Below are positions 1-64,000 of a stretch of DNA of 64,000 nt, one piece after another. The notes below the pieces were generated by a model that was not told the origin of the DNA, searched no databases, and saw nothing but the letters and a program-made list of their open reading frames with translations. Position numbers and translations under genes: made by a program. Location: positions 1,098,330 through 1,162,329 of the forward strand of contig NZ_CAAHFG010000004.1 of assembly GCF_900890425.1 (NCBI RefSeq), in the 5' to 3' direction. Position 1 is the first letter of the stretch. Each line of letters opens with the position of its first letter. Source of the DNA: Pontiella desulfatans. Lineage in GTDB: Bacteria > Verrucomicrobiota > Kiritimatiellia > Kiritimatiellales > Pontiellaceae.

Positions 1-1104
1 GTCTTTTTCGGCGGCATCAATGTCTGGCTCCAGCAGCAGGTGCCCTTTTTCCGGAAGACACCGCGTTGGCTGGATCGGCTGTTCGACTCCAAGTGGATGC
101 TCAGGCGCGCGGCGCAGATGGAGGGTACCACCTCGGCCTCCGATCTCGGTGCCATGACGCTTTCGATGCTGGAAGGAACCGCGGGCAACCAAAAGAAGGA
201 AGTGGAGCGGTTGGTCGATTGGCTTGCCGAGCACGAGCGGCCGGACGTGGTGCATATTTCCAATGCACTGCTGATCGGCCTGGCCGGGGAAATCAAGGCG
301 AAGCTGGATGTGCCCGTGGTCTGCTCGCTGCAGGACGAGGATTGGTGGCTGGATGAAATCAATCCGCCTTATGATGAACAATGTTGGGATGCGATCCGCG
401 CGCGCTGCGGCGATGTGGATCGGTTCGTGGCCGTTAGCAACTGGTTCGCCGACCAAATGAGCGAACGGTTGATGGTTCCGCGCGACGTGATCGACGTGGT
501 GCACATCGGCATTGATCTGGATGGCTTTGGGCCGGCTCCGCTCGATTTCGATCCGCCTGTGCTGGGCTATCTCTCGCGCATGAACACGGCGCTGGGGATC
601 GACAAACTGGTGGATGCATTCATCGAGTTGAAGAAGGTTCCCGGTTTGGAAACGTTGAAGCTGCGCGCCACGGGCGGCGCGGTGGGCGACGACCTCAAGT
701 GCGTGGAGGAGCAGAAGCGCAAGCTGGCAAAGGCTGGGTTGGCCGAAGATGCCGAGTTTGTCGAGGACTTTACCCGCGAGCAACGACTGGCCTTTCTTAA
801 AACCATTTCGGTGATGTGCGTGCCCGTGGAGCAGGGCGAGGCGTTCGGCTCGTTCATCATCGAATCGATGGCGGCGGGCGTGCCTGTGGTGCAGCCAAAG
901 GCGGGTGCGTTTCCCGAACTGGTTGAAGCGACAGGCGGCGGCGTGGTTTATGACAACCTCGTCGAAGAGCTGGAGGCGCTGTTGCTGAACCCCGACCGCG
1001 CGCGGGCGCTGGGCGCCCAAGGCCGCGACTCGGTTTATGAAAGCTTCAGCGTCGAGTCGATGGCGCAAAACATGGTCGCGGTCTATCGGGAGCTGGCAAA
1101 ATGA
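1..1104 (+). CDS. GT4-type glycosyltransferase, 5' end outside window
   Basis: The frame is open from base 1, so the true start lies upstream; the GTG at 40 is internal. The first residues read VFFGGINVWLQQQ, the donor/acceptor-side glycine-rich start typical of GT-B enzymes that transfer sugars from activated donors. The C-terminal half has the GT4 signature: GYLSRMNTALGIDKL opens the second Rossmann domain, and EAFGSFIIESMAAG carries the E-x7-E motif of retaining glycosyltransferases. Expected to be cytoplasmic and to act in polysaccharide or glycoconjugate synthesis; the acceptor cannot be read from sequence. The stop overlaps the next ATG (ATGA at 1101), indicating translational coupling with the propeller protein. 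Confidence 0.85.
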   Translation, partial: VFFGGINVWLQQQVPFFRKTPRWLDRLFDSKWMLRRAAQMEGTTSASDLGAMTLSMLEGTAGNQKKEVERLVDWLAEHERPDVVHISNALLIGLAGEIKAKLDVPVVCSLQDEDWWLDEINPPYDEQCWDAIRARCGDVDRFVAVSNWFADQMSERLMVPRDVIDVVHIGIDLDGFGPAPLDFDPPVLGYLSRMNTALGIDKLVDAFIELKKVPGLETLKLRATGGAVGDDLKCVEEQKRKLAKAGLAEDAEFVEDFTREQRLAFLKTISVMCVPVEQGEAFGSFIIESMAAGVPVVQPKAGAFPELVEATGGGVVYDNLVEELEALLLNPDRARALGAQGRDSVYESFSVESMAQNMVAVYRELAK

Positions 1105-2231
1105 CTTTGAGCAAAATGATTCCTTTGTTGGCGTGTTGTTCCTCGATGTGCTGGGGAGCATGGCCGACCTATCATGGCGCTCCCGACTTGAAGGGCGTGG
1201 CGGATGCCGAATTGGGCAACCAGCTGGAGCTGGCCTGGCGGTTTAATGCGGGAGGCGAAGTTTACAGCACGCCCGTCTCGGACGGTGAACGGATTTTCTT
1301 TTCGGCGAAGAAAGGGCGGGTGGTGGCGCTGGATCAAAAAGGAATAAAGATCTGGGAGCGTAGCTTCACGCGCACGAACGATGCGGGGCAGGAGATGGCG
1401 CTGCGGTTCGAGGCGCCGTTGGTTTGCGCGGCTGGATTGGTCTTTGCGGGGAGCACGAAGGGAACGCTCTTTGCCCTCGATGCCAAGACCGGGGCGACGA
1501 TGTGGAAGTATGAAACGGATGGGATCATCGTGGGCTCGGCAAATGTCATTTTGGATGGCCGCGAAGACGCGAAGATCGTTGTGATGGATCAGTCGGAAGG
1601 CATGCTGCATGGCCTTGATGTTGCGACGGGAAAGATGGTTTGGAAGTCGGAGGCGGCGGAGCGGTGCGATGGCGCGCCGGGGGTTGGCGCTGGCCGCATT
1701 GCCTACGGGAGCTGCCTGGCGGCCCTGCATGTCTATTCAACCGATGGGAAGCATTTGAAGGATATCGAAGTCGGCGGCGACGGGCAGATTGCGGGCGGCG
1801 TTGCGGTCGAGGGCAAGCTGGCCTATGCCGGATTGCGCGATGGCGCGCTGGTCTGCATCGATATGGAATCGGGTGAAATCGTTTGGAGCAGCGAGGAGTC
1901 GGAAGACCAGACGTTTTCCACCCCGGCGGTGACGGAGCATCGGGTGGTCTATGCCTCGGACAACGGCTTCGTCTATGCGGTCGACAAGAAGGAGGGGAAG
2001 ACCGTCTGGAAGTTCGATACGGGCGGTATGCCGTATTCGCCCGTGGTGGCGAAAAACCGCGTGCTCGTTTCGGCGGACGGGGTTCTCTATCTATTGAAAC
2101 TCGAAGATGGAACGAAGCTGTGGTCGAACGAGATCGGCGACGATACCACCTCGCCCGCGCTCGTCGGCGGCATGGTGGTGGTCGGCGCGGACGATGGAAG
2201 CGTGTCTAGTTGGCGTGCTTCAGTTCCTTGA
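1101..2231 (+). CDS. PQQ-type beta-propeller repeat protein (BamB-like fold), exported
   Basis: 376 aa with a hydrophobic N-terminus (about residues 1-20) that looks like a signal peptide. The rest is built of repeats ending in G-x-hydrophobic-ALD and W-x-F/Y, for example KGRVVALDQKG, KGTLFALDAKTGATMWKYET and GFVYAVDKKEGKTVWKFDTG, as in PQQ-like eight-bladed propellers. No quinoprotein dehydrogenase active-site segment is visible, so a structural or binding role outside the cytoplasm is more likely than catalysis. The start overlaps the upstream glycosyltransferase stop by 4 bases. The 3' end overlaps the convergent small gene by about 26 bases. Confidence 0.8.
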   Translation: MTLSKMIPLLACCSSMCWGAWPTYHGAPDLKGVADAELGNQLELAWRFNAGGEVYSTPVSDGERIFFSAKKGRVVALDQKGIKIWERSFTRTNDAGQEMALRFEAPLVCAAGLVFAGSTKGTLFALDAKTGATMWKYETDGIIVGSANVILDGREDAKIVVMDQSEGMLHGLDVATGKMVWKSEAAERCDGAPGVGAGRIAYGSCLAALHVYSTDGKHLKDIEVGGDGQIAGGVAVEGKLAYAGLRDGALVCIDMESGEIVWSSEESEDQTFSTPAVTEHRVVYASDNGFVYAVDKKEGKTVWKFDTGGMPYSPVVAKNRVLVSADGVLYLLKLEDGTKLWSNEIGDDTTSPALVGGMVVVGADDGSVSSWRASVP

Positions 2232-2433
2232 TGCGGTCGTGGTAGCAATGATGATGAATATTCACAATCGCGTTCACCTGCATGTCGGTCAGCCCATTGA
2301 TCGTGTCGTTCAACTGCACCACGGGCAGATGGCGCAACGCGTTCAGGGGACACTCGTCGATGGCCTGTCCCAGGGGACACTCCAGCGTCAGCCCCTTTAT
2401 CCAGATTCTTTTATCCAATGCAGTAAACTTCAT
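2206..2433 (-). CDS. small Cys/His-containing protein of unknown function
   Basis: 75 aa, convergent with the propeller gene and overlapping its last codons. The sequence has paired CPLG and ECPL motifs (LTLECPLGQAIDECPLNALR), then LPVVQLND and a C-terminal NIHHHCYHDRIKEL. The arrangement of two Cys and a His/Cys cluster could bind a metal, but I do not recognise the family with certainty. The intergenic side carries a clean 7+7 bp inverted repeat (2455-2470) that could be its operator. The regular helical pattern and sensible composition support a real gene despite its size. Confidence 0.6.
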   Translation of the reverse strand: MKFTALDKRIWIKGLTLECPLGQAIDECPLNALRHLPVVQLNDTINGLTDMQVNAIVNIHHHCYHDRIKELKHAN

Positions 2434-2454
2434 GGCGATTCCCCTTTTCCGACT

Positions 2455-2470
2455 TGTAAGGAACCTTACA
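2455..2470. promoter_or_regulatory. operator-like inverted repeat TGTAAGG-AA-CCTTACA
   Basis: Perfect 7-bp arms with a 2-bp spacer. It sits 22 bases upstream of the small minus-strand gene and about 90 bases upstream of the plus-strand ABC gene, so it could control either. No regulator is identified. Confidence 0.35.
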
Positions 2471-2557
2471 TGATGCGGCAGTGCGAATGCAAGCCGTGTG
2501 GCCCTAAACTTCGCGGTAGTAAAAAATACTAGAAAAAGAAATTAAAAGAAATGGGCG

Positions 2558-3223
2558 GTGAGGACCTTGCTGGAGCTTTCGAATATTTATAAAAGATACG
2601 ACGCCAATACGGGCGTTTTGGAGGCCCTCGACCTTCAGGTTTCCCGGGGCGAGAGCCTTGGAATCGTCGGTGAATCTGGCTGTGGCAAGAGTACGCTGCT
2701 GAATATGATCGGATCGCTGGATCGGCCGGATGCCGGGTCGATCGTGTTCGATGGCGCCGATCTGCTGGCGATGAATGAGCGCGGGTTGGCGGCCTTCCGC
2801 AACACCCGGATTGGGTTTGTCTTCCAACTGCACCATCTGCTTCCGCAGTGCTCGGTGCTCGAAAACGTGCTCGTGCCAACCCTGGTGAACGCGGGCGGCG
2901 CGGAGGAGCGCGCGCGGCGGCTGCTCGACCGCGTCGGGCTGTCGCATCGGCTGTCGCATCGGCCGGGGCAGCTCTCCGGCGGCGAGCGCCAGCGCGTGGC
3001 CGTGGTGCGCGCGCTCATCAACCAGCCCGACCTGCTGCTGGCCGACGAACCCACGGGCGCGCTCAACCGCGAGAGCGCCGATGGCCTGATGGACTTGCTG
3101 CTCGAACTCAACCGCGAGCAAAACCTGACGCTGGTCATGGTGACCCATTCAGAGCGGCTGGCCGGCCGGCTTGATCGTGTGCTAGAGCTGCGCGACGGAT
3201 GTCTTCGAGGGGCCGGTGAATGA
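2558..3223 (+). CDS. ABC transporter ATP-binding protein, LolD/MacB-type
   Basis: 221 aa, starting at GTG; the nearby ATG at 2551 is out of frame. All nucleotide-binding motifs are present: Walker A GESGCGKSTL, Q-loop GFVFQLHHLLPQCSV, signature LSGGERQRVAV, Walker B LLLADEPTGAL and the H-loop VTHS. The ENVLVP segment and length fit the LolD/FtsE/MacB subfamily, which works with FtsX-fold permeases in mechanotransmission rather than classical import. It lies 66 bases upstream of a large FtsX-type permease, its probable partner. Expected at the cytoplasmic face of the inner membrane. Substrate unknown; lipoprotein release or export of a hydrophobic compound are possibilities. Confidence 0.88.
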   Translation: MRTLLELSNIYKRYDANTGVLEALDLQVSRGESLGIVGESGCGKSTLLNMIGSLDRPDAGSIVFDGADLLAMNERGLAAFRNTRIGFVFQLHHLLPQCSVLENVLVPTLVNAGGAEERARRLLDRVGLSHRLSHRPGQLSGGERQRVAVVRALINQPDLLLADEPTGALNRESADGLMDLLLELNREQNLTLVMVTHSERLAGRLDRVLELRDGCLRGAGE

Positions 3224-3289
3224 ACGTTAATGCTCGCAGGTGCAAAGGGGGCCGGCTTGAAAGGTTTCTGGTAAATAGAGTGGAAGCCG

Positions 3290-6200
3290 ATGCTTAGATT
3301 CGTTCTTAGAAGCCTGCGGTTCTACTGGCGCAGCCACGTGGGCGTGTTGCTTGGCGCGGCGCTGGCGGCGGCCGTACTGACGGGCTCGCTGCTGGTGGGC
3401 GACTCGGTCGATGGATCGCTACGTAAGTTTGCGCTCCAGCGGCTCGGCGGAATTGGGCATGCCATGCATACGCCGAACCGCTTCTTTGCTTCGGGGTTGG
3501 CCGAACGGATTCCGGGCCAAGCGGCGGCGGTCTTGCAGTTGCGCGGCATGGCGATGGCCGATGAACAACAGGTCAACCAGGTGCAGGTGGCCGGATGCGA
3601 TTCCAATTTCTGGACGTTTGCCGGACTCGAATTCGCTTTGGCCGAAGGCGAGGTTGCGCTGAACGCCAAGTTGGCGGCGGCGCTGCATGCGGACGTTGGC
3701 GACGAGGTTTCGCTTCGTGTCGAAAAGCCCGGCCTGCTCCCGCGCGAGGCCCCGCTTTCGGCACAGAAGGACGACCGCTCCGTGCGCGGGCGCTTCACCG
3801 TGGCGCGCATTCTCGGCGACGATGAATTGGGCCGCTTCAGCCTCTCGGCCAACCAGGTGGTGCCCAACAATGTGTTTGTGAATAACAAATGGTTGGAGAA
3901 GCGCGTTGGGCTGGAAGGAAAGGCAAACCTGCTTCTGGCTGGATCGGTGGCACCTCCAAGCACACTTGCGCAAGTGTGCTTGGCTTCCGATTTCGGTCTG
4001 CGCTTCCGCGAAGAGGGCGAGGTGGTGCAGTTGGAATCGGATGGCATCTATCTCGAGCCGGAGGCGGTGCGCGCGGCGCTGGCGGTTCCGGGGGCGCAGG
4101 GAACGCTGACCTATCTGGTGAATTCAATTTCCATGGGGGAACATTCGACGCCCTATTCATTTGTCCTGGCGAGTGACGGCGCCGGCATGACGCCTGCGGT
4201 AGGGGAGGACGAAATCATCATCAACGCGTGGCTGGCGAAGGCGCTGGAAGCCGGCGTGGGCGATGCGGTTTCGCTAGACTATTTCGAGCTGCTGCCGAAC
4301 GGTGAATTCGAGGAACGCGAGCGGGTCTTCACGGTGCGGTCGGTCGTGCCGATGGCCGACATGGAGCCGGAGCGTCGTCTCGCGCCCGCCTTCCCCGGGC
4401 TGACGGATGTGGATCGGTGCTCCGACTGGGATGTCGGTATTCCGATGGACGAGGAGCGGCTGGAGGACGAGGCGAACGAGGAATACTGGAACGCCTACAA
4501 GCAGACGCCGAAGGCCATCGTTTCGCTCAAGGCCGGGCGGGACATGTGGTCGAACCGCTTCGGCAACCTGACCGGGGTCCGGTGGGAAAATACAAAGATC
4601 AAAGGACCGACCCCGCAGGAGGCTTTCAGCGAGGGGTTCCGGCCGGCGGCCGCCGGATATGTTTTCGAGCCGGTGCGGGAGCAGGCGCTGGCATCGGTGG
4701 AAAATGCGATGGATTTTGGGCAGTTGTTCGTGGGGATGAGCTTTTTCCTGATCGTGGCGGCGCTGCTGCTGACGGGGCTGCTGTTTGTCTTCGGCATCCA
4801 GAACCGAGCGGAGGAGATGGGGATTCTGCTGGCGACGGGCTGGCGGCCGCGGCAGGTGCGCAATGCGGTGCTGGCCGAGGGCGGGATTGTGGCGCTGGTC
4901 GGTTCCGCGGCCGGGGCTGGGCTGGGGATCGGCTATACGAAGCTTTTGATTGCGGGGCTGTCGCGCTATTGGAGCGGGGCGATCGCGAATTCGGCGATTG
5001 AATATTTTGGGCGTGCGGGCACGGTGGCGACCGGAGCGGTGGCGAGTTTGGTCTGCGCGCTGGTGGCGATGTCGATTGCGGTATGGCGGCAGGCGAAGCA
5101 TCCGGCGCGGGAGTTGTTGAGTGGCGATGCGGGATACGGGATGCGGGATGCGGGGTCTGGCCCGGACGGCAGCTCGACCTCTGTTTGGTTGGCCGTGCTT
5201 GGGCTGGCAGGCGCGATCGGGGTTTCTTTTTGGGCAGTGGTGGCGGATCGGCAGAGCGTGACGATGCCGTTTTTCGGTGCGGGGGCGCTGCTGCTGGTTT
5301 CGGGGGTGCTGGGTTGCGGGGAACTGCTCAAACGGACGGGCCGGCTGGAAAGCCTGCCCCACGTGGGGGCGCTGGCTTTGCGCAATGTGGCGAGAAGAAG
5401 AGGGCGCAGCTTGACGGTGGTGGGGCTGCTGGCATGCGGTACGTTTTTGGTGTTTGCGGTTTCGTCGATGAAGGAGGATGTGACGGCGCATGCGGGCGAG
5501 CGGTGGTCGGGCACGGGCGGTTTTGCGTGGTTTGGGGAATCGACGTTGCCGATCACGGACGAGGTGGGCGACGTTCGCCTGCGGGTGCGCGACGGCGATG
5601 ATGCGAGCTGCCTGAACCTGAACCGGGCGCGGACGCCGCGCCTGCTGGGGGTTGATCCGGCGGCGATGTCGGTGCGGGGCGCGTTTTGTGCGGGGGAGGA
5701 TGTTTGGCAGCTGCTGGATTGCGGGTTGCCGGACGGGATGGTTCCGGCGCTGGTGGGCGATGCGGATACGGCGATGTGGGGGCTGGAGGCCAAAACCGGG
5801 ATCGAAAAGGGCGCTGTGCTGGACTATGTGGACGAAGCGGGCCATCCGTTCAAGGTGAAGTTGGTGGGGCAACTGCCGATGCGGCTTTCGGTTTTCCAGG
5901 GGGCGCTGCTGGTGGCGGAAAAGGATTTTACGGCGAAGTTTCCGGGGGAGGAGGGATACCGCATGTTCCTGTTCGATGGGGCCGGCGAGCCGCCTTCGGT
6001 ACGAAAACACGAGCGGGCGGGGCTGGATGTGGTTCCGGCGACGGAGCGGTTGCTGGAGTTCTATGCGGTGGAGTCGACCTATCTGGCGATGTTCCTGGTG
6101 TTGGGAGCACTGGGGCTGGCGGTCGGCAGTCTGGGCATGGGGGTGGTGGTGTTGCGCAATGTGCAGGATCGGCGGGCGGAGACGGCGCTGCTGCAGGCGG

Positions 6201-6457
6201 TGGGCTACCGGAAGATGGTTTTACGCAAGCTGCTCTTCATGGAGCACGGGTTGCTGATGCTGGCTGGGTTGGCCGTCGGGATCGTTGCGGCGGCGGTCGC
6301 GATGGTTCCGGCGTTGTTCATCACCAAAACGCAGGCTTCGCCCGGCTTCTTGCTGGCGCTGCTGCTGTTCGTTGTGGCCTGCGGCGCGGCCTGCATGGCG
6401 CTGGCCATTGGCATGGCCATGAAGGGCGACACCCTACGCGGGCTCGGTAACGAGTGA
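3290..6457 (+). CDS. FtsX-type ABC transporter permease, duplicated form
   Basis: 1055 aa. An N-terminal TM helix (about residues 14-37) is followed by a MacB-like periplasmic region of over 400 residues, then TM helices around FLIVAALLLTGLLFVFGIQ. A second extracytoplasmic section follows, ending in the last TM group (YLAMFLVLGALGLAVGSLG and beyond). The motifs QNRAEEMGILLATGW and QDRRAETALLQAVGYR are the two FtsX coupling segments, so this is a fused double permease. The partner ATPase is immediately upstream. Two oddities sit in the reading frame: a 28-bp perfect palindrome (3956-3983) and a 7-bp tandem repeat (5126-5153). The 3' end overlaps the convergent ferredoxin gene by 24 bases. Confidence 0.85.
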   Translation: MLRFVLRSLRFYWRSHVGVLLGAALAAAVLTGSLLVGDSVDGSLRKFALQRLGGIGHAMHTPNRFFASGLAERIPGQAAAVLQLRGMAMADEQQVNQVQVAGCDSNFWTFAGLEFALAEGEVALNAKLAAALHADVGDEVSLRVEKPGLLPREAPLSAQKDDRSVRGRFTVARILGDDELGRFSLSANQVVPNNVFVNNKWLEKRVGLEGKANLLLAGSVAPPSTLAQVCLASDFGLRFREEGEVVQLESDGIYLEPEAVRAALAVPGAQGTLTYLVNSISMGEHSTPYSFVLASDGAGMTPAVGEDEIIINAWLAKALEAGVGDAVSLDYFELLPNGEFEERERVFTVRSVVPMADMEPERRLAPAFPGLTDVDRCSDWDVGIPMDEERLEDEANEEYWNAYKQTPKAIVSLKAGRDMWSNRFGNLTGVRWENTKIKGPTPQEAFSEGFRPAAAGYVFEPVREQALASVENAMDFGQLFVGMSFFLIVAALLLTGLLFVFGIQNRAEEMGILLATGWRPRQVRNAVLAEGGIVALVGSAAGAGLGIGYTKLLIAGLSRYWSGAIANSAIEYFGRAGTVATGAVASLVCALVAMSIAVWRQAKHPARELLSGDAGYGMRDAGSGPDGSSTSVWLAVLGLAGAIGVSFWAVVADRQSVTMPFFGAGALLLVSGVLGCGELLKRTGRLESLPHVGALALRNVARRRGRSLTVVGLLACGTFLVFAVSSMKEDVTAHAGERWSGTGGFAWFGESTLPITDEVGDVRLRVRDGDDASCLNLNRARTPRLLGVDPAAMSVRGAFCAGEDVWQLLDCGLPDGMVPALVGDADTAMWGLEAKTGIEKGAVLDYVDEAGHPFKVKLVGQLPMRLSVFQGALLVAEKDFTAKFPGEEGYRMFLFDGAGEPPSVRKHERAGLDVVPATERLLEFYAVESTYLAMFLVLGALGLAVGSLGMGVVVLRNVQDRRAETALLQAVGYRKMVLRKLLFMEHGLLMLAGLAVGIVAAAVAMVPALFITKTQASPGFLLALLLFVVACGAACMALAIGMAMKGDTLRGLGNE
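3956..3983. repeat. 28-bp perfect palindrome inside the permease gene
   Basis: Half-site CCAAGCACACTTGC followed directly by its reverse complement, with no spacer. It is in frame and encodes about nine residues (STLAQVCLA region) in the extracytoplasmic domain of the permease. Confidence 0.9.
5126..5153 (+). repeat. four tandem copies of a 7-bp unit (GATGCGG) in coding sequence
   Basis: Units at 5126, 5133, 5140 and 5147; the second reads GATACGG. They lie in the linker between TM blocks of the permease (GDAGYGMRDAG). A 7-bp unit shifts the frame whenever one copy is gained or lost. Confidence 0.85.
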
Positions 6458-6736
6458 GCCAACCAGCTCGAGGATTCCGGGGACATCGGCGTGGGTGACT
6501 TCGGAGAACCAGATTTTCTGCGGGTAGATCATGATGTTGGGGCCGGCATCGCACACGCCCAGGCAGCTGGACTCGGAGACGCGCACCACGGGTTTCCAGC
6601 CGCGCTTCTTGACCTCGTCCTTGAGGACATCCTTCAGTGCCGGGTTGTCGCCGTCGCCGCACGACTTTCGTTCGCCGCCGCGCGACTTGGTGCAGACGAA
6701 CAGATGGGCTTGATAGGGGGTCGAGCTTTTTTTCAT
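6434..6736 (-). CDS. thioredoxin-like [2Fe-2S] ferredoxin
   Basis: 100 aa, the usual size for a stand-alone thioredoxin-fold 2Fe-2S ferredoxin. Cluster ligands are visible as the first Cys in LFVCTKSRG, a second Cys in RKSCGDG, and the C-x3-C pair in SSCLGVCDAGPN. GPNIMIYP and a final acidic/hydrophobic helix match the family. Such proteins carry electrons in the cytoplasm or act as subunits of hydrogenase/NuoE-like complexes; no partner is encoded nearby. The gene is tail-to-tail with the ABC permease and overlaps it by 24 bases. Confidence 0.85.
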   Translation of the reverse strand: MKKSSTPYQAHLFVCTKSRGGERKSCGDGDNPALKDVLKDEVKKRGWKPVVRVSESSCLGVCDAGPNIMIYPQKIWFSEVTHADVPGILELVGSLVTEPA

Positions 6737-6868
6737 CGCATGGCTCCTAGGTTTACCAATATGCGAGCATGATGATAATCAATTGGAACGAATGAAAGCC
6801 AAATGCTTTGTGATTTACCGGGGAATTGACCGACTTGGTAAGCCGATCGGGCCGGTTGGCGCAAAACA

Positions 6869-7165
6869 ATGTCTTCGCAGATGTTGAAGGTGGCTTTTCG
6901 CAATAGTGGGGAAAAACAGCGTTCCGGAACCGATGCGCTGAGCCTTCGCGAACTTGAAGTTTTCGAGCTGATTGGCCGCGGAAACTCCACCCGCGAAATC
7001 GCCGAGCAACTGAACCTGAGCGTAAAAACCATCGAGACCAACCGCGCGCACATCAAGGACAAGCTTCATTTGCGAAGCGGAACCGAACTGATGCTGCGCG
7101 CCATCCACGGGGTGGAAAACGAGTCGCTCCGCATTTCCTGGCAGATCGTCACCAAACCCCTGTAA
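6869..7165 (+). pseudogene. LuxR/NarL-type HTH fragment, probable 5'-truncated response regulator
   Basis: 98 aa carrying a complete LuxR-type helix-turn-helix: LSLRELEVFELIGRGNSTRE, then IAEQLNLSVKTIETNRAHIK and DKLHLRSGTELMLRAI. The initial SSQML matches the linker that normally precedes the HTH in NarL-family response regulators. The receiver domain with its phospho-Asp is absent: an in-frame TAA lies at 6839-6841, only 28 bases upstream of the ATG. There is no good ribosome binding site. It may be a decayed regulator or a small free-standing HTH protein; I favour decay. Confidence 0.6.
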
Positions 7166-7241
7166 ACACGGTCTGTTCTTCCATTCACGGAAGGGCGGCC
7201 TGGTTTTTTTCTCCGTTGAACATTGGGGCAGAACCGATGTG

Positions 7242-7262
7242 GCATCGGGGATGCCCCGATGC
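7242..7262 (+). terminator. strong hairpin, 9-bp stem with 3-base loop
   Basis: GCATCGGGG-ATG-CCCCGATGC is a perfect stem in the gap between the HTH fragment and the secretin gene. No T-run follows, so it may stop transcription only weakly or be a repeat. A T7 tract at 7204-7210 lies upstream of it instead. Confidence 0.4.
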
Positions 7263-7305
7263 TGCCGCTTCCGGATTCCCCCGGGGCGGACTCAGGGTTT
7301 AGTCC

Positions 7306-7425
7306 ATGGATCTGTCAGCCGTTGCCCGTCTAGTGGGTTTCCCTGGCGGCGCGCAACCTAGCACCCTGTTCGGGAACGTCCTCGCTAAGAAGCCGTTGCC
7401 GGCAACGAAGAAATCACGCTCGAAT
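7306..7425 (+). ncRNA. possible structured leader RNA upstream of the secretin operon
   Basis: This stretch of the 350-base gap contains a repeated GCCGTTGCC (7318-7326 and 7392-7400) followed at 7401-7407 by GGCAACG. The last segment can pair with either copy, giving two mutually exclusive stems (a local hairpin or a long-range closing stem). The 61-codon reading frame here does not look like a protein. It could be a regulatory leader, a small RNA (a 6S-like layout crossed my mind) or chance; I cannot assign a family. Confidence 0.3.
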
Positions 7426-7515
7426 GCAAGGGCGAATGGGGTGCTTAAAAGAGTTTGGCACGAAGGGTGCTTGATGGTGGTGGACGGTTAATGAAGGGTT
7501 TAAAAGGAGAAACCG

Positions 7516-9258
7516 ATGACAACACATAAGTTGAAGTTCAGTACAGCATCCCTGTTGGGATTGATTGCATTTTTCGTAGACGGGCAGGTTTCGGTAAGGG
7601 CTCAAGACACCGCCGCAACGCAATCTGCCGGTGCCCAGATCATTGAGCCCGGTGAAGATGTGCAAACGGCCGAGTTTGTGACCATCAATGTGAAGGACGC
7701 CAATATTGCGGAAGTATTAAAGGCCTATTCGCTGCAAACCGGCCAGAGTATCGTGGTGGGTCCCGATGTGGTTTCGGAAAACGTCAATGTTCGCCTGAAC
7801 AACATTCCCTGGGAAGACGCGCTCGACGTGATCCTCAAGCCCTACGGCTTCGGCTACCGGGTGGTGGGCGACACCATCGTGATCAGCAAGCTCGAAAACA
7901 TTGTGACGGTGGAAGGCATTGAGCCGCTCGTTTCCAAGGTCTTCAATCTTAGTTTTGTCGATGCATACGACATCAAGTCCATTATCGAAGCGCAGCTGAC
8001 GGTGCGCGGCAAGTTCACCATTCACGAAACCAAAAGCCTTCCGGGGTGGGAATTCGGTGGAGAAGGCAACAGCGGTGCTGCCGTCGAAGCCGGTGTTCGC
8101 TCCCGCAAGAAAAAAGAGGAAATCCAGAAGAGTAAAACCTTCGTGATCACCGATGTGCCGTCCGCCATCACCAAGATAGAAAACATTCTGGAGCAGCTCG
8201 ATCTCATGCCGGAACAGGTATTGATCGAAGCCAAGTTCCTCGAAATCTCTACCGGTGGCCTGTCGGACATCGGCCTTGAATACATCGGCGCCCTCGAACA
8301 GGTTACCGATAGTGGCCTCGGCGCAGGCAACCTGACCCCCGCCCTGCTGGACGAGGATCTGCTGAAGGTGCTCAACCTCACCACCGGATTCCCCGATCCG
8401 ATGAACACCAAGGCCGCCGGCGGCTATTCGCAGGATAGCGGCATCAACCTTTCGCACAGCGTGGTGGGCGACTGGGGCGCGCAGATGCTCTTCAACTTCA
8501 TCGAGCAGGACGACGACGCCAACGTGCTCTCCGCCCCGCAGGTCATGACCATGAACAACCAGGAAGCCGCCATCCTCGTTGGCCAGAAATACCCGATCAT
8601 CAAATCGGAAAACAATTCCGGCAGCGGCAGCACGGTGACCTCCACCAGTCTCGACTACTATGAAAACGTGGGCATCCAGCTCAACGTGATCCCGCAGGTT
8701 TGCGCGAACGACTATGTGAACATGATCGTGCACCCGGCGGTGAGCGAATTCACCGGCGACAGCGTGGCGGGCGTCGTGACCGCAGGCAGCAGCTCGCAGT
8801 CCGGCACCTCCTATCCGGTCATCCGCATCCGCGAGGCCGAAACCCAGGTCATGATCAAGAGCGCCAGCACCGCCATCATCGGCGGCCTGCAGAACGAGCG
8901 CGATACCGAAATCATCAAGAAGATCCCGTTCCTCGGCGACATCCCGTTCCTCGGCCGCCTGTTCCGCAGCGAACGGATCGAGAAGGAAAAGATCGACCTG
9001 CTGATCTTCATCAAGGCCACCGTGGTCGATAACGAAGCCTATGCCGCCGACTCCCTCTCCCGCCAGCAAACCCGCGAAGCCAGAATGGATCTCGAGTTGA
9101 CCAGGAAGGCTGAAATCGAAGAGCAAGCCGCCATCGAAGTGGATGCCAAGACGGCTAAGGCAGACCAAGCGGAAAACGAGGAAATCCTTGCCCTCGTCCA
9201 GCAGATGGATGGTGGTGAGCAAACGAAAACGACCGAAACTTCCGAAGAGGGAATGTAG
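7516..9258 (+). CDS. outer-membrane secretin, GspD/PilQ family
   Basis: 580 aa, good ribosome binding site (AAAAGGAG) and an N-terminal signal-like segment. Residues about 55-130 form an STN/N0 domain (VTINVKDANIAEVLKAYS, NIPWEDALDVIL). Then come an N1-type domain and the secretin core with VLSAPQVMTMNNQEAAILVG, VGIQLNVIPQV and the closing IPFLGDIPFLGRLFRSE. It forms the outer-membrane gate for a type II secretion or type IV pilus machine. It is short for GspD because only one or two N-domains are present, closer to PilQ. A polar C-terminal tail after the barrel may contact a pilotin or peptidoglycan. First gene of the secretion cluster. Confidence 0.93.
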   Translation: MTTHKLKFSTASLLGLIAFFVDGQVSVRAQDTAATQSAGAQIIEPGEDVQTAEFVTINVKDANIAEVLKAYSLQTGQSIVVGPDVVSENVNVRLNNIPWEDALDVILKPYGFGYRVVGDTIVISKLENIVTVEGIEPLVSKVFNLSFVDAYDIKSIIEAQLTVRGKFTIHETKSLPGWEFGGEGNSGAAVEAGVRSRKKKEEIQKSKTFVITDVPSAITKIENILEQLDLMPEQVLIEAKFLEISTGGLSDIGLEYIGALEQVTDSGLGAGNLTPALLDEDLLKVLNLTTGFPDPMNTKAAGGYSQDSGINLSHSVVGDWGAQMLFNFIEQDDDANVLSAPQVMTMNNQEAAILVGQKYPIIKSENNSGSGSTVTSTSLDYYENVGIQLNVIPQVCANDYVNMIVHPAVSEFTGDSVAGVVTAGSSSQSGTSYPVIRIREAETQVMIKSASTAIIGGLQNERDTEIIKKIPFLGDIPFLGRLFRSERIEKEKIDLLIFIKATVVDNEAYAADSLSRQQTREARMDLELTRKAEIEEQAAIEVDAKTAKADQAENEEILALVQQMDGGEQTKTTETSEEGM

Positions 9259-9309
9259 GACAACCAGACACGTAGCCGCTCTTTGGCAAAGGCAGAAGGA
9301 TAGTACGGA

Positions 9310-11019
9310 ATGATTACCGACCAACTCAGCGAAATGATGATCCGTAGCGGGCGCGTTGGCTCGTCGCAACTGGAGAAGGCCATGGCCATCCAGGAGAACT
9401 CCGGCCGCGTCCTGACGGATATCCTGATCGAGGAAAAACTGGCGTCGCCCTACGATATTGCCCAGACCTTCTCGGAGTTGTTGAACATCCCGTATCTCGA
9501 ACTGGGGGAGGAGTTCCACCTCCAACGCGACGAGTTCGACATGATTCCCGAATCGATCGCCCGTCGCTATTGCCTCGTTCCCCTGACGAAGGAAGAGGGG
9601 GTTTCCATTACGCTCGTGATGAAGAACCCGCTCGACATGGACGCCGTCGATACCGTGCGTTCGTTGACCTCGCTGGAAGTCCACAAGGCGGTCAGCACCG
9701 AGGACAAGATCAACCAGATCATCGACAAATGCTACAAGGAGGAGGCCTATGTCGAGGCCGGCCTGCAGGATATCGTCGATGTGGAAGCGGCGGCGGACAA
9801 CGCCGGTTTCGAAGCCGACATAGGCGATGTCGACCAGTTGCTGGTGCACGCCAACGACGCGCCGGTGGTTCGCTACGTTAACCTGTTGCTGATGGAGGCC
9901 GTGCGCGATGGCGCCTCGGACATCCATTTCGAGCCGGGCGAAAACAATTGCGCAGTCCGGATGCGGGTCGATGGTACGTTGCACCTGGTCACCCCGCCGC
10001 CGAAGTCGCTCTACCAGGCGATCGTGACGCGCATCAAGATTCTTTCGGAGATGGATATTGCGGAACGCCGCCTGCCGCTGGATGGCCGTTTCAAGTTCAA
10101 GTTTTCGGGCCGGGTGATCGATGTGCGTGTTTCATCCATGCCCCTGGTGTTTGGCGAAAAAGTCGTTATGCGAATTCTCGACAAGAAGAGCCTCGTTCTG
10201 GATCTCAAGGATATTGGCTTCGAAGGCCAAAAGCTCAAGCGCTTCCACGAAATCCTGGGCATGCCGAACGGTATCGTGCTGCTCACCGGCCCGACCGGCA
10301 GCGGTAAGACCACGACGCTCTACAGTGCGCTGGGCATTCTGAAAAGCCCGACGCGCAACGTGCAGACGGTCGAGGATCCGGTTGAATATTTAATGGAGGG
10401 CATCAACCAGATGCCGGTGCGCCCGAAGATCGGCCTCAACTTTGCCGAGTGCCTGCGCCACATCCTCCGCCAAGACCCGGATGCGGTCATGATCGGGGAA
10501 ATCCGCGATGCGGAGACGGCCGAGATTGCCATGCGCGCCTCGCTCACGGGACACATTGTGCTCAGCACGCTGCATACGAACGATGCCACCTCCTCGTTCA
10601 GCCGCATGCGCGACATTGGCATTCCCTCCTATCTGACGGCGGCCACGATGCGCCTGATCATTGCCCAGCGGCTGGTGAAAACCATCTGCCCGAACTGCAA
10701 GGCGCCCTATCAGCCCGACGCGGGCGAGATGGAGTGGGTCAAGCCCGTCTATCCCGACGCAGAGAACTGGTCGTTCATGCATGGCGAAGGCTGCAACCAG
10801 TGCCGCAGGAGCGGCATGAAAGGACGACGCGCCATTTTCGAATTTCTCGAAGTCACTCCTGCGATCCGCGAACTGGTCCATGGGGAGGCCGACGACATGA
10901 CGCTCCGCCGCAAGGCGATCGAAGGCGGAATGCAAACCTTGGCCCAAAACGCCTTCCAGCGGGTGCGCGAGGGCGATACCACGATTAGCGAAGCCATCAA
11001 TAAATGCATGGCCGATTAA
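9310..11019 (+). CDS. secretion/pilus assembly ATPase GspE/PilB
   Basis: 569 aa. The N-terminal MshEN-type domain (about residues 1-150) is followed by the type II/IV ATPase core: VRYVNLLLMEAVRDGASDIH, Walker A GPTGSGKTTTL (about 327-337), Asp-box ETVEDPVEYL-like QTVEDPVEY, Walker B DPDAVMIGEIRDAETA and the His-box TGHIVLSTLHTND. A tetracysteine zinc motif (CPNCK ... CNQCRRSG) near 460-500 is typical of GspE/PilB. It powers extension of the pseudopilus from the cytoplasmic face. Neighbours are the secretin and GspF, so they probably form one machine. Confidence 0.95.
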   Translation: MITDQLSEMMIRSGRVGSSQLEKAMAIQENSGRVLTDILIEEKLASPYDIAQTFSELLNIPYLELGEEFHLQRDEFDMIPESIARRYCLVPLTKEEGVSITLVMKNPLDMDAVDTVRSLTSLEVHKAVSTEDKINQIIDKCYKEEAYVEAGLQDIVDVEAAADNAGFEADIGDVDQLLVHANDAPVVRYVNLLLMEAVRDGASDIHFEPGENNCAVRMRVDGTLHLVTPPPKSLYQAIVTRIKILSEMDIAERRLPLDGRFKFKFSGRVIDVRVSSMPLVFGEKVVMRILDKKSLVLDLKDIGFEGQKLKRFHEILGMPNGIVLLTGPTGSGKTTTLYSALGILKSPTRNVQTVEDPVEYLMEGINQMPVRPKIGLNFAECLRHILRQDPDAVMIGEIRDAETAEIAMRASLTGHIVLSTLHTNDATSSFSRMRDIGIPSYLTAATMRLIIAQRLVKTICPNCKAPYQPDAGEMEWVKPVYPDAENWSFMHGEGCNQCRRSGMKGRRAIFEFLEVTPAIRELVHGEADDMTLRRKAIEGGMQTLAQNAFQRVREGDTTISEAINKCMAD

Positions 11020-11031
11020 GGGGATCTTAAC

Positions 11032-12294
11032 ATGGCATCATTCAGCTACATTGCGAAAAACAAGGAAGGCCAGGAAGTCCGCTCTTCGCTCGAGGCGGCC
11101 ACCCGGCTCGAGGCCCTGGAGGCCCTGCGCAAGAAGGGGCTGACGGTCGTCGATCTTTTTAACGTCGAAGATGCCCCCTCGTCGGCAAAGCCTGCCCTGG
11201 CCAAGGTCAAGACCGCGAAACCAGCCAAGGTGCCGCGCCAGTCCTTTTCGTTTGCATCGAAGGTCAAGATGACCGACCTCGCGGTGTTCTGCCGCCAGTT
11301 GGCCATCTCGGTCAACGCCGGCGTTCCGTTGCGCGATGCCATCGAGGGCATCGGCATGGAGCTTGAGCACCCGGTCCTGAAGCGGATCAGCATCGATATT
11401 GTGCAGCAGTTGCACGACGGACGCAGTTTTTCCGAGGCGATCGCGCGGCATCCGAAGGTGTTCAACGAAATGTTCCACGGGTTGGTCAAGGTGGCCGAGG
11501 AGTCGGGCAAGCTGCCCGGCACCCTGCGGCAGCTGGCCGACTATCTGGAAAAAGCCGACCGCCTGCGCCGGCGCATCAAGGCCATGGCGGCCTATCCCAT
11601 TTTCATCGGTATCTTTTTCATCATCGTCTGCATGATCATGACGCTGTTCATCCTGCCGCAGTTCACCGACATTTTCGGGGGGCAGGGGGCCGAGTTGCCG
11701 GCGTTCACCAAGCTGGTGTTCGGGGTCAACGAATTCTTCGTGGACAATTTCCTGGTCATCGTCGTGGGCGTTGTGCTGTCGACGACGGCGTTTGTCCTCT
11801 ATGGCCGCACACCGGCGGGGTCGTATCAAAAGGACAAGTTCAAGCTGGCCATGCCCTACGCCGGCGGCTGCCTGAAAAAATATATCCTGGCGCGCTTCTG
11901 CCGCAGCATGGCGATCATGGTGCACAGCGGGGTGCCCATTTCCAACGCACTCGAAATCTGCGCCGACGCCACCGGCAACCAGTTGCTCAAGCGCAACGTG
12001 CTGGGCGTACGCGAAATGATCATGACCGGCAACCGCATTGCATCCAGCCTGGAAAAATCGGGCATCTTCCCGGGGCTGATCGTGCGCATGGTGGCCGTGG
12101 GCGAGGATTCCGGGCAGCTGCCCGAGGTGCTCGACAATGTCTCCGATCTTTACGAAGACCAGGTGGAGGTTTCTGTTATGACCTCCATGGCGTTGTTCGA
12201 GCCGCTGGTCATTTGTGTCTTTGGCGCGTTCATCCTGATGCTGGTGTTGGCGATCTATTTGCCGATCTTCACCGTCTCGACGGGCATGCACTGA
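11032..12294 (+). CDS. inner-membrane platform protein GspF/PilC
   Basis: 420 aa with two T2SSF repeats: FCRQLAISVNAGVPLRDAIEG near residue 90 and the related FCRSMAIMVHSGVPISNALEI near 290. Each repeat is followed by a membrane helix (IFIGIFFIIVCMIMTLFI, FLVIVVGVVLSTTAFVLY, LVICVFGAFILMLVLAIYL). SYIAKNKEGQEV at the N-terminus is the usual start. It links the ATPase to the growing pseudopilus in the inner membrane. Ribosome binding site AAGGGG; 12 bases after gspE. Confidence 0.95.
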   Translation: MASFSYIAKNKEGQEVRSSLEAATRLEALEALRKKGLTVVDLFNVEDAPSSAKPALAKVKTAKPAKVPRQSFSFASKVKMTDLAVFCRQLAISVNAGVPLRDAIEGIGMELEHPVLKRISIDIVQQLHDGRSFSEAIARHPKVFNEMFHGLVKVAEESGKLPGTLRQLADYLEKADRLRRRIKAMAAYPIFIGIFFIIVCMIMTLFILPQFTDIFGGQGAELPAFTKLVFGVNEFFVDNFLVIVVGVVLSTTAFVLYGRTPAGSYQKDKFKLAMPYAGGCLKKYILARFCRSMAIMVHSGVPISNALEICADATGNQLLKRNVLGVREMIMTGNRIASSLEKSGIFPGLIVRMVAVGEDSGQLPEVLDNVSDLYEDQVEVSVMTSMALFEPLVICVFGAFILMLVLAIYLPIFTVSTGMH

Positions 12295-12432
12295 GGCCAT
12301 GGAAGGAGGGTAGGGGTAAAGGCGACTGTTTTATGGACATAGTTGAATTCACAAGAAACGAAAGAGCGGGTTGGGGTACCCGTGGTTGTCAGGTAAAAAA
12401 AACTAACAAGGAATAACAAGGAGACCAAAAAC

Positions 12433-12855
12433 ATGAAGACCAAGAAAAACAAAAAGTCCGGTTTCACTCTGGTGGAACTGATGGTTGTGGCCATTATCGT
12501 CGCCATTCTGGCGGCGGTGGCCATCCCGCTGATGTCGGGTAACAAGGACCGTGCCATGGCGACCGAGGCCCAGACCGGCTGCAGCACCATTGCAACCGCG
12601 ATGCGCATGCACTATGTCGAGCATGGCAACTTCACTGCCATTACCGATCCGGCAGATCTGGGTGGCATCAAGGCTGAAGCAGACCTTAATGGAACCTACT
12701 TCCTCGGAAACGGCTACACCATCACACCCGGTGCGGATGGAAACAACTACACCATTACGGCCGATGGCAGTGGCGACGCGGCTGGCATGCGCGTTACCAT
12801 GGCGGTTGTCGATGGCAAAACCACCTGGACGTATGGTGAAACACCGGCTCCGTAA
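12433..12855 (+). CDS. type IV pilin / major pseudopilin (GspG-like)
   Basis: 140 aa. The prepilin peptidase site is KKSG-FTLVELMVVAIIVAI with the invariant Glu at mature position 5, followed by the hydrophobic alpha-1 helix. After processing, the mature protein would be about 131 aa. A short globular domain contains one cysteine and beta-rich Thr/Gly segments, but no clear GspG calcium loop. Placed between gspF and the pilM-like gene, it is the best candidate for the major subunit. A hairpin with a following T-tract directly downstream would raise its transcript relative to downstream genes. Confidence 0.9.
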   Translation: MKTKKNKKSGFTLVELMVVAIIVAILAAVAIPLMSGNKDRAMATEAQTGCSTIATAMRMHYVEHGNFTAITDPADLGGIKAEADLNGTYFLGNGYTITPGADGNNYTITADGSGDAAGMRVTMAVVDGKTTWTYGETPAP

Positions 12856-12875
12856 ATAGGCAGCTCGAAATACGC

Positions 12876-12909
12876 GGGCGGCCGTGTGGCCGCCCCGTCC
12901 CTCTTTTTT
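12876..12909 (+). terminator. hairpin plus T-tract after the major pilin gene
   Basis: GGGCGGCC-GTGT-GGCCGCCC is a perfect 8-bp stem with a 4-base loop, followed after eight bases by T6. It is probably a partial terminator that sets pilin expression above that of the downstream pilM-like gene. Confidence 0.65.
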
Positions 12910-12929
12910 AATTAGCAAGGAACAAAAAA

Positions 12930-13889
12930 ATGGCGGCAGCGGAATCCATAACAAAACGTGAAAACATCGCCGGAATCAATATTGCGGATGGCGTGGTGAG
13001 CGTGGCGCGCATTGTGCGGCGCGGCCGGCACAAGATTGTGCTGACGCATGCCGGCTGGATGGAATATGCACCGGATGCCTCCGATGCCGAAATTGTTCAG
13101 GTGATCAAAAGGCTTTGGAAAACGACCCGCATGCCGACCCGGACGGTTTGCGCCGGACTCCATACCCGTTCGCTTTGCCTTAAATATTTCAAGTATCCGG
13201 ATCTGGCCCCGCGCGAGCTGACCTCCGCGCTCTGCCTCGAGGCGGAGGAGTCGCTCCAGCTCCCGCCGGAGCAGATTGCCCTCGATTGGCACATCAACCG
13301 CCCCCGGAACGATCCCTACACCCAGCTGGGCGAGCAGCTCCATGGCATCTTGGTGGCGGTCGGTAAAAAGGAAGTCAACCGCCAGCTCAACCTGCTCAAG
13401 AGGGCCGGCCTGTATCCCGTCCTGATGGATGTCGGCAGCACCTCGCTCTGCAATCTCTTCCTGGCGCTGCGCGGGGAAAAGGTGAACAACGACAACGCCG
13501 TCTGCGTCGTCAACCTTTCGCGCTACAACGCGGATATCTCCATTCTGTACAACGACCACTACATCTATCCGCGCACCATCATTTCCCGGTCTGCCGAGTG
13601 GTCGACGAAGGTTCAGTATCTCATCGAAAACATTTCCGACGCGTTGCTCTACTACCATGTGAAGGTCGACAAGACCCCGGTCACCCAGTTGGTCTTGACC
13701 GGCTTCGTTCCGGATGATCCGCAGTTTGTTGCGCAGGTCCACGATACGATCGGCCTGCCCACCGAGGTGTGGAGCCCGCTGCGGGATGCAAACTTCCTGA
13801 TTTCGCATAGTGTGAAGACCTCGAAAAAACATGATGTGATCTCCCCGCTGATGACCACCAGCCTGGGATTGGGACTGAGGAATACCTGA
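12930..13889 (+). CDS. PilM-like actin-fold assembly protein
   Basis: 319 aa, ribosome binding site AAGGA. The start (AGINIADGVVSVARIVRRGR) and the segments CLEAEESLQLPPEQIALDW, VGKKEVNRQLNLLKRAGLYP and VVNLSRYNADISILYNDHYI follow the PilM/FtsA-like ATPase layout. PilM is cytoplasmic and binds the N-terminus of PilN in the alignment complex. The following genes encode PilN-like and PilO-like proteins, in the same order as pilMNO. A palindromic repeat begins right after its stop codon. Confidence 0.8.
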   Translation: MAAAESITKRENIAGINIADGVVSVARIVRRGRHKIVLTHAGWMEYAPDASDAEIVQVIKRLWKTTRMPTRTVCAGLHTRSLCLKYFKYPDLAPRELTSALCLEAEESLQLPPEQIALDWHINRPRNDPYTQLGEQLHGILVAVGKKEVNRQLNLLKRAGLYPVLMDVGSTSLCNLFLALRGEKVNNDNAVCVVNLSRYNADISILYNDHYIYPRTIISRSAEWSTKVQYLIENISDALLYYHVKVDKTPVTQLVLTGFVPDDPQFVAQVHDTIGLPTEVWSPLRDANFLISHSVKTSKKHDVISPLMTTSLGLGLRNT

Positions 13890-14008
13890 AATGAAGATTT
13901 CAGAATTTGGAAGTAAGAATGATGGGCGGGGAATTCCCCGCACCCCTTTTAGCGGAAAGCGTCGCAGACCCGCCATTCTGCATTCTGAATTCTTCATTCT
14001 TAATTTGA
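13890..14008. repeat. palindromic intergenic repeat between pilM- and pilN-like genes
   Basis: The two ends are related as inverted repeats: AATGAAGATTTCAGAAT on the left and, as reverse complement on the right, AATGAAGAATTCAGAAT. Between them lie GGCGGG/CCCGCC arms and a perfect 16-bp palindrome GCGGGGAATTCCCCGC (13926-13941). It resembles a MITE or REP-type element inserted inside an operon without breaking it. Confidence 0.6.
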
Positions 14009-14021
14009 AAAGGATTTAACC

Positions 14022-14615
14022 ATGGCTGTTGACTTTAAAATAAACCTGGCAAAGGATCTCACGAGTACCCCGGAGGAGCGCGCCCGTTTCTACAACGGCA
14101 TGCTGGTCTATCTGGTGGTTTGCGCGGCGCTCATGGTGCTGGTGGCCTATCTGGCCAGTGTCAACATGCAGCAATTCCTGGCAAACCGCCAAGAGCGCAT
14201 CCAGCTGTTGCGTACCGTTTCCTCGGTGTCGGATATCGACCAATCCGCCTTCCGCAATCCGGGCAAGGTGTATGCCGATCTCGAAACCCACGCCATGACG
14301 ATTGCCGACCTGAAAAAGGCGCTTGGCCAGCGGGTTCTGCTGTTGCCTATCATGCACAATCTTTTCATCGATCTTCCCGAGGGGGTTTCGTTGCAGAGCC
14401 TTTCGGCCAACAAGAGTAAATTGGACTTCGGCCTTGTGATGCCTCCCCCGTCCGACTCGGCCGGGGATCCCGTGAAGCAACTGCGTTCAGCCTGGGAGGA
14501 GAATGAGGAGTTGATGAAGCGTGTGTCAACGATCCGTCCTGTAACAGGGGAGCGGAGGGTCATGGGAACCACGTCGGTTTTCTATGTGCAGTTTGAGTGT
14601 CTTTTGAATAAGTAG
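14022..14615 (+). CDS. PilN-like bitopic membrane protein
   Basis: 197 aa, ribosome binding site AAAAGGA. A short cytoplasmic start (VDFKINLAKDL, comparable to the PilN INLLP motif that binds PilM) is followed by one TM helix (MLVYLVVCAALMVLVAYLAS, about residues 27-46). A coiled-coil and a small periplasmic domain with LLLPIMHNLFIDLPEGVSLQ follow. Size, topology and position support PilN/GspL-C function: bridging the ATPase side to the periplasm. Sequence similarity itself is weak, so the name is by context. Confidence 0.65.
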   Translation: MAVDFKINLAKDLTSTPEERARFYNGMLVYLVVCAALMVLVAYLASVNMQQFLANRQERIQLLRTVSSVSDIDQSAFRNPGKVYADLETHAMTIADLKKALGQRVLLLPIMHNLFIDLPEGVSLQSLSANKSKLDFGLVMPPPSDSAGDPVKQLRSAWEENEELMKRVSTIRPVTGERRVMGTTSVFYVQFECLLNK

Positions 14616-14622
14616 GTGGGTC

Positions 14623-15180
14623 ATGGATATCGGTAAATTCAAATCAAGTCGGGGGCGGTTGACCCTTTGGGTCATGATCCCGCCACTCCTCATCGTGGGC
14701 GTGGGTTTAAGCACCTATGCCTTGCGGCTGCAGTCCGAGTGGCAGTTGAACCGCACGCAGGGCCTTTGCGAAGTGCTTCCGAAATTGATGGAGACGCAGC
14801 GGCAGACCCTGAGGGTGCTCGAAGATTTCCACAGTTCGAAAACCAAGCCCATCTCGTCGGAGGATGAGTTGATTTCCTTTGTGCAGGACGCGGCGCGCAA
14901 AGCGGAGTTCACCATCGATTCGCTGAAGGTTGAACGCCGCGCATCGGCGCAGAACGGCAACATGCCGGTGTTGCTTGCCAGTGTGAACGGCAATGGGGCG
15001 ATTGATGCAATCCAAAGGTTTTTGGCCGATGTCTCCGTGTCGCAACATTTGCTCTCGGAGAGGTCTTTGCAGATTGCCAAGCAGGCCAACGGGCTGGATG
15101 ACCAGATCTGCAAGGCGAATATTACCTTTGAGCTGGTTTTGTTCAAAGGTTTCAGGTCTGGCGCCGGAGGGAATGAATAA
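14623..15180 (+). CDS. PilO/GspM-like bitopic membrane protein
   Basis: 185 aa with one N-terminal TM helix (LWVMIPPLLIVGVGLSTYAL, about residues 16-35), a coiled-coil region (VLPKLMETQRQTLRVLEDF), and a ferredoxin-like periplasmic half (ELISFVQDAARKAEFTIDSLKVE ... GAIDAIQRFLADVS). This is the PilO/GspM pattern. It would pair with the preceding PilN-like protein. The stop codon overlaps the next start (TAATG), showing tight coupling. Confidence 0.65.
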   Translation: MDIGKFKSSRGRLTLWVMIPPLLIVGVGLSTYALRLQSEWQLNRTQGLCEVLPKLMETQRQTLRVLEDFHSSKTKPISSEDELISFVQDAARKAEFTIDSLKVERRASAQNGNMPVLLASVNGNGAIDAIQRFLADVSVSQHLLSERSLQIAKQANGLDDQICKANITFELVLFKGFRSGAGGNE

Positions 15181-15737
15181 TGGCTACCAAACTAAACCTC
15201 CCCGAAGTAGATTTTGTTGATGACTATCGCGAAGAAAGCACCCGCATCCCGCTAGTGATAACCCTGCTGTTGTTGCTGTTGACGGCGGCTCCGATGTCGT
15301 ATTGGATTTTCCGGATCAATCAGGTTGGCACGGTTTCGACCGATGTTTCCAACTACGATGTGCTCGTCAATGCGGTGGCCAACAATGTCAAGACGGTCGA
15401 TGCCATGCTGAACAACGATGCCGAAGCTCTTGCGGCCATCAACGCCAACTCGAAGAAGCAAGTGGTTACCTTGATCGTTCCGGAGGTGGTGATCGTCGAA
15501 GATCGAGGAATGGAACCGAAGGAGCAACGAGCGCTCGAGATCGAGCTGGAAGGCATCTACTGGAGTCCGGCCAATCCCTTGGTGGGCATCAACGGCGAAA
15601 CCTATCGCATGGGCGATTCCATACAGGGCTACGAGATCGTGAGAATCGGTAAAACAGCGGTGCAGTTCCAGGGGGCGGACGGGAACATCGTTGTGATGGA
15701 CATGTATGAAAACCTACTTAAGGCAGGAAAAAAATAA
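15180..15737 (+). CDS. bitopic assembly protein with a GspC/PilP-like C-terminal domain
   Basis: 185 aa with one TM helix (LVITLLLLLLTAAPMSYWIF). The C-terminal segment (IYWSPANPLVGINGETYRMG, then QGYEIVRIGKTAVQFQGADG) resembles the homology region of GspC or PilP, which contacts the secretin N0 domain and connects the two membranes. Start overlaps the previous stop by one base. This completes a secretin-ATPase-platform-MNO-P set. Confidence 0.6.
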   Translation: MATKLNLPEVDFVDDYREESTRIPLVITLLLLLLTAAPMSYWIFRINQVGTVSTDVSNYDVLVNAVANNVKTVDAMLNNDAEALAAINANSKKQVVTLIVPEVVIVEDRGMEPKEQRALEIELEGIYWSPANPLVGINGETYRMGDSIQGYEIVRIGKTAVQFQGADGNIVVMDMYENLLKAGKK

Positions 15738-15956
15738 AGAAACGGCGGGGTGTCGCTTGCCGAAACCCTCCGTTCAATCCTGTTACTCTCTACCCTGCGA
15801 GCGGCGGACTTCTCAAAAAACAGAAATCTAACTGGTTGATGGACGGGCTTTTCCGCAGCCCCGCAAGTGTTGCCGTCGCCTTTCATGGGCACTGTTGTGG
15901 AAAAAAGGCGGTTCTGCTTTGAAGGGGGTTCCATCTTATCGGGACTGGGGCGGGGA

Positions 15957-15988
15957 ATTCATGCGATGGCATGAATACTGCTTTTTTT
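15957..15988 (+). terminator. hairpin plus T7 in the gap between assembly genes and pseudopilin genes
   Basis: ATTCATGC-GATG-GCATGAAT is a perfect 8-bp stem, followed by a T7 run at 15982-15988. It lies in a 316-base gap with no convincing gene and probably ends or attenuates the first transcription unit. Confidence 0.6.
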
Positions 15989-16053
15989 ATCCATGTGGCT
16001 GTAGAGGAGGTGCAGGCCATGGATTGCGCTCGCACCTTTGGCAGGACGTGAAG

Positions 16054-16446
16054 ATGAAGAAGACACAAAAATCTGGATTTACGCTGATCGAAGTGATGGT
16101 TGCCTGCCTATTGCTGGTTGTCGTGTTGCTGGGTTCGGCTTCGGTCAGCTACCGGTCGGGCGCAGGAATCCAAGGGCATCAGGACCGGCGGGAGGCGACC
16201 ATTGCGGCGAACATTATCCTGGAAAAATACTGGAACATGACCTACCCCGATTTGCAGGCCTTTGCCGGCACAAGCATATCCATTTCCAAACCGGTGAATG
16301 GGAAAACCCTGACCGGATCCGTCGATTTTGTTCAGGGTAGCGATTGCATCGAGATCGCCCTCGACCTGAAATTCAACAACGACTCGGATTCGATTCAATT
16401 CGCAACCAAACGCTACAAGTATGGATTAAGCAAGGCGAAGTTATGA
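16054..16446 (+). CDS. minor pseudopilin, GspI/PilV-like (triad 1)
   Basis: 130 aa from ATG 16054, chosen because GCAGGA lies 7 bases upstream and the prepilin leader is then a normal MKKTQKSG. Cleavage site KSG-FTLIEVMVACLLLVVVLL with Glu5. The globular part is small (NIILEKYWNMTYPDLQAF and a beta-rich tail). First member of a three-gene set repeated at 18149-20325. Its stop overlaps the next ATG (ATGA). Confidence 0.85.
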   Translation: MKKTQKSGFTLIEVMVACLLLVVVLLGSASVSYRSGAGIQGHQDRREATIAANIILEKYWNMTYPDLQAFAGTSISISKPVNGKTLTGSVDFVQGSDCIEIALDLKFNNDSDSIQFATKRYKYGLSKAKL

Positions 16447-16862
16447 GAGCACATTGCAAGCGCAGCGGTTTCTCCCTGGTTGAGATGATGGTCGCAATAT
16501 TGGCCTCATCCATCCTTGCATTGACGGTGGGGAGCATTCTGTATTTTTCATGGATGGCTTGGATGCAGCACAACGATTCGGTCAGCATGCAGCGCGATGT
16601 TTCATTGACCATGAAACTGATTGCGGATGAAGTTCGTGAAACACCGATTGAGGATATTTCCGTAGGCGGTTCCCTGCAAGGTGCCCATGGAGCATTTGTG
16701 GTATCCGGCAACGACCTGGTCTACAAGGGAATCACGGTCATCGACGGATGGCTGACGGGATTCGAGTCGACCAAGACCACCACGAATGTGCTTGTTAAGG
16801 TGGCGCTTTCAACGGGCCAGGATAATAGTGTGTTCGAGGCCACCTTTTTCTCGAGGAACTAG
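16443..16862 (+). CDS. minor pseudopilin, GspJ/PilW-like (triad 1)
   Basis: 139 aa from ATG 16443, which overlaps the previous stop. Prepilin site KRSG-FSLVEMMVAILASSIL with Glu5. SMQRDVSLTMKLIADEVRET is the characteristic GspJ/PilW helix after the TM segment. The end TFFSRN is shared with the matching gene of the second triad (TTFFPRN). Expected to sit at the pseudopilus tip with the GspI- and GspK-like proteins. Confidence 0.85.
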   Translation: MRAHCKRSGFSLVEMMVAILASSILALTVGSILYFSWMAWMQHNDSVSMQRDVSLTMKLIADEVRETPIEDISVGGSLQGAHGAFVVSGNDLVYKGITVIDGWLTGFESTKTTTNVLVKVALSTGQDNSVFEATFFSRN

Positions 16863-16864
16863 TC

Positions 16865-18046
16865 ATGAAAAATAGATCCAACAAGAGTGGCGGCGCATTG
16901 GTTGCGGTTATGGTGGTGATGGTGGCCATGGCTTTTCTCACGGCCGGGATGATGAAACTTTCGGACGTGAACGGGGTTGAATCGGTCTGCCTTGAACTGG
17001 GCGACCAGGCCTTTTGGGTGGCCGAAGCCGGCTTGCAGGAAGTGGTTCACAAACTGCGGAGCGACAGCGGTTATCGGGATTTGACCAGCGACGACCCCTC
17101 GTCTCCCGATTTTGTGACGAACAGCTTTGGGCAGGGGGGGTGCAGTGTTTATTTCTGGGCGACCGATTCGAGCCGGACAAACTTCATCGTCCAGTCGCAG
17201 GGAAGTGTGCGCGGGATGCAACGCAAGGTGGCTGTTGATGTAACCATGACGGATCTGGGCCCGTTCACCCTGTTGGGATTGGGTGGTAAGCTGCGACTGG
17301 ATGGCCAGAAATCGGGGGCTCCTTCCATCTATGGGGATATCTACCAGGATGGTGCCGTCGATATTGCGGACGACAGCGGGATTAATGGAAACGTCTATTC
17401 CACCGCCGAAGGATATGAAGCCATAACCGAAGATGGCAAGATTGAGGTTGCTATTGATACCGATCATTTCTCGTCCTATTTCACCAGCACGGCTCCCCCG
17501 CCACCGAAGGGTGATACCATCGATCTGGCAGGAGGTATCTTATCGGTAAATGGTTCGGTCAACCCCACAAATCTCATCGATTCGGTGGGAGGGGGAACGC
17601 TGGTGGTAAACGGCGACCAAAAGTTTGGCCAGAATGTGGTGATCGGCTCCAATCTCGATATCTATGTCAACGGCAAGTTGAGCTTTTCCAAGAATGCAAC
17701 CCTTGGCGACAACGTGAACATCTACGTGGCGAAATCGGCCGAAATTAAGAAGGATAACGGCACCGTGTTTGGAACCGGAACCGGTTGTTCCCTGTTGGTC
17801 GAAGGCGAGCTGGACATAAAGAAATCACTGGTATTCCAGGGGCTCATCTATTCGGGGAAGAAGATTACGGCCGACAAGGATTTGACGGTGTCTGGAACCA
17901 TGGTTGCGGGGAATGGATTCTGGTTGAAGAAGGAGGCCTCGATTCATTTTAACTCGGGAGTGATTCCCTCGGATGTTAAGAACGATATGATGATCACCAC
18001 CTTTTTCGTCCATCTAAGCGAGTGGCAGGAAATGGCGGTCAACTAA
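16865..18046 (+). CDS. PilX/GspK-like pilus-associated protein with beta-helix tail (triad 1)
   Basis: 393 aa. The start SGGALVAVMVVMVAMAFLTA is a PilX_N-type hydrophobic segment without a canonical Glu5 prepilin motif. It is followed by QAFWVAEAGLQEVVHKL, the hallmark of PilX/GspK N-termini. The C-terminal half has regularly spaced short beta repeats (VVNGDQKFGQNVVIGSNLDI, FSKNATLGDNVNIYVAKSAE), suggesting a solenoid. It begins 2 bases after the GspJ-like stop. Confidence 0.75.
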   Translation: MKNRSNKSGGALVAVMVVMVAMAFLTAGMMKLSDVNGVESVCLELGDQAFWVAEAGLQEVVHKLRSDSGYRDLTSDDPSSPDFVTNSFGQGGCSVYFWATDSSRTNFIVQSQGSVRGMQRKVAVDVTMTDLGPFTLLGLGGKLRLDGQKSGAPSIYGDIYQDGAVDIADDSGINGNVYSTAEGYEAITEDGKIEVAIDTDHFSSYFTSTAPPPPKGDTIDLAGGILSVNGSVNPTNLIDSVGGGTLVVNGDQKFGQNVVIGSNLDIYVNGKLSFSKNATLGDNVNIYVAKSAEIKKDNGTVFGTGTGCSLLVEGELDIKKSLVFQGLIYSGKKITADKDLTVSGTMVAGNGFWLKKEASIHFNSGVIPSDVKNDMMITTFFVHLSEWQEMAVN

Positions 18047-18148
18047 GCAAGGATGGGGAGGTGCCCGAACCAGGGGTCATATGACCTCGATAGGGGGGCT
18101 TCTTGCACTGGTGGATGATTTAAAGTATGAAGCTCGACGGAAGAAGAA

Positions 18149-18559
18149 ATGATGAGATTGCGGAAATCACAGAAGGGACGCTACGGATTTTCCCTGATTG
18201 AGACCATGGTGGCTTCCGTGGTTTTGGTGGCCGTGATTCTTGGTGCGGCTTCCATGATCCATCATACAACCAGCGGCATCTATGTTGAGGGTGGAAACCG
18301 CATCGTATACGATGCGGTGAATGAGCTGCTGGAGCAGGCCCGGGCGGATGGATATTTCAAGCTTGGGGGCTTCTCCACCAACCTGGTGATCAATGGCGAC
18401 AACCTTCCATGTCAAGTAGACGTCATCGATTTGTACAATCCCGTCATGACCAACCTGAACATGCGCGAGGTGGTTGTCCGGACGAACTACAGGGGCACTG
18501 ATATTATGGTGCGCTCCTTAATGTCGCCGGAATATGGGGTTTGGGAAGGAGAACTGTGA
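18149..18559 (+). CDS. minor pseudopilin, GspI/PilV-like (triad 2)
   Basis: 136 aa, prepilin site RYG-FSLIETMVASVVLVAVIL with Glu5. A second ATG (18152) follows directly and could be the start. The short globular domain includes DAVNELLEQARADGYFKLGG. Same order and neighbours as the gene at 16054, indicating duplication of a three-gene block. The stop overlaps the next ATG at 18559. Confidence 0.85.
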   Translation: MMRLRKSQKGRYGFSLIETMVASVVLVAVILGAASMIHHTTSGIYVEGGNRIVYDAVNELLEQARADGYFKLGGFSTNLVINGDNLPCQVDVIDLYNPVMTNLNMREVVVRTNYRGTDIMVRSLMSPEYGVWEGEL

Positions 18560-18993
18560 TGCGTGCCCGGCGATCAAGGCAAGGGTTCTCAGTCGTTGAG
18601 TTGTTGATGGCTTCCCTGGCTTTTGCTGTCATGGCGATTACCGTCGGGATGGTGCTGGTGCGTGCGTGGCAGGGCTGGCGCGACAATACCGAATCGCTCG
18701 GAGTACAGCGCGATGCCAGACTTGCCATGGTTGAACTAGGTAGGGAAATCCGCAATTCCAAAATCTCTGAGATCACCGGCGATTCGGATGGTCTATACTT
18801 CACCGCCGATGACGTGCGAACCTACGATCTGACCTTCGGGAAAGACCGGATCGCCACCAGTCCCGGCGTGGTGCTCGAATCCTGGACTGATCCAGTGATC
18901 GGCTCTAATTATGTGGGGATCGCCTTCTCGCTAAGCAATAGCCGCGGCACCGATGTGCGGGTCTATTCAACGACGTTTTTTCCCAGGAACTGA
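18559..18993 (+). CDS. minor pseudopilin, GspJ/PilW-like (triad 2)
   Basis: 144 aa from ATG 18559, preceded by AAGGAG. Prepilin site RQG-FSVVELLMASLAFAVMAI with Glu5, then VQRDARLAMVELGREIRNSK, equivalent to the GspJ-like helix of triad 1. The C-terminus TTFFPRN repeats the TFFSRN end of the triad 1 gene. Probable pseudopilus tip subunit. Confidence 0.85.
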   Translation: MRARRSRQGFSVVELLMASLAFAVMAITVGMVLVRAWQGWRDNTESLGVQRDARLAMVELGREIRNSKISEITGDSDGLYFTADDVRTYDLTFGKDRIATSPGVVLESWTDPVIGSNYVGIAFSLSNSRGTDVRVYSTTFFPRN

Positions 18994-18996
18994 ACC

Positions 18997-20325
18997 ATGA
19001 ACAACAATCGATCCAGAACAAATGGAAAATCGGGCGGAGCCCTGGTGATGGTTGTCGTGGTCATGCTCACCCTGTTGGTCATGGTAATGGGCATGTTCCA
19101 ATTGAGAACCCGTGCGGGGATCGAGGCCATTCAGATGGGCCAATCCATTCGGGCATTCTGGATGGCGGAGGCGGGTTTGCAGGATGCCTTGCAACGGCTC
19201 ACCCTCCCGGAATACCGCAATTATGACTCGTATTCCAATAGTGTTGGCAACGGCTCCTACGAAATCAACGTGACCGACATCTCCTCGTCCACTATCCCGT
19301 ACCCCAAGACAACCTACACGGTGGTTTCCGTTGGGCGGGATGGCGGCTTCAATCGCAGAGTCCAACAGATGCTCTCGATTTCCCAAGCCCTGAAGCCTGC
19401 CTTGGTGCTCCAGGGGGATGCCGACCTTAGTTCCAACTCAAAGATCGATGGCAGTGTGCTCCTGCTTAATGGCGAGTTTTCCACGCACAACCATACCACG
19501 GAAATCATGGAATATGTTTATGGCGAGAACGTGATGGGGGGGGGCATCTATGAACAAGCTCAAATCCCGCCGGAGGTTGAGCCGCCCGATCTGGATACGC
19601 ACTTTTATTTTTCAAAGATCGATGCCGTCCATTACAACACCAATGCCTTGCCGCTGACCCTTCTTGGAGGATCCATTTCGGGTAGCGTCACATACGATGC
19701 CGATGTCCGATATTCTACGGCTCTAAGCGTGGCCCCGAATACCGAGATTACTACATCGGGCGATTTGTTTTTCGATGCGGACACAACCTTTAATGGAGCA
19801 GTAACGATTTATTGCGGCGGCAACCTTTCAATCGATCGAAAAACCGCCCTGCCTCCTGGAAGCGTTGTGATTGCCAGGGAGGCAGTGAATCTTTCCGCCC
19901 AAACCACGTTCAACCAGCAAGTCCGCATTTTTTCGGGCGCGGATATTACCATTGGCTCGCAAGCGAGTTTCGATGGCGGCAGCATTCTCTATGCCCATGG
20001 GGATTTGGTGATTGCATCCGGAGGGGCCATCTCCGTCGATGATTCAGGGAAGGGGATTATGCTGCTCGCCAATGGAGGCATCGACATCAGATCCAACCTG
20101 AATGTTTTCAAGGGGGTCATCTACGCGAATACGGGCCCGGTCAAGATTGCCCCCAATTCCGAGATCTATGGCGCCGTGGTTGCGTTGGCCGGTTTGTCCG
20201 CCGGTTCCAATGTCGATTTCCACGAGGATTATTCCGTCTTCGACTGGGATGCCGGGGAGATCGGTATCAGCTGGGAAGACGAAGTCATCACCAAAGGCAT
20301 CTGGCTGGAGCTTCCTCCGCTTTAG
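18997..20325 (+). CDS. PilX/GspK-like protein with long beta-helical domain (triad 2)
   Basis: 442 aa. SGGALVMVVVVMLTLLVMVM is the membrane helix and IRAFWMAEAGLQDALQRLTL the PilX signature, both matching the gene at 16865. The C-terminal two thirds are repeats such as VVIAREAVNLSAQTTFNQQV, IFSGADITIGSQASFDGGSI and IYANTGPVKIAPNSEIYGAV, a right-handed beta-helix or bactofilin-like solenoid. A surface display or adhesion role is plausible. Last gene of the secretion cluster. Confidence 0.75.
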   Translation: MNNNRSRTNGKSGGALVMVVVVMLTLLVMVMGMFQLRTRAGIEAIQMGQSIRAFWMAEAGLQDALQRLTLPEYRNYDSYSNSVGNGSYEINVTDISSSTIPYPKTTYTVVSVGRDGGFNRRVQQMLSISQALKPALVLQGDADLSSNSKIDGSVLLLNGEFSTHNHTTEIMEYVYGENVMGGGIYEQAQIPPEVEPPDLDTHFYFSKIDAVHYNTNALPLTLLGGSISGSVTYDADVRYSTALSVAPNTEITTSGDLFFDADTTFNGAVTIYCGGNLSIDRKTALPPGSVVIAREAVNLSAQTTFNQQVRIFSGADITIGSQASFDGGSILYAHGDLVIASGGAISVDDSGKGIMLLANGGIDIRSNLNVFKGVIYANTGPVKIAPNSEIYGAVVALAGLSAGSNVDFHEDYSVFDWDAGEIGISWEDEVITKGIWLELPPL

Positions 20326-20361
20326 TTTGCATCCATTCGCTTTCCAAATTCCGATCCCGTA

Positions 20362-20378
20362 TTGGCCCGGGAATTGCT
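20362..20378 (+). promoter_or_regulatory. possible sigma-54 promoter
   Basis: TTGGCCCGGGAATTGCT matches the -24/-12 pattern, with GG and GC separated by exactly ten bases. It lies about 15 bases before the ATG of the 40-aa membrane protein, so the leader would be very short. Confidence 0.35.
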
Positions 20379-20392
20379 TTTCCTGTTTCCAT

Positions 20393-20515
20393 ATGAACCC
20401 ATTGGAAACAGAACTGAGGAAGGTGGATAAGGCCGAGTCGGTAGCCATGGCGCTGGCGGCGGCGGTTTCCATCCTCAGTATGCTGTTCCTGCTCTACACC
20501 GCCTTTGCCGTGTAA
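20393..20515 (+). CDS. small single-TM protein, 40 aa
   Basis: The peptide has a charged amphipathic start (NPLETELRKVDKAESVAM) and one clear TM helix (ALAAAVSILSMLFLLYTAFA). I do not recognise a family. Its place between the pseudopilin cluster and a secreted protein, and a possible sigma-54 promoter directly upstream, suggest an expressed small membrane protein. No strong ribosome binding site is visible, which keeps confidence modest. Confidence 0.45.
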   Translation: MNPLETELRKVDKAESVAMALAAAVSILSMLFLLYTAFAV

Positions 20516-20840
20516 TACCCAAAAACTGAAGGTGCAACAAAGAGGACTGGTGCGGCATCGCTGCAATTCCCAAGTTCCCTTGCCATGGAACACCGTCAGG
20601 CAATCCGCTCCCGTTGTGTGCTTATTCTTTGTTGGAATAAAAAAGCACGCCAACGCCCTCGCTTGGCTGAGTGCTTGAAATTTACGCTATTAAAACTTGT
20701 GTGTTTCAGGATTCGGGATATAACGTTCCTCCGTTCACAACGGGAGGAACATTATCTTTTCTTGCCGCGCGGGGTATCGCGACGGGAGACGTGATGGTCC
20801 TGATTGGTAAATCAGAAGCAGCAAAGGAAAGGTGAGAAAA
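20516..20840. other. intergenic region with one hairpin
   Basis: No convincing gene. GTTCCTCC (20725-20732) and GGAGGAAC (20743-20750) form an 8-bp stem. It lies about 90 bases upstream of the next start and may be a leader structure. A ribosome binding site (GGAAAGGTGAG) sits at the right edge. Confidence 0.5.
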
Positions 20841-22109
20841 ATGAAAAGGAAGTATGTCAGCAAAGCAACATGCGGCTTGGTCGGATGCCTATTGGCTTCA
20901 ATGGTCTTGATCAACGAAGCCCGTGCAGATGGAACCGAGCAACTCGGTCTACCGAGCATTCCCATTGCCCCAGGGTCGGAAATATTGGTCGAAGGGGTCG
21001 GCTTGGTAAATGGCCAACCCGGCGAAATTTCAATTGCAATCCCGGCGGATGTTGCCATTGCCCAGGTGTTGCTATACTGGACGGGGCGGCCCAGATACGA
21101 CGACTATGTCGTTGTAGACACCATTCAGCTCAATGGAACGAATATCTCCGGGGAAATCATTGGTGGGCCCACACCGTTGCTGGGGTGGCCGAGCACGTCC
21201 TATAGAGCGGACATCACCGCCATGAGCTCAGACCTGGATTGGCTTCTGGTCGGCCAGACCAACGTCCTTTACGTTGAAGGGTTGGATTTCACCTACGCGA
21301 ACGATGGAGCCGCGGTGGTGGTGATCCTCGACGATGGCACGATGGCGGAAATCCAAATTATGGATGGCAACGATTTTGCCTACCTTCCATATGTAATATA
21401 CGACGATCCATCCATACCGGTGGATTTCCAAACGGTACCGGTGAATTTCGCCTTCGCACCATCATCGGAACCTCGCGTTGGAACAATATCGATCATTGTC
21501 AGCGATATCGCGGTTCCTCGCCCAGCGGCGATTAATATAACCGTCGATGGGGTGACGACCCAGCTGGTTGATGCGCTTCAGGATAACGAAGGCAGCTTCC
21601 TGGATGTTGTCGAGCTGGACGTACCGGTTCCGGCAGGGGCCACGGAAGTTACCGTGCAATTGCTGTCCATTGATGACGGTTCCGGGCGGGAGCCCGCCTC
21701 TCTCGCCTGGACATTTGTTTCGTGGGAACTTGAGAAACCGACTGGTGAGGGATGCACCTATACCATCGGGTACTGGAAAACCCACCCTTATGATTGGCCG
21801 ACAGAGGAGCTCTCCCTCTTCACCAAGCATGAAGCCATATTGACTCTTTGGTCGCCGCCCAAGGGAGGGAATGCCTATCTCATCCTTGCCCATCAATACA
21901 TCGGCGCCGAACTCAATATAGTGAACGGAACCGCTGTTCCCGATGAGGTGCTCAAGGCCGGATTCAAGGCGTATTACCTCATTCAAAAATATCAGAACAA
22001 AGGAACCATCCCCAAAAAATCCCCGGACAGGGCGTTGGCGATCGACCTCGCCGGCATTCTGGACGACTACAATAACGGCGACATTGGCCCCGGCCATTGC
22101 GCGGACTGA
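20841..22109 (+). CDS. secreted protein with C-terminal GYWKTHP module
   Basis: 422 aa from ATG 20841. The signal peptide covers about residues 1-30 (GLVGCLLASMVLINEARADG). The middle is beta-rich (IAIPADVAIAQVLLYWTGRP, SYRADITAMSSDLDWLLVGQ, FTYANDGAAVVVILDDGT), resembling secreted DUF3344-like proteins. The end starts CTYTIGYWKTHPYDWP and continues in conserved helices (LILAHQYIGAELNIVNGTAV, DRALAIDLAGILDDYNNGDI), a small domain seen at the C-terminus of bacterial surface proteins. No sorting signal follows it. A terminator lies downstream. The cluster before it could be its secretion route, but that is only proximity. Confidence 0.7.
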   Translation: MKRKYVSKATCGLVGCLLASMVLINEARADGTEQLGLPSIPIAPGSEILVEGVGLVNGQPGEISIAIPADVAIAQVLLYWTGRPRYDDYVVVDTIQLNGTNISGEIIGGPTPLLGWPSTSYRADITAMSSDLDWLLVGQTNVLYVEGLDFTYANDGAAVVVILDDGTMAEIQIMDGNDFAYLPYVIYDDPSIPVDFQTVPVNFAFAPSSEPRVGTISIIVSDIAVPRPAAINITVDGVTTQLVDALQDNEGSFLDVVELDVPVPAGATEVTVQLLSIDDGSGREPASLAWTFVSWELEKPTGEGCTYTIGYWKTHPYDWPTEELSLFTKHEAILTLWSPPKGGNAYLILAHQYIGAELNIVNGTAVPDEVLKAGFKAYYLIQKYQNKGTIPKKSPDRALAIDLAGILDDYNNGDIGPGHCAD

Positions 22110-22160
22110 TGAGTGCCCGCGTTAACCGCCGGGACACATCCTGGTGAACGCATGGATTCC

Positions 22161-22198
22161 AGCCCCTTGCTGATTCAATCGGCAAGGGGTTGTTTTTT
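22161..22198 (+). terminator. intrinsic terminator after the GYWKTHP protein gene
   Basis: CCCCTTGC (22163-22170) pairs with GCAAGGGG (22182-22189), followed by TTGTTTTTT. It separates two convergent transcription units. Confidence 0.8.
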
Positions 22199-22230
22199 GC
22201 ATGCGTTTCTTCGAGTAGCTTTGAAAAGCT

Positions 22231-22275
22231 ATGTAGTCCCGCCTTTTGGCGGCTCTGCGGACAGGCCGACTACAT
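22231..22275. repeat. REP-like palindromic repeat
   Basis: Outer arms ATGTAGTC and GACTACAT enclose an inner CCGCC-TTTT-GGCGG hairpin and CTGCGGACAG. It is located just past the 3' end of the topoisomerase gene. The layout is that of REP/MITE elements. Confidence 0.65.
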
Positions 22276-22282
22276 GCTTTTC

Positions 22283-24370
22283 CTACAGCAACACGCCCTC
22301 CGGCATGGCTCCTTCGTCGTCGTGGTCCCACCAGCGGCCCGGCTCGATGCCGATGTATTTGATGCTCTTGGTCGTCATCCGGTTGCCGCGGCTCTTGACG
22401 CTCTTGACGGCGATGTCGGCCGGGTTGAAGCGTTGCTGGTGGATGCGCTGCCCCTTGGCTTTGTTGTATTTCACGAAGACCGCCTCCGGCGTCCCGTCGA
22501 CCAGCAACTGCAACTTCGATTTTTCGCCCTGCGAAACATAGTATTCGCGGTTCATGATCGCGCCTCCAATCTGGAACCGTTTCATGTAGGTGATGCGCGA
22601 GTCGGTGTAGACGGCGGTGAACTGCTTTTCGCGGTCGAAGATTTCGCACCGTTCCAGGCTGTCGTCGACGAACAGTTTTTCCGGTGGCTGGAGCACCTTG
22701 TATTGCCCGTTCGTCCAGATGACCAACAGCTTGTCGAGCGAGGAGCATTCGAGGATCACATCGCCCTTGACGTTGGTGCCGATGTAGCCGTTTTCGTCGC
22801 GCCGGATCTGCAGCTCGGTGGCGGTCAGCTCGCGGACTTCCACCTCCTTGAAGCTCGCGGCCTCGGTGCAGCGCGGATACTGGCCCCGGTATTCCTTGAT
22901 CAGCCGCTTGAGATAGCGGATGGCATAGCCATTAAGCGCACCCAGGTTCTTTTCCACCTCGGCGAGTTCGGCCAGGATGTCCTCGATGTCCTTGCGGTTC
23001 TTCTCGATGTCGAACAGCGAGATGCGCTTGATGCGAACGCCCAGCAGCATCTCGATGTCGTCGTCAACGATGGCGCGCCGGAGCTTGTCCTTGAAGGGTT
23101 CGAGCCCTTTGTAGATGGCGGCGAAGACGGCTTCGTAGGTCTTGCATTGCTCGATCTTTTTGTAGATGCGGTTTTCCACGAAGATCTGCACGAGGGTCTT
23201 GTTGTGGAAATCGTCGAGCAGCTTGGCCTTGCGCAGTTCCAGCTCGCCTTCGAGGATGCGCAGCAACTGCGCGGTGTTTTCGCGTAGCACTTCGTCGATC
23301 GTCATCTCGACCGGCCGGTTTTCGCGCAGGCAGATCAGGCGGCTCGAAACGGAGGTTTCGCATTTGGTGAAGGCATAGAGCGCCTGTATGGTCTGCTCCT
23401 GCGAGGCTCCGGGCGAGAGCGTCAGCTCGATCTCCACCTTCTCGGCGGTGAAGTCGTCGATCTGGCGCACGGCCACCTTTTTCTTTTTCACGGCGTCTTC
23501 GATGGAGGAGGTCAGCGAATCGGTGTTGGTGCCGTGCGGCACTTCGGTGATGACGAGGCGGTTGTTCTTGCGCATCTCGATCTTCGCGCGCAGCTTCACC
23601 TTGCCGTTGCCCTTGTTGTATTCCGAAACATCCATCAGGCCGCCCGTCTGGAAGTCCGGCAGCAGGTTGAGTTTGACGGGCGTACGCTTCTTTTCGCGCA
23701 GGATTTCAATCTGCGCTTCGAGCAGTTCGATGAAGTTGTGCGGCAGGATGCTGGTGGAAAGACCGACGGCAATGCCGTCCGCGCCAAGCATCAGCATCAG
23801 CGGCAGTTTGCACGGCAGGCTGACGGGTTCCTTGTTGCGGCCGTCGTAGCTGGCGATCCATTCCGTCAGCTCCTTGTTGAAGAGCTCGTTGCGCGCCAGC
23901 GGGGTCAGCCGGCATTCGATGTAACGCGAGGCGGCCGCACGGTCGCCGGTGAACAGGTTGCCGTAGTTTCCCTGCCCTTCGATCAGGTAGCGCTTGTTCG
24001 CCAGCGTCACCAGCGCATCCGCGATCGACGCGTCGCCGTGCGGGTGGTACTGCATCGTGTGGCCGACAATGTTGGCGACCTTGATGAAGCGGCCGTCGTC
24101 CTTTTCCTTAAGCGCATGCATGATGCGCCGCTGTACGGGCTTGAGCCCGTCTTCGAGCGCCGGGATGGCGCGGTCGCAGATCACATAGGTGGCATATTCC
24201 AGGAAGTTCTGCCGCACCATCTTGTTAAGCGGGCCGTGTTCCGCATGCAGCGGATCGAAACCTTTTCTGTCCTCAACATCGGGTGCCGCCTCTTCAACAA
24301 CCTCTTCGGCCGTCTCCGCCGCTTCTTCCTCGAACAGCTCCAGTTCTTCGTCTTTTTTCTTCTCAGCCAT
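22283..24370 (-). CDS. parC: type IIA topoisomerase subunit A (ParC/GyrA-type)
   Basis: 695 aa. An acidic N-terminal extension (about 35 residues, rich in Glu) precedes the breakage-reunion domain. That domain contains FLEYATYVICDRAIPALEDG, the helix-turn-helix with MQYHPHGDASIADALV, and the catalytic Tyr at about residue 150 in AASRYIECRL. It is shorter than GyrA (about 850), and the C-terminal part has only remnants of beta-pinwheel blades, which favours ParC/topoisomerase IV. It cuts and rejoins DNA together with the ParE-type subunit encoded 43 bases upstream in the same operon. The symbol reflects length and C-terminal form; a second gyrase elsewhere is assumed. Confidence 0.85.
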   Translation of the reverse strand: MAEKKKDEELELFEEEAAETAEEVVEEAAPDVEDRKGFDPLHAEHGPLNKMVRQNFLEYATYVICDRAIPALEDGLKPVQRRIMHALKEKDDGRFIKVANIVGHTMQYHPHGDASIADALVTLANKRYLIEGQGNYGNLFTGDRAAASRYIECRLTPLARNELFNKELTEWIASYDGRNKEPVSLPCKLPLMLMLGADGIAVGLSTSILPHNFIELLEAQIEILREKKRTPVKLNLLPDFQTGGLMDVSEYNKGNGKVKLRAKIEMRKNNRLVITEVPHGTNTDSLTSSIEDAVKKKKVAVRQIDDFTAEKVEIELTLSPGASQEQTIQALYAFTKCETSVSSRLICLRENRPVEMTIDEVLRENTAQLLRILEGELELRKAKLLDDFHNKTLVQIFVENRIYKKIEQCKTYEAVFAAIYKGLEPFKDKLRRAIVDDDIEMLLGVRIKRISLFDIEKNRKDIEDILAELAEVEKNLGALNGYAIRYLKRLIKEYRGQYPRCTEAASFKEVEVRELTATELQIRRDENGYIGTNVKGDVILECSSLDKLLVIWTNGQYKVLQPPEKLFVDDSLERCEIFDREKQFTAVYTDSRITYMKRFQIGGAIMNREYYVSQGEKSKLQLLVDGTPEAVFVKYNKAKGQRIHQQRFNPADIAVKSVKSRGNRMTTKSIKYIGIEPGRWWDHDDEGAMPEGVLL

Positions 24371-24413
24371 CTGTATTCGCGTTAATTAGCGTCCATTCGC
24401 GGTTTAAAATTGG

Positions 24414-26237
24414 TTAGAGCATCTCCGCGTCGACGACGAGGTTGTCCATAATGAATTCGCGGCGGTCGGGCGTGTTCTTCCCCATGTAGAAGGAGAGGAT
24501 CTCCGAGATGGAGTGGTCGCCTTCCACATTGACCTGCGAAAGCCGCATGCCATCGTCGCTGATGAAATCCTTGAACTCCTTCGGCGAAATTTCCCCGAGC
24601 CCCTTGAACCGGGTGATCTCCGCGCCGCGCCCGATCTTGTCGATCGCCTTGACCCGCTCCTCCTCGGAGTAGCAATAGATCGTCTCCTTCTTGTTGCGCA
24701 CGCGGAACAGCGGGGTCTCGAGAATCTTCAGATGCCCCTCGCGCACCAGCGATTCGAAGAAGCGCAGGAAGAAGGTGATCATCAGGTTGCGGATGTGCAG
24801 GCCGTCGACGTCGGCGTCGGTGGCGAGGATGACGTGGTTGTAGCGCAGGTTGTCGAGGTTTTCCTCGATGTTGAGGCCGCGCATCAGGTTGTAGATTTCC
24901 ACGTTCTTGTAGAGCGCGTCGCGCTTGAGGTCGCAAACGTTCAGCGGCTTGCCCTTGAGGGTGTAGATCGCCTGGTTGTTGGCATCGCGGCAACTGACGA
25001 TCGAGCCGGCGGCCGACTGGCCCTCGGTGATGAAGATCTGCGTTTCGAGGTGCTTCTGCTTTTCGCGGTTGAAGTGGTTCTTGCAGTCCTTCAATTGCGG
25101 GATGCGGATCGAGACCGACTTGGAGCGCTCGCGCGCCAGCTTCTTGACCGAGTTGAGCTCCTTGCGCAGCTTCTGCGTCTCCTCGATCTTCGTAATCAGC
25201 TTCTTCGCTTCGTCGGGGCTGCGGTGCAACAGGTCGGCGACCACCTGCGAGACCTTCGCCACGATGTCCGAGCGGATCTCCGAGTTGCCGAGCTTGTTCT
25301 TGGTTTGGCTCTCGAAGATCGGTTCCTTCAGGCGGATCGCCACGGCGCCGAGCACGCCTTCGCGCACATCGTCGCCGGAAAACTTCTTGTTGGCGTAGTC
25401 GTTGATGCCGCGCAGTAGTCCTTCGCGGAAGGCCGAAAGGTGGGTGCCGCCGTCGGAGGTGTATTGGCCGTTGACGAAGGAATAATACTCCTCCGAAAAG
25501 CGGTTGGTGTGGGTGAGGGCAATTTCCAGCGTCTTGTCGCAATAGTGCAGCGGCGTGTAGATCTTTTCGTATTGGCTCTCGTCGCGGATCAGGTCGAGCA
25601 GGCCGCCCTTGCAGTGGTAGAGCTCGCCGTTGAACCAGATCTTCAGGCTGGCGTTCAGGTAGGCATAGAACCGCAGGCGCCGCGCCAAATGGTCGGGATT
25701 GAACTGGAACTTCTTGAAGATGTCGGCGTCGGGCGAAAAGGCCACGAAGGTGCCGTTGGGTTCGGAGGTCTTGCCCTTTTCCTCGCGCACCAGCTTGCCC
25801 AGCTCGAACTCGGCCTCCACATATTCGCCCTCGCGGTGGGAACGGACGAGGAAATAGGTAGAGAGCGCGTTCACCGCCTTGGTGCCCACCCCGTTGAGGC
25901 CGACGCTGAACTGGAACACGTCGTCGTTGTATTTCGCGCCCGTGTTCATCTCCGACACACACGCCACCACCTTGCCCAGCGGGATGCCCCGCCCAAAGTC
26001 GCGGATCGTCACCATGTCCTCTTCGATCGAAACATCGATCCGGTCGCCGTGGCCCATGATGAACTCGTCGATGCCGTTATCGATCACCTCCTTGACGAGG
26101 ATGTAGATCCCATCGTCATAGTGCGCGCCATTGCCCGTCCGGCCAATATACATGCCCGTACGCAGCCGGATATGCTCCAGCGACGACAGCGTCTTGATCT
26201 TGTCCTCGGTGTATTCGTGTTTCTTTTTCGCGGCCAT
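24414..26237 (-). CDS. parE: type IIA topoisomerase subunit B (ParE/GyrB-type)
   Basis: 607 aa from the ATG at 26237, which gives the normal start MAAKKKHEYTEDKIKTLSSL; the longer frame reaches back to 26348 without support. Features in order: GHKL ATPase with EVIDNGIDEF, DFGRGIPLG and VGLNGVGTKAVNALS; transducer domain; Toprim domain with ITEGQSAAGS and ATDADVDGLHIR; C-terminal FKGLGEI. The Toprim EGQSAAGS differs from the common EGDSAGGS. Length (about 600) fits ParE better than GyrB. First gene of the minus-strand topoisomerase operon. Confidence 0.88.
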   Translation of the reverse strand: MAAKKKHEYTEDKIKTLSSLEHIRLRTGMYIGRTGNGAHYDDGIYILVKEVIDNGIDEFIMGHGDRIDVSIEEDMVTIRDFGRGIPLGKVVACVSEMNTGAKYNDDVFQFSVGLNGVGTKAVNALSTYFLVRSHREGEYVEAEFELGKLVREEKGKTSEPNGTFVAFSPDADIFKKFQFNPDHLARRLRFYAYLNASLKIWFNGELYHCKGGLLDLIRDESQYEKIYTPLHYCDKTLEIALTHTNRFSEEYYSFVNGQYTSDGGTHLSAFREGLLRGINDYANKKFSGDDVREGVLGAVAIRLKEPIFESQTKNKLGNSEIRSDIVAKVSQVVADLLHRSPDEAKKLITKIEETQKLRKELNSVKKLARERSKSVSIRIPQLKDCKNHFNREKQKHLETQIFITEGQSAAGSIVSCRDANNQAIYTLKGKPLNVCDLKRDALYKNVEIYNLMRGLNIEENLDNLRYNHVILATDADVDGLHIRNLMITFFLRFFESLVREGHLKILETPLFRVRNKKETIYCYSEEERVKAIDKIGRGAEITRFKGLGEISPKEFKDFISDDGMRLSQVNVEGDHSISEILSFYMGKNTPDRREFIMDNLVVDAEML

Positions 26238-26484
26238 GTGCCTAAATTCCTCTAAAACCACAAGATATGGATAAAACTTTCCCTGGAAACCACAAAATCT
26301 AGCAATTCGCCTCAATCCCTTCAAGCGGTTCGCCCCGCTTTTTGCCATCGGGCTTAATATGCCTCTTCACGGAAGAGCGTCTTGAGCTGGAAAAACAGGG
26401 AGCTGTTTCCTGCCGGGGATCCCTGCATGCACTTCCGAACCCCTTTGAATTCGACCCGGGCACAGATCGAAACCCACCGCATGA

Positions 26485-26524
26485 TGTTGCAGTTATGCTG
26501 ACGGCCGTCAGCATAACTGCAACA
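26485..26524. repeat. 40-bp perfect palindrome
   Basis: Half-site TGTTGCAGTTATGCTGACGG is followed directly by its reverse complement. All 20 base pairs match, with no spacer. Confidence 0.92.
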
Positions 26525-26892
26525 CCTGCGGGTTCTTTTCCAGCTTCGGTGAAACAAACGGCGCGGAGCAACGTTCCACGGCCAACGCCGGAAGACGCAT
26601 ATGCTGAGTGCCCGGCCACGTGCGTTCCGTGGTTGAAAGCTGTGCTTTGCCGAGAACGATACCTGAAGAGATTCTGCGCACGGTTCCCGGGAAAAAAGCA
26701 CTTCCGTGAAGAACCCTTAATTTCACCCCTTCCCTGTTGACCCCTTCAGCCCCGCAACCGCAGGGCTAGGGTTTAAATCCAACGTGACGATCCTGCATTT
26801 GGATATCGCCACGGAGCCCCCTTTCATGGGGGGGGCGTGGGGCCCGTCCCGATCCTCCGCTTGGCTGGAAGAGTGTTTCCTACGGACGCGGA

Positions 26893-26978
26893 TTATCATA
26901 CTTGCATAAGTAGGAAATCATGAATAGAGCAACAATGATAGGGTGGAATGACATATCTTACTTGCATAAGTATGATAA
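26893..26978. promoter_or_regulatory. two TACTTGCATAAGTA boxes in inverted-repeat flanks
   Basis: The 14-mer TACTTGCATAAGTA occurs at 26899-26912 and 26959-26972, exactly 60 bases apart. Copy 1 is preceded by TTATCA and copy 2 followed by TGATAA, so the outer parts TTATCATACTT and AAGTATGATAA are inverted repeats. Regularly spaced operators for the downstream sigma-factor operon, or the ends of a small element, are both possible. Confidence 0.5.
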
Positions 26979-27165
26979 TTGGACGATCCAGGCGGGATTG
27001 GGCGCCTCTCCCGGGGTGCGGTGGCGCAGCGGCGGGCTGGATGCCCCGAGGGGCCACTGCCGGGAAGCAGGATGGGAACTTTTTACACTTTCATTGCCTA
27101 ATCGGGGAATTGGATGTGAATTGGAAATGTGAACCGTCGTGGTTCCGTGCTAAAGATGGAGTGCC

Positions 27166-27696
27166 ATGCAGGATGCTGTACAAATTGAAGCCTTGTTGCG
27201 TCGGTTCTATGCGAACCAGGGCAAGTTGCGCGGCTATGTGTTTTCGGCCACGCGCGACTACCATGCCACGGAGGATATTCTCCAGGAGGTGGCAATCGTG
27301 GTGGCGAAGAAGGCTTCGACCTACGACACCGGGCGCCCGGCGCTGCCGTGGTTCATGGGAATCGCGCGCAACCAGATCCAGCGCTTCTACCGCTCGAAGG
27401 GCCGCGAGGCGGGCCATGTGAGCTTTGAGCTGCTCGAGGATTTCCTGCCGTTGTTCTCCTCCTTCGACAACGAGCAGATTTCCGACCGGCAGGTTGCGCT
27501 TAAGGGTTGCGTTGAAAAACTGCCGGCCAAGCAGCGCCGCATCATGCAGTTGCGTTATGTCGAGGAGCTGGACTGCTCGCAGATCTCGAAGACGATCGGC
27601 AACTCGATCCAGGGCATTTATGCCCTGCTCAAGCGCATGAAGACGGGGCTGCGCAAATGTGTTGAATTCCAGTTGCAGCAATCGGAGGCGCAATGA
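27166..27696 (+). CDS. ECF-type RNA polymerase sigma factor
   Basis: 176 aa, ribosome binding site GGAG. Region 2 contains RDYHATEDILQEVAIVVAKK and RPALPWFMGIARNQIQRFYR. Region 4 contains LKGCVEKLPAKQRRIMQLRY, then DCSQISKTIGNSIQGIYALL, as in the PVC-enriched ECF sigma factors that pair with FecR-like membrane proteins. It directs RNA polymerase to a dedicated promoter set, presumably including the glycan-active genes downstream. The next gene starts inside its stop (ATGA), fitting a sigma/anti-sigma pair. Confidence 0.88.
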   Translation: MQDAVQIEALLRRFYANQGKLRGYVFSATRDYHATEDILQEVAIVVAKKASTYDTGRPALPWFMGIARNQIQRFYRSKGREAGHVSFELLEDFLPLFSSFDNEQISDRQVALKGCVEKLPAKQRRIMQLRYVEELDCSQISKTIGNSIQGIYALLKRMKTGLRKCVEFQLQQSEAQ

Positions 27697-28952
27697 ACCG
27701 GCCTGATCATCAAGAAACGATGGATTTGATTGCGGAATACTATCTGCGCGATCTTTCCGCCCCGGAGCTGGAGCGGTTGCAGGGGCTGCTGGAACAGGAT
27801 GCCGATGTCCGCAGTCAATTTGTCGAAGCCGGGCGCGACGAATGGCTGTTGCACCATGTGCACCATATGGAAGCCGGCAAAATCATTAATCTGAACACCC
27901 GCAAAAGCCGCACCCGCCGGATTCGCGCCATTGCCGCGGCGGCGGCGATCGTTGCCACGTTGGGCACGGTCTTCTATGCCCAGAAGGCGACCATTTCCGA
28001 GATGATCGCCTCCAAGCCGTCGGCCCCGGCCATTGCCAAGGTCTCGGATCTCTTTGTGCTGGACGGGCAGGCGATTTCGGTGGTGAACGACGGGCATGTG
28101 CGAAAGCTCAATTCCGCATCGAAAATCCGCAACGGCGACCGTTTGGTTATCCCGCCGGGCTGCCAGTTGGCATTCCAGTATTTGGAGGAGGAGACCGAAG
28201 TCCAGCTCAAGGGCGGTTCGCTGGTGCACGTTACCGACCGCAACGGGGCCAAGATGATCCATCTGGACAAGGGGCGCCTGTTTGCCGAAGTGGCGAAGCA
28301 ATCCCCGGGGCAGCCGATGCGCGTCAGCACCCGCGATGCCGAAGTCGTGGTGCTCGGCACCGCCTTCGAGGTCTATGCCGATGCCATTACCCGCCTGGCG
28401 GTGACCCATGGCAAGGTCCGCTTCAACTCGCTGGTTAGCGACCAAAGTGTGGTCGTGGGGCCCGGATCCTTTGCCGACTCGTCCGACGGTTCAATCGAAG
28501 CGAGCCCGTTCCGCATTTCGCATCTGCTGCCCAAGGAAGATCTTTCGCTCAACCAGGAGAAGGACAAATCCGTTATCGCGGTCGATCCCCAGCGCAAGTA
28601 CGAGGGTTTCGTTACATTTGACCTAGGCCAGGTGACGGGCCCAATCCTCGAAGCCCGGCTACGCTTGCGCGTGGTCGGTTGGAAAAGTGATTATGGTGGC
28701 GATGGCGATGTCCGCCTCTTCCGCGTGGATCCGGGCTTGAAAGGGCTGGGCGAGCGGGTGGAGGTGGCCCATTTCAACGGGCGCGTCGGCAAGGGCAAAG
28801 ACCTTGAACTCGATCTCGAAACCCGTCTGCTGGATCCCGGCTTGAATGCGTTTGTTTTGGCGCTCGACCGGGGCGGCAACGATTTCTGGTTCAGTTCCAG
28901 CCAAGGCGTTGCGCCGCCGATGCTGGAACTGAAGGTCGCGGAAGTCGAATAA
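27693..28952 (+). CDS. FecR-type anti-sigma protein fused to a CBM96-like domain
   Basis: 419 aa. The cytoplasmic N-terminus (about 1-70) resembles anti-sigma regions ([20 protein letters not shown]). One TM helix lies at about 78-97 ([20 protein letters not shown]). A periplasmic FecR domain at about 120-235 includes [16 protein letters not shown] and [20 protein letters not shown]. Residues about 300-419 form a beta-sandwich like CBM96/DNRLRE domains: [20 protein letters not shown], then [18 protein letters not shown]. The neighbouring 2135-aa protein has a close counterpart (YLQFDVSG ... [17 protein letters not shown]). I infer that the periplasmic domain senses a polysaccharide and releases the cognate sigma factor. 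Confidence 0.8.
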
Positions 28953-29025
28953 GGAAATTTTCACGAATGTACCAAGGGGTGCGTTTCGGCCAGGAATGAG
29001 AACCATAACATTGAGAGAGGGGAAT

Positions 29026-32000
29026 ATGATGAGGAAAATAGGGTGTCTATTGGGTTTCATGGCGGCGTTTGCGATAACATCGTCGGTTCACGCGTCAACC
29101 TACACCTATGGAGCGACGACAGATTTCACCAACCTGAGCTCGGGCGAGGTGCCGTACTATAAGCATACGGCAAAGAACGCCTTGGCCATTGATGCGGCGA
29201 CCGAAGCCTACCGCAACAAGTTTGCCAAGGCGCGCGTGGTCTTCAACGGAACCGCCGGCACCTACAACCTCGCCTTGACCGCGCTCAAGGAGCTGGACGG
29301 CGAATGCTCCTACCGGCTGTCCGTCAACGGAACGCTGGTCGGGTCGCGCACCAACCAGCCGACCACGACCGACTATGAGCCGCAAGACCACTATTTCAAC
29401 AATGTCCATCTTCCGGCCGGGGCGATCATCGAAGTGGAATCAAACTGCACCTCGAACGAGCAGGTTCCGGAAAACGGCGGCTGGGCCTATGCGCGCGGCC
29501 GCTGGACCGCGCTGACGCTTTCCACCACACCGGCGGTGGATGCCGGCGGCGAGCTGAAGCGCTGGCACAAGGTCACGCTGACCCTGGATGGCCCGGACAC
29601 CTCGGAGACCGCCACGCCCAACCCGTTCACCGACTACCGCATGAACGTCGAATTCACGCATCGCGACTCCGGCAAAACCTACCTCGTTCCCGGCTATTTC
29701 GCCGCCGATGGCGATGCCGCCAACTCCGGCGCAACGGCGGGCAACAAATGGCGCGCGCACCTGGCCCCCGATCTGATCGGCACCTGGGACTACACCGTCC
29801 TGTTCCGCTCCGGTTCAAACGTGGCGACCGACCTTGGCGAGTGGGCGGGGGCCACCGTGTTCCCCTACAACGGAACCGCCGGAAGCTTCTCCGTTGCCGA
29901 AACCGACAAGGGCGCGGACGATTTCCGCACCAAGGGCCGGCTGGTCTACGATGGCTCCCGCTACCTCAAGCACGCGGCCACCGGCGGCGCCTTCATCAAG
30001 ACCGGCGCCGACGCCCCGGAAAACTTCCTCAACTATCTCGAGTTCGACAACACCTACACCCATACCGGAACCGACTACCGCCGCGACTGGGCCGACCATG
30101 TGGCCGACTGGCAGACCGGCGACCCGACCTGGAAGAGCGGCCTGGGCAAGGGCATCGTCGGCGCCATCAACTACCTCGCATCCGAAGGCCAGAACGTCTT
30201 CTCCTTTCTCACCTACAACGCCGGTGGCGACTCCAAGGATGTTTGGCCGTTCACCTCCCACACCAATCCGCTCGTCTACGACTGCTCCAAGCTCGACCAG
30301 TGGGAAATCGTTTTCCGGCATGGCCAGAACAAAGGCATGTACCTGCACTTCAAGATGCAGGAGCGCGAAAACGACAACCATGCCACCTGGGGGCTCGATG
30401 CCGGGGCGCTCGGCACGGAGCGCAAGCTCTACTGCCGGGAGCTGGTGGCCCGCTTCGGCCACCACCTGGCGCTGAACTGGAACATCGGCGAGGAAAACGA
30501 CCAGACCACCCAGCAGGTCAAGGACATGATGCAGTACATCAAGGATCTCGACCCCTACGGCAACCATATCGTCCTGCACACCTATCCGAACGAGTGGGAG
30601 GCCATCTACCGCCCGCTGCTGGGAACGGCGTCGGAGCAGACCGGCGTTTCCCTCCAGTGCAACTATGCCCAGGTGCATTCCCGCACCCTCCAGTGGATCA
30701 ACGAATCCACGGCCGCCGGCAAGCCGTGGGTGGTGGCCAACGACGAGCAGGGCCCCGCCAACTATGCCAATCCGCCGGACTCCGTCACGACCACCACGCC
30801 CAGCCAGGCACAAATGCGCAAGAACGTGGTGTGGGGCAACCTGATGGCCGGCGGGGGCGGCGTTGAACTCTATGCCGGCTACCAAAACCCGCACAGCGAC
30901 CTCACCCTCACCGACTTCCGTTCCCGCGACCGCATGTGGGACTATTGCCGCTTCGCCAAACAGTTCTTCAACGACCATCTCCTGTTCAGCCGCATGTGGA
31001 ACATGAACAGCCTGATCGGCAACACCGGCAACGGGAACGACAAATACTGCTTCGGCAAAACCAACGAAAAATACGCCATCTTCCTCGCCAACGGCGGCAC
31101 CACCTCCATCGACCTTTCCGCCGCAACCGGCACCTTCAAGGTGTGGTGGTTCGATCCGCGCAACGGCGGCGCCCTGCAGGCCGGCTCGGTGGCGCAGGTT
31201 TCCGGCGGCGCCTCGCGCGCGGTCGGCAGCGCGCCGGGCAACACCGGCTCCGACTGGGCGGTCTTGATCTGCCGCGCCGGCGAGGAAAACGTGGGAGAGG
31301 GGAGTGTCAGCATTGTTCCGTCCGTTAGCGTCGGGGCCGACTCCTACATCATCCTGCCCACCAACGAAGTCACCATCGCTGGCTCCGCGACCGATCAGGA
31401 CGGAACCATTGCTTCCTACCTGTGGTCGCAGGAATCGGGGCCGAACAACGCGACGCTTGCCGGTGCAACCACGATCAACCTTACGGCATCCGGCCTGGTG
31501 AAGGGCGACTATCTCTTCAAGCTGACCGCCACCGACAACGACGGCGGAACCGGTAGCGATTCCATCCGCATCAGCGTTCTCGATCCGGCCGACCTTCAGG
31601 ATCCGACCGCGGACGGCGGCCCGAACAAAACCATCCAGTTGCCCGTTGGCCAGATTGTCTTTAATGGATCGGCAGACGACGACAGCCACTACTCCATTGT
31701 ATGGACACAGGTTTCCGGCCCACTCACCGCATCGCTGGGCGGGCAGGGCACCACCAGCCTGACGGCGTCCGGCCTTTCGCAGCAGGGCGACTATGTCTTC
31801 CAGATCGAGGTCACCGACATCCAGGGCAACGTTGCGACCGACCAGGTGCAGGTCAAGGTACTGCCGTTGGGGGTCGATGGCGCCTGGATTGAAAAGGACG
31901 GCATCGTCGTCATGGAAGCCGAGCATGGCGACCTGGTGTCCAACTGGGTCGCGCGCCCGACGACCCACGGCGCGGCCAATGCCATGGCCGGCAGCCTGGG

Positions 32001-35000
32001 CGACGGCTGGCTCGAATGGACCGGCGCGCAGTTTTCGGGCAATACCAAGACCGAGGCGCAGGTGAACGGGATCATCACCTATAAATTCAAGATCACGACG
32101 GCCGGCGACTATTTCTTCCGCTGGCGCTCCAAGCAGTATGACAATGTGGCGTCCGGCGATGCCGGCAACGATACGTTTGTTTCGCTGAATTCCGGCACGC
32201 CGGTTTCCGGCTATCAGGATTTCGGCGACTTCCACAAGGTGTGGGTGCAGAGTCAGGCCGCATGGTCTTGGAGAACCACTTTCGAACCGGTGCATGGCAC
32301 GCACTATTCCGACAACAACGTGCGCCGCCACTATGAGCCGGGCATCCATACCATCAAGCTGGCCGCCCGTTCCCCCGGGCATTCCATTGACCGCATGGTG
32401 CTCTTCCGGACTAGCATTTCGTTCAACGAAACCACCTTCAACAACATGGCCGAATCGCAGCGCGATGGCGGTGGAAATCCCATCGTGGATGCGGGCATCG
32501 ACCAAACCCTCTTTGTGCCGGCGAGCACGGCAACGCTGGAGGGTTCCGCCGAGGATTCCGACGATGGAACGATTGCCGGTGTTCAGTGGGCGCAGGTTTC
32601 CGGGCCCACCAGCATCCCGATGGCGGGTGAAACCAACGCAACCCTTCAACTGACCGGTTTGGTGGAAGGCACCTATGTCTTTGAACTGACCGCCACCGAC
32701 GACGAAGGAAAGACCGGAAGCGACGAGGTGGTTGTGGAAGTGATCGACGATCGCTTCCCGAAGTTTGTCACCACCTCGTTGCCGGCCGGCGAAGTCAATT
32801 CCGCCTACGACCAAACCATTGCAATCCAGTATGGACAGGCACCGTTCACCTGGTCGATCGCCAGCGGCTCCCTGCCGCCCGGTCTCAACTTCGGCAACGG
32901 CCGGATTTCCGGAACGCCGACGGTGGACGGAACCTTCAACGTTACGGTTCGCGTCGATGATGCGGATGGCGATGCCCGCCAGAAGGCGTTCGCGTTGGTG
33001 ATCGACGAGGAATCGTTCGAGGAAACCAAAACGTTCAATGTGGTGCACGATGCCTACATCCAGGGCACTACGCCGTTCAATACCTCCGAGCTGAAGATCG
33101 AGGCCAACAACCGCGTGGCCTACCTGCAGTTTGATGTGTCGGGAATCTCGGACGATGTGGTCAGCGCCCAGCTCTCCCTGACATGCGCCGGCGACGCCGG
33201 CAGCGGCACGATCCGTCTCTACAAGGGCTCCCACAACACCTGGACGGAAACGACGCTGACCGACGCCAATAAACCGGCGACGGGGGCGGAAGTGGGATCG
33301 ATGAGCGGCAGCTTCGCCCTCGGAACCACCTACGAGTTCGATGTAACCAGCCTGCTCGATGGCGACGGAACCTACACGCTGGTGGCCAAGATGGACAGCG
33401 GCGGCAACGATGCCTGGTTCAGCTCCAAGGAGGGCGCAACCGCCCCGAAGCTTACGGTGGTCTACAACAAGGGCTCCACCACGCCCCCGCCGCCATCGGT
33501 CGATTATGTGCTCTTTGAAGAGCCGTTCACCAATACGGGCTATGCAACCACCATCAACGGTTCCGACTGGAATCCGAAATGGGAGGAGGGCACCGACCAG
33601 CAGAATCTGCTGGGCGCCAACGGGCAGTATGCGGTGCTCGACACCTCCGTGGCCCAGCGCAACTACCATGCACCCAGCAAACACGGTTTCGCCCTCTCGC
33701 GCGACGGCGACAAGGCCGTGATCAGCTCCGACTTCCGCTACTTCCATGAAGCCGGTGGAAACATTTCCACCTTCGTCAACAAAGCCGCCTTTGGTTTCCT
33801 GCTGGGTGTTTCGCCCAACTGGCACGAGAACGGCGGCAACGCCTTCACCCTCTGCAACCGCGGCGCCGCGGTTGGCGTCAATGGAACCGGCGAGAACGGA
33901 GTCTGGGTGGAAGGCTGGGTTCCCCATGCCGAACTGGGCATCGACACGGCCGCCGGCGGAACCAGCGATTGGTTCAGCGTCGAGCTGACCGTCGAGCGCG
34001 GTGCATCCAACTATGTGCGCCATGCCAACATCATCCTGGACGGAACCGTCCGGTTCAGCACCGCGACGCAGGAGCTCGGCACGATTGCCAACGGCGAAAC
34101 CATCTATGCCGGCTATACCACCGGCTGGAGCTCCACCAATGCCAGCATCGGGGCGTTCAGCAAGATCCCGGAGGTGAACATGGACAACTTCCGCATCGAA
34201 GTGTTGCCGTTCAACACCCCCCCGGTGTTCCTGGCCGATCCCATCGACGGCGGCTCAGTCGACCAGGGAACGGCCTATGCCGGATCGCTGACGAATGCGG
34301 TGTTTGATGTGGAAGGCGATGCGCTGACCTTCTCGGCAACCGGGCCGGCCTGGTTGGCGGTTTCCACCAACGGCGCGCTCTCCGGTATGCCGACGGCATC
34401 CGACATTGGAGAAAACTCGTTCGAGGTTTCCGTGGTCGATGCCGCGGATAACACCAATACGGCAACGCTCGTGATTGTTGTGACGGATGGCCCGCCGCCG
34501 CTGGTTTTGGAGTCGCTGTGGAGCGAGGATTTCGAGGGGGCGGCCCCGGGCGCATCGACCAGTGGCAATGCCACGCTGCCCGGAACCGATATCCAAACGG
34601 CGAACCAGTTGACCGGCATGGTGGTCGCTGCGCCCGTCGCATTCTCGAATGCATCGGGCCAGGTTGCGTTGCTCTCGTCCGGTGGCGGCAGCTGGGCGGG
34701 GGTTCGACCCGTGGCGAACCCGATCGATCTGACGGCATACAACATCCAACCCGGCGACCGCTATCAGCTTGCATTCGACATCTACATTCCGGCCAGCCTG
34801 GGCGAAGCCGTGGGCGGAATCCTGTTCCGTTGGAAAGACGATGCGAACACCGGCAATGGCCCGTTCGACTACACCCAGGCGAAGCTGGCGGCGGGGCAGC
34901 ACCATATCGTATACACGGGCTCGTTCCCCGTGGATACGGGCGCGGGGGATTTTGTTCCGGACCATGTTTATCCCATTATCTACTTCGACCAGGAAGGTGT

Positions 35001-35433
35001 GGCCGCAACCAACCACGTCTATCTCGACAACCTGGAATTCAAGGTTGGGACGCCTTCGGCCATCGTCATGTCCGACTATACCCAGTGGGCCGGCACCGTC
35101 GGCCTGCCGCCGGCAAAGGTGAATCCTACGCTGGATGTGGATGGCGACGGCCTGACCAACATGGAGGAATATCTTTCGGGCTTCAATCCGCTCAGCGCCG
35201 CCTCGGTCTTTGCGGTGGAGGCAACCCAGACCATGGACGAGAGCGGTGAGCAGATTGTGCTGGAATGGGAGTCGAAGGAAAACCGCGTTTACAGTATCAC
35301 GCAATCGCCCGACCTGATCTCTGGCGAGCAGACCGTGGTTGAGGATAACATCCTGTATCCGCAAAACAGCCATACGGTCGATGTGAGCCAGGCCGAGTCC
35401 GGGTTCCTGAAAGTGAACGTTAGGTTGCATTAG
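29026..35433 (+). CDS. giant secreted multidomain glycoside-hydrolase-like protein (DUF5060, PKD, CBM96)
   Basis: 2135 aa from ATG 29026 (GAGAGGGG upstream, then a signal peptide [20 protein letters not shown]). Domains in order, approximate residues: N-terminal beta domain 25-160; DUF5060 170-285; TIM-barrel-like catalytic region 300-680 with [11 protein letters not shown] as likely acid/base site; putative collagen-binding-like sandwich 683-750; PKD/REJ-like repeats 766-945; CBM-like 955-1130; another PKD 1145-1240; He_PIG Ig-like 1244-1325; CBM96/DNRLRE 1335-1480; LamG-like 1490-1720; cadherin-like 1728-1820; and a C-terminal [19 protein letters not shown] segment. It probably degrades an algal polysaccharide outside the cell; the substrate is unknown. 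It follows the sigma/anti-sigma pair and may be their target. Confidence 0.8.
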
Positions 35434-35442
35434 AAATACAGG

Positions 35443-35526
35443 TTTTTTCACCACAGAGGTCACTGAGGCACAGAGGGAGGGTGGTCTCTCTGTGACTCTG
35501 TGTTCTCTAGCGCAGCGGGTGGTAAA
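35443..35526. repeat. inverted repeat of the ACCACAGAGG type, copy 1
   Basis: The left arm (TTTTTTCACCACAGAGG, CACTGAGGCACAGAGG) is complementary to the right arm (CTCTCTGTGACTCTGTGTTC, GGTGGTAAAA). The right arm appears interrupted by about ten bases near 35510. A related copy lies at 50587-50664. Confidence 0.7.
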
Positions 35527-35560
35527 ATTGATTCCGGTTTCACCGGAGTGGGAGAAGAAG

Positions 35561-36364
35561 ATGAAGGATAAGACAGTCGCATTATTGTTGATGGCCTTGG
35601 CCGTATCGCAAACCTATTCCGAACTGTTGGTTGGAACGCCGACGAATGCGCCCTATGCCGACCGCGTGGCGGTGGGCGAGTGGGGATTCGGGGCGGGCTC
35701 CCCGATCCTGCAGGCACGGCCGATCACTACCGGGGCGGAAGCCTATAATCTGACCTCCATCTTTTTTGGTGACCACCTTTACGTTGAGCCGGGGGTGGGG
35801 GCCGCGTCGGGCGGCATCAGTGTTTCGGTCTACGGCAACAACGGTTCCGTGCCCGGCGTCCCGGTGGCCGGAGGAATGAATCTGTTCAACGCAACCACGC
35901 TGACGGTTCAGGAGATGATGACCGCCACCCGAACGGTCACGCTTGCCGCGAACAGCACCTACTGGTTCGTCGCGTCGGTCGACCAGTCCGGCGGGGCAAC
36001 GCGATACTGGTGGAATCTCACCGATTCCTCCGCGATCGATTCGGGCGTGACGGGCTATGGCATGCCGCTTACCAGCGCGAACAATGCCGCGGGTTGGCAG
36101 GACTATCCCGGCACCGGCCTGCAAATGCAGGTCTACGGAACCGCCGTTCCCGAACCCGCCACGCTGTCGTTTTTCGGCGTCGGCGGAATCGGGGCATGGC
36201 TTCTGCGCAGAAGGAACCAAAAACGCTTCCGCCTAAAAACCGGCCCCGAATTCGAGGAGCTCGACTATAGCCGTTCCTTCATGGACGAGGAACGCACCAC
36301 CACCACCCTCGAACACATCGAGCGCAACCGCCGAAAAGGCGTCCGCACCGTGCTTTGCAGCTAG
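35561..36364 (+). CDS. PEP-CTERM protein with an unusual C-terminal extension
   Basis: 267 aa from ATG 35561, chosen because GGGAGAAG precedes it and a signal peptide follows (DKTVALLLMALAVSQTYS). The body is beta-rich with NLTSIFFGDHLYVEPGVG and TRTVTLAANSTYWFVASV. The sorting signal is AVPEPATLSFFGVGGIGAWL followed by LRRRN. Normally such proteins end there, but this one continues for about 47 charged residues (EFEELDYSRSFMDEERTTTT ... GVRTVLCS). The signal is read by exosortase, which is not encoded in this window. Function unknown; probably surface or matrix associated. Confidence 0.75.
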   Translation: MKDKTVALLLMALAVSQTYSELLVGTPTNAPYADRVAVGEWGFGAGSPILQARPITTGAEAYNLTSIFFGDHLYVEPGVGAASGGISVSVYGNNGSVPGVPVAGGMNLFNATTLTVQEMMTATRTVTLAANSTYWFVASVDQSGGATRYWWNLTDSSAIDSGVTGYGMPLTSANNAAGWQDYPGTGLQMQVYGTAVPEPATLSFFGVGGIGAWLLRRRNQKRFRLKTGPEFEELDYSRSFMDEERTTTTLEHIERNRRKGVRTVLCS

Positions 36365-36647
36365 GAACCATAGCCTCAGTCCAACACGGAAAAACACCGA
36401 TAGGATGGCCATCCCCGATGTAAGGGTGGTAGTTAGCCTGTGTTTATAATGCTGGTTGCGTAGATGTTATCTAAATTACCCATTGTGAATAAACATATTT
36501 GACCAACCCCGTTTTAAGCGTAATTTCGCAATTGGCGATTTTCTCATATTTTACACCATCCGCAGTTAAACGCGATTGGGCGACGGAATTAGAAATATCG
36601 TCGAAATTTGATTCATTAGTTCTAACGTTAATTGGAGGTAATTGGTC

Positions 36648-37379
36648 ATGAAAAAACGCACCCTGCGCATATGCAGTGCAATTGCATTGCTCGTCCTATT
36701 CACCATGCACACTAACGCAGCATATATCATCGAGGCCAGCGACACCGTTGGCAGGCTCGGGGAGGGCAATTTCTCCTACACAGGGACGGGCGGGACAAGC
36801 GCGTCGTACTCTGATGCCAGTGCCGGGACGCTCCCTGCGACGACTGATCCGACACCCACCTTTTTCTCTCTTCGGCATGCGTTCGGTGGCAACGGTACGG
36901 CCGATGAATACACCTTTACCTATTCGCCTCTTACAGACGGCGACAATAAGGTGTTTGCCTCGAACACGGTCTACAACCTCCCGCAGAACCTGCGGTCAAC
37001 GGGGCTGAGTGGTGGCAATGCCGGTACCTATAATGTTTACCGCATCCATCCCCAAACAGGTAACGTGAGTGGCGGTCTCACCACGTATCAGATGTTGGTT
37101 AACGGCAGCCTCGAAGGCTCCGAAGCGATCAACCAGAATGCGGACAATCTCGTCGCCGGTGAAAACATCGGCCGCTGGGAACTGCTCGGTAGCGTCGACC
37201 TGCTTAACGCTACCGACACCGTCACCGTCACCATGACACCCGAAAGCTCAAGCTACACCTCCATGCGCGCTTCGGGCATCATGTTCGAATATGTTTCTCC
37301 AATTCCCGAGCCCTCGGTTGTGGCATTGTTGGGAATCGGTTCCCTTTTGATCTGGGTACGCCGTCGCCTAATGATCTAG
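36648..37379 (+). CDS. PEP-CTERM protein with golvesin/Xly-like domain
   Basis: 243 aa from ATG 36648 (GGAGG 10 bases upstream). Signal peptide, then a domain at about 25-215 with AGTYNVYRIHPQTGNVSGG, TTYQMLVNG, INQNADN, GRWELLGSVDL and TDTVTVTM, the pattern of golvesin C-terminal/Xly carbohydrate-binding-like domains. It ends with the PEP-CTERM tail IPEPSVVALLGIGSLLIWV + RRRL. The next gene has a nearly duplicate N-terminal domain, so the two arose by tandem duplication. Role inferred: binding a surface polysaccharide. Confidence 0.8.
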   Translation: MKKRTLRICSAIALLVLFTMHTNAAYIIEASDTVGRLGEGNFSYTGTGGTSASYSDASAGTLPATTDPTPTFFSLRHAFGGNGTADEYTFTYSPLTDGDNKVFASNTVYNLPQNLRSTGLSGGNAGTYNVYRIHPQTGNVSGGLTTYQMLVNGSLEGSEAINQNADNLVAGENIGRWELLGSVDLLNATDTVTVTMTPESSSYTSMRASGIMFEYVSPIPEPSVVALLGIGSLLIWVRRRLMI

Positions 37380-37478
37380 ATAATCCGACGACTGATCATA
37401 GTTCTGCCCGGAAGACTTTTTTATGGCGGCACCTCTGCAATGCGCGGTGTCGCCTTTTAGATTCATGGGAGGTCATAC

Positions 37479-40127
37479 ATGAAAAAATTCGTTCCCCGTA
37501 TCGGTGGTGCAATTGCACTGATCATCCTGCTCACAATCCACACGACCCCCGCAGCATTTATCATCGAAGCCAGTGATGCTTCCGGCAGGCTTGGAGAGGG
37601 AAATTTTACCTACACCGGTGCGGGCGGGACGGCCGCGTCGTACGGAACCTCCAGCCCGGGGGGGCTCCCTGCCGTGTCGAACGACGTGCCTGCCACCTTC
37701 TTTAGCCTCAGGAACGCTTTTGGCGGCAACGGCACGGCCGACGAATACACCTTCACCTACACACCGCTCTCCGACGGCGACAATACTGTGTTTGCCTCGA
37801 ATACGCTCTTCAACCTGCCGCAGAGCCTGCGGTCTTCGGGGATCAGTGGCGGCGACGCCGGCACCTACAACATTTACCGCATCCACCCCCAAACCACGAA
37901 CGTTAGCGGCAGCAACACCACCTACCAAGTCCGTGTCAATGGCGCCCTCGAGCTCACCCAGGTCATCGACCAAAATGCGTCCGACCTCTCAACCGGTGAA
38001 AACATTGGTCGGTGGGAACTGATCGGCAGCGTCGACCTTTCCAACAATACCGACACGGTCACCGTCATCATGACACCGGAGATCTCGTCCTACGTCTCCA
38101 TGCGCGCTTCGGGAATCATGTTCGAATACGCGGCCCAGCCCCCCGACTTAACCGACACAGACGAAGATGGCATCATCGACGCTTTCGACAACGCACCGCT
38201 CCATCCCAACGCGCCGCGCATCGACATCAATACCGACGGGGGGATCAACTACCCTGACCAGCTCGATAACGATCACGACGGCATCGGCGATCCCGCCGAT
38301 GACGACGACGACAACGACGGGGTGCCCGATGCATCCGACAATGCGCCTTTTGTGGCCAACGCGGATCAGGCCGATACGGATGGTGATGGAATCGCGGATG
38401 TCGCCGATCCGTTCAACGATACCGACACCGATAGTGATGGCGTATCGGACGGCCCGCTCGATCCGGATCTCTATGCCCGGGCCCAGGCCGCAAAGATGCG
38501 CTGGGCGCGTAGCAACACCCACTTCATCATCCGCATCGATGCGCTATCGCGGGCGTTTCAGAACGAGTTTACCCAGCTCATGACCGATGCGGCGATCCTC
38601 TCCCCCGGGGCGTGGGTAACGAACAAATACGACAGCTATAACGGGATCGGCGATGCCCCGGCGGATCCCGGATATCAGGTGCCGGCCGACTTGTCCGGAG
38701 GCATGGATTGCCCGATTACCTTGGCCGTGGTTCCCCGGCTGATCTGGAATGCATATGGCGACCCCGACCCGGTCAACTGGATCAACAACCGGATAGGCAA
38801 TCCCAACCTGGAGATTTCCCAGCATGGAACCTATCACGCCAACAACACCCCGCTCGGCGATTGGAAGGATATGCCCGACCGGAACATCTACAGTAGCGAG
38901 ACCGCCGGACTCTCCCTCGAAGAATGCTTCCAACTCCTGCGCGTCGGCAAACGGACACTGTTTGGAGACTATGCCTCCGATGCTTGGATTCTTGATTCCG
39001 GGGTTGATCCGGCCTCGGCGCCCAAGATTGCCTGGAGCAACGCCGCCAACCCGTTGATCAGCTATGCACCGCCCTACAATACCGCCGACACCGTCTCCCG
39101 CGAAGCCATCGCCCAGCTAGGATTCCGTGCATTCTCGGCCTCGACCGCCGAAGAGTCGGGTTTCCTTTCTCCGTTTTTCAGCCCCGAGGGATCGCACCAT
39201 GAGGCCTTCGACCAATTCGGCATGTACCATGCCAGCGCCGACCGGCAGGTGGATCCGGATGCCCCCGAGGGAATGACCTACCTCGAGTTCCTCCAGTCCA
39301 TCACCCAAACCAACGGACTCAATACCTGGCTGATCGAGGAGGTTGAATGGTGCACCCGCTACTGCAACGATCTCGATCGCCTCGTGGCATGCACCAATGC
39401 ACCCGGCGGCATCAACCGCGAGAACAACATGGTCGATCCCGATCGTTGGGCAAATTGGCTGATCCTGCTCGAACACGCCAAGGCCACCGGGGAAGTGATG
39501 ACCATGGGCGACTATGCATTGGCCATGCAGCTCGACAACGCTCCCACCGTTTCCAATCCGGACCAGCTGGACAGCGATCAGGATGGAATCGGGGATGTGA
39601 TCGACGGCGCAATGCTCGTTGCGGCGGAAGTGCAGATTGAATCGCCCGGCGAAGCCATGCTATCGGCCACCCTGCTTAACGGGGCCGGGGCTCCCATCCC
39701 AGGGCAAACCGTGTTGTTCTTCATCGATGCCAACAACGATGGAACCGAGGAGCAATACTCCGCCACCACCGGAACAAACGGGGTGGCCGTTGCGGTCGTA
39801 ACGGTTTCCGGCGGGCCGGGCTCCATGTACCTCTACCGGTTGGGTTGGGATGGCGGACTCGTTGCGGCGGATGACAGCAACATCGTCCGGGTCGGGGATC
39901 CCGTTCCGCTGAACATCGTCAGCCTCGGCTTCACGCCCGAAGGGCATACCGGAGTGGCGGTGGAAGGGCTCGATATTCGTTTCTCCTATCGGCTCATGCG
40001 CTGGTCTGATCTGCTGGAGGCACCCGATGTTGTGGTCAGCAACTTTGCCCCGGATGAAACAACCGATACCATGACGGATACCAACGCTCCTGAGTTCCAG
40101 GCATTCTACCGGGTTGATGAGGAATGA
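37479..40127 (+). CDS. golvesin-like domain + calcium-binding TSP3 repeats + deacetylase-like domain
   Basis: 882 aa. Signal peptide; golvesin/Xly-like domain about 28-225, closely similar to the preceding gene (AGTYNIYRIHPQTTNVSGS, GRWELIGSVDLSNNTDTVTV). Thrombospondin type 3-like Asp-rich repeats follow at about 228-330 (DTDEDGIIDAFDNAP, DNDHDGIGDPADDDDDNDG). A region at about 340-690 with NodB-type features comes next: FIIRIDAL, LEISQHGTYHANNTPLGDW and YAPPYNT. Another TSP3 segment follows, then an Ig-like C-terminal domain (GQTVLFFIDANNDG). It probably acts on an N-acetylated or similar polysaccharide; key metal ligands should be checked. Gap to the convergent deacetylase gene is 8 bases. 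Confidence 0.72.
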   Translation: MKKFVPRIGGAIALIILLTIHTTPAAFIIEASDASGRLGEGNFTYTGAGGTAASYGTSSPGGLPAVSNDVPATFFSLRNAFGGNGTADEYTFTYTPLSDGDNTVFASNTLFNLPQSLRSSGISGGDAGTYNIYRIHPQTTNVSGSNTTYQVRVNGALELTQVIDQNASDLSTGENIGRWELIGSVDLSNNTDTVTVIMTPEISSYVSMRASGIMFEYAAQPPDLTDTDEDGIIDAFDNAPLHPNAPRIDINTDGGINYPDQLDNDHDGIGDPADDDDDNDGVPDASDNAPFVANADQADTDGDGIADVADPFNDTDTDSDGVSDGPLDPDLYARAQAAKMRWARSNTHFIIRIDALSRAFQNEFTQLMTDAAILSPGAWVTNKYDSYNGIGDAPADPGYQVPADLSGGMDCPITLAVVPRLIWNAYGDPDPVNWINNRIGNPNLEISQHGTYHANNTPLGDWKDMPDRNIYSSETAGLSLEECFQLLRVGKRTLFGDYASDAWILDSGVDPASAPKIAWSNAANPLISYAPPYNTADTVSREAIAQLGFRAFSASTAEESGFLSPFFSPEGSHHEAFDQFGMYHASADRQVDPDAPEGMTYLEFLQSITQTNGLNTWLIEEVEWCTRYCNDLDRLVACTNAPGGINRENNMVDPDRWANWLILLEHAKATGEVMTMGDYALAMQLDNAPTVSNPDQLDSDQDGIGDVIDGAMLVAAEVQIESPGEAMLSATLLNGAGAPIPGQTVLFFIDANNDGTEEQYSATTGTNGVAVAVVTVSGGPGSMYLYRLGWDGGLVAADDSNIVRVGDPVPLNIVSLGFTPEGHTGVAVEGLDIRFSYRLMRWSDLLEAPDVVVSNFAPDETTDTMTDTNAPEFQAFYRVDEE

Positions 40128-40135
40128 CGCCGGGT

Positions 40136-41611
40136 TCAGTCTTCGAGCTCCAGCAACTCGGTGACCGTCACGAAAGAGAATCCCTGGACAAGAAGCCCGT
40201 CCAGGATCTCCGGCATCACCGCGATGGTGCGCGCGTGGATGTCGTGGGTCAGGATGATTTCGCCATGATCCGACTCCGTGAGAATGGTGTCCACCACCTG
40301 TTCATCGGAAACGGCCATGTCCCAATCGCGCGGGTCGACGTCCCATAGGACGGTCGGGTAGCCAAACTCGGTGAGCACCAGGTTGCGGATGTTGTTGTCC
40401 ACCGCGCCGTAGGGCGGGCGCATGGTGACCGGCGAAAGGGTGGCCGCCGCCACGACGGCATCACGGCAACCGAGCATTTCGGCAACGACTCCTTCGTCGG
40501 TTAGGTCGGTCAGCCGGTCGTGGGTCATGGAGTGGTTGCCGATCTCATGGCCCTCGTTGATCATTCGGCGGACAATTTCTGGAAACTGCTGGGCGTTGCT
40601 GCCGACAAGGTAGAAGGTGGCCCGGAGATTTCGTTCCGCAAGAATGTCCAGCAGGGCGGGCGTGTGGTCTGGATGAGGGCCGTCGTCGAAGGTCATGGCA
40701 ACAAAGGGCGCCGTGGCCGGCATCTTGGGAATCAGCTGCACTTTGAGGAACTGATGGTTGTTTCCCTCCATCGGAGCCATCAGCCGGAAGGTGACGAGTT
40801 CGGTTTCGGCATCGGCGTCGGTGATCGAAACCAGCTTGAGATCGGTGTTGCTCCAGTCCAGCAGGTTGGTGCTCTGCAGCACGGCAAAATGATTCGTTGA
40901 TGCGGCGGCCCGGTTGCGGGCGAAGGCCAGGCCGAAGGTGCGCGCGGTGCCCTGGCCGAAAATCAATGGCCCGGGTGGCCCTGTGTCGCCTCCGCCCGAA
41001 CCGTCGTCCATCCGTTCAAACAGGATGCCGGCGGCGCGCATTGAGACATAGGTGTTGGAGTCCGGCGTCTGCGTAACCGTGATCAGTCCGTTCGTGTAGT
41101 CGATTTCGCCCACCTTGACCCAGGCATCGCCAATGCTGTTTTGATCTACGGAGAACAAGCTGCTGTCGCCGGCCGTTACGACCCGGTAGGTGGTGGGGCC
41201 GCCATTGACGTTGCCCGATGTTGGCCAGGTGGCATAGACCGCATAGCGGCCCGGTATGCCGCCAGAAGCTCCGCTGGCATAGTTGCCGTCACCGAGCGGG
41301 GTGCCCGGATCAAAATATAGATTGTCAGGGTTTGATTGCGGCGCATAGCTGAACACATAGGTGTCCGGTTCCGAAACTCCGTTTCCTCCGAAGATGCTGT
41401 CGCCCCCGGTGAGTCCGATTGCGCTGGCGGCCCCGCTTTGCCCCGCCGCCGTCGTATCGCCGCCGAATGCGAAGCCCGGGCTCGGCTGGAGGATGCCGTC
41501 GTCCAGGCCATCGGTGTCCACCTCGATCAGATAGGCGGCCTGCAGGCTGGAGATCCCCATGCCCACCGCTACACATAAGGCTACTGTCAGATGCTTTTTC
41601 GTTACAGGCAT
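40136..41611 (-). CDS. polysaccharide deacetylase (NodB/CE4) with N-terminal golvesin-like domain
   Basis: 491 aa. Signal peptide 1-25; golvesin/Xly-like domain about 26-200 (PGRYAVYATWPTSGNVNGG, TYRVV, GDAWVKVGEIDYTNGLITV, YVSMRAAGILFE). A beta linker follows, then a complete NodB domain from about residue 300. Its motifs are MTFDDGPHPDHTPALLD (metal-binding Asp pair), EIGNHSMTHDRL (H-x3-H), MRPPYGAVDNN and ILTHDIH. It removes acetyl groups from an extracellular glycan. It is convergent with the 882-aa gene and shares its N-terminal domain type. Confidence 0.88.
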   Translation of the reverse strand: MPVTKKHLTVALCVAVGMGISSLQAAYLIEVDTDGLDDGILQPSPGFAFGGDTTAAGQSGAASAIGLTGGDSIFGGNGVSEPDTYVFSYAPQSNPDNLYFDPGTPLGDGNYASGASGGIPGRYAVYATWPTSGNVNGGPTTYRVVTAGDSSLFSVDQNSIGDAWVKVGEIDYTNGLITVTQTPDSNTYVSMRAAGILFERMDDGSGGGDTGPPGPLIFGQGTARTFGLAFARNRAAASTNHFAVLQSTNLLDWSNTDLKLVSITDADAETELVTFRLMAPMEGNNHQFLKVQLIPKMPATAPFVAMTFDDGPHPDHTPALLDILAERNLRATFYLVGSNAQQFPEIVRRMINEGHEIGNHSMTHDRLTDLTDEGVVAEMLGCRDAVVAAATLSPVTMRPPYGAVDNNIRNLVLTEFGYPTVLWDVDPRDWDMAVSDEQVVDTILTESDHGEIILTHDIHARTIAVMPEILDGLLVQGFSFVTVTELLELED

Positions 41612-41850
41612 TTTGAGGGTACGTCACTTTTTAGTCAGATGGATAACTCACCACAAGCCGCGACTTCGAAGTTTGAAGTTTAATGGCGAGAGGCCGTTTA
41701 GTCAATGGGGTGGGGCAAGTCAGGTGCCCTGCGTGGTAAAAAACCATCCCGCACCGCCATCATTCTGCTCCAAAGCGCCTTCGCAGCAGAGGATATGACA
41801 GAATGATTTCCTTTATGCCGTAGCCATGAATTATTTTGTCCTAAGAGCCT

Positions 41851-41995
41851 CTTGCAAAACCCTTCGAGTTTGCGAGGCGGTTTTTTGTTAAAAGTAATTG
41901 GTTATTGGGCTAAACCGATGGTTGCGTATGACGTGTCCTGATAACCAATAACCAGTACCTGATAACTGGAACGGAAAAACCAGAGGTTTTGCAAG
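41851..41995. repeat. MITE-like element with nested inverted repeats
   Basis: Outer arms CTTGCAAAACC (41851-41861) and GGTTTTGCAAG (41985-41995). Inner arms TGGTTATTGG (41899-41908) and CCAATAACCA (41945-41954). No transposase is encoded. Confidence 0.6.
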
Positions 41996-42118
41996 TTACA
42001 CCTAATTAATCTGTTAAACAAATGGCATGAGAAGAGGTTAAGGGTGATGTCGATCATGAACGCTTTTTCCAAAGAATGGGTTTTAATCCGGGGCGTCACA
42101 ATCTTGCTTCCTTTTACT

Positions 42119-42311
42119 GTGACATACCATCTTCAGTTTGCTTGTGGGATAAACTTGCTTTTGGGGTCGTAGAAGCGACGCCCTCGTCGCTTGCAGTGCA
42201 GTGGCAAACGGTGAGGGCACCGCTTCTACGATTAGGACGATTCCAAAATGAAGATGGTGTCACGCATCTTGCAACGGCCGTCGAAAGATGCGTGACGCCT
42301 TGTGTGGCGTC
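42119..42311. repeat. cluster of nested and adjacent inverted repeats
   Basis: The outer pair GTGACATACCATCTTCA (42119-42135) with TGAAGATGGTGTCAC (42249-42263) encloses TCGTAGAAGCG (42167-42177) with CGCTTCTACGA (42221-42231). Next come GTCACGCATCTT (42259-42270) with AAGATGCGTGAC (42285-42296), and GACGCC (42294-42299) with GGCGTC (42306-42311). The second and third structures share bases with the first, so they compete for pairing. Confidence 0.7.
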
Positions 42312-42426
42312 ATCACTCCAGGAGTCCCGTTGACCAAAAGGACAGTTGGATTCTGTCCATAAAACCATTTACATTACGCCATGTTACTGTTAACAAAAAG
42401 CGCCTTCCAATGAATGGAGCAGGGCG

Positions 42427-43911
42427 ATGGAGATGGATATGAGACGGGTTTTTGGAGTGCTGGCCGTGGTTGTGGCGGTTGTGGCGCCTGCGTTTTCGGC
42501 GGAAAAACCAAACTTTCTGGTGATTCTGGCGGACGATCTGGGGTATCAGGATGTGGGCTTTACCGGATCGAAGGAAATTTTTACCCCGCGGCTCGACGCG
42601 CTGGCGGCGAACGGCATGGTTTGCAACAATGGCTATGTCACGCATCCGTATTGCGGACCGTCGCGGGCCGGGCTGATGTCGGGCCGCTACCAGGCGCGCT
42701 TCGGTCTCGAAATCAACATTACCTATTCGCCGTATGACCTGCATAGCGGTTTTCCGCTGACGGAAAAGACGATCGCCGAGCGGATGAAGCCGGCGGGCTA
42801 CCGCACGGGCATCATTGGCAAGTGGCACCTCGGCGCGGCGCAACCGTTCCACCCGAACAGTCGTGGATTCGACCATTTCTATGGGTTCCTTTCGGGCGGG
42901 CACTCCTATTTCCCGGAAAACACCACCACGGCCTATCCGCTGCTGCTGGAGAACGGCAATCCCCACTACAGTGCCAACGAGGGGTGCTACCTGCCGCTGA
43001 TGCGCAACAACCAGGCGGGCGAGTTCAATGAATATCTCACCACCGCGCTCAGCCGCGAAGCCGCCGGTTTCGTGACGCAGGGCGACGAGCCGTTTTTCCT
43101 CTACCTCGCCTACAACGCACCGCACGGGCCGCTTGAGGCTCCGAAAAAGACGATTGATCAATATGCACACATCAAAGACAAGCGCCGCCGGACGTATGCG
43201 GTGATGATCGATGAAATGGATCGGGGCATCGGCATGGTGGTCGATGCGCTCAAGCAATCGGGCAAGCTCGAAAACACCCTCATCTTTTTCCTTTCCGACA
43301 ACGGCGGGGTGACCTCGAAACCTGGCCACGAAAATGAAAACTATTCCAACAACGGCCCGTTCCGCAAAGGGAAGGGCAGCATGCACGAAGGCGGAAGCCA
43401 TGTGCCGTTCCTGGTTCACTGGCCCAAGGGCATCAAGAAGCCGGGAACGTTCGATGGCTTGGTGTCGTCGCTCGACATTGCGGCAACGGCGGTGGCGCTG
43501 GGTGGCGGCGACACGAGTGGCCATGCATTGGAGGGCGTGAACCTCGAACCCTATCTTTCCGGCAAGAAAAAGGGATCGCCGCACGATGCGCTCTTTTGGC
43601 GGATCAAGGACGGCGTGTCCTGGTGCGTGCGCACGCCGACCGGGAAATACCTCCAGGAAAACTGGGGCAGCGACATTGTCGGGCTATACGACATGGCGAA
43701 CGATCCCTACGAGTCGACCAACCTGATGGGCAAGGCGCCGGAAAAGCGCGCCGAGCTGGCCAAGCTTTGGAACGATTGGAATGCCGGAAACTCCGCCAAC
43801 GTTTTGCTGCAGGCCGGCGACTATCAAAAGAAGCGCCTCCAGATGTATGGGGAGCTGCACCGGGAGCTTCAGGAAAAAGCCCGCAAAACCAAACCGGTGG
43901 TGATTCAATGA
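42427..43911 (+). CDS. formylglycine-dependent sulfatase (family S1)
   Basis: 494 aa with a signal peptide (VFGVLAVVVAVVAPAFS). The start may be ATG 42427 or ATG 42439; both have a GGAG. NFLVILADDLGYQDVG contains the metal-binding Asp pair. The modified Cys is at about residue 76 in YCGPSRAGLMSGR (C-x-P-S-R). GIIGKWHLG carries the Lys and His of the active site, and FFLSDNGG the second metal site. It removes sulfate esters from a glycan in the periplasm or outside the cell and needs a formylglycine-generating or anaerobic maturase enzyme, not encoded here. First gene of a five-gene operon; its stop overlaps the GH16 start. Confidence 0.92.
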   Translation: MEMDMRRVFGVLAVVVAVVAPAFSAEKPNFLVILADDLGYQDVGFTGSKEIFTPRLDALAANGMVCNNGYVTHPYCGPSRAGLMSGRYQARFGLEINITYSPYDLHSGFPLTEKTIAERMKPAGYRTGIIGKWHLGAAQPFHPNSRGFDHFYGFLSGGHSYFPENTTTAYPLLLENGNPHYSANEGCYLPLMRNNQAGEFNEYLTTALSREAAGFVTQGDEPFFLYLAYNAPHGPLEAPKKTIDQYAHIKDKRRRTYAVMIDEMDRGIGMVVDALKQSGKLENTLIFFLSDNGGVTSKPGHENENYSNNGPFRKGKGSMHEGGSHVPFLVHWPKGIKKPGTFDGLVSSLDIAATAVALGGGDTSGHALEGVNLEPYLSGKKKGSPHDALFWRIKDGVSWCVRTPTGKYLQENWGSDIVGLYDMANDPYESTNLMGKAPEKRAELAKLWNDWNAGNSANVLLQAGDYQKKRLQMYGELHRELQEKARKTKPVVIQ

Positions 43912-44768
43912 ACACTATGATTTTCACCACGAAATACACTAAATACACGAAAGGGAAACGTCGTTCAGGTTTTCGTGTGGTTCGTGTATTTCGTGGTTTG
44001 TCCATTTGCTTGCTGGGGACGTTGTCGGTATTCGCCGCGCCGCCGGAGGGCAAGGAGTGGGAGCCATTCTGGCCGATGACCGACGAGTTCGAGGGCGAGA
44101 TCCTGAACCATAAGAAATGGTTCGATCACAACCCGACCTGGAGCGGCCGGCCGCCGACGCTGTTCCATCCGGATTGCATCGCGGTCTCCAACGGGATGCT
44201 GCACATTGCCGCGTTCGATTCGGAGGCCTCGGCCAAGCGCAACCCGCCCGCCGGGTTTACCCATGTGTCCGGGTTTGTCCGCAGCAAGCGCCGCGCGCGG
44301 TTTGGCTATTTTGAAATGCGGGCCAAGCTGATGAATTCCTCGCAGGTGAGCTGCTTCTGGCTGACCAATGCGGGGCGCGACGAGTGGTCGGAAATCGATA
44401 TTGTCGAGGTGCCGGCCGGGTTGGAAAAATATTCCAGTATCCTGCAGCCCAACGTGCACTATTTCCGTGGGCCGCACTACAACGGAACGGTGGACGACCA
44501 TATCACCGACCAAGGCTACCATGACCTCGGTTTCAACATGGCCGAGGACTTCCATGTGTATGGCATGGAGTGGTCGCCGACCTTCATCCGCTGGTATGTC
44601 GATGGAAAGCTGATCCGCGAAAAGCACAACGACAACTATTTCCAGCCGCTGGAAATGAACCTGAACGTGGAGGCCAACCAATGGTTCGGCGCATTGCCCG
44701 ACGATGCAACGCTTCCGGCAACGTACCAGATCGACTATGTCCGCGCCTGGCGGCTGAAGGAATATTAA
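43908..44768 (+). CDS. GH16 endo-galactanase (agarase/porphyranase/carrageenase type)
   Basis: 286 aa from ATG 43908, overlapping the sulfatase stop (ATGA). The catalytic motif is EIDIVE (E162, D164, E167), the E-x-D-x-x-E form found in GH16 agarases, porphyranases and kappa-carrageenases. Other family segments are [20 protein letters not shown] and [20 protein letters not shown]. It hydrolyses internal beta-1,4 bonds of sulfated galactans. The first about 35 residues ([13 protein letters not shown], then a hydrophobic stretch) are encoded by an inverted-repeat element and take the place of a normal signal peptide start. The exact substrate cannot be settled from sequence. Confidence 0.87.
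43925..43999. repeat. inverted repeat overlapping the 5' end of the GH16 gene
   Basis: Left arm ACCACGAAATACACTAA + ATACACGAAA (to 43952); right arm TTTCGTGTGG + TTCGTGTATTTCGTGGT (43971-43999). The arms match at all but three or four positions over about 28 bases. The element is translated as part of the GH16 N-terminus. Confidence 0.85.
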
Positions 44769-44797
44769 ATGCGGCCATCATTTGTTGGGAGAAGGAT

Positions 44798-46423
44798 ATG
44801 AAGAGAAAAGTTTTTGTTGTATTGGCGATGGTTGGTTTTTGCCTGGCCTCTTTTGGAAAACCTGGCCGCAAGCCAAACATTCTGTTTATTATTGCCGACG
44901 ACCAGTTCCGCGACCATTTCGGTTTCCTGGGCGGCAAGTCGCTGACGCCGCATATTGACCGGTTGGCCAACGAGGGCATCTATTTCGAGAACGGCTTTGT
45001 TTCCTCAAGCGTCTGTTCCCCGAGCCGCTACACCTGCATGAGCGGGCATTTTGCGAGCCGCTGTCCGCAGCCCTATTTCAAGGAGGGTTCGACCGAGGAT
45101 GGCGTGACGCGCATCCTCTGGAACCTCGGCTTCATCGATGGGCAACCCAATGTGCCGCGCGTATTGCAACAGGCCGGATACAAGACCGGCTTCACCGGCA
45201 AGTGGCATCTCAACGGAACCATGCACCTCATCGATCCGATCGAGAAGGGGAGCGATCCGTATGATCCCGCCGTCCAGAAGGTCATGCGGAACAACCAGCG
45301 GATCATTGCGGAGGAAATCAAGAAGTTCGGTTTCGATTTCACGCAGGCGGTCTACGGCGGAAACCCCGACGACGACAAGACGCTGAAGGCCACCGGTTGC
45401 AACGTGCACAACCAGGAATGGAACACCAAGGCGGCCATCGACTTTATCGAGCAAAACCAGGATGAACCATGGTATCTCTATTTTGCCCCGACGCTGATGC
45501 ATGTGCCCGACACCTTTGCCTCGCTCACCGGCGACCCGCGCAAGAGCGGCATGGGCGTGCTGGACGAACCGATCACCGGTGTGCAGCCCTCGCGCGAGTC
45601 GGTGCTGGCGCGCACCAAGGCCGCCGGCATTCCCGACCATAACCGTGCGGCAACCTGGCTCGACGACGGCATCGGCGCGGTGCAGGCCAAGCTCAAGGAG
45701 CTCGGGCTGGAAAAGGATACGCTGATTGTCTACTACAACGACAACGGCATGGAATACCACTCCAAGGGAACCTGCTACCAAGGCGGCGTCCGCACGCAGA
45801 TCATGGCCTACTGGCCGGGCGTCATCGAACCGGGCCGTCCGCAGGAGCTGGTGCAGAACGTCGATTTTGCCCCGACCTTTTTCGAGATGGCCGGCATTGA
45901 ACCGCCAAAGGACATGATGCTGGATGGCGAAAGCCTGCTGCCGATCTTCCGGGGGGAACAGCCGGCGGATTGGCGCGACGCGGTCTACAGCGAGATCGGC
46001 CTGACCCGTTCCGTCACCTCCAAGGAGTGGAGCTATGTGGCCTTCTATGTTCCGCCGAGCCTGCAGCGTACCCAGGCCGAGCGGGTGGCCGAGGCCAAGG
46101 AATACTACTATGGCCCCATGCTCGAGGAGCATCCGTGGATGGCGGATCAATATCCCTTCCTGGAGGATGGCCGCTATTTCCAACTGGGCATGAAACCGGG
46201 AGGGTTTGCGTTCGAGCGCTGGCAACTCAAGGATCCCGCCGGCACGCCGTGGGCCCCGAACTATTTCGACCAGGATCAGCTCTACAACCTCAAGACCGAT
46301 CCAACCGAAAAGAACAACCTGGCCACCAGTCCCGAATACAAGGCCCGGCTCGAAAAGATGCAGGGAAGGCTCAAAAACTATTTGGGCAACCTGCCCGGCA
46401 CCTATCCCGGCCTCAAGGACTAG
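44798..46423 (+). CDS. formylglycine-dependent sulfatase (family S1), second copy
   Basis: 541 aa from ATG 44798 (GGGAGAAGG upstream) followed by a signal peptide. [20 protein letters not shown] holds the first metal ligands. The modified Cys is at about residue 73 in [14 protein letters not shown] (C-x-P-S-R). [11 protein letters not shown] and [14 protein letters not shown] complete the active site. It differs strongly from the first sulfatase of the operon, so it probably removes sulfate from a different position or sugar. Gap to the GH16 gene is 29 bases. Confidence 0.92.
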
Positions 46424-46541
46424 CAACACGGCGCGGAAGTTGGGGCTGAATGGTTTAATGCAGAATGTTGGCTTCGATGCGTGTGGCGGCAGTTTAAATT
46501 TTGCATTGAAGGATGGTGCAAAAAAAGGCGGAACAGTCCGT

Positions 46542-49046
46542 ATGAAGAGAATCATTCTAGGAATTTTGATGATGAGTATGAGTGTGAATGCAGGAAGAAG
46601 GGTTGAGGATTTCAACCGGGGTTGGAAATTCAACTTGGGCAATGTGCCGGAAGCCAAGGCGGCGGCGTTCGACGATTCCGGTTGGCGCGGCGTCAAGCTG
46701 CCGCACGACTGGAGCGTCGAACTCTCGTTCACCAACAACGCCGGTGGTTGCACGGCATGGCTGCCCGGGGGCATCGGCTGGTACCGCAAGACCTTCATGG
46801 TGCCCGCGGCGAGCCAGGGTAAAACCGTGCGTGTCGATTTTGACGGCGTATACAACAATTCCGATGTCTGGATCAACGGCCGCCACCTGGGGCACCGGCC
46901 CTATGGCTACACGCCGTTCAGCTACGACCTCTCGGAGCACCTCGACTATGGCGGCGAAAACACCATTGTCGTCAAGGCCGACCGCTCGCGCTTCATGGAC
47001 AGCCGCTGGTATCCCGGCTCCGGCATCTACCGCAACGTCAAGCTGGTCACGCTCAACAAGGTCCGCATCAAGCAGCATGGCGTCTTCATCACCACGCCAG
47101 AGGTGACATCCAAATGCGCGATCGTGCAAATGGATGTCACCCTGGAGAACGCGGTCGATGGTACGGTGCTGAAGACGGTCGTCATCGATCCCGCGGGGAA
47201 CCAGGTTGCCGATGGGCTGTGTGAAGTTGTTCCCGATGAACTCACGCATCAGGTTTCACGAATCACGCTTCACGTTTCCACCCCCCGATTGTGGGATGTC
47301 GACTCGCCGAACCTGTATAAGGCCGTTTCGTCCGTTCTGGTCGGGGGCCAGGTTGTGGACGAGTGCGAAACCGTGTTCGGCATACGCTCGATTCGCTACG
47401 ATGCGGAAGAGGGCTTCTTCCTGAACGGGAAAAACACGCTGCTCAAGGGCGTGTGCCTGCACCACGACGGCGGATGCGTCGGCGCCGCGGTGCCGGACGG
47501 GGTTTGGGAACGGCGGTTGCGCATCCTCAAGGAGGGGGGCTGCAATGCCATCCGCACCGCGCACAATCCGCCGTCGGAGGAGTTCCTCGATCTGTGCGAT
47601 CGCATGGGCTTCCTGGTGCAGGACGAAATTTTCGACGAATGGTTCAATCCGAAGGACAAGAAAAACAACTTCGAGCTCAAGGAGGAGGACGAACGCACAC
47701 TCGGTTATTCCGAAAGCTATGGCGCCTGGGCGGAACGCGACCTGAAGGCCATGGTGCTGCGCGACCGCAACCATCCCTGCATCATCATGTGGAGCACCGG
47801 CAACGAGATTGAGTGGACCTATCCGGGCTATGCCGATGCCACCGGCTATTGGTTGCCGGAAAACAAGGGCAAGATCGACTACTACTGGGACGAACCCCCT
47901 TATTCCCTTGTCGAGCTCAAGCAGCGTTTCCTCGAATCCAAGGAGCGGCAGGGCAAGTTTGTGCTCGCGCACCAGGCGGCCGACCTGTCGCGCTGGGTCA
48001 AGGAGCTGGATACGTCGCGGCCCGTGACGGCCAACCTCGTGATGCCTTCGGTCAGTCATTTTTCCGGCTATGCCGACACGCTCGACATCGTCGGCTACAG
48101 CTACCGAACGGTGAACTATGACTGGGGGCACCGGCACTATCCGGAAAAAATGATCCTCGGCACCGAAAACTGGGTGCAGTGGGAGGAGTGGAAGGCCGTG
48201 CTCGAAAAGCCCTTCATCCCCGGCATCTTTGTCTGGACGGGCATCAACTATATGGGCGAGTCGGCCGAGTGGCCGAAGCGGGGCAATAGTAGCGGCATGC
48301 TCGACACGGCCGGTTTCAAACGCCCGAACTGGTGGTTCTTCAAAACCTTCTGGCAGGAATCCGAACCGATGGTCTACATCGCCACCCAGCCGCTCAACGA
48401 CTCGAACTATCTGCTGGAAAACGGCATCGTGGTGGAGAATCCCGCTCGGCCGCGCACCCGCAAATGGGGCTGGCCGGAGGTCTCCCCGCGCTGGAACCAC
48501 GGCGCCGGCGAAATGACCTATGTTGAACTCTATTCCAACTGCGAAGAGACCGAGCTCTTTCTCAACGGCCGATCGCTCGGCGTTCGGGAACTCGCCACGA
48601 GCGAAGACCGCCTGCTGAAATGGGCGGTGCCGTTCGAGGCCGGCGAGCTCAAGGCCGTTGGCCGGACGGACGGGAAGGAAACCGCATCCCGCACCCTCCG
48701 GACAGCCGGCCGCCCGGCGGCGGTTTCGGCGGTGGCCGATCGGAGCGGGTTGAGGGCCGACGGTTGCGATGTCGCGCACCTTGAAATCCAGATGGTGGAC
48801 GCCAATGGAATCCCGGTTCGGCATATGGACCAATCGGTCAGGTTTACCATCGAGGGCGATGCCCGCAATATCGGTGTTGATAACGGATCGGACCGCAGTG
48901 TCCAGGATTTCCAGTCCGATGTCTGCGAGACCCACGAAGGACGTTGCCTGATGGTGCTGCAGGCCGGCGATGCGCCGGGGCCCATCCAGGTAACGGTTTC
49001 GGCCGAGGGGCTCGCAAGTGCAGTCGTTGCCTTGGAACAAAACTGA
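46542..49046 (+). CDS. GH2 beta-galactosidase-type enzyme
   Basis: 834 aa from ATG 46542, directly before a short signal peptide. Domains: sugar-binding jelly roll (FNRGWKFNLGN, KLPHDWSVE, GWYRKTFMVPAA), Ig-like domain, TIM barrel from about 280 (GVCLHHDGGCVGAAV, CNAIRTAHNPPSEEFLDLCD). The acid/base is E422 in STGNEIEW and the nucleophile E542 in GTENWVQW. Two or three C-terminal Ig-like domains follow (VELYSNCEETELFLNG). It removes terminal beta-linked galactose from oligosaccharides, completing breakdown after GH16 and the sulfatases. The ribosome binding site is weak. Confidence 0.88.
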   Translation: MKRIILGILMMSMSVNAGRRVEDFNRGWKFNLGNVPEAKAAAFDDSGWRGVKLPHDWSVELSFTNNAGGCTAWLPGGIGWYRKTFMVPAASQGKTVRVDFDGVYNNSDVWINGRHLGHRPYGYTPFSYDLSEHLDYGGENTIVVKADRSRFMDSRWYPGSGIYRNVKLVTLNKVRIKQHGVFITTPEVTSKCAIVQMDVTLENAVDGTVLKTVVIDPAGNQVADGLCEVVPDELTHQVSRITLHVSTPRLWDVDSPNLYKAVSSVLVGGQVVDECETVFGIRSIRYDAEEGFFLNGKNTLLKGVCLHHDGGCVGAAVPDGVWERRLRILKEGGCNAIRTAHNPPSEEFLDLCDRMGFLVQDEIFDEWFNPKDKKNNFELKEEDERTLGYSESYGAWAERDLKAMVLRDRNHPCIIMWSTGNEIEWTYPGYADATGYWLPENKGKIDYYWDEPPYSLVELKQRFLESKERQGKFVLAHQAADLSRWVKELDTSRPVTANLVMPSVSHFSGYADTLDIVGYSYRTVNYDWGHRHYPEKMILGTENWVQWEEWKAVLEKPFIPGIFVWTGINYMGESAEWPKRGNSSGMLDTAGFKRPNWWFFKTFWQESEPMVYIATQPLNDSNYLLENGIVVENPARPRTRKWGWPEVSPRWNHGAGEMTYVELYSNCEETELFLNGRSLGVRELATSEDRLLKWAVPFEAGELKAVGRTDGKETASRTLRTAGRPAAVSAVADRSGLRADGCDVAHLEIQMVDANGIPVRHMDQSVRFTIEGDARNIGVDNGSDRSVQDFQSDVCETHEGRCLMVLQAGDAPGPIQVTVSAEGLASAVVALEQN

Positions 49047-49057
49047 AGGATGAGAAC

Positions 49058-50566
49058 ATGAAGCGGATATTGGGATTGCTGGCCTTGGCCATCGTGGGTT
49101 GCTCGTCGAGCAAAACGGTGGGTAAAAAATATGAGCCCACCTGGGAGTCGCTCGCGAACCACGAGGCCGCCCCCGAATGGCTGGAGGACGCCAAACTCGG
49201 CATCTATTTCCACTGGGGCCCCTACGCGGTTCCGGCCTTCGGCAGCGAATGGTATCCGCGCTGGATGTTTTTCGAGAACCATCCGTTCGGTCAGCACCAC
49301 CTGTCAACCTATGGCTCGCCGGCCGAGTTTGGCTATCATGACTTTGTGAAGGATTTCACCGCCGAGCATTTCGATCCCGCTGAATGGGCGGAGCTCTTCC
49401 GCAAATCCGGCGCACGTTTTGCCGGCCCCGTGGCCGAGCACCACGATGGCTTTTCCATGTGGGACTCCGAGGTCACCCCATGGAACGCCGCTGACAAGGG
49501 GCCAAAGCGCGATGTACTCGGCGAGCTGTTCAGCGAGCTCGAAAAGCGCGATCTGAAAACCATCGCCACCTTCCACCATGCGCGCAATCTGCAGCGCTAC
49601 CGCGACACATGGGAAGAGGAGGCCAAGAGCGATAATCCGAAACGGGCATTCAACAACAGCCATTATCCCTACATCCCCGGCTTCCCGACCGCCTCCGACG
49701 ATCCCGAGCTGCGCATGCTCTACGGCAACCTGCCCGAAGAGGAATGGAACGAAAAGGTCTGGCTCGGCAAGCTCGAGGAAGTCATCGACAACTACCAGCC
49801 CGACATCATCTGGTTCGATTCCTGGCTCGACAAGGTGCCCGAGACCTACCGCCAGCGCTTCGCCGCCTACTACCTCAACGCCGCAAACCAATGGGGCAAG
49901 GAGGTCGCCATTATCCGCAAGCAGGAGGATATGCCCATCAACTTCACCATCAACGACCACGAAAAGGCGCGCGAGCCCAAGGCGCTGCCCGAGCTGTGGA
50001 TGACCGACGACACCATCAGCACCGGTAGCTGGTGCTACACCGACACCCTGAAGGTCAAGCCGCTCTACAAGGTCGTGCATGCGCTCATCGATACCGTCGC
50101 AAAGAACGGCGTCGTCCTGCTCAATATTTCCCCCAAGGCCGACGGCACCATCCCGCAAGACCAGCGCGAGGTGCTGCTCGGGCTGGGCGAGTGGATGAAG
50201 GCTAACGGCCAAGCCATCTACGATACCCGTCCATGGACGATTGCCGCCGAAGGCCCCACCGCCGAGCCGGGTGGCGGATTCAAGGATCGTGTAAAATTCC
50301 TCAACCTCGAATATTCCGCCAAGGATGTCCGCTACACCGCCTCCAAGGATGGCAAGACCGTCTATGCCATTCTGCTCGGCACCCCTGCCTCCGGCGACAC
50401 CGTGTTGCTCAAGGCCTTCAAGGACGCCGGCGCCAAGGCCGCAGCGGTCGAAACCCTGTCTGGGGCCAAGCTGGAATGGTCGAATTCCGACGAAGGGTTG
50501 ACAATTGAAATGCCCGCGCCGAAGGATGAAAATGCCATGGCCACCATCCTGAAAATCACCCTCTAA
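49058..50566 (+). CDS. GH29 alpha-L-fucosidase-type lipoprotein
   Basis: 502 aa from ATG 49058. The lipobox LAIVGCSSS indicates a lipoprotein, so it is likely anchored in a membrane. GH29 features: LGIYFHWGPYAVPAF, FDPAEWAELFRKSGARFAGP, VAEHHDGFSMWDS and the nucleophile region DIIWFDSW with D254. A GNGVVLLNISPKADGTIP-like segment is present as KNGVVLLNISPKADGTIP. GH29 removes alpha-L-fucose. In a galactan operon it could instead act on alpha-L-galactose or its sulfated form, which differs from L-fucose only at C6. Last gene of the operon. Confidence 0.9.
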   Translation: MKRILGLLALAIVGCSSSKTVGKKYEPTWESLANHEAAPEWLEDAKLGIYFHWGPYAVPAFGSEWYPRWMFFENHPFGQHHLSTYGSPAEFGYHDFVKDFTAEHFDPAEWAELFRKSGARFAGPVAEHHDGFSMWDSEVTPWNAADKGPKRDVLGELFSELEKRDLKTIATFHHARNLQRYRDTWEEEAKSDNPKRAFNNSHYPYIPGFPTASDDPELRMLYGNLPEEEWNEKVWLGKLEEVIDNYQPDIIWFDSWLDKVPETYRQRFAAYYLNAANQWGKEVAIIRKQEDMPINFTINDHEKAREPKALPELWMTDDTISTGSWCYTDTLKVKPLYKVVHALIDTVAKNGVVLLNISPKADGTIPQDQREVLLGLGEWMKANGQAIYDTRPWTIAAEGPTAEPGGGFKDRVKFLNLEYSAKDVRYTASKDGKTVYAILLGTPASGDTVLLKAFKDAGAKAAAVETLSGAKLEWSNSDEGLTIEMPAPKDENAMATILKITL

Positions 50567-50586
50567 TACCAAATTGAACTGATTCG

Positions 50587-50664
50587 TTTTTTACCACGGA
50601 GGGAACTGAGGCGCAGAGGAGCGGGGTTGCACTATTTCTCTGAGCCTCCGTGCTCTGTGGTGAG
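50587..50664. repeat. inverted repeat of the ACCACAGAGG type, copy 2
   Basis: TTTTTTACCACGGAGGGAAC with ACTGAGGCGCAGAGG on the left; CTCTGAGCCTCCGTGCTCTG and TGGTGAG on the right. Related to the element at 35443-35526. A degenerate CCGTGTGTTCCGTGTATTCC segment (50700-50722) follows. The rest of this 378-base gap up to the tRNA promoter holds nothing I recognise. Confidence 0.65.
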
Positions 50665-50897
50665 ACCATTCAAGTTAAGTTCCTATTGGCGGTTTAGATT
50701 CCGTGTGTTCCGTGTATTCCGTGGTTCATTACGCTTTTTTGCATGAGTGCTGATTGGTGAAAAGTAGCGGTTTATGCCATGCCGGATGGGTTGAGTATTT
50801 TGTGGTTGCGCCATTAACCCCTGTAGGGATTCACAAATGGTCTTAGCGGCCATCCCAGCTCCGGCGAGGCGCGGAGAAAAAACCTGCGGTTTCCCGC

Positions 50898-50925
50898 TTG
50901 CCATTTCGGCGCGGATTCGTACACT
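50898..50925 (+). promoter_or_regulatory. sigma-70-type promoter of the tRNA gene
   Basis: TTGCCA (-35) and TACACT (-10) with a 16-base spacer. The expected start is about 12 bases before the tRNA. Confidence 0.6.
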
Positions 50926-50944
50926 ACGCAGTCTTTTGGTCAAT

Positions 50945-51021
50945 CGGGGCGTGGCTCAGCCTGGTAGAGCGCTACGTTCGGGACGTAGAAGTCGCTGGTT
51001 CGAATCCAGTCGCCCCGACCA
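50945..51021 (+). tRNA. tRNA-Pro, anticodon CGG
   Basis: 77 bases including an encoded CCA. Acceptor arms CGGGGCG and CGCCCCG, D-arm with GGCTCAGCCTGGTAGAGC, anticodon stem CTACG/CGTAG with loop TTCGGGA (anticodon CGG), T-arm CTGGTTCGAATCCAG. All stems pair. A sigma-70-like promoter lies upstream and a terminator downstream. An integrase gene starts 158 bases further on, so the 3' part is the likely attachment site of the island. Confidence 0.97.
50997..51021 (+). other. probable attachment site (tRNA 3' end)
   Basis: Tyrosine integrases commonly recombine in the T-arm/acceptor part of a tRNA gene, restoring it. The adjacent integrase supports this. The second copy (attR) is not within the window, so the exact core is unknown. 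Confidence 0.4.
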
Positions 51022-51038
51022 TCTTAAACCTTTCAAAC

Positions 51039-51067
51039 ACAGCACTTAATGCAAGTGCTGTTTTTTT
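51039..51067 (+). terminator. intrinsic terminator after tRNA-Pro
   Basis: ACAGCACTT pairs with AAGTGCTGT around a 5-base loop, followed by a T-run. Confidence 0.85.
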
Positions 51068-51179
51068 GTTGTCTGCCTCCTGCGGCCCCGACTTCGGGGG
51101 ATACTTCGGGTTCGGGCCGTTTGATTCGTCCGCTTTGCATAGAAGCGGTGCAAATGGTCGCACATAACGGAGACAGGCA

Positions 51180-52490
51180 ATGGGATTGGAAATTGCAAGG
51201 AAGAAGGATGGTTCGCTGCGCTCGAAATGGTGGTATGGGCGCTTTACGGTCAATGGCAAGGATACAACCACCAACCTCGGGGTGGAGATCAAAGGCCGGG
51301 TTCCCGCGACGCTGCGACAAACCGGCGATGCGGCGTTCGAACATTCCCGTATTACGGCCCAGGTCAAACTGGACGGTTTGATTTTTGAGGCCCGCAGCAA
51401 AAAAAATGCGGAAAAACATCTGGAGGAGCTGTACGAGCTTAAGGCGGGCAGCGCCATCGAACAGGTTCCGCTGGCCGACATCGAGCAATGCTGGCAGAAT
51501 CTACCGAGCCGGAAACGTCGCACCGAGCTGTGGGAGAAAAACCAGTGCGCGACGCTCCGGAAGTTCCGCGAGTTTATAGAGGAACACCATTCGCACGTCT
51601 CCTATCTGGCCCAGGTCACGCCACGCATGGCGCAGGAGTGGTTGCGGCATCTCGATGAGCTGGGCTATGCGGCGGCAACCTACAACGACAAGCTGCATCT
51701 GCTGAAAAGTTTCTTTGATCGCATGGGTCACGATGCCGGGATTGTGCGCAATCCGTTTGCCGGGTGCCCCACCAAGGTCAAGACTACCGTGCATCACCAG
51801 CCCTTCACGCTCGACGAACTCAACCGCATCCTGCAGCACGCCGATGGTGTCATGCGCTCGATCTTTATAGTCGGCATGTGCACCGCCATGCGTCAGGGCG
51901 ACTGCTGCCAGCTCAAGTGGGAGGACGTCGATCTGCTTGGAGCCTTTATCACCGTCAAGACCTCCAAGACCGGCGAGACCGCCGAAATCCCGCTCTTCCC
52001 TGCGTTGCGCGATGAGATCGAGCGTCAGCCCCGAAACAGCAAATATGTATTTCCCGAGGCCGCCAAACTCTACCAAAACAAAAACTTCGGTATGTCATGG
52101 CGCGTCAAGCAGGTGCTTAAAGCCGCAAAGATCAAGACCGATCTCGAATGCGAAGACCGTATCCAAAACGCCACCGTCAAGGGATTCCATTCCCTACGCA
52201 CCACGTGGATTACCATGGCCCTCAGTGCCGGCGTTCCGATGGAGCTTGTCCGACGGGTCACCGGCCATTCCACGGTTGAAGTCGTGCTTAAGCACTATTT
52301 CCGGCCCGGCCGCGAAGCCTTCCGCAACGCCCTCGAAACCGCCATGCCCGCGCTGTTGACGCAGGGTAGCGCTCCGGTCACCGAAGGCCCCCTGCAGGAA
52401 CTTGCACGGCTGGCGCAGGAAGCCCCCGATATGAACAAGGCCGAACTGCTCAAACGCCTTCAGTCTCTCGTTGATCAAATCGCAGCCTAA
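51180..52490 (+). CDS. tyrosine recombinase/integrase
   Basis: 436 aa, ribosome binding site GGAGA. The N-terminal part has an arm-binding-type start (GSLRSKWWYGRFTVNGKDTT) and a SAM-like core-binding domain (TPRMAQEWLRHLDELGYAAA). The catalytic domain has the full set: R238 (AMRQGD), K263 (TSKTGET), H337 and R340 (GFHSLRTTW), H363 (TGHST) and Y373 (LKHYF). It cuts and rejoins DNA at the attachment site, here presumably the neighbouring tRNA-Pro. It appears intact, so the island could still be mobile, although the replication gene at the other side is damaged. Confidence 0.93.
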   Translation: MGLEIARKKDGSLRSKWWYGRFTVNGKDTTTNLGVEIKGRVPATLRQTGDAAFEHSRITAQVKLDGLIFEARSKKNAEKHLEELYELKAGSAIEQVPLADIEQCWQNLPSRKRRTELWEKNQCATLRKFREFIEEHHSHVSYLAQVTPRMAQEWLRHLDELGYAAATYNDKLHLLKSFFDRMGHDAGIVRNPFAGCPTKVKTTVHHQPFTLDELNRILQHADGVMRSIFIVGMCTAMRQGDCCQLKWEDVDLLGAFITVKTSKTGETAEIPLFPALRDEIERQPRNSKYVFPEAAKLYQNKNFGMSWRVKQVLKAAKIKTDLECEDRIQNATVKGFHSLRTTWITMALSAGVPMELVRRVTGHSTVEVVLKHYFRPGREAFRNALETAMPALLTQGSAPVTEGPLQELARLAQEAPDMNKAELLKRLQSLVDQIAA

Positions 52491-52553
52491 AGTCTCATCC
52501 TTGATCGCCTCCGATAAATAGTGGTACGATTCGCCCGTCTTTCGGGAATGATT

Positions 52554-53084
52554 ATGAAACTTAATGAGCTGGCGAAGAGGGTGGGGAAGAGCGTTCCATA
52601 TGTGATGACGCTCCAGAAAAAGTTTGGATTGCCGGTCTGCAAGGACTATCCCGTGGGTTATGCCGTGCTGGTTGAAAAGCTGATCTACCTGTCCATCTGC
52701 TCCGTGCCCGACAAAGAAATCAAGTCGCTGCTCTCCAAAGAAAAGAAACTGTTGGAACTGTTGAAGGTCGATTCCCTGCATGACGGTGGCCTCTGGTTTG
52801 AAAGCATGTGCGTTATGAAGTCCGGCCCGCAGCGGCTATTGCTCTCTGGCTATGACCTGGGCCATCCGGTCGACTGCCCAATCGTTCAGACTGGCCTCGA
52901 TTCCAGCGACCGCGAAAAAGAACTTTTCCAATCCTCGGAAATGGGCGCATCCGCATTGAAAGAGCTGCAGCGATATTCTGAAATATTCAATACCGTCAAA
53001 GTGCGAATTGAGCAGGAGCTGTCAACCGTTGATGATGCATTGAAGTGGAGCCTAAAGATCTGTAGCATGTCTCGCCATAGTTAA
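52554..53084 (+). CDS. small HTH-like protein, unknown function
   Basis: 176 aa from ATG 52554 (GGGA upstream; ATG 52548 is an alternative). The N-terminus LNELAKRVGKSVPYVMTLQK reads as a MerR/excisionase-like winged helix-turn-helix, followed by DKEIKSLLSKEKKLLELLKV. The C-terminal half (KELQRYSEIFNTVKVRIEQE) is helical. It lies between the integrase and the methyltransferase-HNH-S24 gene and ends 17 bases before it. It may regulate the island or assist excision; no family match is certain. Confidence 0.6.
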   Translation: MKLNELAKRVGKSVPYVMTLQKKFGLPVCKDYPVGYAVLVEKLIYLSICSVPDKEIKSLLSKEKKLLELLKVDSLHDGGLWFESMCVMKSGPQRLLLSGYDLGHPVDCPIVQTGLDSSDREKELFQSSEMGASALKELQRYSEIFNTVKVRIEQELSTVDDALKWSLKICSMSRHS

Positions 53085-53101
53085 TATCGGACAAAAGATT
53101 T

Positions 53102-55297
53102 GTGGATAACGTAACGATAAACACATATACGCAAAAGACTGCCGATTTTGTGATTCGGTATGATTCTGTTGTCGGTGGAATCAGTGATTATTTTCTCAAG
53201 GCATTTTCCGGTAATTCCAGAATATTGGACATTGGTTGTGGGTCGGGGCGCGACCTGCGTATTCTACATGAACTGGGCTATTCAGCCGACGGTATTGACC
53301 CTTGCCGGAAATTTGTTGAGCATGCTAAAGGTCGCATTTCGCAATATGGGGCAGAGGTGTCGGTCGACGCATTACCAAAGCTCTCAACTGTTAAGGATAA
53401 ATCCTACGATGCTGTCCTTTGCTCTGCGGTAATGATGCATGTACCGGAAGAGGAGCTTTTTGATGCGGCATATGCGATCCGGCGTGTCCTGTCGGAAAAG
53501 GGTAGCCTTTTGATATCCATCCCCTTGCGGGATAGCACGATTGATCCGGAAACCCAGCGCGATGCAGATGGACGGTTGTTCAATGGGACGTCTCCAGAAC
53601 AGCTTGAGCTGCTGTTTGAGCGAATCGGATTTCAAATGCTGAAGAGGTGGGACACCCCGGATGCGTTGCAACGCTCCCGCCGTCAATGGGCCACCATGCT
53701 CTTTCAGTTGGAGTCTTCGGCCGGCTCGAGACCCATAGACACTATTGAATCGGTTCTGAACAAGGACGCAAAAGTTGCCACCTACAAATTGGCGCTCTTT
53801 CGCTCGCTGGCTGAAATAGCCGTTACGAACTACAAGCTCGCCGGTTGGTTGGAAGATGGAAAGGTGAAGGTCCCATTGGCGGCCCTGGCTGAAAAGTGGA
53901 TCGAATACTATTGGCCAATTATCGAGGCAAAGGAATTTATTCCGCAAACCACGGGGCGGGCCATTGCTTTCAGAAAGCCGCTCGAAGACCTGGTTCTGTA
54001 TTACCGCAGTCGCGGGGGGCTCTCGGCGTTCTCTTTGGAATATCGCAATGCCGAGATGAGTGAAGAAGGTCATCAATTGTTGAACAAACTTTTCAGCAAA
54101 CTGAAGCAAACCATCTGGAGCCAGCCGGTTAAATATGCCGGAGGAGGCGAAGCCTTCTCCGTATTCCAGTATGATAAAACCGATAAAACGGTTCTGGTTG
54201 GCAGCGACATCTGGAAAGAGCTTTCTCTGATGGGAACCTGGATTCAGGATGCCACCATTCTCCGGTGGGCGGAGCTAACTGAAAGGATATCGGAGAAAAG
54301 GGAAACCCGAATCAAGGCCAGCACGGTAATTGATTGCCTACTTACGGTCCCAATCACGCAACGGGATGTCGGAGCAGCCAAGAAATTTTATGACACCCTT
54401 AAGGACAAACGGTGTGTCTGGTCGGATAACTCTATCACGGATAAATATGATCTGGACCATGCCATTCCTTTTTCGCTCTGGAAAAACAACGATCTGTGGA
54501 ACCTGCTACCCGCGAAATCCACGGTAAACAGCAATAAGAGCGATAAACTTCCGACACAGGCTCTCGTTCAGTCGCGCAAGGACTGCATTGTCGATTATTG
54601 GAACTGCATGAACGATGCCTATCCCGCCCGGTTCGAGTACGAGGCTGAAAAGTTTGTCGGCATAGGAGCGTTCGACTCTTCAAACTGGGAGAACAGGCTT
54701 TTCGCCACGTTCGCGGAAGCTGTCGAAATCACCGCCATCCAACGCGGAGTGGATCGTTGGAGTATTCCCGTAGCGGCCCGAAAGCCTGTCCGGGGGGAGC
54801 CGAAGTTAAGAATCGTTTACGAAGAACCCGATCCCTCCGCAATGTATGCACGCGTCGTGCCGTTGTATTCCCTGCAGGCCGCTGCCGGCGCATTCAGCGG
54901 GGTTCAGGAAGTCGAACCCGAAGGCTGGGTTGAGGTGGACACACGCCGTCGATTGAGGAAAGGAATGTTTGTTGCCCAGGTCGTCGGCCACTCCATGGAA
55001 CCCCGCATTCCGGATGGATCATATTGCCTATTTGATTCCCCCGTGGTTGGCTCTCGAAACGATCGCATCGTCTTGGTGCAACACCACTCAATCGAGGATC
55101 CCGACCATGGTGGGCGCTATACGGTCAAGCTGTACGAAAGCCGAAAACACGTCTACTCAGATGAAGCGCAGACAGCGTGGGTACACGACCAGATTTTACT
55201 GAAGCCGCTTAACCCGGAATACGAAAACATCACTATCGCGGCCGATCTGGAAGAGTTGAGTGTAGTCGCCGAATTCCTTGAAGTGCTGGATATCTGA
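53102..55297 (+). CDS. methyltransferase - HNH endonuclease - S24/LexA-like peptidase triple fusion
   Basis: 731 aa, GTG start with a weak ribosome binding site. Residues about 36-170 form a class I SAM-dependent methyltransferase (motif I ILDIGCGSGRDLRIL at 41-55, then YDAVLCSAVMMHVPEEELF). A helical region follows. At about 445-495 there is an HNH nuclease: YDLDHAIPFSLWKNNDLWNL (His453), then VNSNKSDKLP. The C-terminal 145 residues are an S24 domain: Ala595-Gly596 in SLQAAAGAF as possible self-cleavage site, Ser631 in VVGHSMEPRIPDG, and Lys676 in YTVKLYES. All three catalytic cores look intact. It probably acts on DNA with the helicase encoded downstream. Self-cleavage would separate methyltransferase-HNH from the S24 part. 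Confidence 0.82.
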   Translation: MDNVTINTYTQKTADFVIRYDSVVGGISDYFLKAFSGNSRILDIGCGSGRDLRILHELGYSADGIDPCRKFVEHAKGRISQYGAEVSVDALPKLSTVKDKSYDAVLCSAVMMHVPEEELFDAAYAIRRVLSEKGSLLISIPLRDSTIDPETQRDADGRLFNGTSPEQLELLFERIGFQMLKRWDTPDALQRSRRQWATMLFQLESSAGSRPIDTIESVLNKDAKVATYKLALFRSLAEIAVTNYKLAGWLEDGKVKVPLAALAEKWIEYYWPIIEAKEFIPQTTGRAIAFRKPLEDLVLYYRSRGGLSAFSLEYRNAEMSEEGHQLLNKLFSKLKQTIWSQPVKYAGGGEAFSVFQYDKTDKTVLVGSDIWKELSLMGTWIQDATILRWAELTERISEKRETRIKASTVIDCLLTVPITQRDVGAAKKFYDTLKDKRCVWSDNSITDKYDLDHAIPFSLWKNNDLWNLLPAKSTVNSNKSDKLPTQALVQSRKDCIVDYWNCMNDAYPARFEYEAEKFVGIGAFDSSNWENRLFATFAEAVEITAIQRGVDRWSIPVAARKPVRGEPKLRIVYEEPDPSAMYARVVPLYSLQAAAGAFSGVQEVEPEGWVEVDTRRRLRKGMFVAQVVGHSMEPRIPDGSYCLFDSPVVGSRNDRIVLVQHHSIEDPDHGGRYTVKLYESRKHVYSDEAQTAWVHDQILLKPLNPEYENITIAADLEELSVVAEFLEVLDI

Positions 55298-55339
55298 GGT
55301 GGGTACCTTGGTAATTCATAGATAGTGTTGCAGGGGAGT

Positions 55340-55355
55340 TAGTAAAAAATACTAG
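55340..55355. promoter_or_regulatory. palindrome TAGTAAAAAATACTAG
   Basis: It sits in the gap before the helicase gene. The same 16-mer occurs at 2517-2532 before the ABC ATPase gene. TAGTA/TACTA arms flank an A-run. A shared operator or an AT-rich coincidence. Confidence 0.3.
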
Positions 55356-55461
55356 CAAATACGGGTTGTTGATTAATATATTTACAAGAGTATCTCTTGC
55401 TGAATTCCCATATGGCTCGTATCGTCTCATATTGTGTAATGTTATTTCTTGGGGTTTAATC

Positions 55462-58400
55462 ATGATTGATATAGCGGTTGCGGGGAAGCTTTCAGCTCTG
55501 TTGCAGATGTCCAGTCGGCATCTGTGCGATTGGCTTTTTGATTCATTGCCCAAGCTGGATCAAGCCTGGTGGAGCGCCTTGGTGCTGCCCAATTTATCCT
55601 TCCAGCAACGCCAGCGGGTGGAGCAAAACGGTATTACTTCTTTATCGCAATTTGACCTCGCGGCATTGTTGCGCATTCTGGATCGTAATTGGTACGAAAT
55701 TTCATCCCGCTTCAATCTCACGAATCAGGATCGAAATTTCGTTAAGGAGATGCAAACTGTACGCAATCGTTGGGCACACATGGATGCCCACGGCGTGGAT
55801 GCGGACGATGTTTACCGCGATGTTGATACATTGCAGCGTTTTTTAAAGGCAATTAATGCGCCGAGCGGGACTGTTGATGCTGTAAAGCAGGTAAAAGAAC
55901 AGATTCGCAATGCCGCAGCGCCGGAGCCGGAAGTTGTCAAAGAGCCGGAGCTGGAGCCGGCAGTAGAACCCGTTGTCCCGGAGGAACCCGCAGTAGAATC
56001 CCCACCTTCCAACGGCATTGGTATCGGCAGTTTGGTCGCTCTTGTCAGCAATCCAGAAAAAACCGGGGCGGTAATGAGTATTGATGGATCTGATGAGACC
56101 GCCCGGTACACGGTCTTCCTGGATGGCCGGCCTCAACCATTCTATGCCCCACAACTTCAACTCGCTGAGCAGGTATCCGATAAAAATCTGGTTAAGTTAA
56201 GTGAGTTGCACAGCCTGTTGACTGGATTGCAAATTCGCCATCCATCGCTTTCAACCCTCTATTCACTCAACGCGGCTCGTATTGACTTCGTTCCGTATCA
56301 GTTCCGCCCGGCCCTCAAAATTATACAGTCCGACCAGCCACGCCTTTTAATTGCCGACAGTGTCGGGGTGGGCAAAACCATTGAGGCTGGTCTTATTCTT
56401 CGCGAACTCCAGGCCAGAAGCAATGTAGAGTCCGTACTCATCATTTGTCCAAAACCACTTGTAGCTGAGCGTAAGTGGGAACTTGAGATGAAGCGCTTTG
56501 ATGAACGTTTTGTCCCTCTCGACGGCAAAGCTCTTCAACACTGTATTCATGAAACCGAGCTGGATGGTGAATGGCCTGACTCGCATGGGAAGGCTATCCT
56601 CCCATACTCATTGCTGCAGGATGAAGGCCTGCTCCATGGGAAAACCAATGGGAGGAAAAAGCAAATCGGTTTGCTCGATCTCGATCCTCCTCCCAAGTTT
56701 GATTTGGTCATCGTAGACGAAGCCCACCACGTCAGGAATTCCAACACCTTTGCCCATCAGGCCGTCAGCTATTTCTGTGAACATGCCGAGGCCGTCGTTT
56801 TCCTCACAGCAACACCGGTACAGATGGGAAATAACGATTTGTACACGCTTTTGAATCTGCTCCGGCCGGATTTGGTAATCGATCCCGAAACCTTTGAGCA
56901 CATGGCCGAACCGAATCCCCACATTAACAATGCGGTTAATCTGGCACGTGCGGGAGGCGAAAATTGGCAGGAAAACACTGTAGAGGCTTTGCAACGCGCG
57001 GCGGACACCGCATGGGGCAAATCAATCCTACGCAATAACCCAGGCTATCAGGCCTTGATTGAAGAATTAGGAAAGGTCCCGTTGTCTCGGGCTGACCGTG
57101 TGGCTCTCGTTCGCCAAATGGAAGGCTTCCATAGTTTTTCACGGTTGATTAATAGAACACGCCGCCGGGACATAGGCGCATTTTGTACCCGCAAGCCGGA
57201 GACCGTGGCCGTTGAATTCACGGTAGCGCAAAAGAAATTGCACGACGACTTGTTGGAATTTCAGGCCAAGGCGCTGACACTGATGCATGGTGCGCAAAAT
57301 ATTCAGTTCATGATGAGTACCATCCGCCGTCAGGCTGCAAGCTGCATTTTTGGCCTAGCCCCATTCATCACTGATATTCTGCAACGTCGACTCTCAGAAC
57401 TGGAATGGCTGGAATCTTCTGATGACTCAGGCGATCTTCCCGAGTTTGTAAAAGCGTTAGAAAATGAAGCGTTGGATATCGTCGGAAGTGTCAAAGCACT
57501 TTCTCCAGAAGATCCTAAATTTGACGCGCTTTTACGGATTGTCACAGAGAAAATAAAAATGCCGAACAACAAGCTGATGGTGTTCAGTACGTTCCGTCAT
57601 ACCTTGGCTTATCTGGAGAGAAAACTCCGGCAGGGTGGCATTCGCGTGGGAATGGTGCATGGCAACGTCAAAGATGAGGATCGGTTGGTTCTACGAAACA
57701 GATTTGAGATGCACAAGGAAGATTCCGATACCTTGGATGTGCTCCTCTTTTCCGAGGTTGGCTGCGAAGGTCTCGATTACCAGTTCTGCGATATGATGGT
57801 GAATTATGATTTGCCGTGGAATCCTATGCGTATTGAGCAGCGCATAGGGCGTATCGACCGGCGAGGGCAGAAAAGCGAGGCGGTGGCCATCTATAATATG
57901 ATTACGCCCGGTACGGTTGACGCGGACATCTATAACCGTTGTTTGTCGCGCATTGGCATTTTTGAGGACAGCATTGGGGAGTGCGAAGAAATTCTGGGGG
58001 CTATCACCCGTGAAATCCGGAATATTGCGGACAACCTGGAACTTTCAGAAGAGGAGCGGCAGTCCAGGCTGGAGCAGTTGGCCGATAACGAGGTGAGAAA
58101 TATTCAGGAGCAGCAGAAGCTGGAAGAGCGGGAGCACGAACTCTTTGGGCTCAGACTGCCGAACAATGCCCCCGATGCGGAACTACAGGCTTCGGAAAGC
58201 TACTGGCTGTCAATGGCATCTCTCCAGCGGTTTGTACATCAATATTTGAATCAGCGCCTGGGGAAAGCGGACTATATTCTGGGCGATAAACCGTTGAAAA
58301 CGGTGCGTTTGTCGCAGGAGGCGCGAAGCAAGTTGCTGGAAGACTACCGCAAGCTCCCCGGCTCAAAAACACCCATGTTCCGGGATTGGGAAAAATGGTT

Positions 58401-59049
58401 AAAGGGAGCAGAACCCCATGCGGTCATAACGTTCGACTCCTCCTGCGCGGCGGATCATCGCGAAGCACTGTTCGTTATGCCCTTGCATCCCTTGGTTAAG
58501 CAGGCGGCTCGCTATCTCGATGTTGCAGAACCCGTCCATACGGCCCTACGTGTGCAGGATGCCGACCTTGCTTCGGGCAGTTATCCTTTTGCCATCTATG
58601 CTTGGGAGATCAAAGGGCTGCGCCCGGAACTCCGCCTCGTTCCGGTTTGCAACAGCGATGAAATACGACAGGGCTTCTTCGATTGTCTTGAATCCGGCGC
58701 CTCGATTGATCCTTCCACGCATTTGGTACCCGATGAAGAAATCGATTCAATAGACAAAGTGCATCACCGCCTCTGGGAGCAGGAGAAAGCTGAGCATCAG
58801 GCTAAAACTGCTGAGATGGTTCGCTTCAGGCAGGAAAGTCTCGAGACCAGTCATCGTGGCCGGATCAATGTCATCGAAAAGCAGATTGACAATGCCACCA
58901 ACGCCAAGATCCGCAAAATGAAAGAGGCGCAGCTAAACAACGTGCAGGCCGATTATGAACGCAAGCGCGCAGAACTCCAATCTGCGGAATCTGCTGCGGA
59001 TATTCATGCCCGCCCAGTCGTCTTCGGTACGTTGGTGGTGGAGGCATAG
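55462..59049 (+). CDS. SNF2-family helicase with N-terminal Swt1-like HEPN domain
   Basis: 1195 aa from ATG 55462; the frame extends back to 55366 but those residues look untranslated. The HEPN domain (about 1-130) has LLRILDRNWYEISSRFNL and the RNase-type motif R101-N-R-W-A-H106. A Pro/Glu-rich linker and a small beta domain (IGSLVALVSNPEKTGAVM) follow. The SNF2/RapA-like motor has DSVGVGKTIEAGL (K305), VIVDEAHHVRN, FLTATPVQMGN, VFSTFRHTLAYLERKL, LLFSEVGCEGLDYQFCD and the arginine finger QRIGRIDRRGQ. The C-terminus has coiled coils. The architecture resembles DISARM DrmD-type helicases. It would translocate on duplex DNA and may deliver the nuclease fusion or the HEPN toxin. Confidence 0.82.
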   Translation: MIDIAVAGKLSALLQMSSRHLCDWLFDSLPKLDQAWWSALVLPNLSFQQRQRVEQNGITSLSQFDLAALLRILDRNWYEISSRFNLTNQDRNFVKEMQTVRNRWAHMDAHGVDADDVYRDVDTLQRFLKAINAPSGTVDAVKQVKEQIRNAAAPEPEVVKEPELEPAVEPVVPEEPAVESPPSNGIGIGSLVALVSNPEKTGAVMSIDGSDETARYTVFLDGRPQPFYAPQLQLAEQVSDKNLVKLSELHSLLTGLQIRHPSLSTLYSLNAARIDFVPYQFRPALKIIQSDQPRLLIADSVGVGKTIEAGLILRELQARSNVESVLIICPKPLVAERKWELEMKRFDERFVPLDGKALQHCIHETELDGEWPDSHGKAILPYSLLQDEGLLHGKTNGRKKQIGLLDLDPPPKFDLVIVDEAHHVRNSNTFAHQAVSYFCEHAEAVVFLTATPVQMGNNDLYTLLNLLRPDLVIDPETFEHMAEPNPHINNAVNLARAGGENWQENTVEALQRAADTAWGKSILRNNPGYQALIEELGKVPLSRADRVALVRQMEGFHSFSRLINRTRRRDIGAFCTRKPETVAVEFTVAQKKLHDDLLEFQAKALTLMHGAQNIQFMMSTIRRQAASCIFGLAPFITDILQRRLSELEWLESSDDSGDLPEFVKALENEALDIVGSVKALSPEDPKFDALLRIVTEKIKMPNNKLMVFSTFRHTLAYLERKLRQGGIRVGMVHGNVKDEDRLVLRNRFEMHKEDSDTLDVLLFSEVGCEGLDYQFCDMMVNYDLPWNPMRIEQRIGRIDRRGQKSEAVAIYNMITPGTVDADIYNRCLSRIGIFEDSIGECEEILGAITREIRNIADNLELSEEERQSRLEQLADNEVRNIQEQQKLEEREHELFGLRLPNNAPDAELQASESYWLSMASLQRFVHQYLNQRLGKADYILGDKPLKTVRLSQEARSKLLEDYRKLPGSKTPMFRDWEKWLKGAEPHAVITFDSSCAADHREALFVMPLHPLVKQAARYLDVAEPVHTALRVQDADLASGSYPFAIYAWEIKGLRPELRLVPVCNSDEIRQGFFDCLESGASIDPSTHLVPDEEIDSIDKVHHRLWEQEKAEHQAKTAEMVRFRQESLETSHRGRINVIEKQIDNATNAKIRKMKEAQLNNVQADYERKRAELQSAESAADIHARPVVFGTLVVEA

Positions 59050-59051
59050 TC

Positions 59052-61736
59052 GTGCAAAAATTTATTGAGGAATTATTTAAAAAGCGAAGTCAATGGGTTG
59101 ATGCCAACCGGGCGAATGGCTTTGATGAAGGTATAGCTACTCTACTCAAGGAATTATATCCCGATAACGCGCACTTTCTCTATGAATTGCTTCAAAATGC
59201 CGAAGATGCCGAGGCTTCAGAAGTGACCTTTAAACTTTCAGCAGAAAACCTCTGCTTCATCCATAACGGCCGCGATTTTGAAAAGGAAGACATAGATGGC
59301 ATCACGGGTATTGGAAACACCAAGAAGAAGGACGATCTAAATAGCATTGGAAAGTTTGGCGTAGGTTTTAAGGCCGTCTTCAGCTACACGAATTCGCCCT
59401 ACGTTCATTGCGATTCAGCTAGCTTCGGTATAACAGACATGGTTTGTCCGATAAACGATAGTCGGCCAAAAGGACTTGCTGCAGGCTACACCCAGTTTGA
59501 TTTCCCTTTTGATAACCCCAAGAAACCGAAAAAGGACGCGTTCACGGAAATTCAGGAGGGGTTGAACGGATTTTCATCGGCCACGCTGTTATTTCTTCAT
59601 AACATCCAAACCATTCGGTGGGAAATCGCCGGAGAACCCTTGCATTATCTTAGGCGCAAGGAGGATCGGAACGGGTTCGATGCATTGCCGGTGTTCAATA
59701 TTGAGTCGGACTCTTTAGAGGAATCGATTTATTGGCTCCGTTTAAGTGCTGCGTGCAAGGAAGAACCAGCACACCCCGTCTCCATTGCACTGCAACTGGC
59801 TTCAAAGAAAGTAAAAAAAGGCGCATTTCCTTTCTCGGTAGTGCCGACGGAAGAAGGGCGGCTTTGTATATTTTTCCCGGCGGATAAGGAGCAGACAGAT
59901 TTAAAATTCCATATTCATGCGCCGTTCGTTTCCACGGTGGATAGGGCCAGCATTCCTTATAAAAACAGGGATAACATTTCACTCCGAGATCAATTGGCCC
60001 AGTTGTTGGCATCCTCTTTGCCGATGCTTCGTGATGCCGGGTTGCTGACCTCCAAGTTTCTTGAGATTCTACCCAATAGTACGGATGACCTGGGCGAATT
60101 CTATGAACCCTTTATCTCATCCGTCGTGGCCGAAATGCGGGAAAATGCTTTGGTGCCGACAGCATCCGGTGATTATGCTTTAGCCGAGGAGCTTGCCAGA
60201 GGACCTAAACGGATCCGCGATTTTATAACGAGTGAGGATCTCCAGTTTCTTTCCGAGGATGAGTATCAGCAATGGGCTGTGGGAACATTTAATCCAAGAT
60301 CGGAACTGTTTCTAAAGGAGTTGGGTATACCAGAATGGTCCAGTGCAGAGTTGGTTGATGTTATTACCACCAAATGGGGTGGATATTACGAAGACGATGA
60401 CTCGGAGTGGTTAGACCAAAAAGATACTCCGTGGCTTCGCAGCTTATACCTTTGTGTTTCGGATGAAGATATTTCGTATGGGCTAAAACGGTGCGCAATC
60501 GTTCTGGCGTCTGATAAATCCTTCAAAAAACCCGATGATATTGTGTTCAAGCCAACGGGCAACAACCTTTCATCGGTAGCCGGAATATCCTTCGTTCACT
60601 CCGGCATCCTAAGGGGTGATAAGAACGAAGTACAAAAGATCAGGACTTTTCTAGAGTCCCTCGGAGTGAAGGATCTCGATGAAAAGCATTTCATAAAAAG
60701 TTTGTTAAATAAGCACTACAAGGCGGATGATGAGCCTCCTCCCGCGTTTGAGGAACACATAGAACACGTCAAACGTTTTATGAAGTATTGGAAGCAAACG
60801 GATGACAAGGATGTTTTTAGAGGCTTTGTCGTATTATTTTCAGATGAAGATGATGGTTCATTTTGCTCCGTAAGCGATGGCTATCTGGACGAACCCCTTT
60901 ATCCGACAGGCTTAAGGCACGTGCTTTCAGATTCAAAATATTTGGTTTCAGAACAATATGCCGTACTTGGGGAAACATTCATTGCTTTCGCTAAAGCGCT
61001 GGGCGTTCAATGTGGATTAGCCCCTCAACGATGTATGGCGTGGTACAATAAACTGATTCAAGTGCCTGCCGGGTCGCGAGAAACGGTTACGTCGATTAAC
61101 GAGGATTATGCATTACCCAAGTGTTTAGACCGGCCGCAGTATACTTTTAATATATCTCTGCTTGTGTGGAAAATGATGGTTTCAGCTTTGCCAAGGCAGC
61201 TCCAGGCGAGATATCGACCAAACCAGGCGCATGGAACCCAATGTAAACAATCACAATTGGTGCAGGATCTTGCTGTGAAGGAATGGGTACCTGACAAAGA
61301 GGGTAATTTTCATAAACCGGCTGAAATGATCCGAGAAGACCTTGCGGTCGAATTTGTATATGACGATAACAATGGATGGCTCACCGCAATAGGTTTTGGC
61401 GCTCAGATTGAAGCTGAAAAATTTGAACAGGAAAAAACAACGCAGATACTGCGTAATGAAGGCATCGACCTGTCTTTAGAGGATCTAAAGGTCTTAAGTG
61501 AAATCCCCACAGAAGATCTTCATGCGTTGATGGATGAATACCGCTCGCGCAAGGCCGCAGAAATACATCTGCCGCACGTCGTCCGGTGGTGCTCGTCTTT
61601 TGTGGAAGCTGGCGGAGCCGTTTCCATTGCACCGGAACGATCTTACCGCAAAGCTCATGCGGCATATCAAAAAGAAACTCAAGCTATCCAAGCTGCTCGT
61701 CGGTCTGGATACGGAGGCCTTCGAAGATCCGTGTAA
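59052..61736 (+). CDS. sacsin-like GHKL ATPase, 3' end apparently replaced
   Basis: 894 aa, GTG start 2 bases after the helicase stop, so translationally linked to it. The first about 250 residues are a Bergerat-fold ATPase: FLYELLQNAEDAEASEV (N-box), CFIHNGRDFEKEDIDGIT (G1) and SIGKFGVGFKAVFSYT (G2), as in sacsin N-terminal/Hsp90-like proteins linked to nucleases and defence genes. The family normally continues into a further C-terminal domain. Here the typical sequence stops near EYRSRKAAE (about 61560). The last about 60 codons look like another frame of the primase gene. So the gene is probably 3'-truncated by recombination, though the ATPase is intact. Confidence 0.72.
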   Translation: MQKFIEELFKKRSQWVDANRANGFDEGIATLLKELYPDNAHFLYELLQNAEDAEASEVTFKLSAENLCFIHNGRDFEKEDIDGITGIGNTKKKDDLNSIGKFGVGFKAVFSYTNSPYVHCDSASFGITDMVCPINDSRPKGLAAGYTQFDFPFDNPKKPKKDAFTEIQEGLNGFSSATLLFLHNIQTIRWEIAGEPLHYLRRKEDRNGFDALPVFNIESDSLEESIYWLRLSAACKEEPAHPVSIALQLASKKVKKGAFPFSVVPTEEGRLCIFFPADKEQTDLKFHIHAPFVSTVDRASIPYKNRDNISLRDQLAQLLASSLPMLRDAGLLTSKFLEILPNSTDDLGEFYEPFISSVVAEMRENALVPTASGDYALAEELARGPKRIRDFITSEDLQFLSEDEYQQWAVGTFNPRSELFLKELGIPEWSSAELVDVITTKWGGYYEDDDSEWLDQKDTPWLRSLYLCVSDEDISYGLKRCAIVLASDKSFKKPDDIVFKPTGNNLSSVAGISFVHSGILRGDKNEVQKIRTFLESLGVKDLDEKHFIKSLLNKHYKADDEPPPAFEEHIEHVKRFMKYWKQTDDKDVFRGFVVLFSDEDDGSFCSVSDGYLDEPLYPTGLRHVLSDSKYLVSEQYAVLGETFIAFAKALGVQCGLAPQRCMAWYNKLIQVPAGSRETVTSINEDYALPKCLDRPQYTFNISLLVWKMMVSALPRQLQARYRPNQAHGTQCKQSQLVQDLAVKEWVPDKEGNFHKPAEMIREDLAVEFVYDDNNGWLTAIGFGAQIEAEKFEQEKTTQILRNEGIDLSLEDLKVLSEIPTEDLHALMDEYRSRKAAEIHLPHVVRWCSSFVEAGGAVSIAPERSYRKAHAAYQKETQAIQAARRSGYGGLRRSV

Positions 61737-63474
61737 ATATTACGAGGCCGGTACTGGTTGGAAGGCGTTATCCTGCGATGAAATATCGCCATCCTTCATG
61801 ATGCAGTGGGCGATTGATTCCACGCATAACTATGCCTGGGCCAAGCTCGGTACGGTTATTCCGATGGCCGTCGTTTCCGCAGAAGTGGAACGCCAGTTCC
61901 CTGGACGGTGGCACGGCGATTTCTACATCGGAGCCCGTGGCATCCGTTTCTGGGATGCCGAATCCGACAACCAGACTGCCGCAGTTGTACGGGAAACCGG
62001 GATGCAATGTTTTACCGGTGGTACCGCCTTCGTTCCATGGTCAGTGATTTTAGGTCGCCAGTTCGTCAGTCAGTTTGAGGCGGATCGGATTGGCGGCAGT
62101 GTTACCGATGTCTATTTCGATGGGCGCGACTACTGGCGCCAGCGCAGCAGCGGCGAATGGAGATCCTACAGCAAAGCCGACATCGCGCTCTATCTGAAAG
62201 TAGATCGCGGTCTCCGTCCCCAGGTTTCACGCGGTGAAACATTCAGCGAAGTCGATCAGGCCATTCTCCGTATCCAGGATCATCAGGACATTCATTGCGC
62301 CGCTCCGTTGGTGCATCGTCCAAAAGGCATCGTGCTCATCGACGGCCACCGCGTACTAAACACATCCACCGTCACCGTCCTCCAACCCGCCACCGATGAA
62401 GAATACTATCAGGCCGTGTGTTTAGCTGGAGGGGCATCGGCCTCGATGACCGATCCGTCCGCTCAGTCTAACAACCACCAACCATCAACCAACAACTGCC
62501 CTTATCCCTGGTTGTACGATTACTTCAACGGCTATTTTGATCCGCCCGAGCAACTCGACTATTTCTATGCCTGGTTGCAACGCTGGTACCAGTCCGCTCT
62601 CGAAGGACGGATGCGGCCCGGGCAGGCTTCCTTCTTTGCCGGAGTTCCAAACACTGGAAAAACCCTGTTATCCAACGTCATTCTATCCCGTATCTTCGGT
62701 GGCCATATCGACGCCAGTTCGTTTCTTTCCGGTGAGGATGGTTTCAACAGCCATCTCTTTACCAGTGCCGTCTGGGCGGTGGATGATGTTGTGCCGCTTA
62801 CGGATAACAAGTCCCATCTGAAGTTCTCTGCCCTCATCAAGAAGATGGCCGCCAATCGTACCTTCTCCGTGCGCGAGAAGTACCGCGTCGACAAGTTGAT
62901 CGAGTGGAACGGCAGGGTGGTGGTGACATGCAACACCGACCCGGAGTCGATTCGTATTCTTCCAGATGTCGATTTGTCCAACCGGGATAAAATCAACCTC
63001 TTCCGGATTGCGGAACGAGATACCTTTACCTTCCCGCGCGATGTCGAATCCATCATTGCCGCAGAGTTGCCGTTCTTTCTACGTTGGCTGCTCGACTGGC
63101 AACCACCGGACGAAGTCATCGGCGACACGCGGTATGGAGTGCGGACATACTGCGAGGATTCCCTGTTCGAGGCGGCACGTCATTCATCCAGCGCCTATTC
63201 TTTCCTCGAAGTCCTGCTCAAGTTTTTCGAGGGGCAGGTGGAAGACACCTGGGAAGGATCTTCCACAGAATTACTTTCAGCCATGCTAAACGATCAGGAT
63301 GGTCTGGCCGGCATCGCCGCCAAATATACGCCCGCCAAAGTCGGTCGTGAGCTCTCCAAGCTCGCCTCTCAAGGCTATGCCGTGGAGCAAGGCCGTCGGC
63401 ACGCCACCCGAGTTTGGATCATCAACATAGCACAACTTTCCGGGAGGGATTTGGATGAAAAAACACCCTTCTAA
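61534..63474 (+). pseudogene. primase-helicase (SF3/DUF5906-type) missing its 5' part
   Basis: 646 codons from the first ATG in frame (61534). Primase-type sequence becomes recognisable at about 61558 (KYICRTSSGGARLLWKLAEP). This corresponds to the end of an archaeo-eukaryotic-type primase domain, so the upstream catalytic Asp region is missing. The helicase is complete: Walker A FAGVPNTGKTLLSN, WAVDDVVPLTDNKSHLKFS and the SF3 VVVTCNTDPESIRI. It replicates mobile elements or satellites. The first about 200 bases overlap the ATPase gene in another frame. The helicase part may still be expressed from an internal start, for example ATG 61660. Confidence 0.7.
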
Positions 63475-63481
63475 CGGAAGC

Positions 63482-63740
63482 GCGTCACTTTCCACTTCCA
63501 TTAAAAAAGTCTCTCAGAGTACTTTTTCACCTCGTTCGGCACGGGAATCGGGGAATTTCTCCCTATTATATATTATTTATATTTTTAGTGGAAATAATGA
63601 CGCACTGACGCAGAGCCCTGTTTGCAGGGGTTTCAGGCGCGTCAGTATCCGCGTCAGTATAAATTCCGTCCGAAAACGACGCGCTCTAAGATCCCTTGCC
63701 TGGGGCATTACTGACGCGCCTTATTTTTTTCTGACGCGCC
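63482..63740. other. candidate replication origin with TGACGC iterons and AT-rich tract
   Basis: Seven copies of TGACGC or its complement at 63482, 63598, 63606, 63639, 63651, 63712 and 63732. The 10-mer CTGACGCGCC occurs at 63711 and 63731 and inverted at 63636. An almost pure A/T tract lies at 63563-63586. Position directly after a primase-helicase gene fits an origin of the element. The 114-codon frame across this stretch is not convincing as a protein. Confidence 0.4.
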
Positions 63741-63813
63741 TGTTCTCGGCTGACCGTTTGCCCATGCTCCCAACCACCATTCATCAACCCAACAACTAAT
63801 CCCCGGTCCCTCC

Positions 63814-64000
63814 ATGCTCTGCCATAAATGCCCCCATCTCGATTCCATCCAACGCGGTGACTATGCTTCCACTCCCTGGAAAGATACCCCGTGCGCGAAA
63901 TGCAAACTCGGGGAGGATACCTTTTACTCCGTGCCCTTCGACGAAGAGAATCCGCCAGAACTTGGAGGGACGACCTCCATGTCGTCCTATTCTGTAGCCG
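63814..64000 (+). CDS. small Cys-rich (zinc-finger-like) protein, 3' end outside window
   Basis: 62 codons are visible. MLCHKCPHLDSIQRGDY and TPCAKCKLGEDTFY provide two C-x2-C pairs about 25 residues apart, a probable zinc-binding site. It follows the primase-helicase gene and may be another replication or regulatory gene of the island. The last visible codons lie in a REP-like repeat, so the gene may be disrupted or the repeat translated. Confidence 0.45.
   Translation, partial: MLCHKCPHLDSIQRGDYASTPWKDTPCAKCKLGEDTFYSVPFDEENPPELGGTTSMSSYSVA
63964..63987. repeat. REP-like hairpin at the window end
   Basis: GGACGAC (63968-63974) and GTCGTCC (63981-63987) flank a CTCCAT loop within GGAGGGACGACCTCCATG. 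The element may continue beyond the window. Confidence 0.5.

Follow-up and report, generated by a model that had tools for sequence, protein, structure and literature searches.

Can a short palindromic repeat become the N-terminus of a protein that is presumably exported? The question is raised by a window of 64,000 nucleotides from Pontiella desulfatans, the whole stretch of DNA analyzed here, in which the ATG (43908) of a gene for a GH16 glycoside hydrolase overlaps the TGA of an upstream sulfatase gene (ATGA) and an inverted repeat sets in 14 bases past the sulfatase stop (Table 1). The first-pass annotation had read this repeat as an insertion recruited as the N-terminus of the GH16 enzyme, and the sequence comparisons described below support this reading. 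We consider it probable that a palindromic repeat landed at a junction without any gap and was kept as the translated n-region of GH16.

Table 1. Features of the sulfatase-GH16 junction in the window and other genes with predicted repeat-encoded leaders
Feature	Location	Strand	Basis or remark
Upstream sulfatase gene	window 42427..43911	+	Pfam PF00884, E 5e-65; TGA 43909-43911
GH16 glycoside hydrolase gene, 286 aa	window 43908..44768	+	Pfam PF00722, E 9.7e-23
Predicted signal peptide, 43 aa	window 43908..44036	+	hand-made hydropathy and charge criteria
Whole match to repeat-family covariance model R1	window 43918..44006	.	88.3 bits
5' arm of inverted repeat	window 43926..43952	+	repeat search and translation; GH16 frame reads TTKYTKYTK
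Loop, 18 nt	window 43953..43970	+	repeat search
3' arm of inverted repeat	window 43971..43997	+	repeat search and translation; GH16 frame reads FRVVRVFRG
Alternative GTG start inside 3' arm	window 43977..43979	+	frame reading; putative use
L106, sulfatase	P. desulfatans		repeat-encoded leader
L118, sulfatase	P. desulfatans		repeat-encoded leader
L108, LolA-like protein	P. desulfatans		repeat-encoded leader
L185, sulfatase	P. sulfatireligans		repeat-encoded leader
L200, sulfatase	G016		repeat-encoded leader
L253, sulfatase	G013		repeat-encoded leader
L322, 755 aa	G121, another family of the phylum		repeat-encoded leader; start inside repeat

The inverted repeat announced for the GH16 start is present, and only its dimensions have to be corrected: instead of 75 nt with 28-nt arms it has an outer length of 72 nt with arms of 27 nt each, of which 24 of 27 pairs (89%) are complementary. 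The N-terminal residues that had been given for GH16 are correct on translation and in frame with the gene. The match of the covariance model R1 has an E of 4e-20 within the window, the window copy being one of the eight used for building the model, and since the repeat is palindromic this copy is also scored on the opposite strand (77.6 bits). Comparison of the eight copies indicates that the arms are conserved and made of 9-nt units and that the loop sequences differ. The gap ahead of the sulfatase gene contains two more inverted repeats, one at window 42167-42231 (28-nt arms, 82%) and one at window 42256-42299 (22-nt arms, 86%).

Further copies exist: by BLAST and covariance model the same sequence recurs at about 41 places in the genome, and therefore the window repeat is not a product of chance. 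BLAST with a 141-nt query gives 39 matches in the P. desulfatans genome, both strands counted. With a limit of E 1 the model gives at least 66 matches, which manual merging reduces to at least 41 places, at least 39 of them with E up to 0.1; these are lower bounds, as 150 of 805 candidates were scored, and a 46-bit copy at L152 that is missing from the catalogue attests to its incompleteness. Among relatives in the genus, all six that have a close orthologue of GH16 carry repeat matches, and in the phylum at least 47 of 194 genomes, P. desulfatans included, match R1 at E ≤ 1e-6, again a lower bound with 22 candidates scored per genome. The literature listings searched contained no paper on the repeat, and strings of its sequence matched only work on fish eDNA.

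In P. desulfatans, 34 of 43 inspected places are called intergenic. The 174 stretches fetched around matches hold 186 distinct copies, of which 129 have a called gene on either side; these gene pairs are co-directional in 104 cases, convergent in 10, and divergent in 15. For the placed copies the median distance is 4 nt between stop codon and element and 13.5 nt between element and ATG, values that are favored towards short gaps by seeking neighboring genes within 150 nt only. Where a gene-like frame follows downstream (136 copy-strand pairs), an in-frame ATG lies at most 75 nt past the copy in 112, at a median of 11. The usual position of the copies is therefore the gap directly ahead of the next start codon.

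Inspection of the 186 copies identified seven further ones that encode N-termini with signal-peptide-like leaders (Table 1), signal peptides being judged throughout by our rule of charge and hydropathy and the list being made partly by eye. What the first-pass annotation overlooked is that at these other genes the repeat supplies the hydrophobic core of the predicted leader as well. The 3' arm makes up all or part of the core in six of the seven, and in the eight cases including the window the repeat accounts for 56% to 87% of the leader. In L106, L108, L118, L200, and L322 just 4-7 residues separate the mature part, as cut by us, from the repeat, so that these five leaders are without any other core. 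In the window copy and in L185, where the 3' arm is read in the FRV frame, the leader has a native core; that of L253 is native in part. In the five sulfatases (L106, L118, L185, L200, and L253) the Pfam domain starts at residue 34-46 with profile position 1-2; in L106, where it starts at residue 34, 27 of the 31 residues ahead of DRPNFLL come from the repeat. The L322 protein has no Pfam match, and its leader carries a net charge of just +1 over the first 20 residues.

Only for the LolA-like case is there an orthologue at a comparable junction that lacks the repeat: L170 in G016, which shares 73% identity with the L108 protein, begins at a GTGA and has an ordinary leader (VNLSSGLRKLFCLTLLLTISAMGDQEE). 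For the L106 and the L118 sulfatase, the leaders of 12 relatives each were compared by eye, and only that of L179 bears a palindrome. In this P. sulfatireligans sulfatase (L179:1453-2940, minus strand), the n-region of the leader contains a palindrome of a third, unrelated kind, whose arms measure 24 nt. A strict rule is passed by 11 of 136 copy-strand pairs, five of which are on the by-eye list, and the others (L110, L230, L294, L314, L329, and L344) were not retained, their frames being weak or the case undecided; the window, L118, and L253 fail the rule because another ATG in frame follows at a distance of up to 75 nt, either within the mature part or where the leader ends. For cytosolic genes the start is placed past the repeat by habit, so that the count of eight exported proteins in eight cases is biased and no enrichment is claimed. 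Sulfatases are described as very numerous in these strains, with 521 and 480 (PMC7356697). Comparison with relatives suggests that recruitment of a repeat as leader occurred several times, with different repeats and for different secreted enzymes.

The leaders encoded by the repeat seem to be signal-like because of the order of its arms, hydrophilic in the 5' and hydrophobic in the 3' half. Six readings of each of 175 copies give 1050 readings, 511 of them open, with a mean hydropathy of -1.69 in the first and 1.10 in the second half, the 3' half being the more hydrophobic one in 1044. By our rule 153 of the 1050 (14.6%) are open and signal-like, compared with 0.5% for full shuffles, 7.5% for inverted repeats with shuffled arms, and 0.6% for swapped arms, controls made on a set of 177 copies in which two are counted twice owing to the overlap of L267 and L307. 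In an earlier set of 109 copies 13.3% of the readings qualify, as against 0.9% of shuffles, 1.3% of random genomic pieces, and 1.2% of artificial inverted repeats built from genomic arms. About half of the signal-like excess thus comes from being an inverted repeat whose first arm has this composition, in any base order, and the remainder from the base order. In terms of codons, the A-rich 5' arm would yield Lys, Thr, Asn, and Arg, and the complementary, T-rich 3' arm Phe, Val, Leu, and Ile; as the arms are complementary, the element would read from hydrophilic and basic to hydrophobic in either orientation, as Sec signal peptides do. The length of the loop would set the frame of the 3' arm, and with a frame of the FVC or ILC type the arm may become the core, too.

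One might object that the repeat is a selfish in-frame insertion like the palindromic elements of Rickettsia, tolerated wherever a protein is exposed and without any special link to signal peptides. Two copies agree with this, one read in frame within a B12/radical-SAM-like ORF (L121, about 2316-2404, reverse complement) and one in frame at the C-terminus of a transporter-like ORF (L130, about 2320-2406, reverse complement), both ORFs being named by eye. However, these two internal or C-terminal cases, noticed incidentally, face eight N-terminal ones, and the arm order yields signal-like readings far above the controls; we regard this objection as the most serious one and nevertheless as rather unlikely to be right.

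For GH16 itself, 28 of the 43 residues of the predicted leader are inside the R1 match and 24 inside the 72-nt core, and a plausible cleavage site after these 43 residues lies between VFA and APPEG. The earlier proposal that the repeat codes for the positively charged part of the predicted signal peptide is supported: in the window it makes up the basic n-region, and the hydrophobic core (h-region) is native. Judged from the translated gene, the repeat appears to supply most of the GH16 export signal. Between the arms and the mature part, TTG 43998, 44010, and 44022 are the only in-frame starts, and the longest leader that they could give has no basic residue at all.

Orthologues of GH16 with at least 70% identity were found in 7 of 58 genomes searched and the sulfatase-GH16 junction in six of these seven, P. 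desulfatans being included in both counts. In all six, an ATG or GTG in frame overlaps or adjoins the TGA, and the frame is free of stops up to the mature domain. The open stretch covers 95-152 nt and differs in sequence among the six genomes; in four of them (G021, G024, G016, and G013) a second frame is stop-free as well. The N-terminal sequence of the window is found in none of the other five genomes that have this junction; the shared N-terminus that would have refuted the first-pass annotation did not appear. The closest orthologue, that of P. sulfatireligans (G021, 80% identity), has an unrelated palindrome (GGAGGGGCGG...CCCCTCC) at the junction, and a palindrome similar to it is present in G016. 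Decayed relatives of the window repeat are found in G024, by the model at 20 bits, and in G027, by eye, and G013 has a two-unit variant of the repeat together with an end resembling the second palindrome, both recognized by eye. Every GH16 orthologue at this junction bears an insert, and the orthologue of G018, which lacks the sulfatase junction, has a short ordinary leader. In the GH16 leader of G016 (L013), short units of the GTCGAAGG type directly precede the palindrome and are likewise read in frame. Single-arm matches to the palindromes of the L179 leader and the G016 GH16 leader occur at window 22230-22253 and 63964-63987.

Phylogenetic analysis of the GH16 proteins was set aside (0 of 5 inner branches supported), and the tree of the upstream sulfatases was used in its place (midpoint root, 3 of 3 inner branches supported). 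It groups G021 with G013, and G016 with G024 and G027. The two kinds of palindromes do not follow this tree, and under midpoint rooting at least three insertions or replacements would be the simplest count, a number that leans on the by-eye calls.

These junctions bear on the start codon. If translation began at GTG 43977 in the 3' arm, only VRVFRG of the repeat would be protein, and the 5' arm and the loop would be leader. Such a start would yield a predicted signal peptide of normal length, still drawing on the 3' arm, and by our reading G024 has a similarly placed GTG (MFRVFSGLCMLSSVVLA); yet all six genomes keep a start codon that overlaps or adjoins the sulfatase stop, with an open frame behind it, and we think it quite improbable that the GTG is the start in use.

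Hairpins of the REP type between co-directional genes act on mRNA, and the junctions were folded and compared with dinucleotide shuffles. The window junction has a predicted energy of -39.1 kcal/mol (z -2.3), and those of G021, G024, and G016 have z values of -3.2, -1.9, and -2.8, respectively; the junctions of G027 and G013 fold no better than shuffles (z +1.1 and +1.0). That the element is nothing but such a hairpin of the operon mRNA, serving stability, attenuation, or translational coupling of sulfatase and GH16 while its protein reading is incidental, would fit these four folds and the many copies between co-directional genes, but it does not account for the frame that is open in all six genomes, G027 and G013 included, nor for leaders without any other hydrophobic core, and is the least probable of the alternatives considered. 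A hairpin role and a leader-coding role are not exclusive and can coexist.

The preferred reading, recruitment of the repeat as the n-region of GH16, can be put as follows. A non-autonomous palindromic repeat, usually residing in the few bases between co-directional genes and presumably mobile, would have landed at the sulfatase-GH16 junction. As the overlap of stop and start leaves no spare bases there, it would have ended up among the opening codons of GH16. Through the insert the reading frame would have stayed open, and the insert may have been kept for this reason and because few demands are made on the sequence of a signal peptide beyond a basic beginning and a hydrophobic core. Translated from the ATG on the sulfatase stop, it would now form most of the n-region of an enzyme destined for export, with the 3' arm in the FRV frame contributing extra basic residues and the native core remaining.

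More tentatively, and with about as much reason for doubt as for belief, the whole family might be regarded as a portable cassette for signal peptides: roughly one reading in seven is open and signal-like by our rule, a landing at a gene start could provide n-region and core, and export signals of secreted enzymes may have been replaced or created in this way repeatedly in relatives of Pontiella, with at least one further instance in a different family of the phylum. The case matters as a countable example of non-coding repeats turning into protein. It would offer a simple reason for success at signal peptides, complementary arms encoding opposite hydropathy in Sec order, and, through comparison of repeat-bearing with repeat-free orthologues, would open the origin and turnover of signal peptides to testing.

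Among known systems, the palindromic elements of Rickettsia are repeats read in frame that are scattered over proteins rather than signal peptides. The frames run open through the repeat here as well, in eight listed cases and in otherwise conserved genes; in contrast, the host differs and the eight listed copies are situated at predicted signal peptides, a comparison made by description only. REP/BIME sequences, which are associated with RAYT transposases, are many short palindromes in the gaps of operons, as are the repeats of P. desulfatans. Whereas a REP is defined as a palindrome of 20-40 nt with a GTAG or GGAG end, the repeat described here measures 72 nt and ends in ACCACGAA and TTCGTGGT. 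MITEs of the YPAL/ERIC type are marked by terminal inverted repeats in common with a transposon and by a target-site duplication; the orthologues with and without the repeat have diverged too far for such a duplication to be legible. A RAYT transposase was considered as mobilizer: among 19 loci matching PF01797 (Y1_Tnp) in the P. desulfatans genome, 17 of them over the cut-off, none holds the repeat in the fetched flanks of up to 1.5 kb. Proteins of the PF13366 (GxxExxY) type often begin with similar motifs; of their 15 matches, three loci (L144, L151, and L152) have a related repeat in their flanks, an association that is suggestive only. In all, the searches for a mobilizer at the Y1_Tnp and PF13366 loci of this genome found nothing firm.

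Coding palindromes are also described from the mitochondria of Nematomorpha, where the arms encode conserved regions of proteins (PMC6649704). Both arms of the inverted repeat encode protein there as here, and signal peptides do not figure in the account that the abstract gives (PMC6649704). For palindromes as recurrent signal peptides, the literature searched offers a single source (Delihas, 2007; PMC2759123), in which the YPAL/RU-2 repeat in YPO1552 of Yersinia is the worked example and constitutes a precedent, relatives of the protein having unrelated signal sequences; YPO2495 is likewise predicted to bear a signal sequence. YPAL/RU-2 has about 168 nt compared with about 72 nt here, the two systems being compared by description and not by repeat sequence. 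As far as that precedent is described, what is added to it here is recurrence, in eight listed cases, the presence of different repeats at one orthologous site, and a near-uniform hydropathy order that is built into the repeat itself.

Follow-up and report, generated by a model that had tools for sequence, protein, structure and literature searches.

Proteins of the LexA, UmuD and lambda CI family cleave themselves at an Ala-Gly or Cys-Gly pair by means of a Ser-Lys dyad, with the distance from the cleavage site to the serine being 35 residues in LexA, 36 in UmuD and 38 in CI. In this family the S24 domain has a helix-turn-helix partner. Stimulation of the cleavage by RecA is the rule among LexA-like proteins; a documented exception is IrvR, whose constitutive cleavage does not depend on RecA and uncovers a degradation tag at the C-terminus (PMC7101444). 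In both LexA and IrvR, cleavage exposes a ClpX tag at the new C-terminus (PMC10584840, PMC7101444).

How a cell spares its chromosome from its own restriction nucleases during DNA damage is a long-standing question, which has been answered mainly for EcoKI, where ClpXP destroys the HsdR subunit and thereby alleviates restriction. Proteolytic shut-off of restriction linked to DNA damage is an established theme (PMC11109961, PMC12707154). Proteolysis can also act in the opposite direction, as in the nuclease-protease pairs of Hachiman and AVAST, where a separate trypsin-like protease activates a gated nuclease (PMC12799240). Among restriction enzymes that will recur below, SauUSI is a type IV enzyme of the order PLD-helicase-DUF3427 (PMC3874153).

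The window analysed here, a stretch of 64,000 nucleotides from Pontiella desulfatans, encodes at 53102-55297 on the forward strand a protein of 731 amino acids that combines elements of these systems. The reading frame is intact, with no internal stops; its GTG start agrees with homologues that begin with MD, and the gene is present in a single copy in the host genome. Pfam places three domains on it, all above the curated cut-offs: Methyltransf_23/25/11 at residues 31-180 (E 1e-14), HNH_4 at residues 445-484 (E 1e-7) and Peptidase_S24 at residues 587-723 (E 5e-9). An earlier note, made from the sequence alone, had read the gene as a single protein carrying a methyltransferase, an HNH nuclease and an S24 peptidase, and this is borne out, as are the catalytic residues that it named (GCGSGRD, His453, Ser631 and Lys676), which are right by residue number and alignment. 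Structure prediction of the whole protein, proposed there as a check, gave an AlphaFold2 model, built on 43 homologues, with a mean pLDDT of 87 and a pTM of 0.73. The model has no usable interface between head and tail, and inhibition of the head by the tail therefore stays conceivable. Searched against PADLOC (2023), the protein gave partial mad2 and Cas9 HNH matches only, and no known anti-phage system extended over its whole length.

The class I SAM methyltransferase domain (residues 1-203; 53102-53710) carries its motif I, LDIGCGSGRD, at residues 42-51 (GCGSGRD at 45-51), and this motif is kept in 43 homologues. Its fold neighbours, by predicted structure, are small-molecule and tRNA methyltransferases, and no [DSN]PP[YFW] motif of N6/N4 DNA methylases was seen in the domain. 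It belongs to the class I small-molecule/RNA type, lacking the motifs of a nuclease-matched DNA methyltransferase, and a role in protective DNA modification should thus not be ascribed to it. A helical middle region, conserved in the alignments (residues 205-425; 53714-54376), follows; it always adjoins the HNH domain, and in the Bacteroidota pair described below it shares a separate gene with the HNH. The HNH domain itself (residues 434-553; 54401-54760) is Cas9-like, as judged from HNH_4 and from Cas9 HNH matches in PADLOC and the PDB, and its residues D452, H453, N476 and K479 are invariant in 43 aligned homologues. A linker (residues 556-581; 54767-54844), modelled with low confidence at 559-568, leads to the tail, and it is where this linker begins that tail-less homologues stop.

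The tail (residues 582-729; 54845-55288), delimited by Pfam and by a separate model, is of the LexA/UmuD/CI-like S24 type. Its predicted self-cleavage site is Ala595-Gly596, between SLQAAA and GAFS (54884-54889), its predicted nucleophile Ser631 (54992-54994) and its predicted general base Lys676 (55127-55129). The Ala-Gly pair lies just before the S24 core, as the earlier note had placed it, and 36 residues before the serine. When 57 tails (56 complete and one fragment) from about ten head families and three phyla were compared, the lysine was present in all 57 and the serine in all 56 complete tails, and an Ala-Gly or Cys-Gly pair stood 35-48 residues before the serine in 55 of the 56. Homologues that lack the Ser/Lys pair, which according to the earlier note would speak against a self-cleavage switch, did not appear, since no complete tail among those compared has lost either residue. 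The tail of L031 is irregular, having A-S at the best-aligned position and Ala-Gly a few residues further on. The sole complete tail without an [A/C]-G site belongs to a Schlafen-type helicase (L190, 177-2495), in which the serine and lysine are kept and an insertion removes the glycine from an A-A site; to judge from its sequence, this may be a natural candidate for an uncleavable form.

Modelled alone, the tail reached a pTM of 0.82. Its best matches among solved structures are a cleavable-form LexA mutant, LexA on RecA filaments (8gms, 8trg, 8s7g) and a hyper-cleavable lambda CI fragment, with the top Foldseek matches to LexA and CI at E 1e-5 and a TM of about 0.5-0.7. Compared with the PDB as a sequence profile, the tail matched LexA, UmuD and CI and nothing else, in a weak but specific manner. 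The residues, the site, the predicted fold and the conservation across 57 tails support the S24 part as a cleavage-competent domain of LexA/CI type, and a built-in self-cleavage switch, the first half of what the earlier note proposed, is the best reading of it. What sets it apart from LexA, UmuD and CI is its place at the C-terminus of nucleases and restriction enzymes; no helix-turn-helix of a LexA-type repressor was found in the protein, whose N-terminal part is the methyltransferase-HNH head. About ten unrelated heads keep the dyad and the site in their tails, which would be hard to explain if self-cleavage were not under selection, and it is from this conservation that we infer cleavage.

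Two further readings of the tail can be weighed against the same residues. The best viral family of the tail is the phage transcriptional repressor phrog_4 (E 1e-11), as would be expected of a captured fragment of a phage repressor that persists as an evolutionary leftover without a current role. However, active and cleavage sites kept in 55-57 of the 57 tails, on about ten heads, in three phyla and after repeated gain, render such a leftover extremely improbable, and a degenerate repressor remnant is ruled out by the conservation of these residues. Alternatively, the tail may mainly bring the enzyme to RecA-coated DNA, or sense such DNA, with cleavage serving as a reset; LexA, UmuD and CI bind RecA filaments through this S24 fold, and solved complexes of this kind are among the best structural matches of the tail. 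Near-perfect conservation of the serine, the lysine and the A/C-G pair would nevertheless be needless for docking alone, and we judge this reading improbable.

The host genome encodes RecA and has only two S24 proteins, a LexA and the methyltransferase-HNH-S24 protein. Near the gene, no match above chance was found to a LexA operator, the query being a guessed operator, TGTACGATCGTTCA, taken from upstream of lexA; control, if any, is therefore likely to lie on the protein itself. Such control need not involve RecA, and one may speculate that constitutive self-processing sets the level of a dangerous nuclease, with IrvR as the precedent for cleavage without RecA (PMC7101444). IrvR is, however, an exception among characterised LexA-like proteins, and the host does encode RecA, which makes constitutive processing rather improbable.

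To place the head, 84,980 species genomes were scanned, yielding 189 confirmed relatives, the best 80 of which were taken further. Among these best 80 of 189, proteins with the methyltransferase, middle and HNH regions occur in Pseudomonadota, Spirochaetota, Acidobacteriota, Planctomycetota, Bacillota, Bdellovibrionota and archaea. The methyltransferase-HNH proteins are thus widespread, and they usually end near residue 555 (in the numbering of the window protein), without a tail. Tailed forms were confined, in the best 80 of 189, to the Verrucomicrobiota/Kiritimatiellota/Lentisphaerota group and one Delongbacteria contig, all others being tail-less. The order of three domains, which the earlier note had suggested searching for, was met again in some 20 independent genomes, with few exceptions from the Verrucomicrobiota group. 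That the fusion arose by chance or by an assembly error is ruled out, as it recurs in many genomes without stops. The natural end of the head near residue 555 in many tail-less relatives indicates that the head is autonomous and that the S24 tail is an addition, and the abundance of homologues that lack the whole tail indicates that the tail is optional.

The HNH protein of Bacteroidota is not fused to a methyltransferase, which is often encoded by a gene of its own just after it; at L118, L122, L123 and other Bacteroidota loci an HNH gene of about 370 amino acids precedes the methyltransferase gene, which in the one case tested carries a fused HIT nucleotide-hydrolase domain. The methyltransferase and HNH halves are separate also on one Nitrospirota contig. 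No partner gene common to most methyltransferase-HNH loci was found. Schlafen-type or PLD-DUF3427 helicases, accompanied by NUDIX or MazG genes, recur as neighbours of these proteins. At L034, L042, L207, L214 and L073, genes for small nucleotide hydrolases (MazG-like or NUDIX) adjoin tailed or tail-less nuclease-helicases, so that enzymes of nucleotide clean-up are paired with these systems repeatedly. Phage and plasmid records gave no match to the whole fusion, yielding head matches and one tail match only; two scans of viral contigs did not find the whole protein, and a scan of viral contigs with the tail returned distant S24 relatives only.

The tail is not limited to this head. Already the first homology search matched the S24 part inside unrelated long frames. 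A profile search with 16 tails of the type found in the window (type 1) as the query detected this tail in 21 of 388 genomes of the host phylum, in 4 of 299 Pseudomonadota genomes and in 8 of 198 Bacteroidota genomes, and in none of the 199 Bacillota genomes searched. Every match in Pseudomonadota and Bacteroidota lies within a long frame, of 724-1160 amino acids. In a control, the S24 domains detected by Pfam in 59 genomes of the phylum were, with three exceptions, in frames of at most 387 residues, a length typical of ordinary repressors; among the three exceptions, which are long, are the window protein and a fusion of Schlafen type. Long fusions are therefore exceptional for the S24 family at large.

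The heads of the tail bearers were identified with Pfam and PADLOC. They comprise an AlwI-type restriction enzyme (L047), a type I/IIB specificity subunit (L046), type III restriction (Res) subunits (L187, L188, L189), SauUSI-like type IV enzymes with the PLD-helicase-DUF3427 order (L212, L214) and a Druantia DruE (L185), and also Schlafen-group-3 helicases with a nuclease-like N-terminus (L034, L042, L045, L195, L196, L190) or with GIY-YIG (L207, L210, L197, L198), a PLD helicase (L038), an HNH_2 protein (L186) and a helicase with an HNH-associated repeat (L041). SauUSI (type IV), AlwI (type IIS), type III Res and DruE, whose characterised members are, to our knowledge, without an S24 tail, here form the heads as complete enzymes: the PADLOC profiles match along the full head and give out shortly ahead of the tail (AlwI-type enzyme, 2-564 of 570; type III Res, 3-972 of 973; SauUSI-like type IV enzyme, 1-952 of 953). 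Next to the specificity-subunit gene lies an N6 DNA methylase gene and next to that of the AlwI-type enzyme a D12 methylase gene, while the tailed type III genes have N6/N4 methylases as neighbours, two of which have type III signatures. The type II, type III and specificity-subunit loci are ordinary restriction-modification loci with an extra tail.

The tail module is thus borne by type II, III and IV restriction enzymes, by DruE, by Schlafen-type nuclease-helicases and by methyltransferase-HNH proteins. We consider it fairly probable that this portable LexA-type tail serves bacterial DNA defence generally as a control module, cleaving itself in response to RecA filaments. The protein in the window is one case of it, and the scope is wider than that of the earlier note, which dealt with this protein. 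In being recruited repeatedly by unrelated immune systems and in controlling a nuclease, the module would resemble the proteases of Hachiman and AVAST; unlike these, it would be a self-cleaving S24 domain acting in cis. Our literature search brought up no account of restriction or defence enzymes with S24 tails, which is weak evidence as most subscription journals lay outside the search.

What would such cleavage do to the enzyme? Our preferred explanation, which we hold tentatively and with slightly less than even confidence, is that the window protein is a methyltransferase-HNH defence enzyme with an added self-cleaving S24 switch that turns restriction off under DNA damage. According to this model, an S24 domain of the phage-repressor/LexA type was added to a DNA-targeting defence enzyme, and RecA filaments would trigger self-cleavage of the tail. 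The cut would separate the nuclease head from the tail and leave the head with the end -AAA, which may serve as a LexA-like ClpXP tag and so lead to removal of the nuclease. The outcome would be a post-translational fuse, shutting restriction down when the cell's own DNA is at risk (restriction alleviation), and it is to this end that restriction and defence enzymes unrelated to one another would have acquired the tail time and again.

The new end of the head bears on this model. After the predicted cut, -AA would remain on the head in 44 of 56 tails, versus 10 of 29 for ordinary S24 regulators from this phylum (p about 1e-4 by Fisher's test, without correction for kinship). In seven tails the cut would leave -AC and in three -TA, and these are probably weaker ClpX tags. 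The excess of -AA may, however, reflect a sequence preference of cleavage rather than a degradation signal. The parallel with EcoKI is partial. Both involve a post-translational loss of the nuclease, here a proposed one, when the cell's own DNA is at risk. In EcoKI, however, ClpXP acts alone and alleviation works in a lexA1 strain, whereas here the switch would be carried on the enzyme itself; that EcoKI alleviation needs no LexA cleavage counts against the model.

The earlier note had suggested the opposite outcome, that the cut detaches an active effector. In that reading the head is gated by its tail until phage replication or DNA damage leads, by way of RecA, to self-cleavage and so to the release of an active nuclease. 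Hachiman and AVAST offer a known proteolytic activation of a gated nuclease (PMC12799240), RecA filaments can arise from phage infection, and the apparent competence for self-cleavage conserved across the tails would fit this as well. However, the head is autonomous in tail-less relatives, which end near residue 555 and need no release; the tail is found on restriction subunits with partner methylases, where activation by damage would be self-destructive through cutting of the host, and on a specificity subunit, which is needed for methylation too; and the predicted cut usually leaves a LexA-like -AA, in the window protein -AAA. We therefore regard activation as unlikely overall, and as possible, by analogy, above all for the methyltransferase-HNH and Schlafen heads. 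For these same reasons, and because cells are known to need a proteolytic shut-off of restriction once DNA is damaged, we favour the off-switch, and the direction of the switch is probably the reverse of that first proposed.

If this is true, a common self-cleaving tail would form a direct physical link between the SOS signal, that is RecA filaments, and immunity, and restriction would have a built-in DNA-damage switch. The LexA family would then extend from repressors and a polymerase subunit to nucleases, and the tail could serve as a sequence marker for finding damage-gated defence enzymes.

Three types of tail were seen on the tailed methyltransferase-HNH proteins: type 1, that of the window, with YxLxAAAGxF; type 2, with LPLVGxLAAGxxFHG; and type 3, with xACGxF. 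In the head tree the window protein (type 1) is sister to L031 (type 2) with support of 97/89, with type 3 close by, and L092 (type 2) is sister to the tail-less L035 (100/99), apart from the main tailed clade. Well-supported branches of this tree force at least three changes for the type 2 tail. The presence of different tail types on closest relatives indicates that a single head family has repeatedly gained tails or exchanged them. In the tail tree, SauUSI-like tails group with those of GIY-YIG Schlafen helicases (100/100), the AlwI tail with that of the specificity subunit (99/90), and the type 3 methyltransferase-HNH tail with that of the PLD helicase (100/100), all tails being far from the host LexA. 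In the complete genome of Kiritimatiellota bacterium B12222, a type 2 methyltransferase-HNH gene (L071) lies within 4 kb of a type 1 Schlafen-type helicase (L034), so that one locus has two different tails.

In the window, the gene is part of an integrative island at tRNA-Pro (50945-63474), a mobile and defence-like neighbourhood with a GC content of 0.51 versus 0.58 upstream. A second island end at a tRNA repeat was not found within the contig. The tRNA-Pro (50945-51021) is followed by a tyrosine integrase (51180-52490), a gene for 187 amino acids of no known family (52521-53084) and the gene described here. Downstream lie a HEPN_Swt1-SNF2 helicase (55366-59049), a sacsin-like ATPase (59052-61736) and a P4-like primase (DUF5906, phrog_1156; 61534-63474). 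The helicase, which likely starts at the ATG at 55463, is a Swt1-like HEPN domain fused to an SNF2 helicase related to DrmD, RapA and DpdE; it scores below the curated DrmD cut-off and is thus a divergent relative. The ATPase begins 2 bases after it and is related to the PADLOC TmtA of Tiamat, and the two may constitute a defence pair not described so far. A perfect inverted repeat with 9-base arms, ACAGCACTTAATGCAAGTGCTGT, lies at 51039-51061, between tRNA-Pro and the integrase, and may be an attachment-site element or a terminator.
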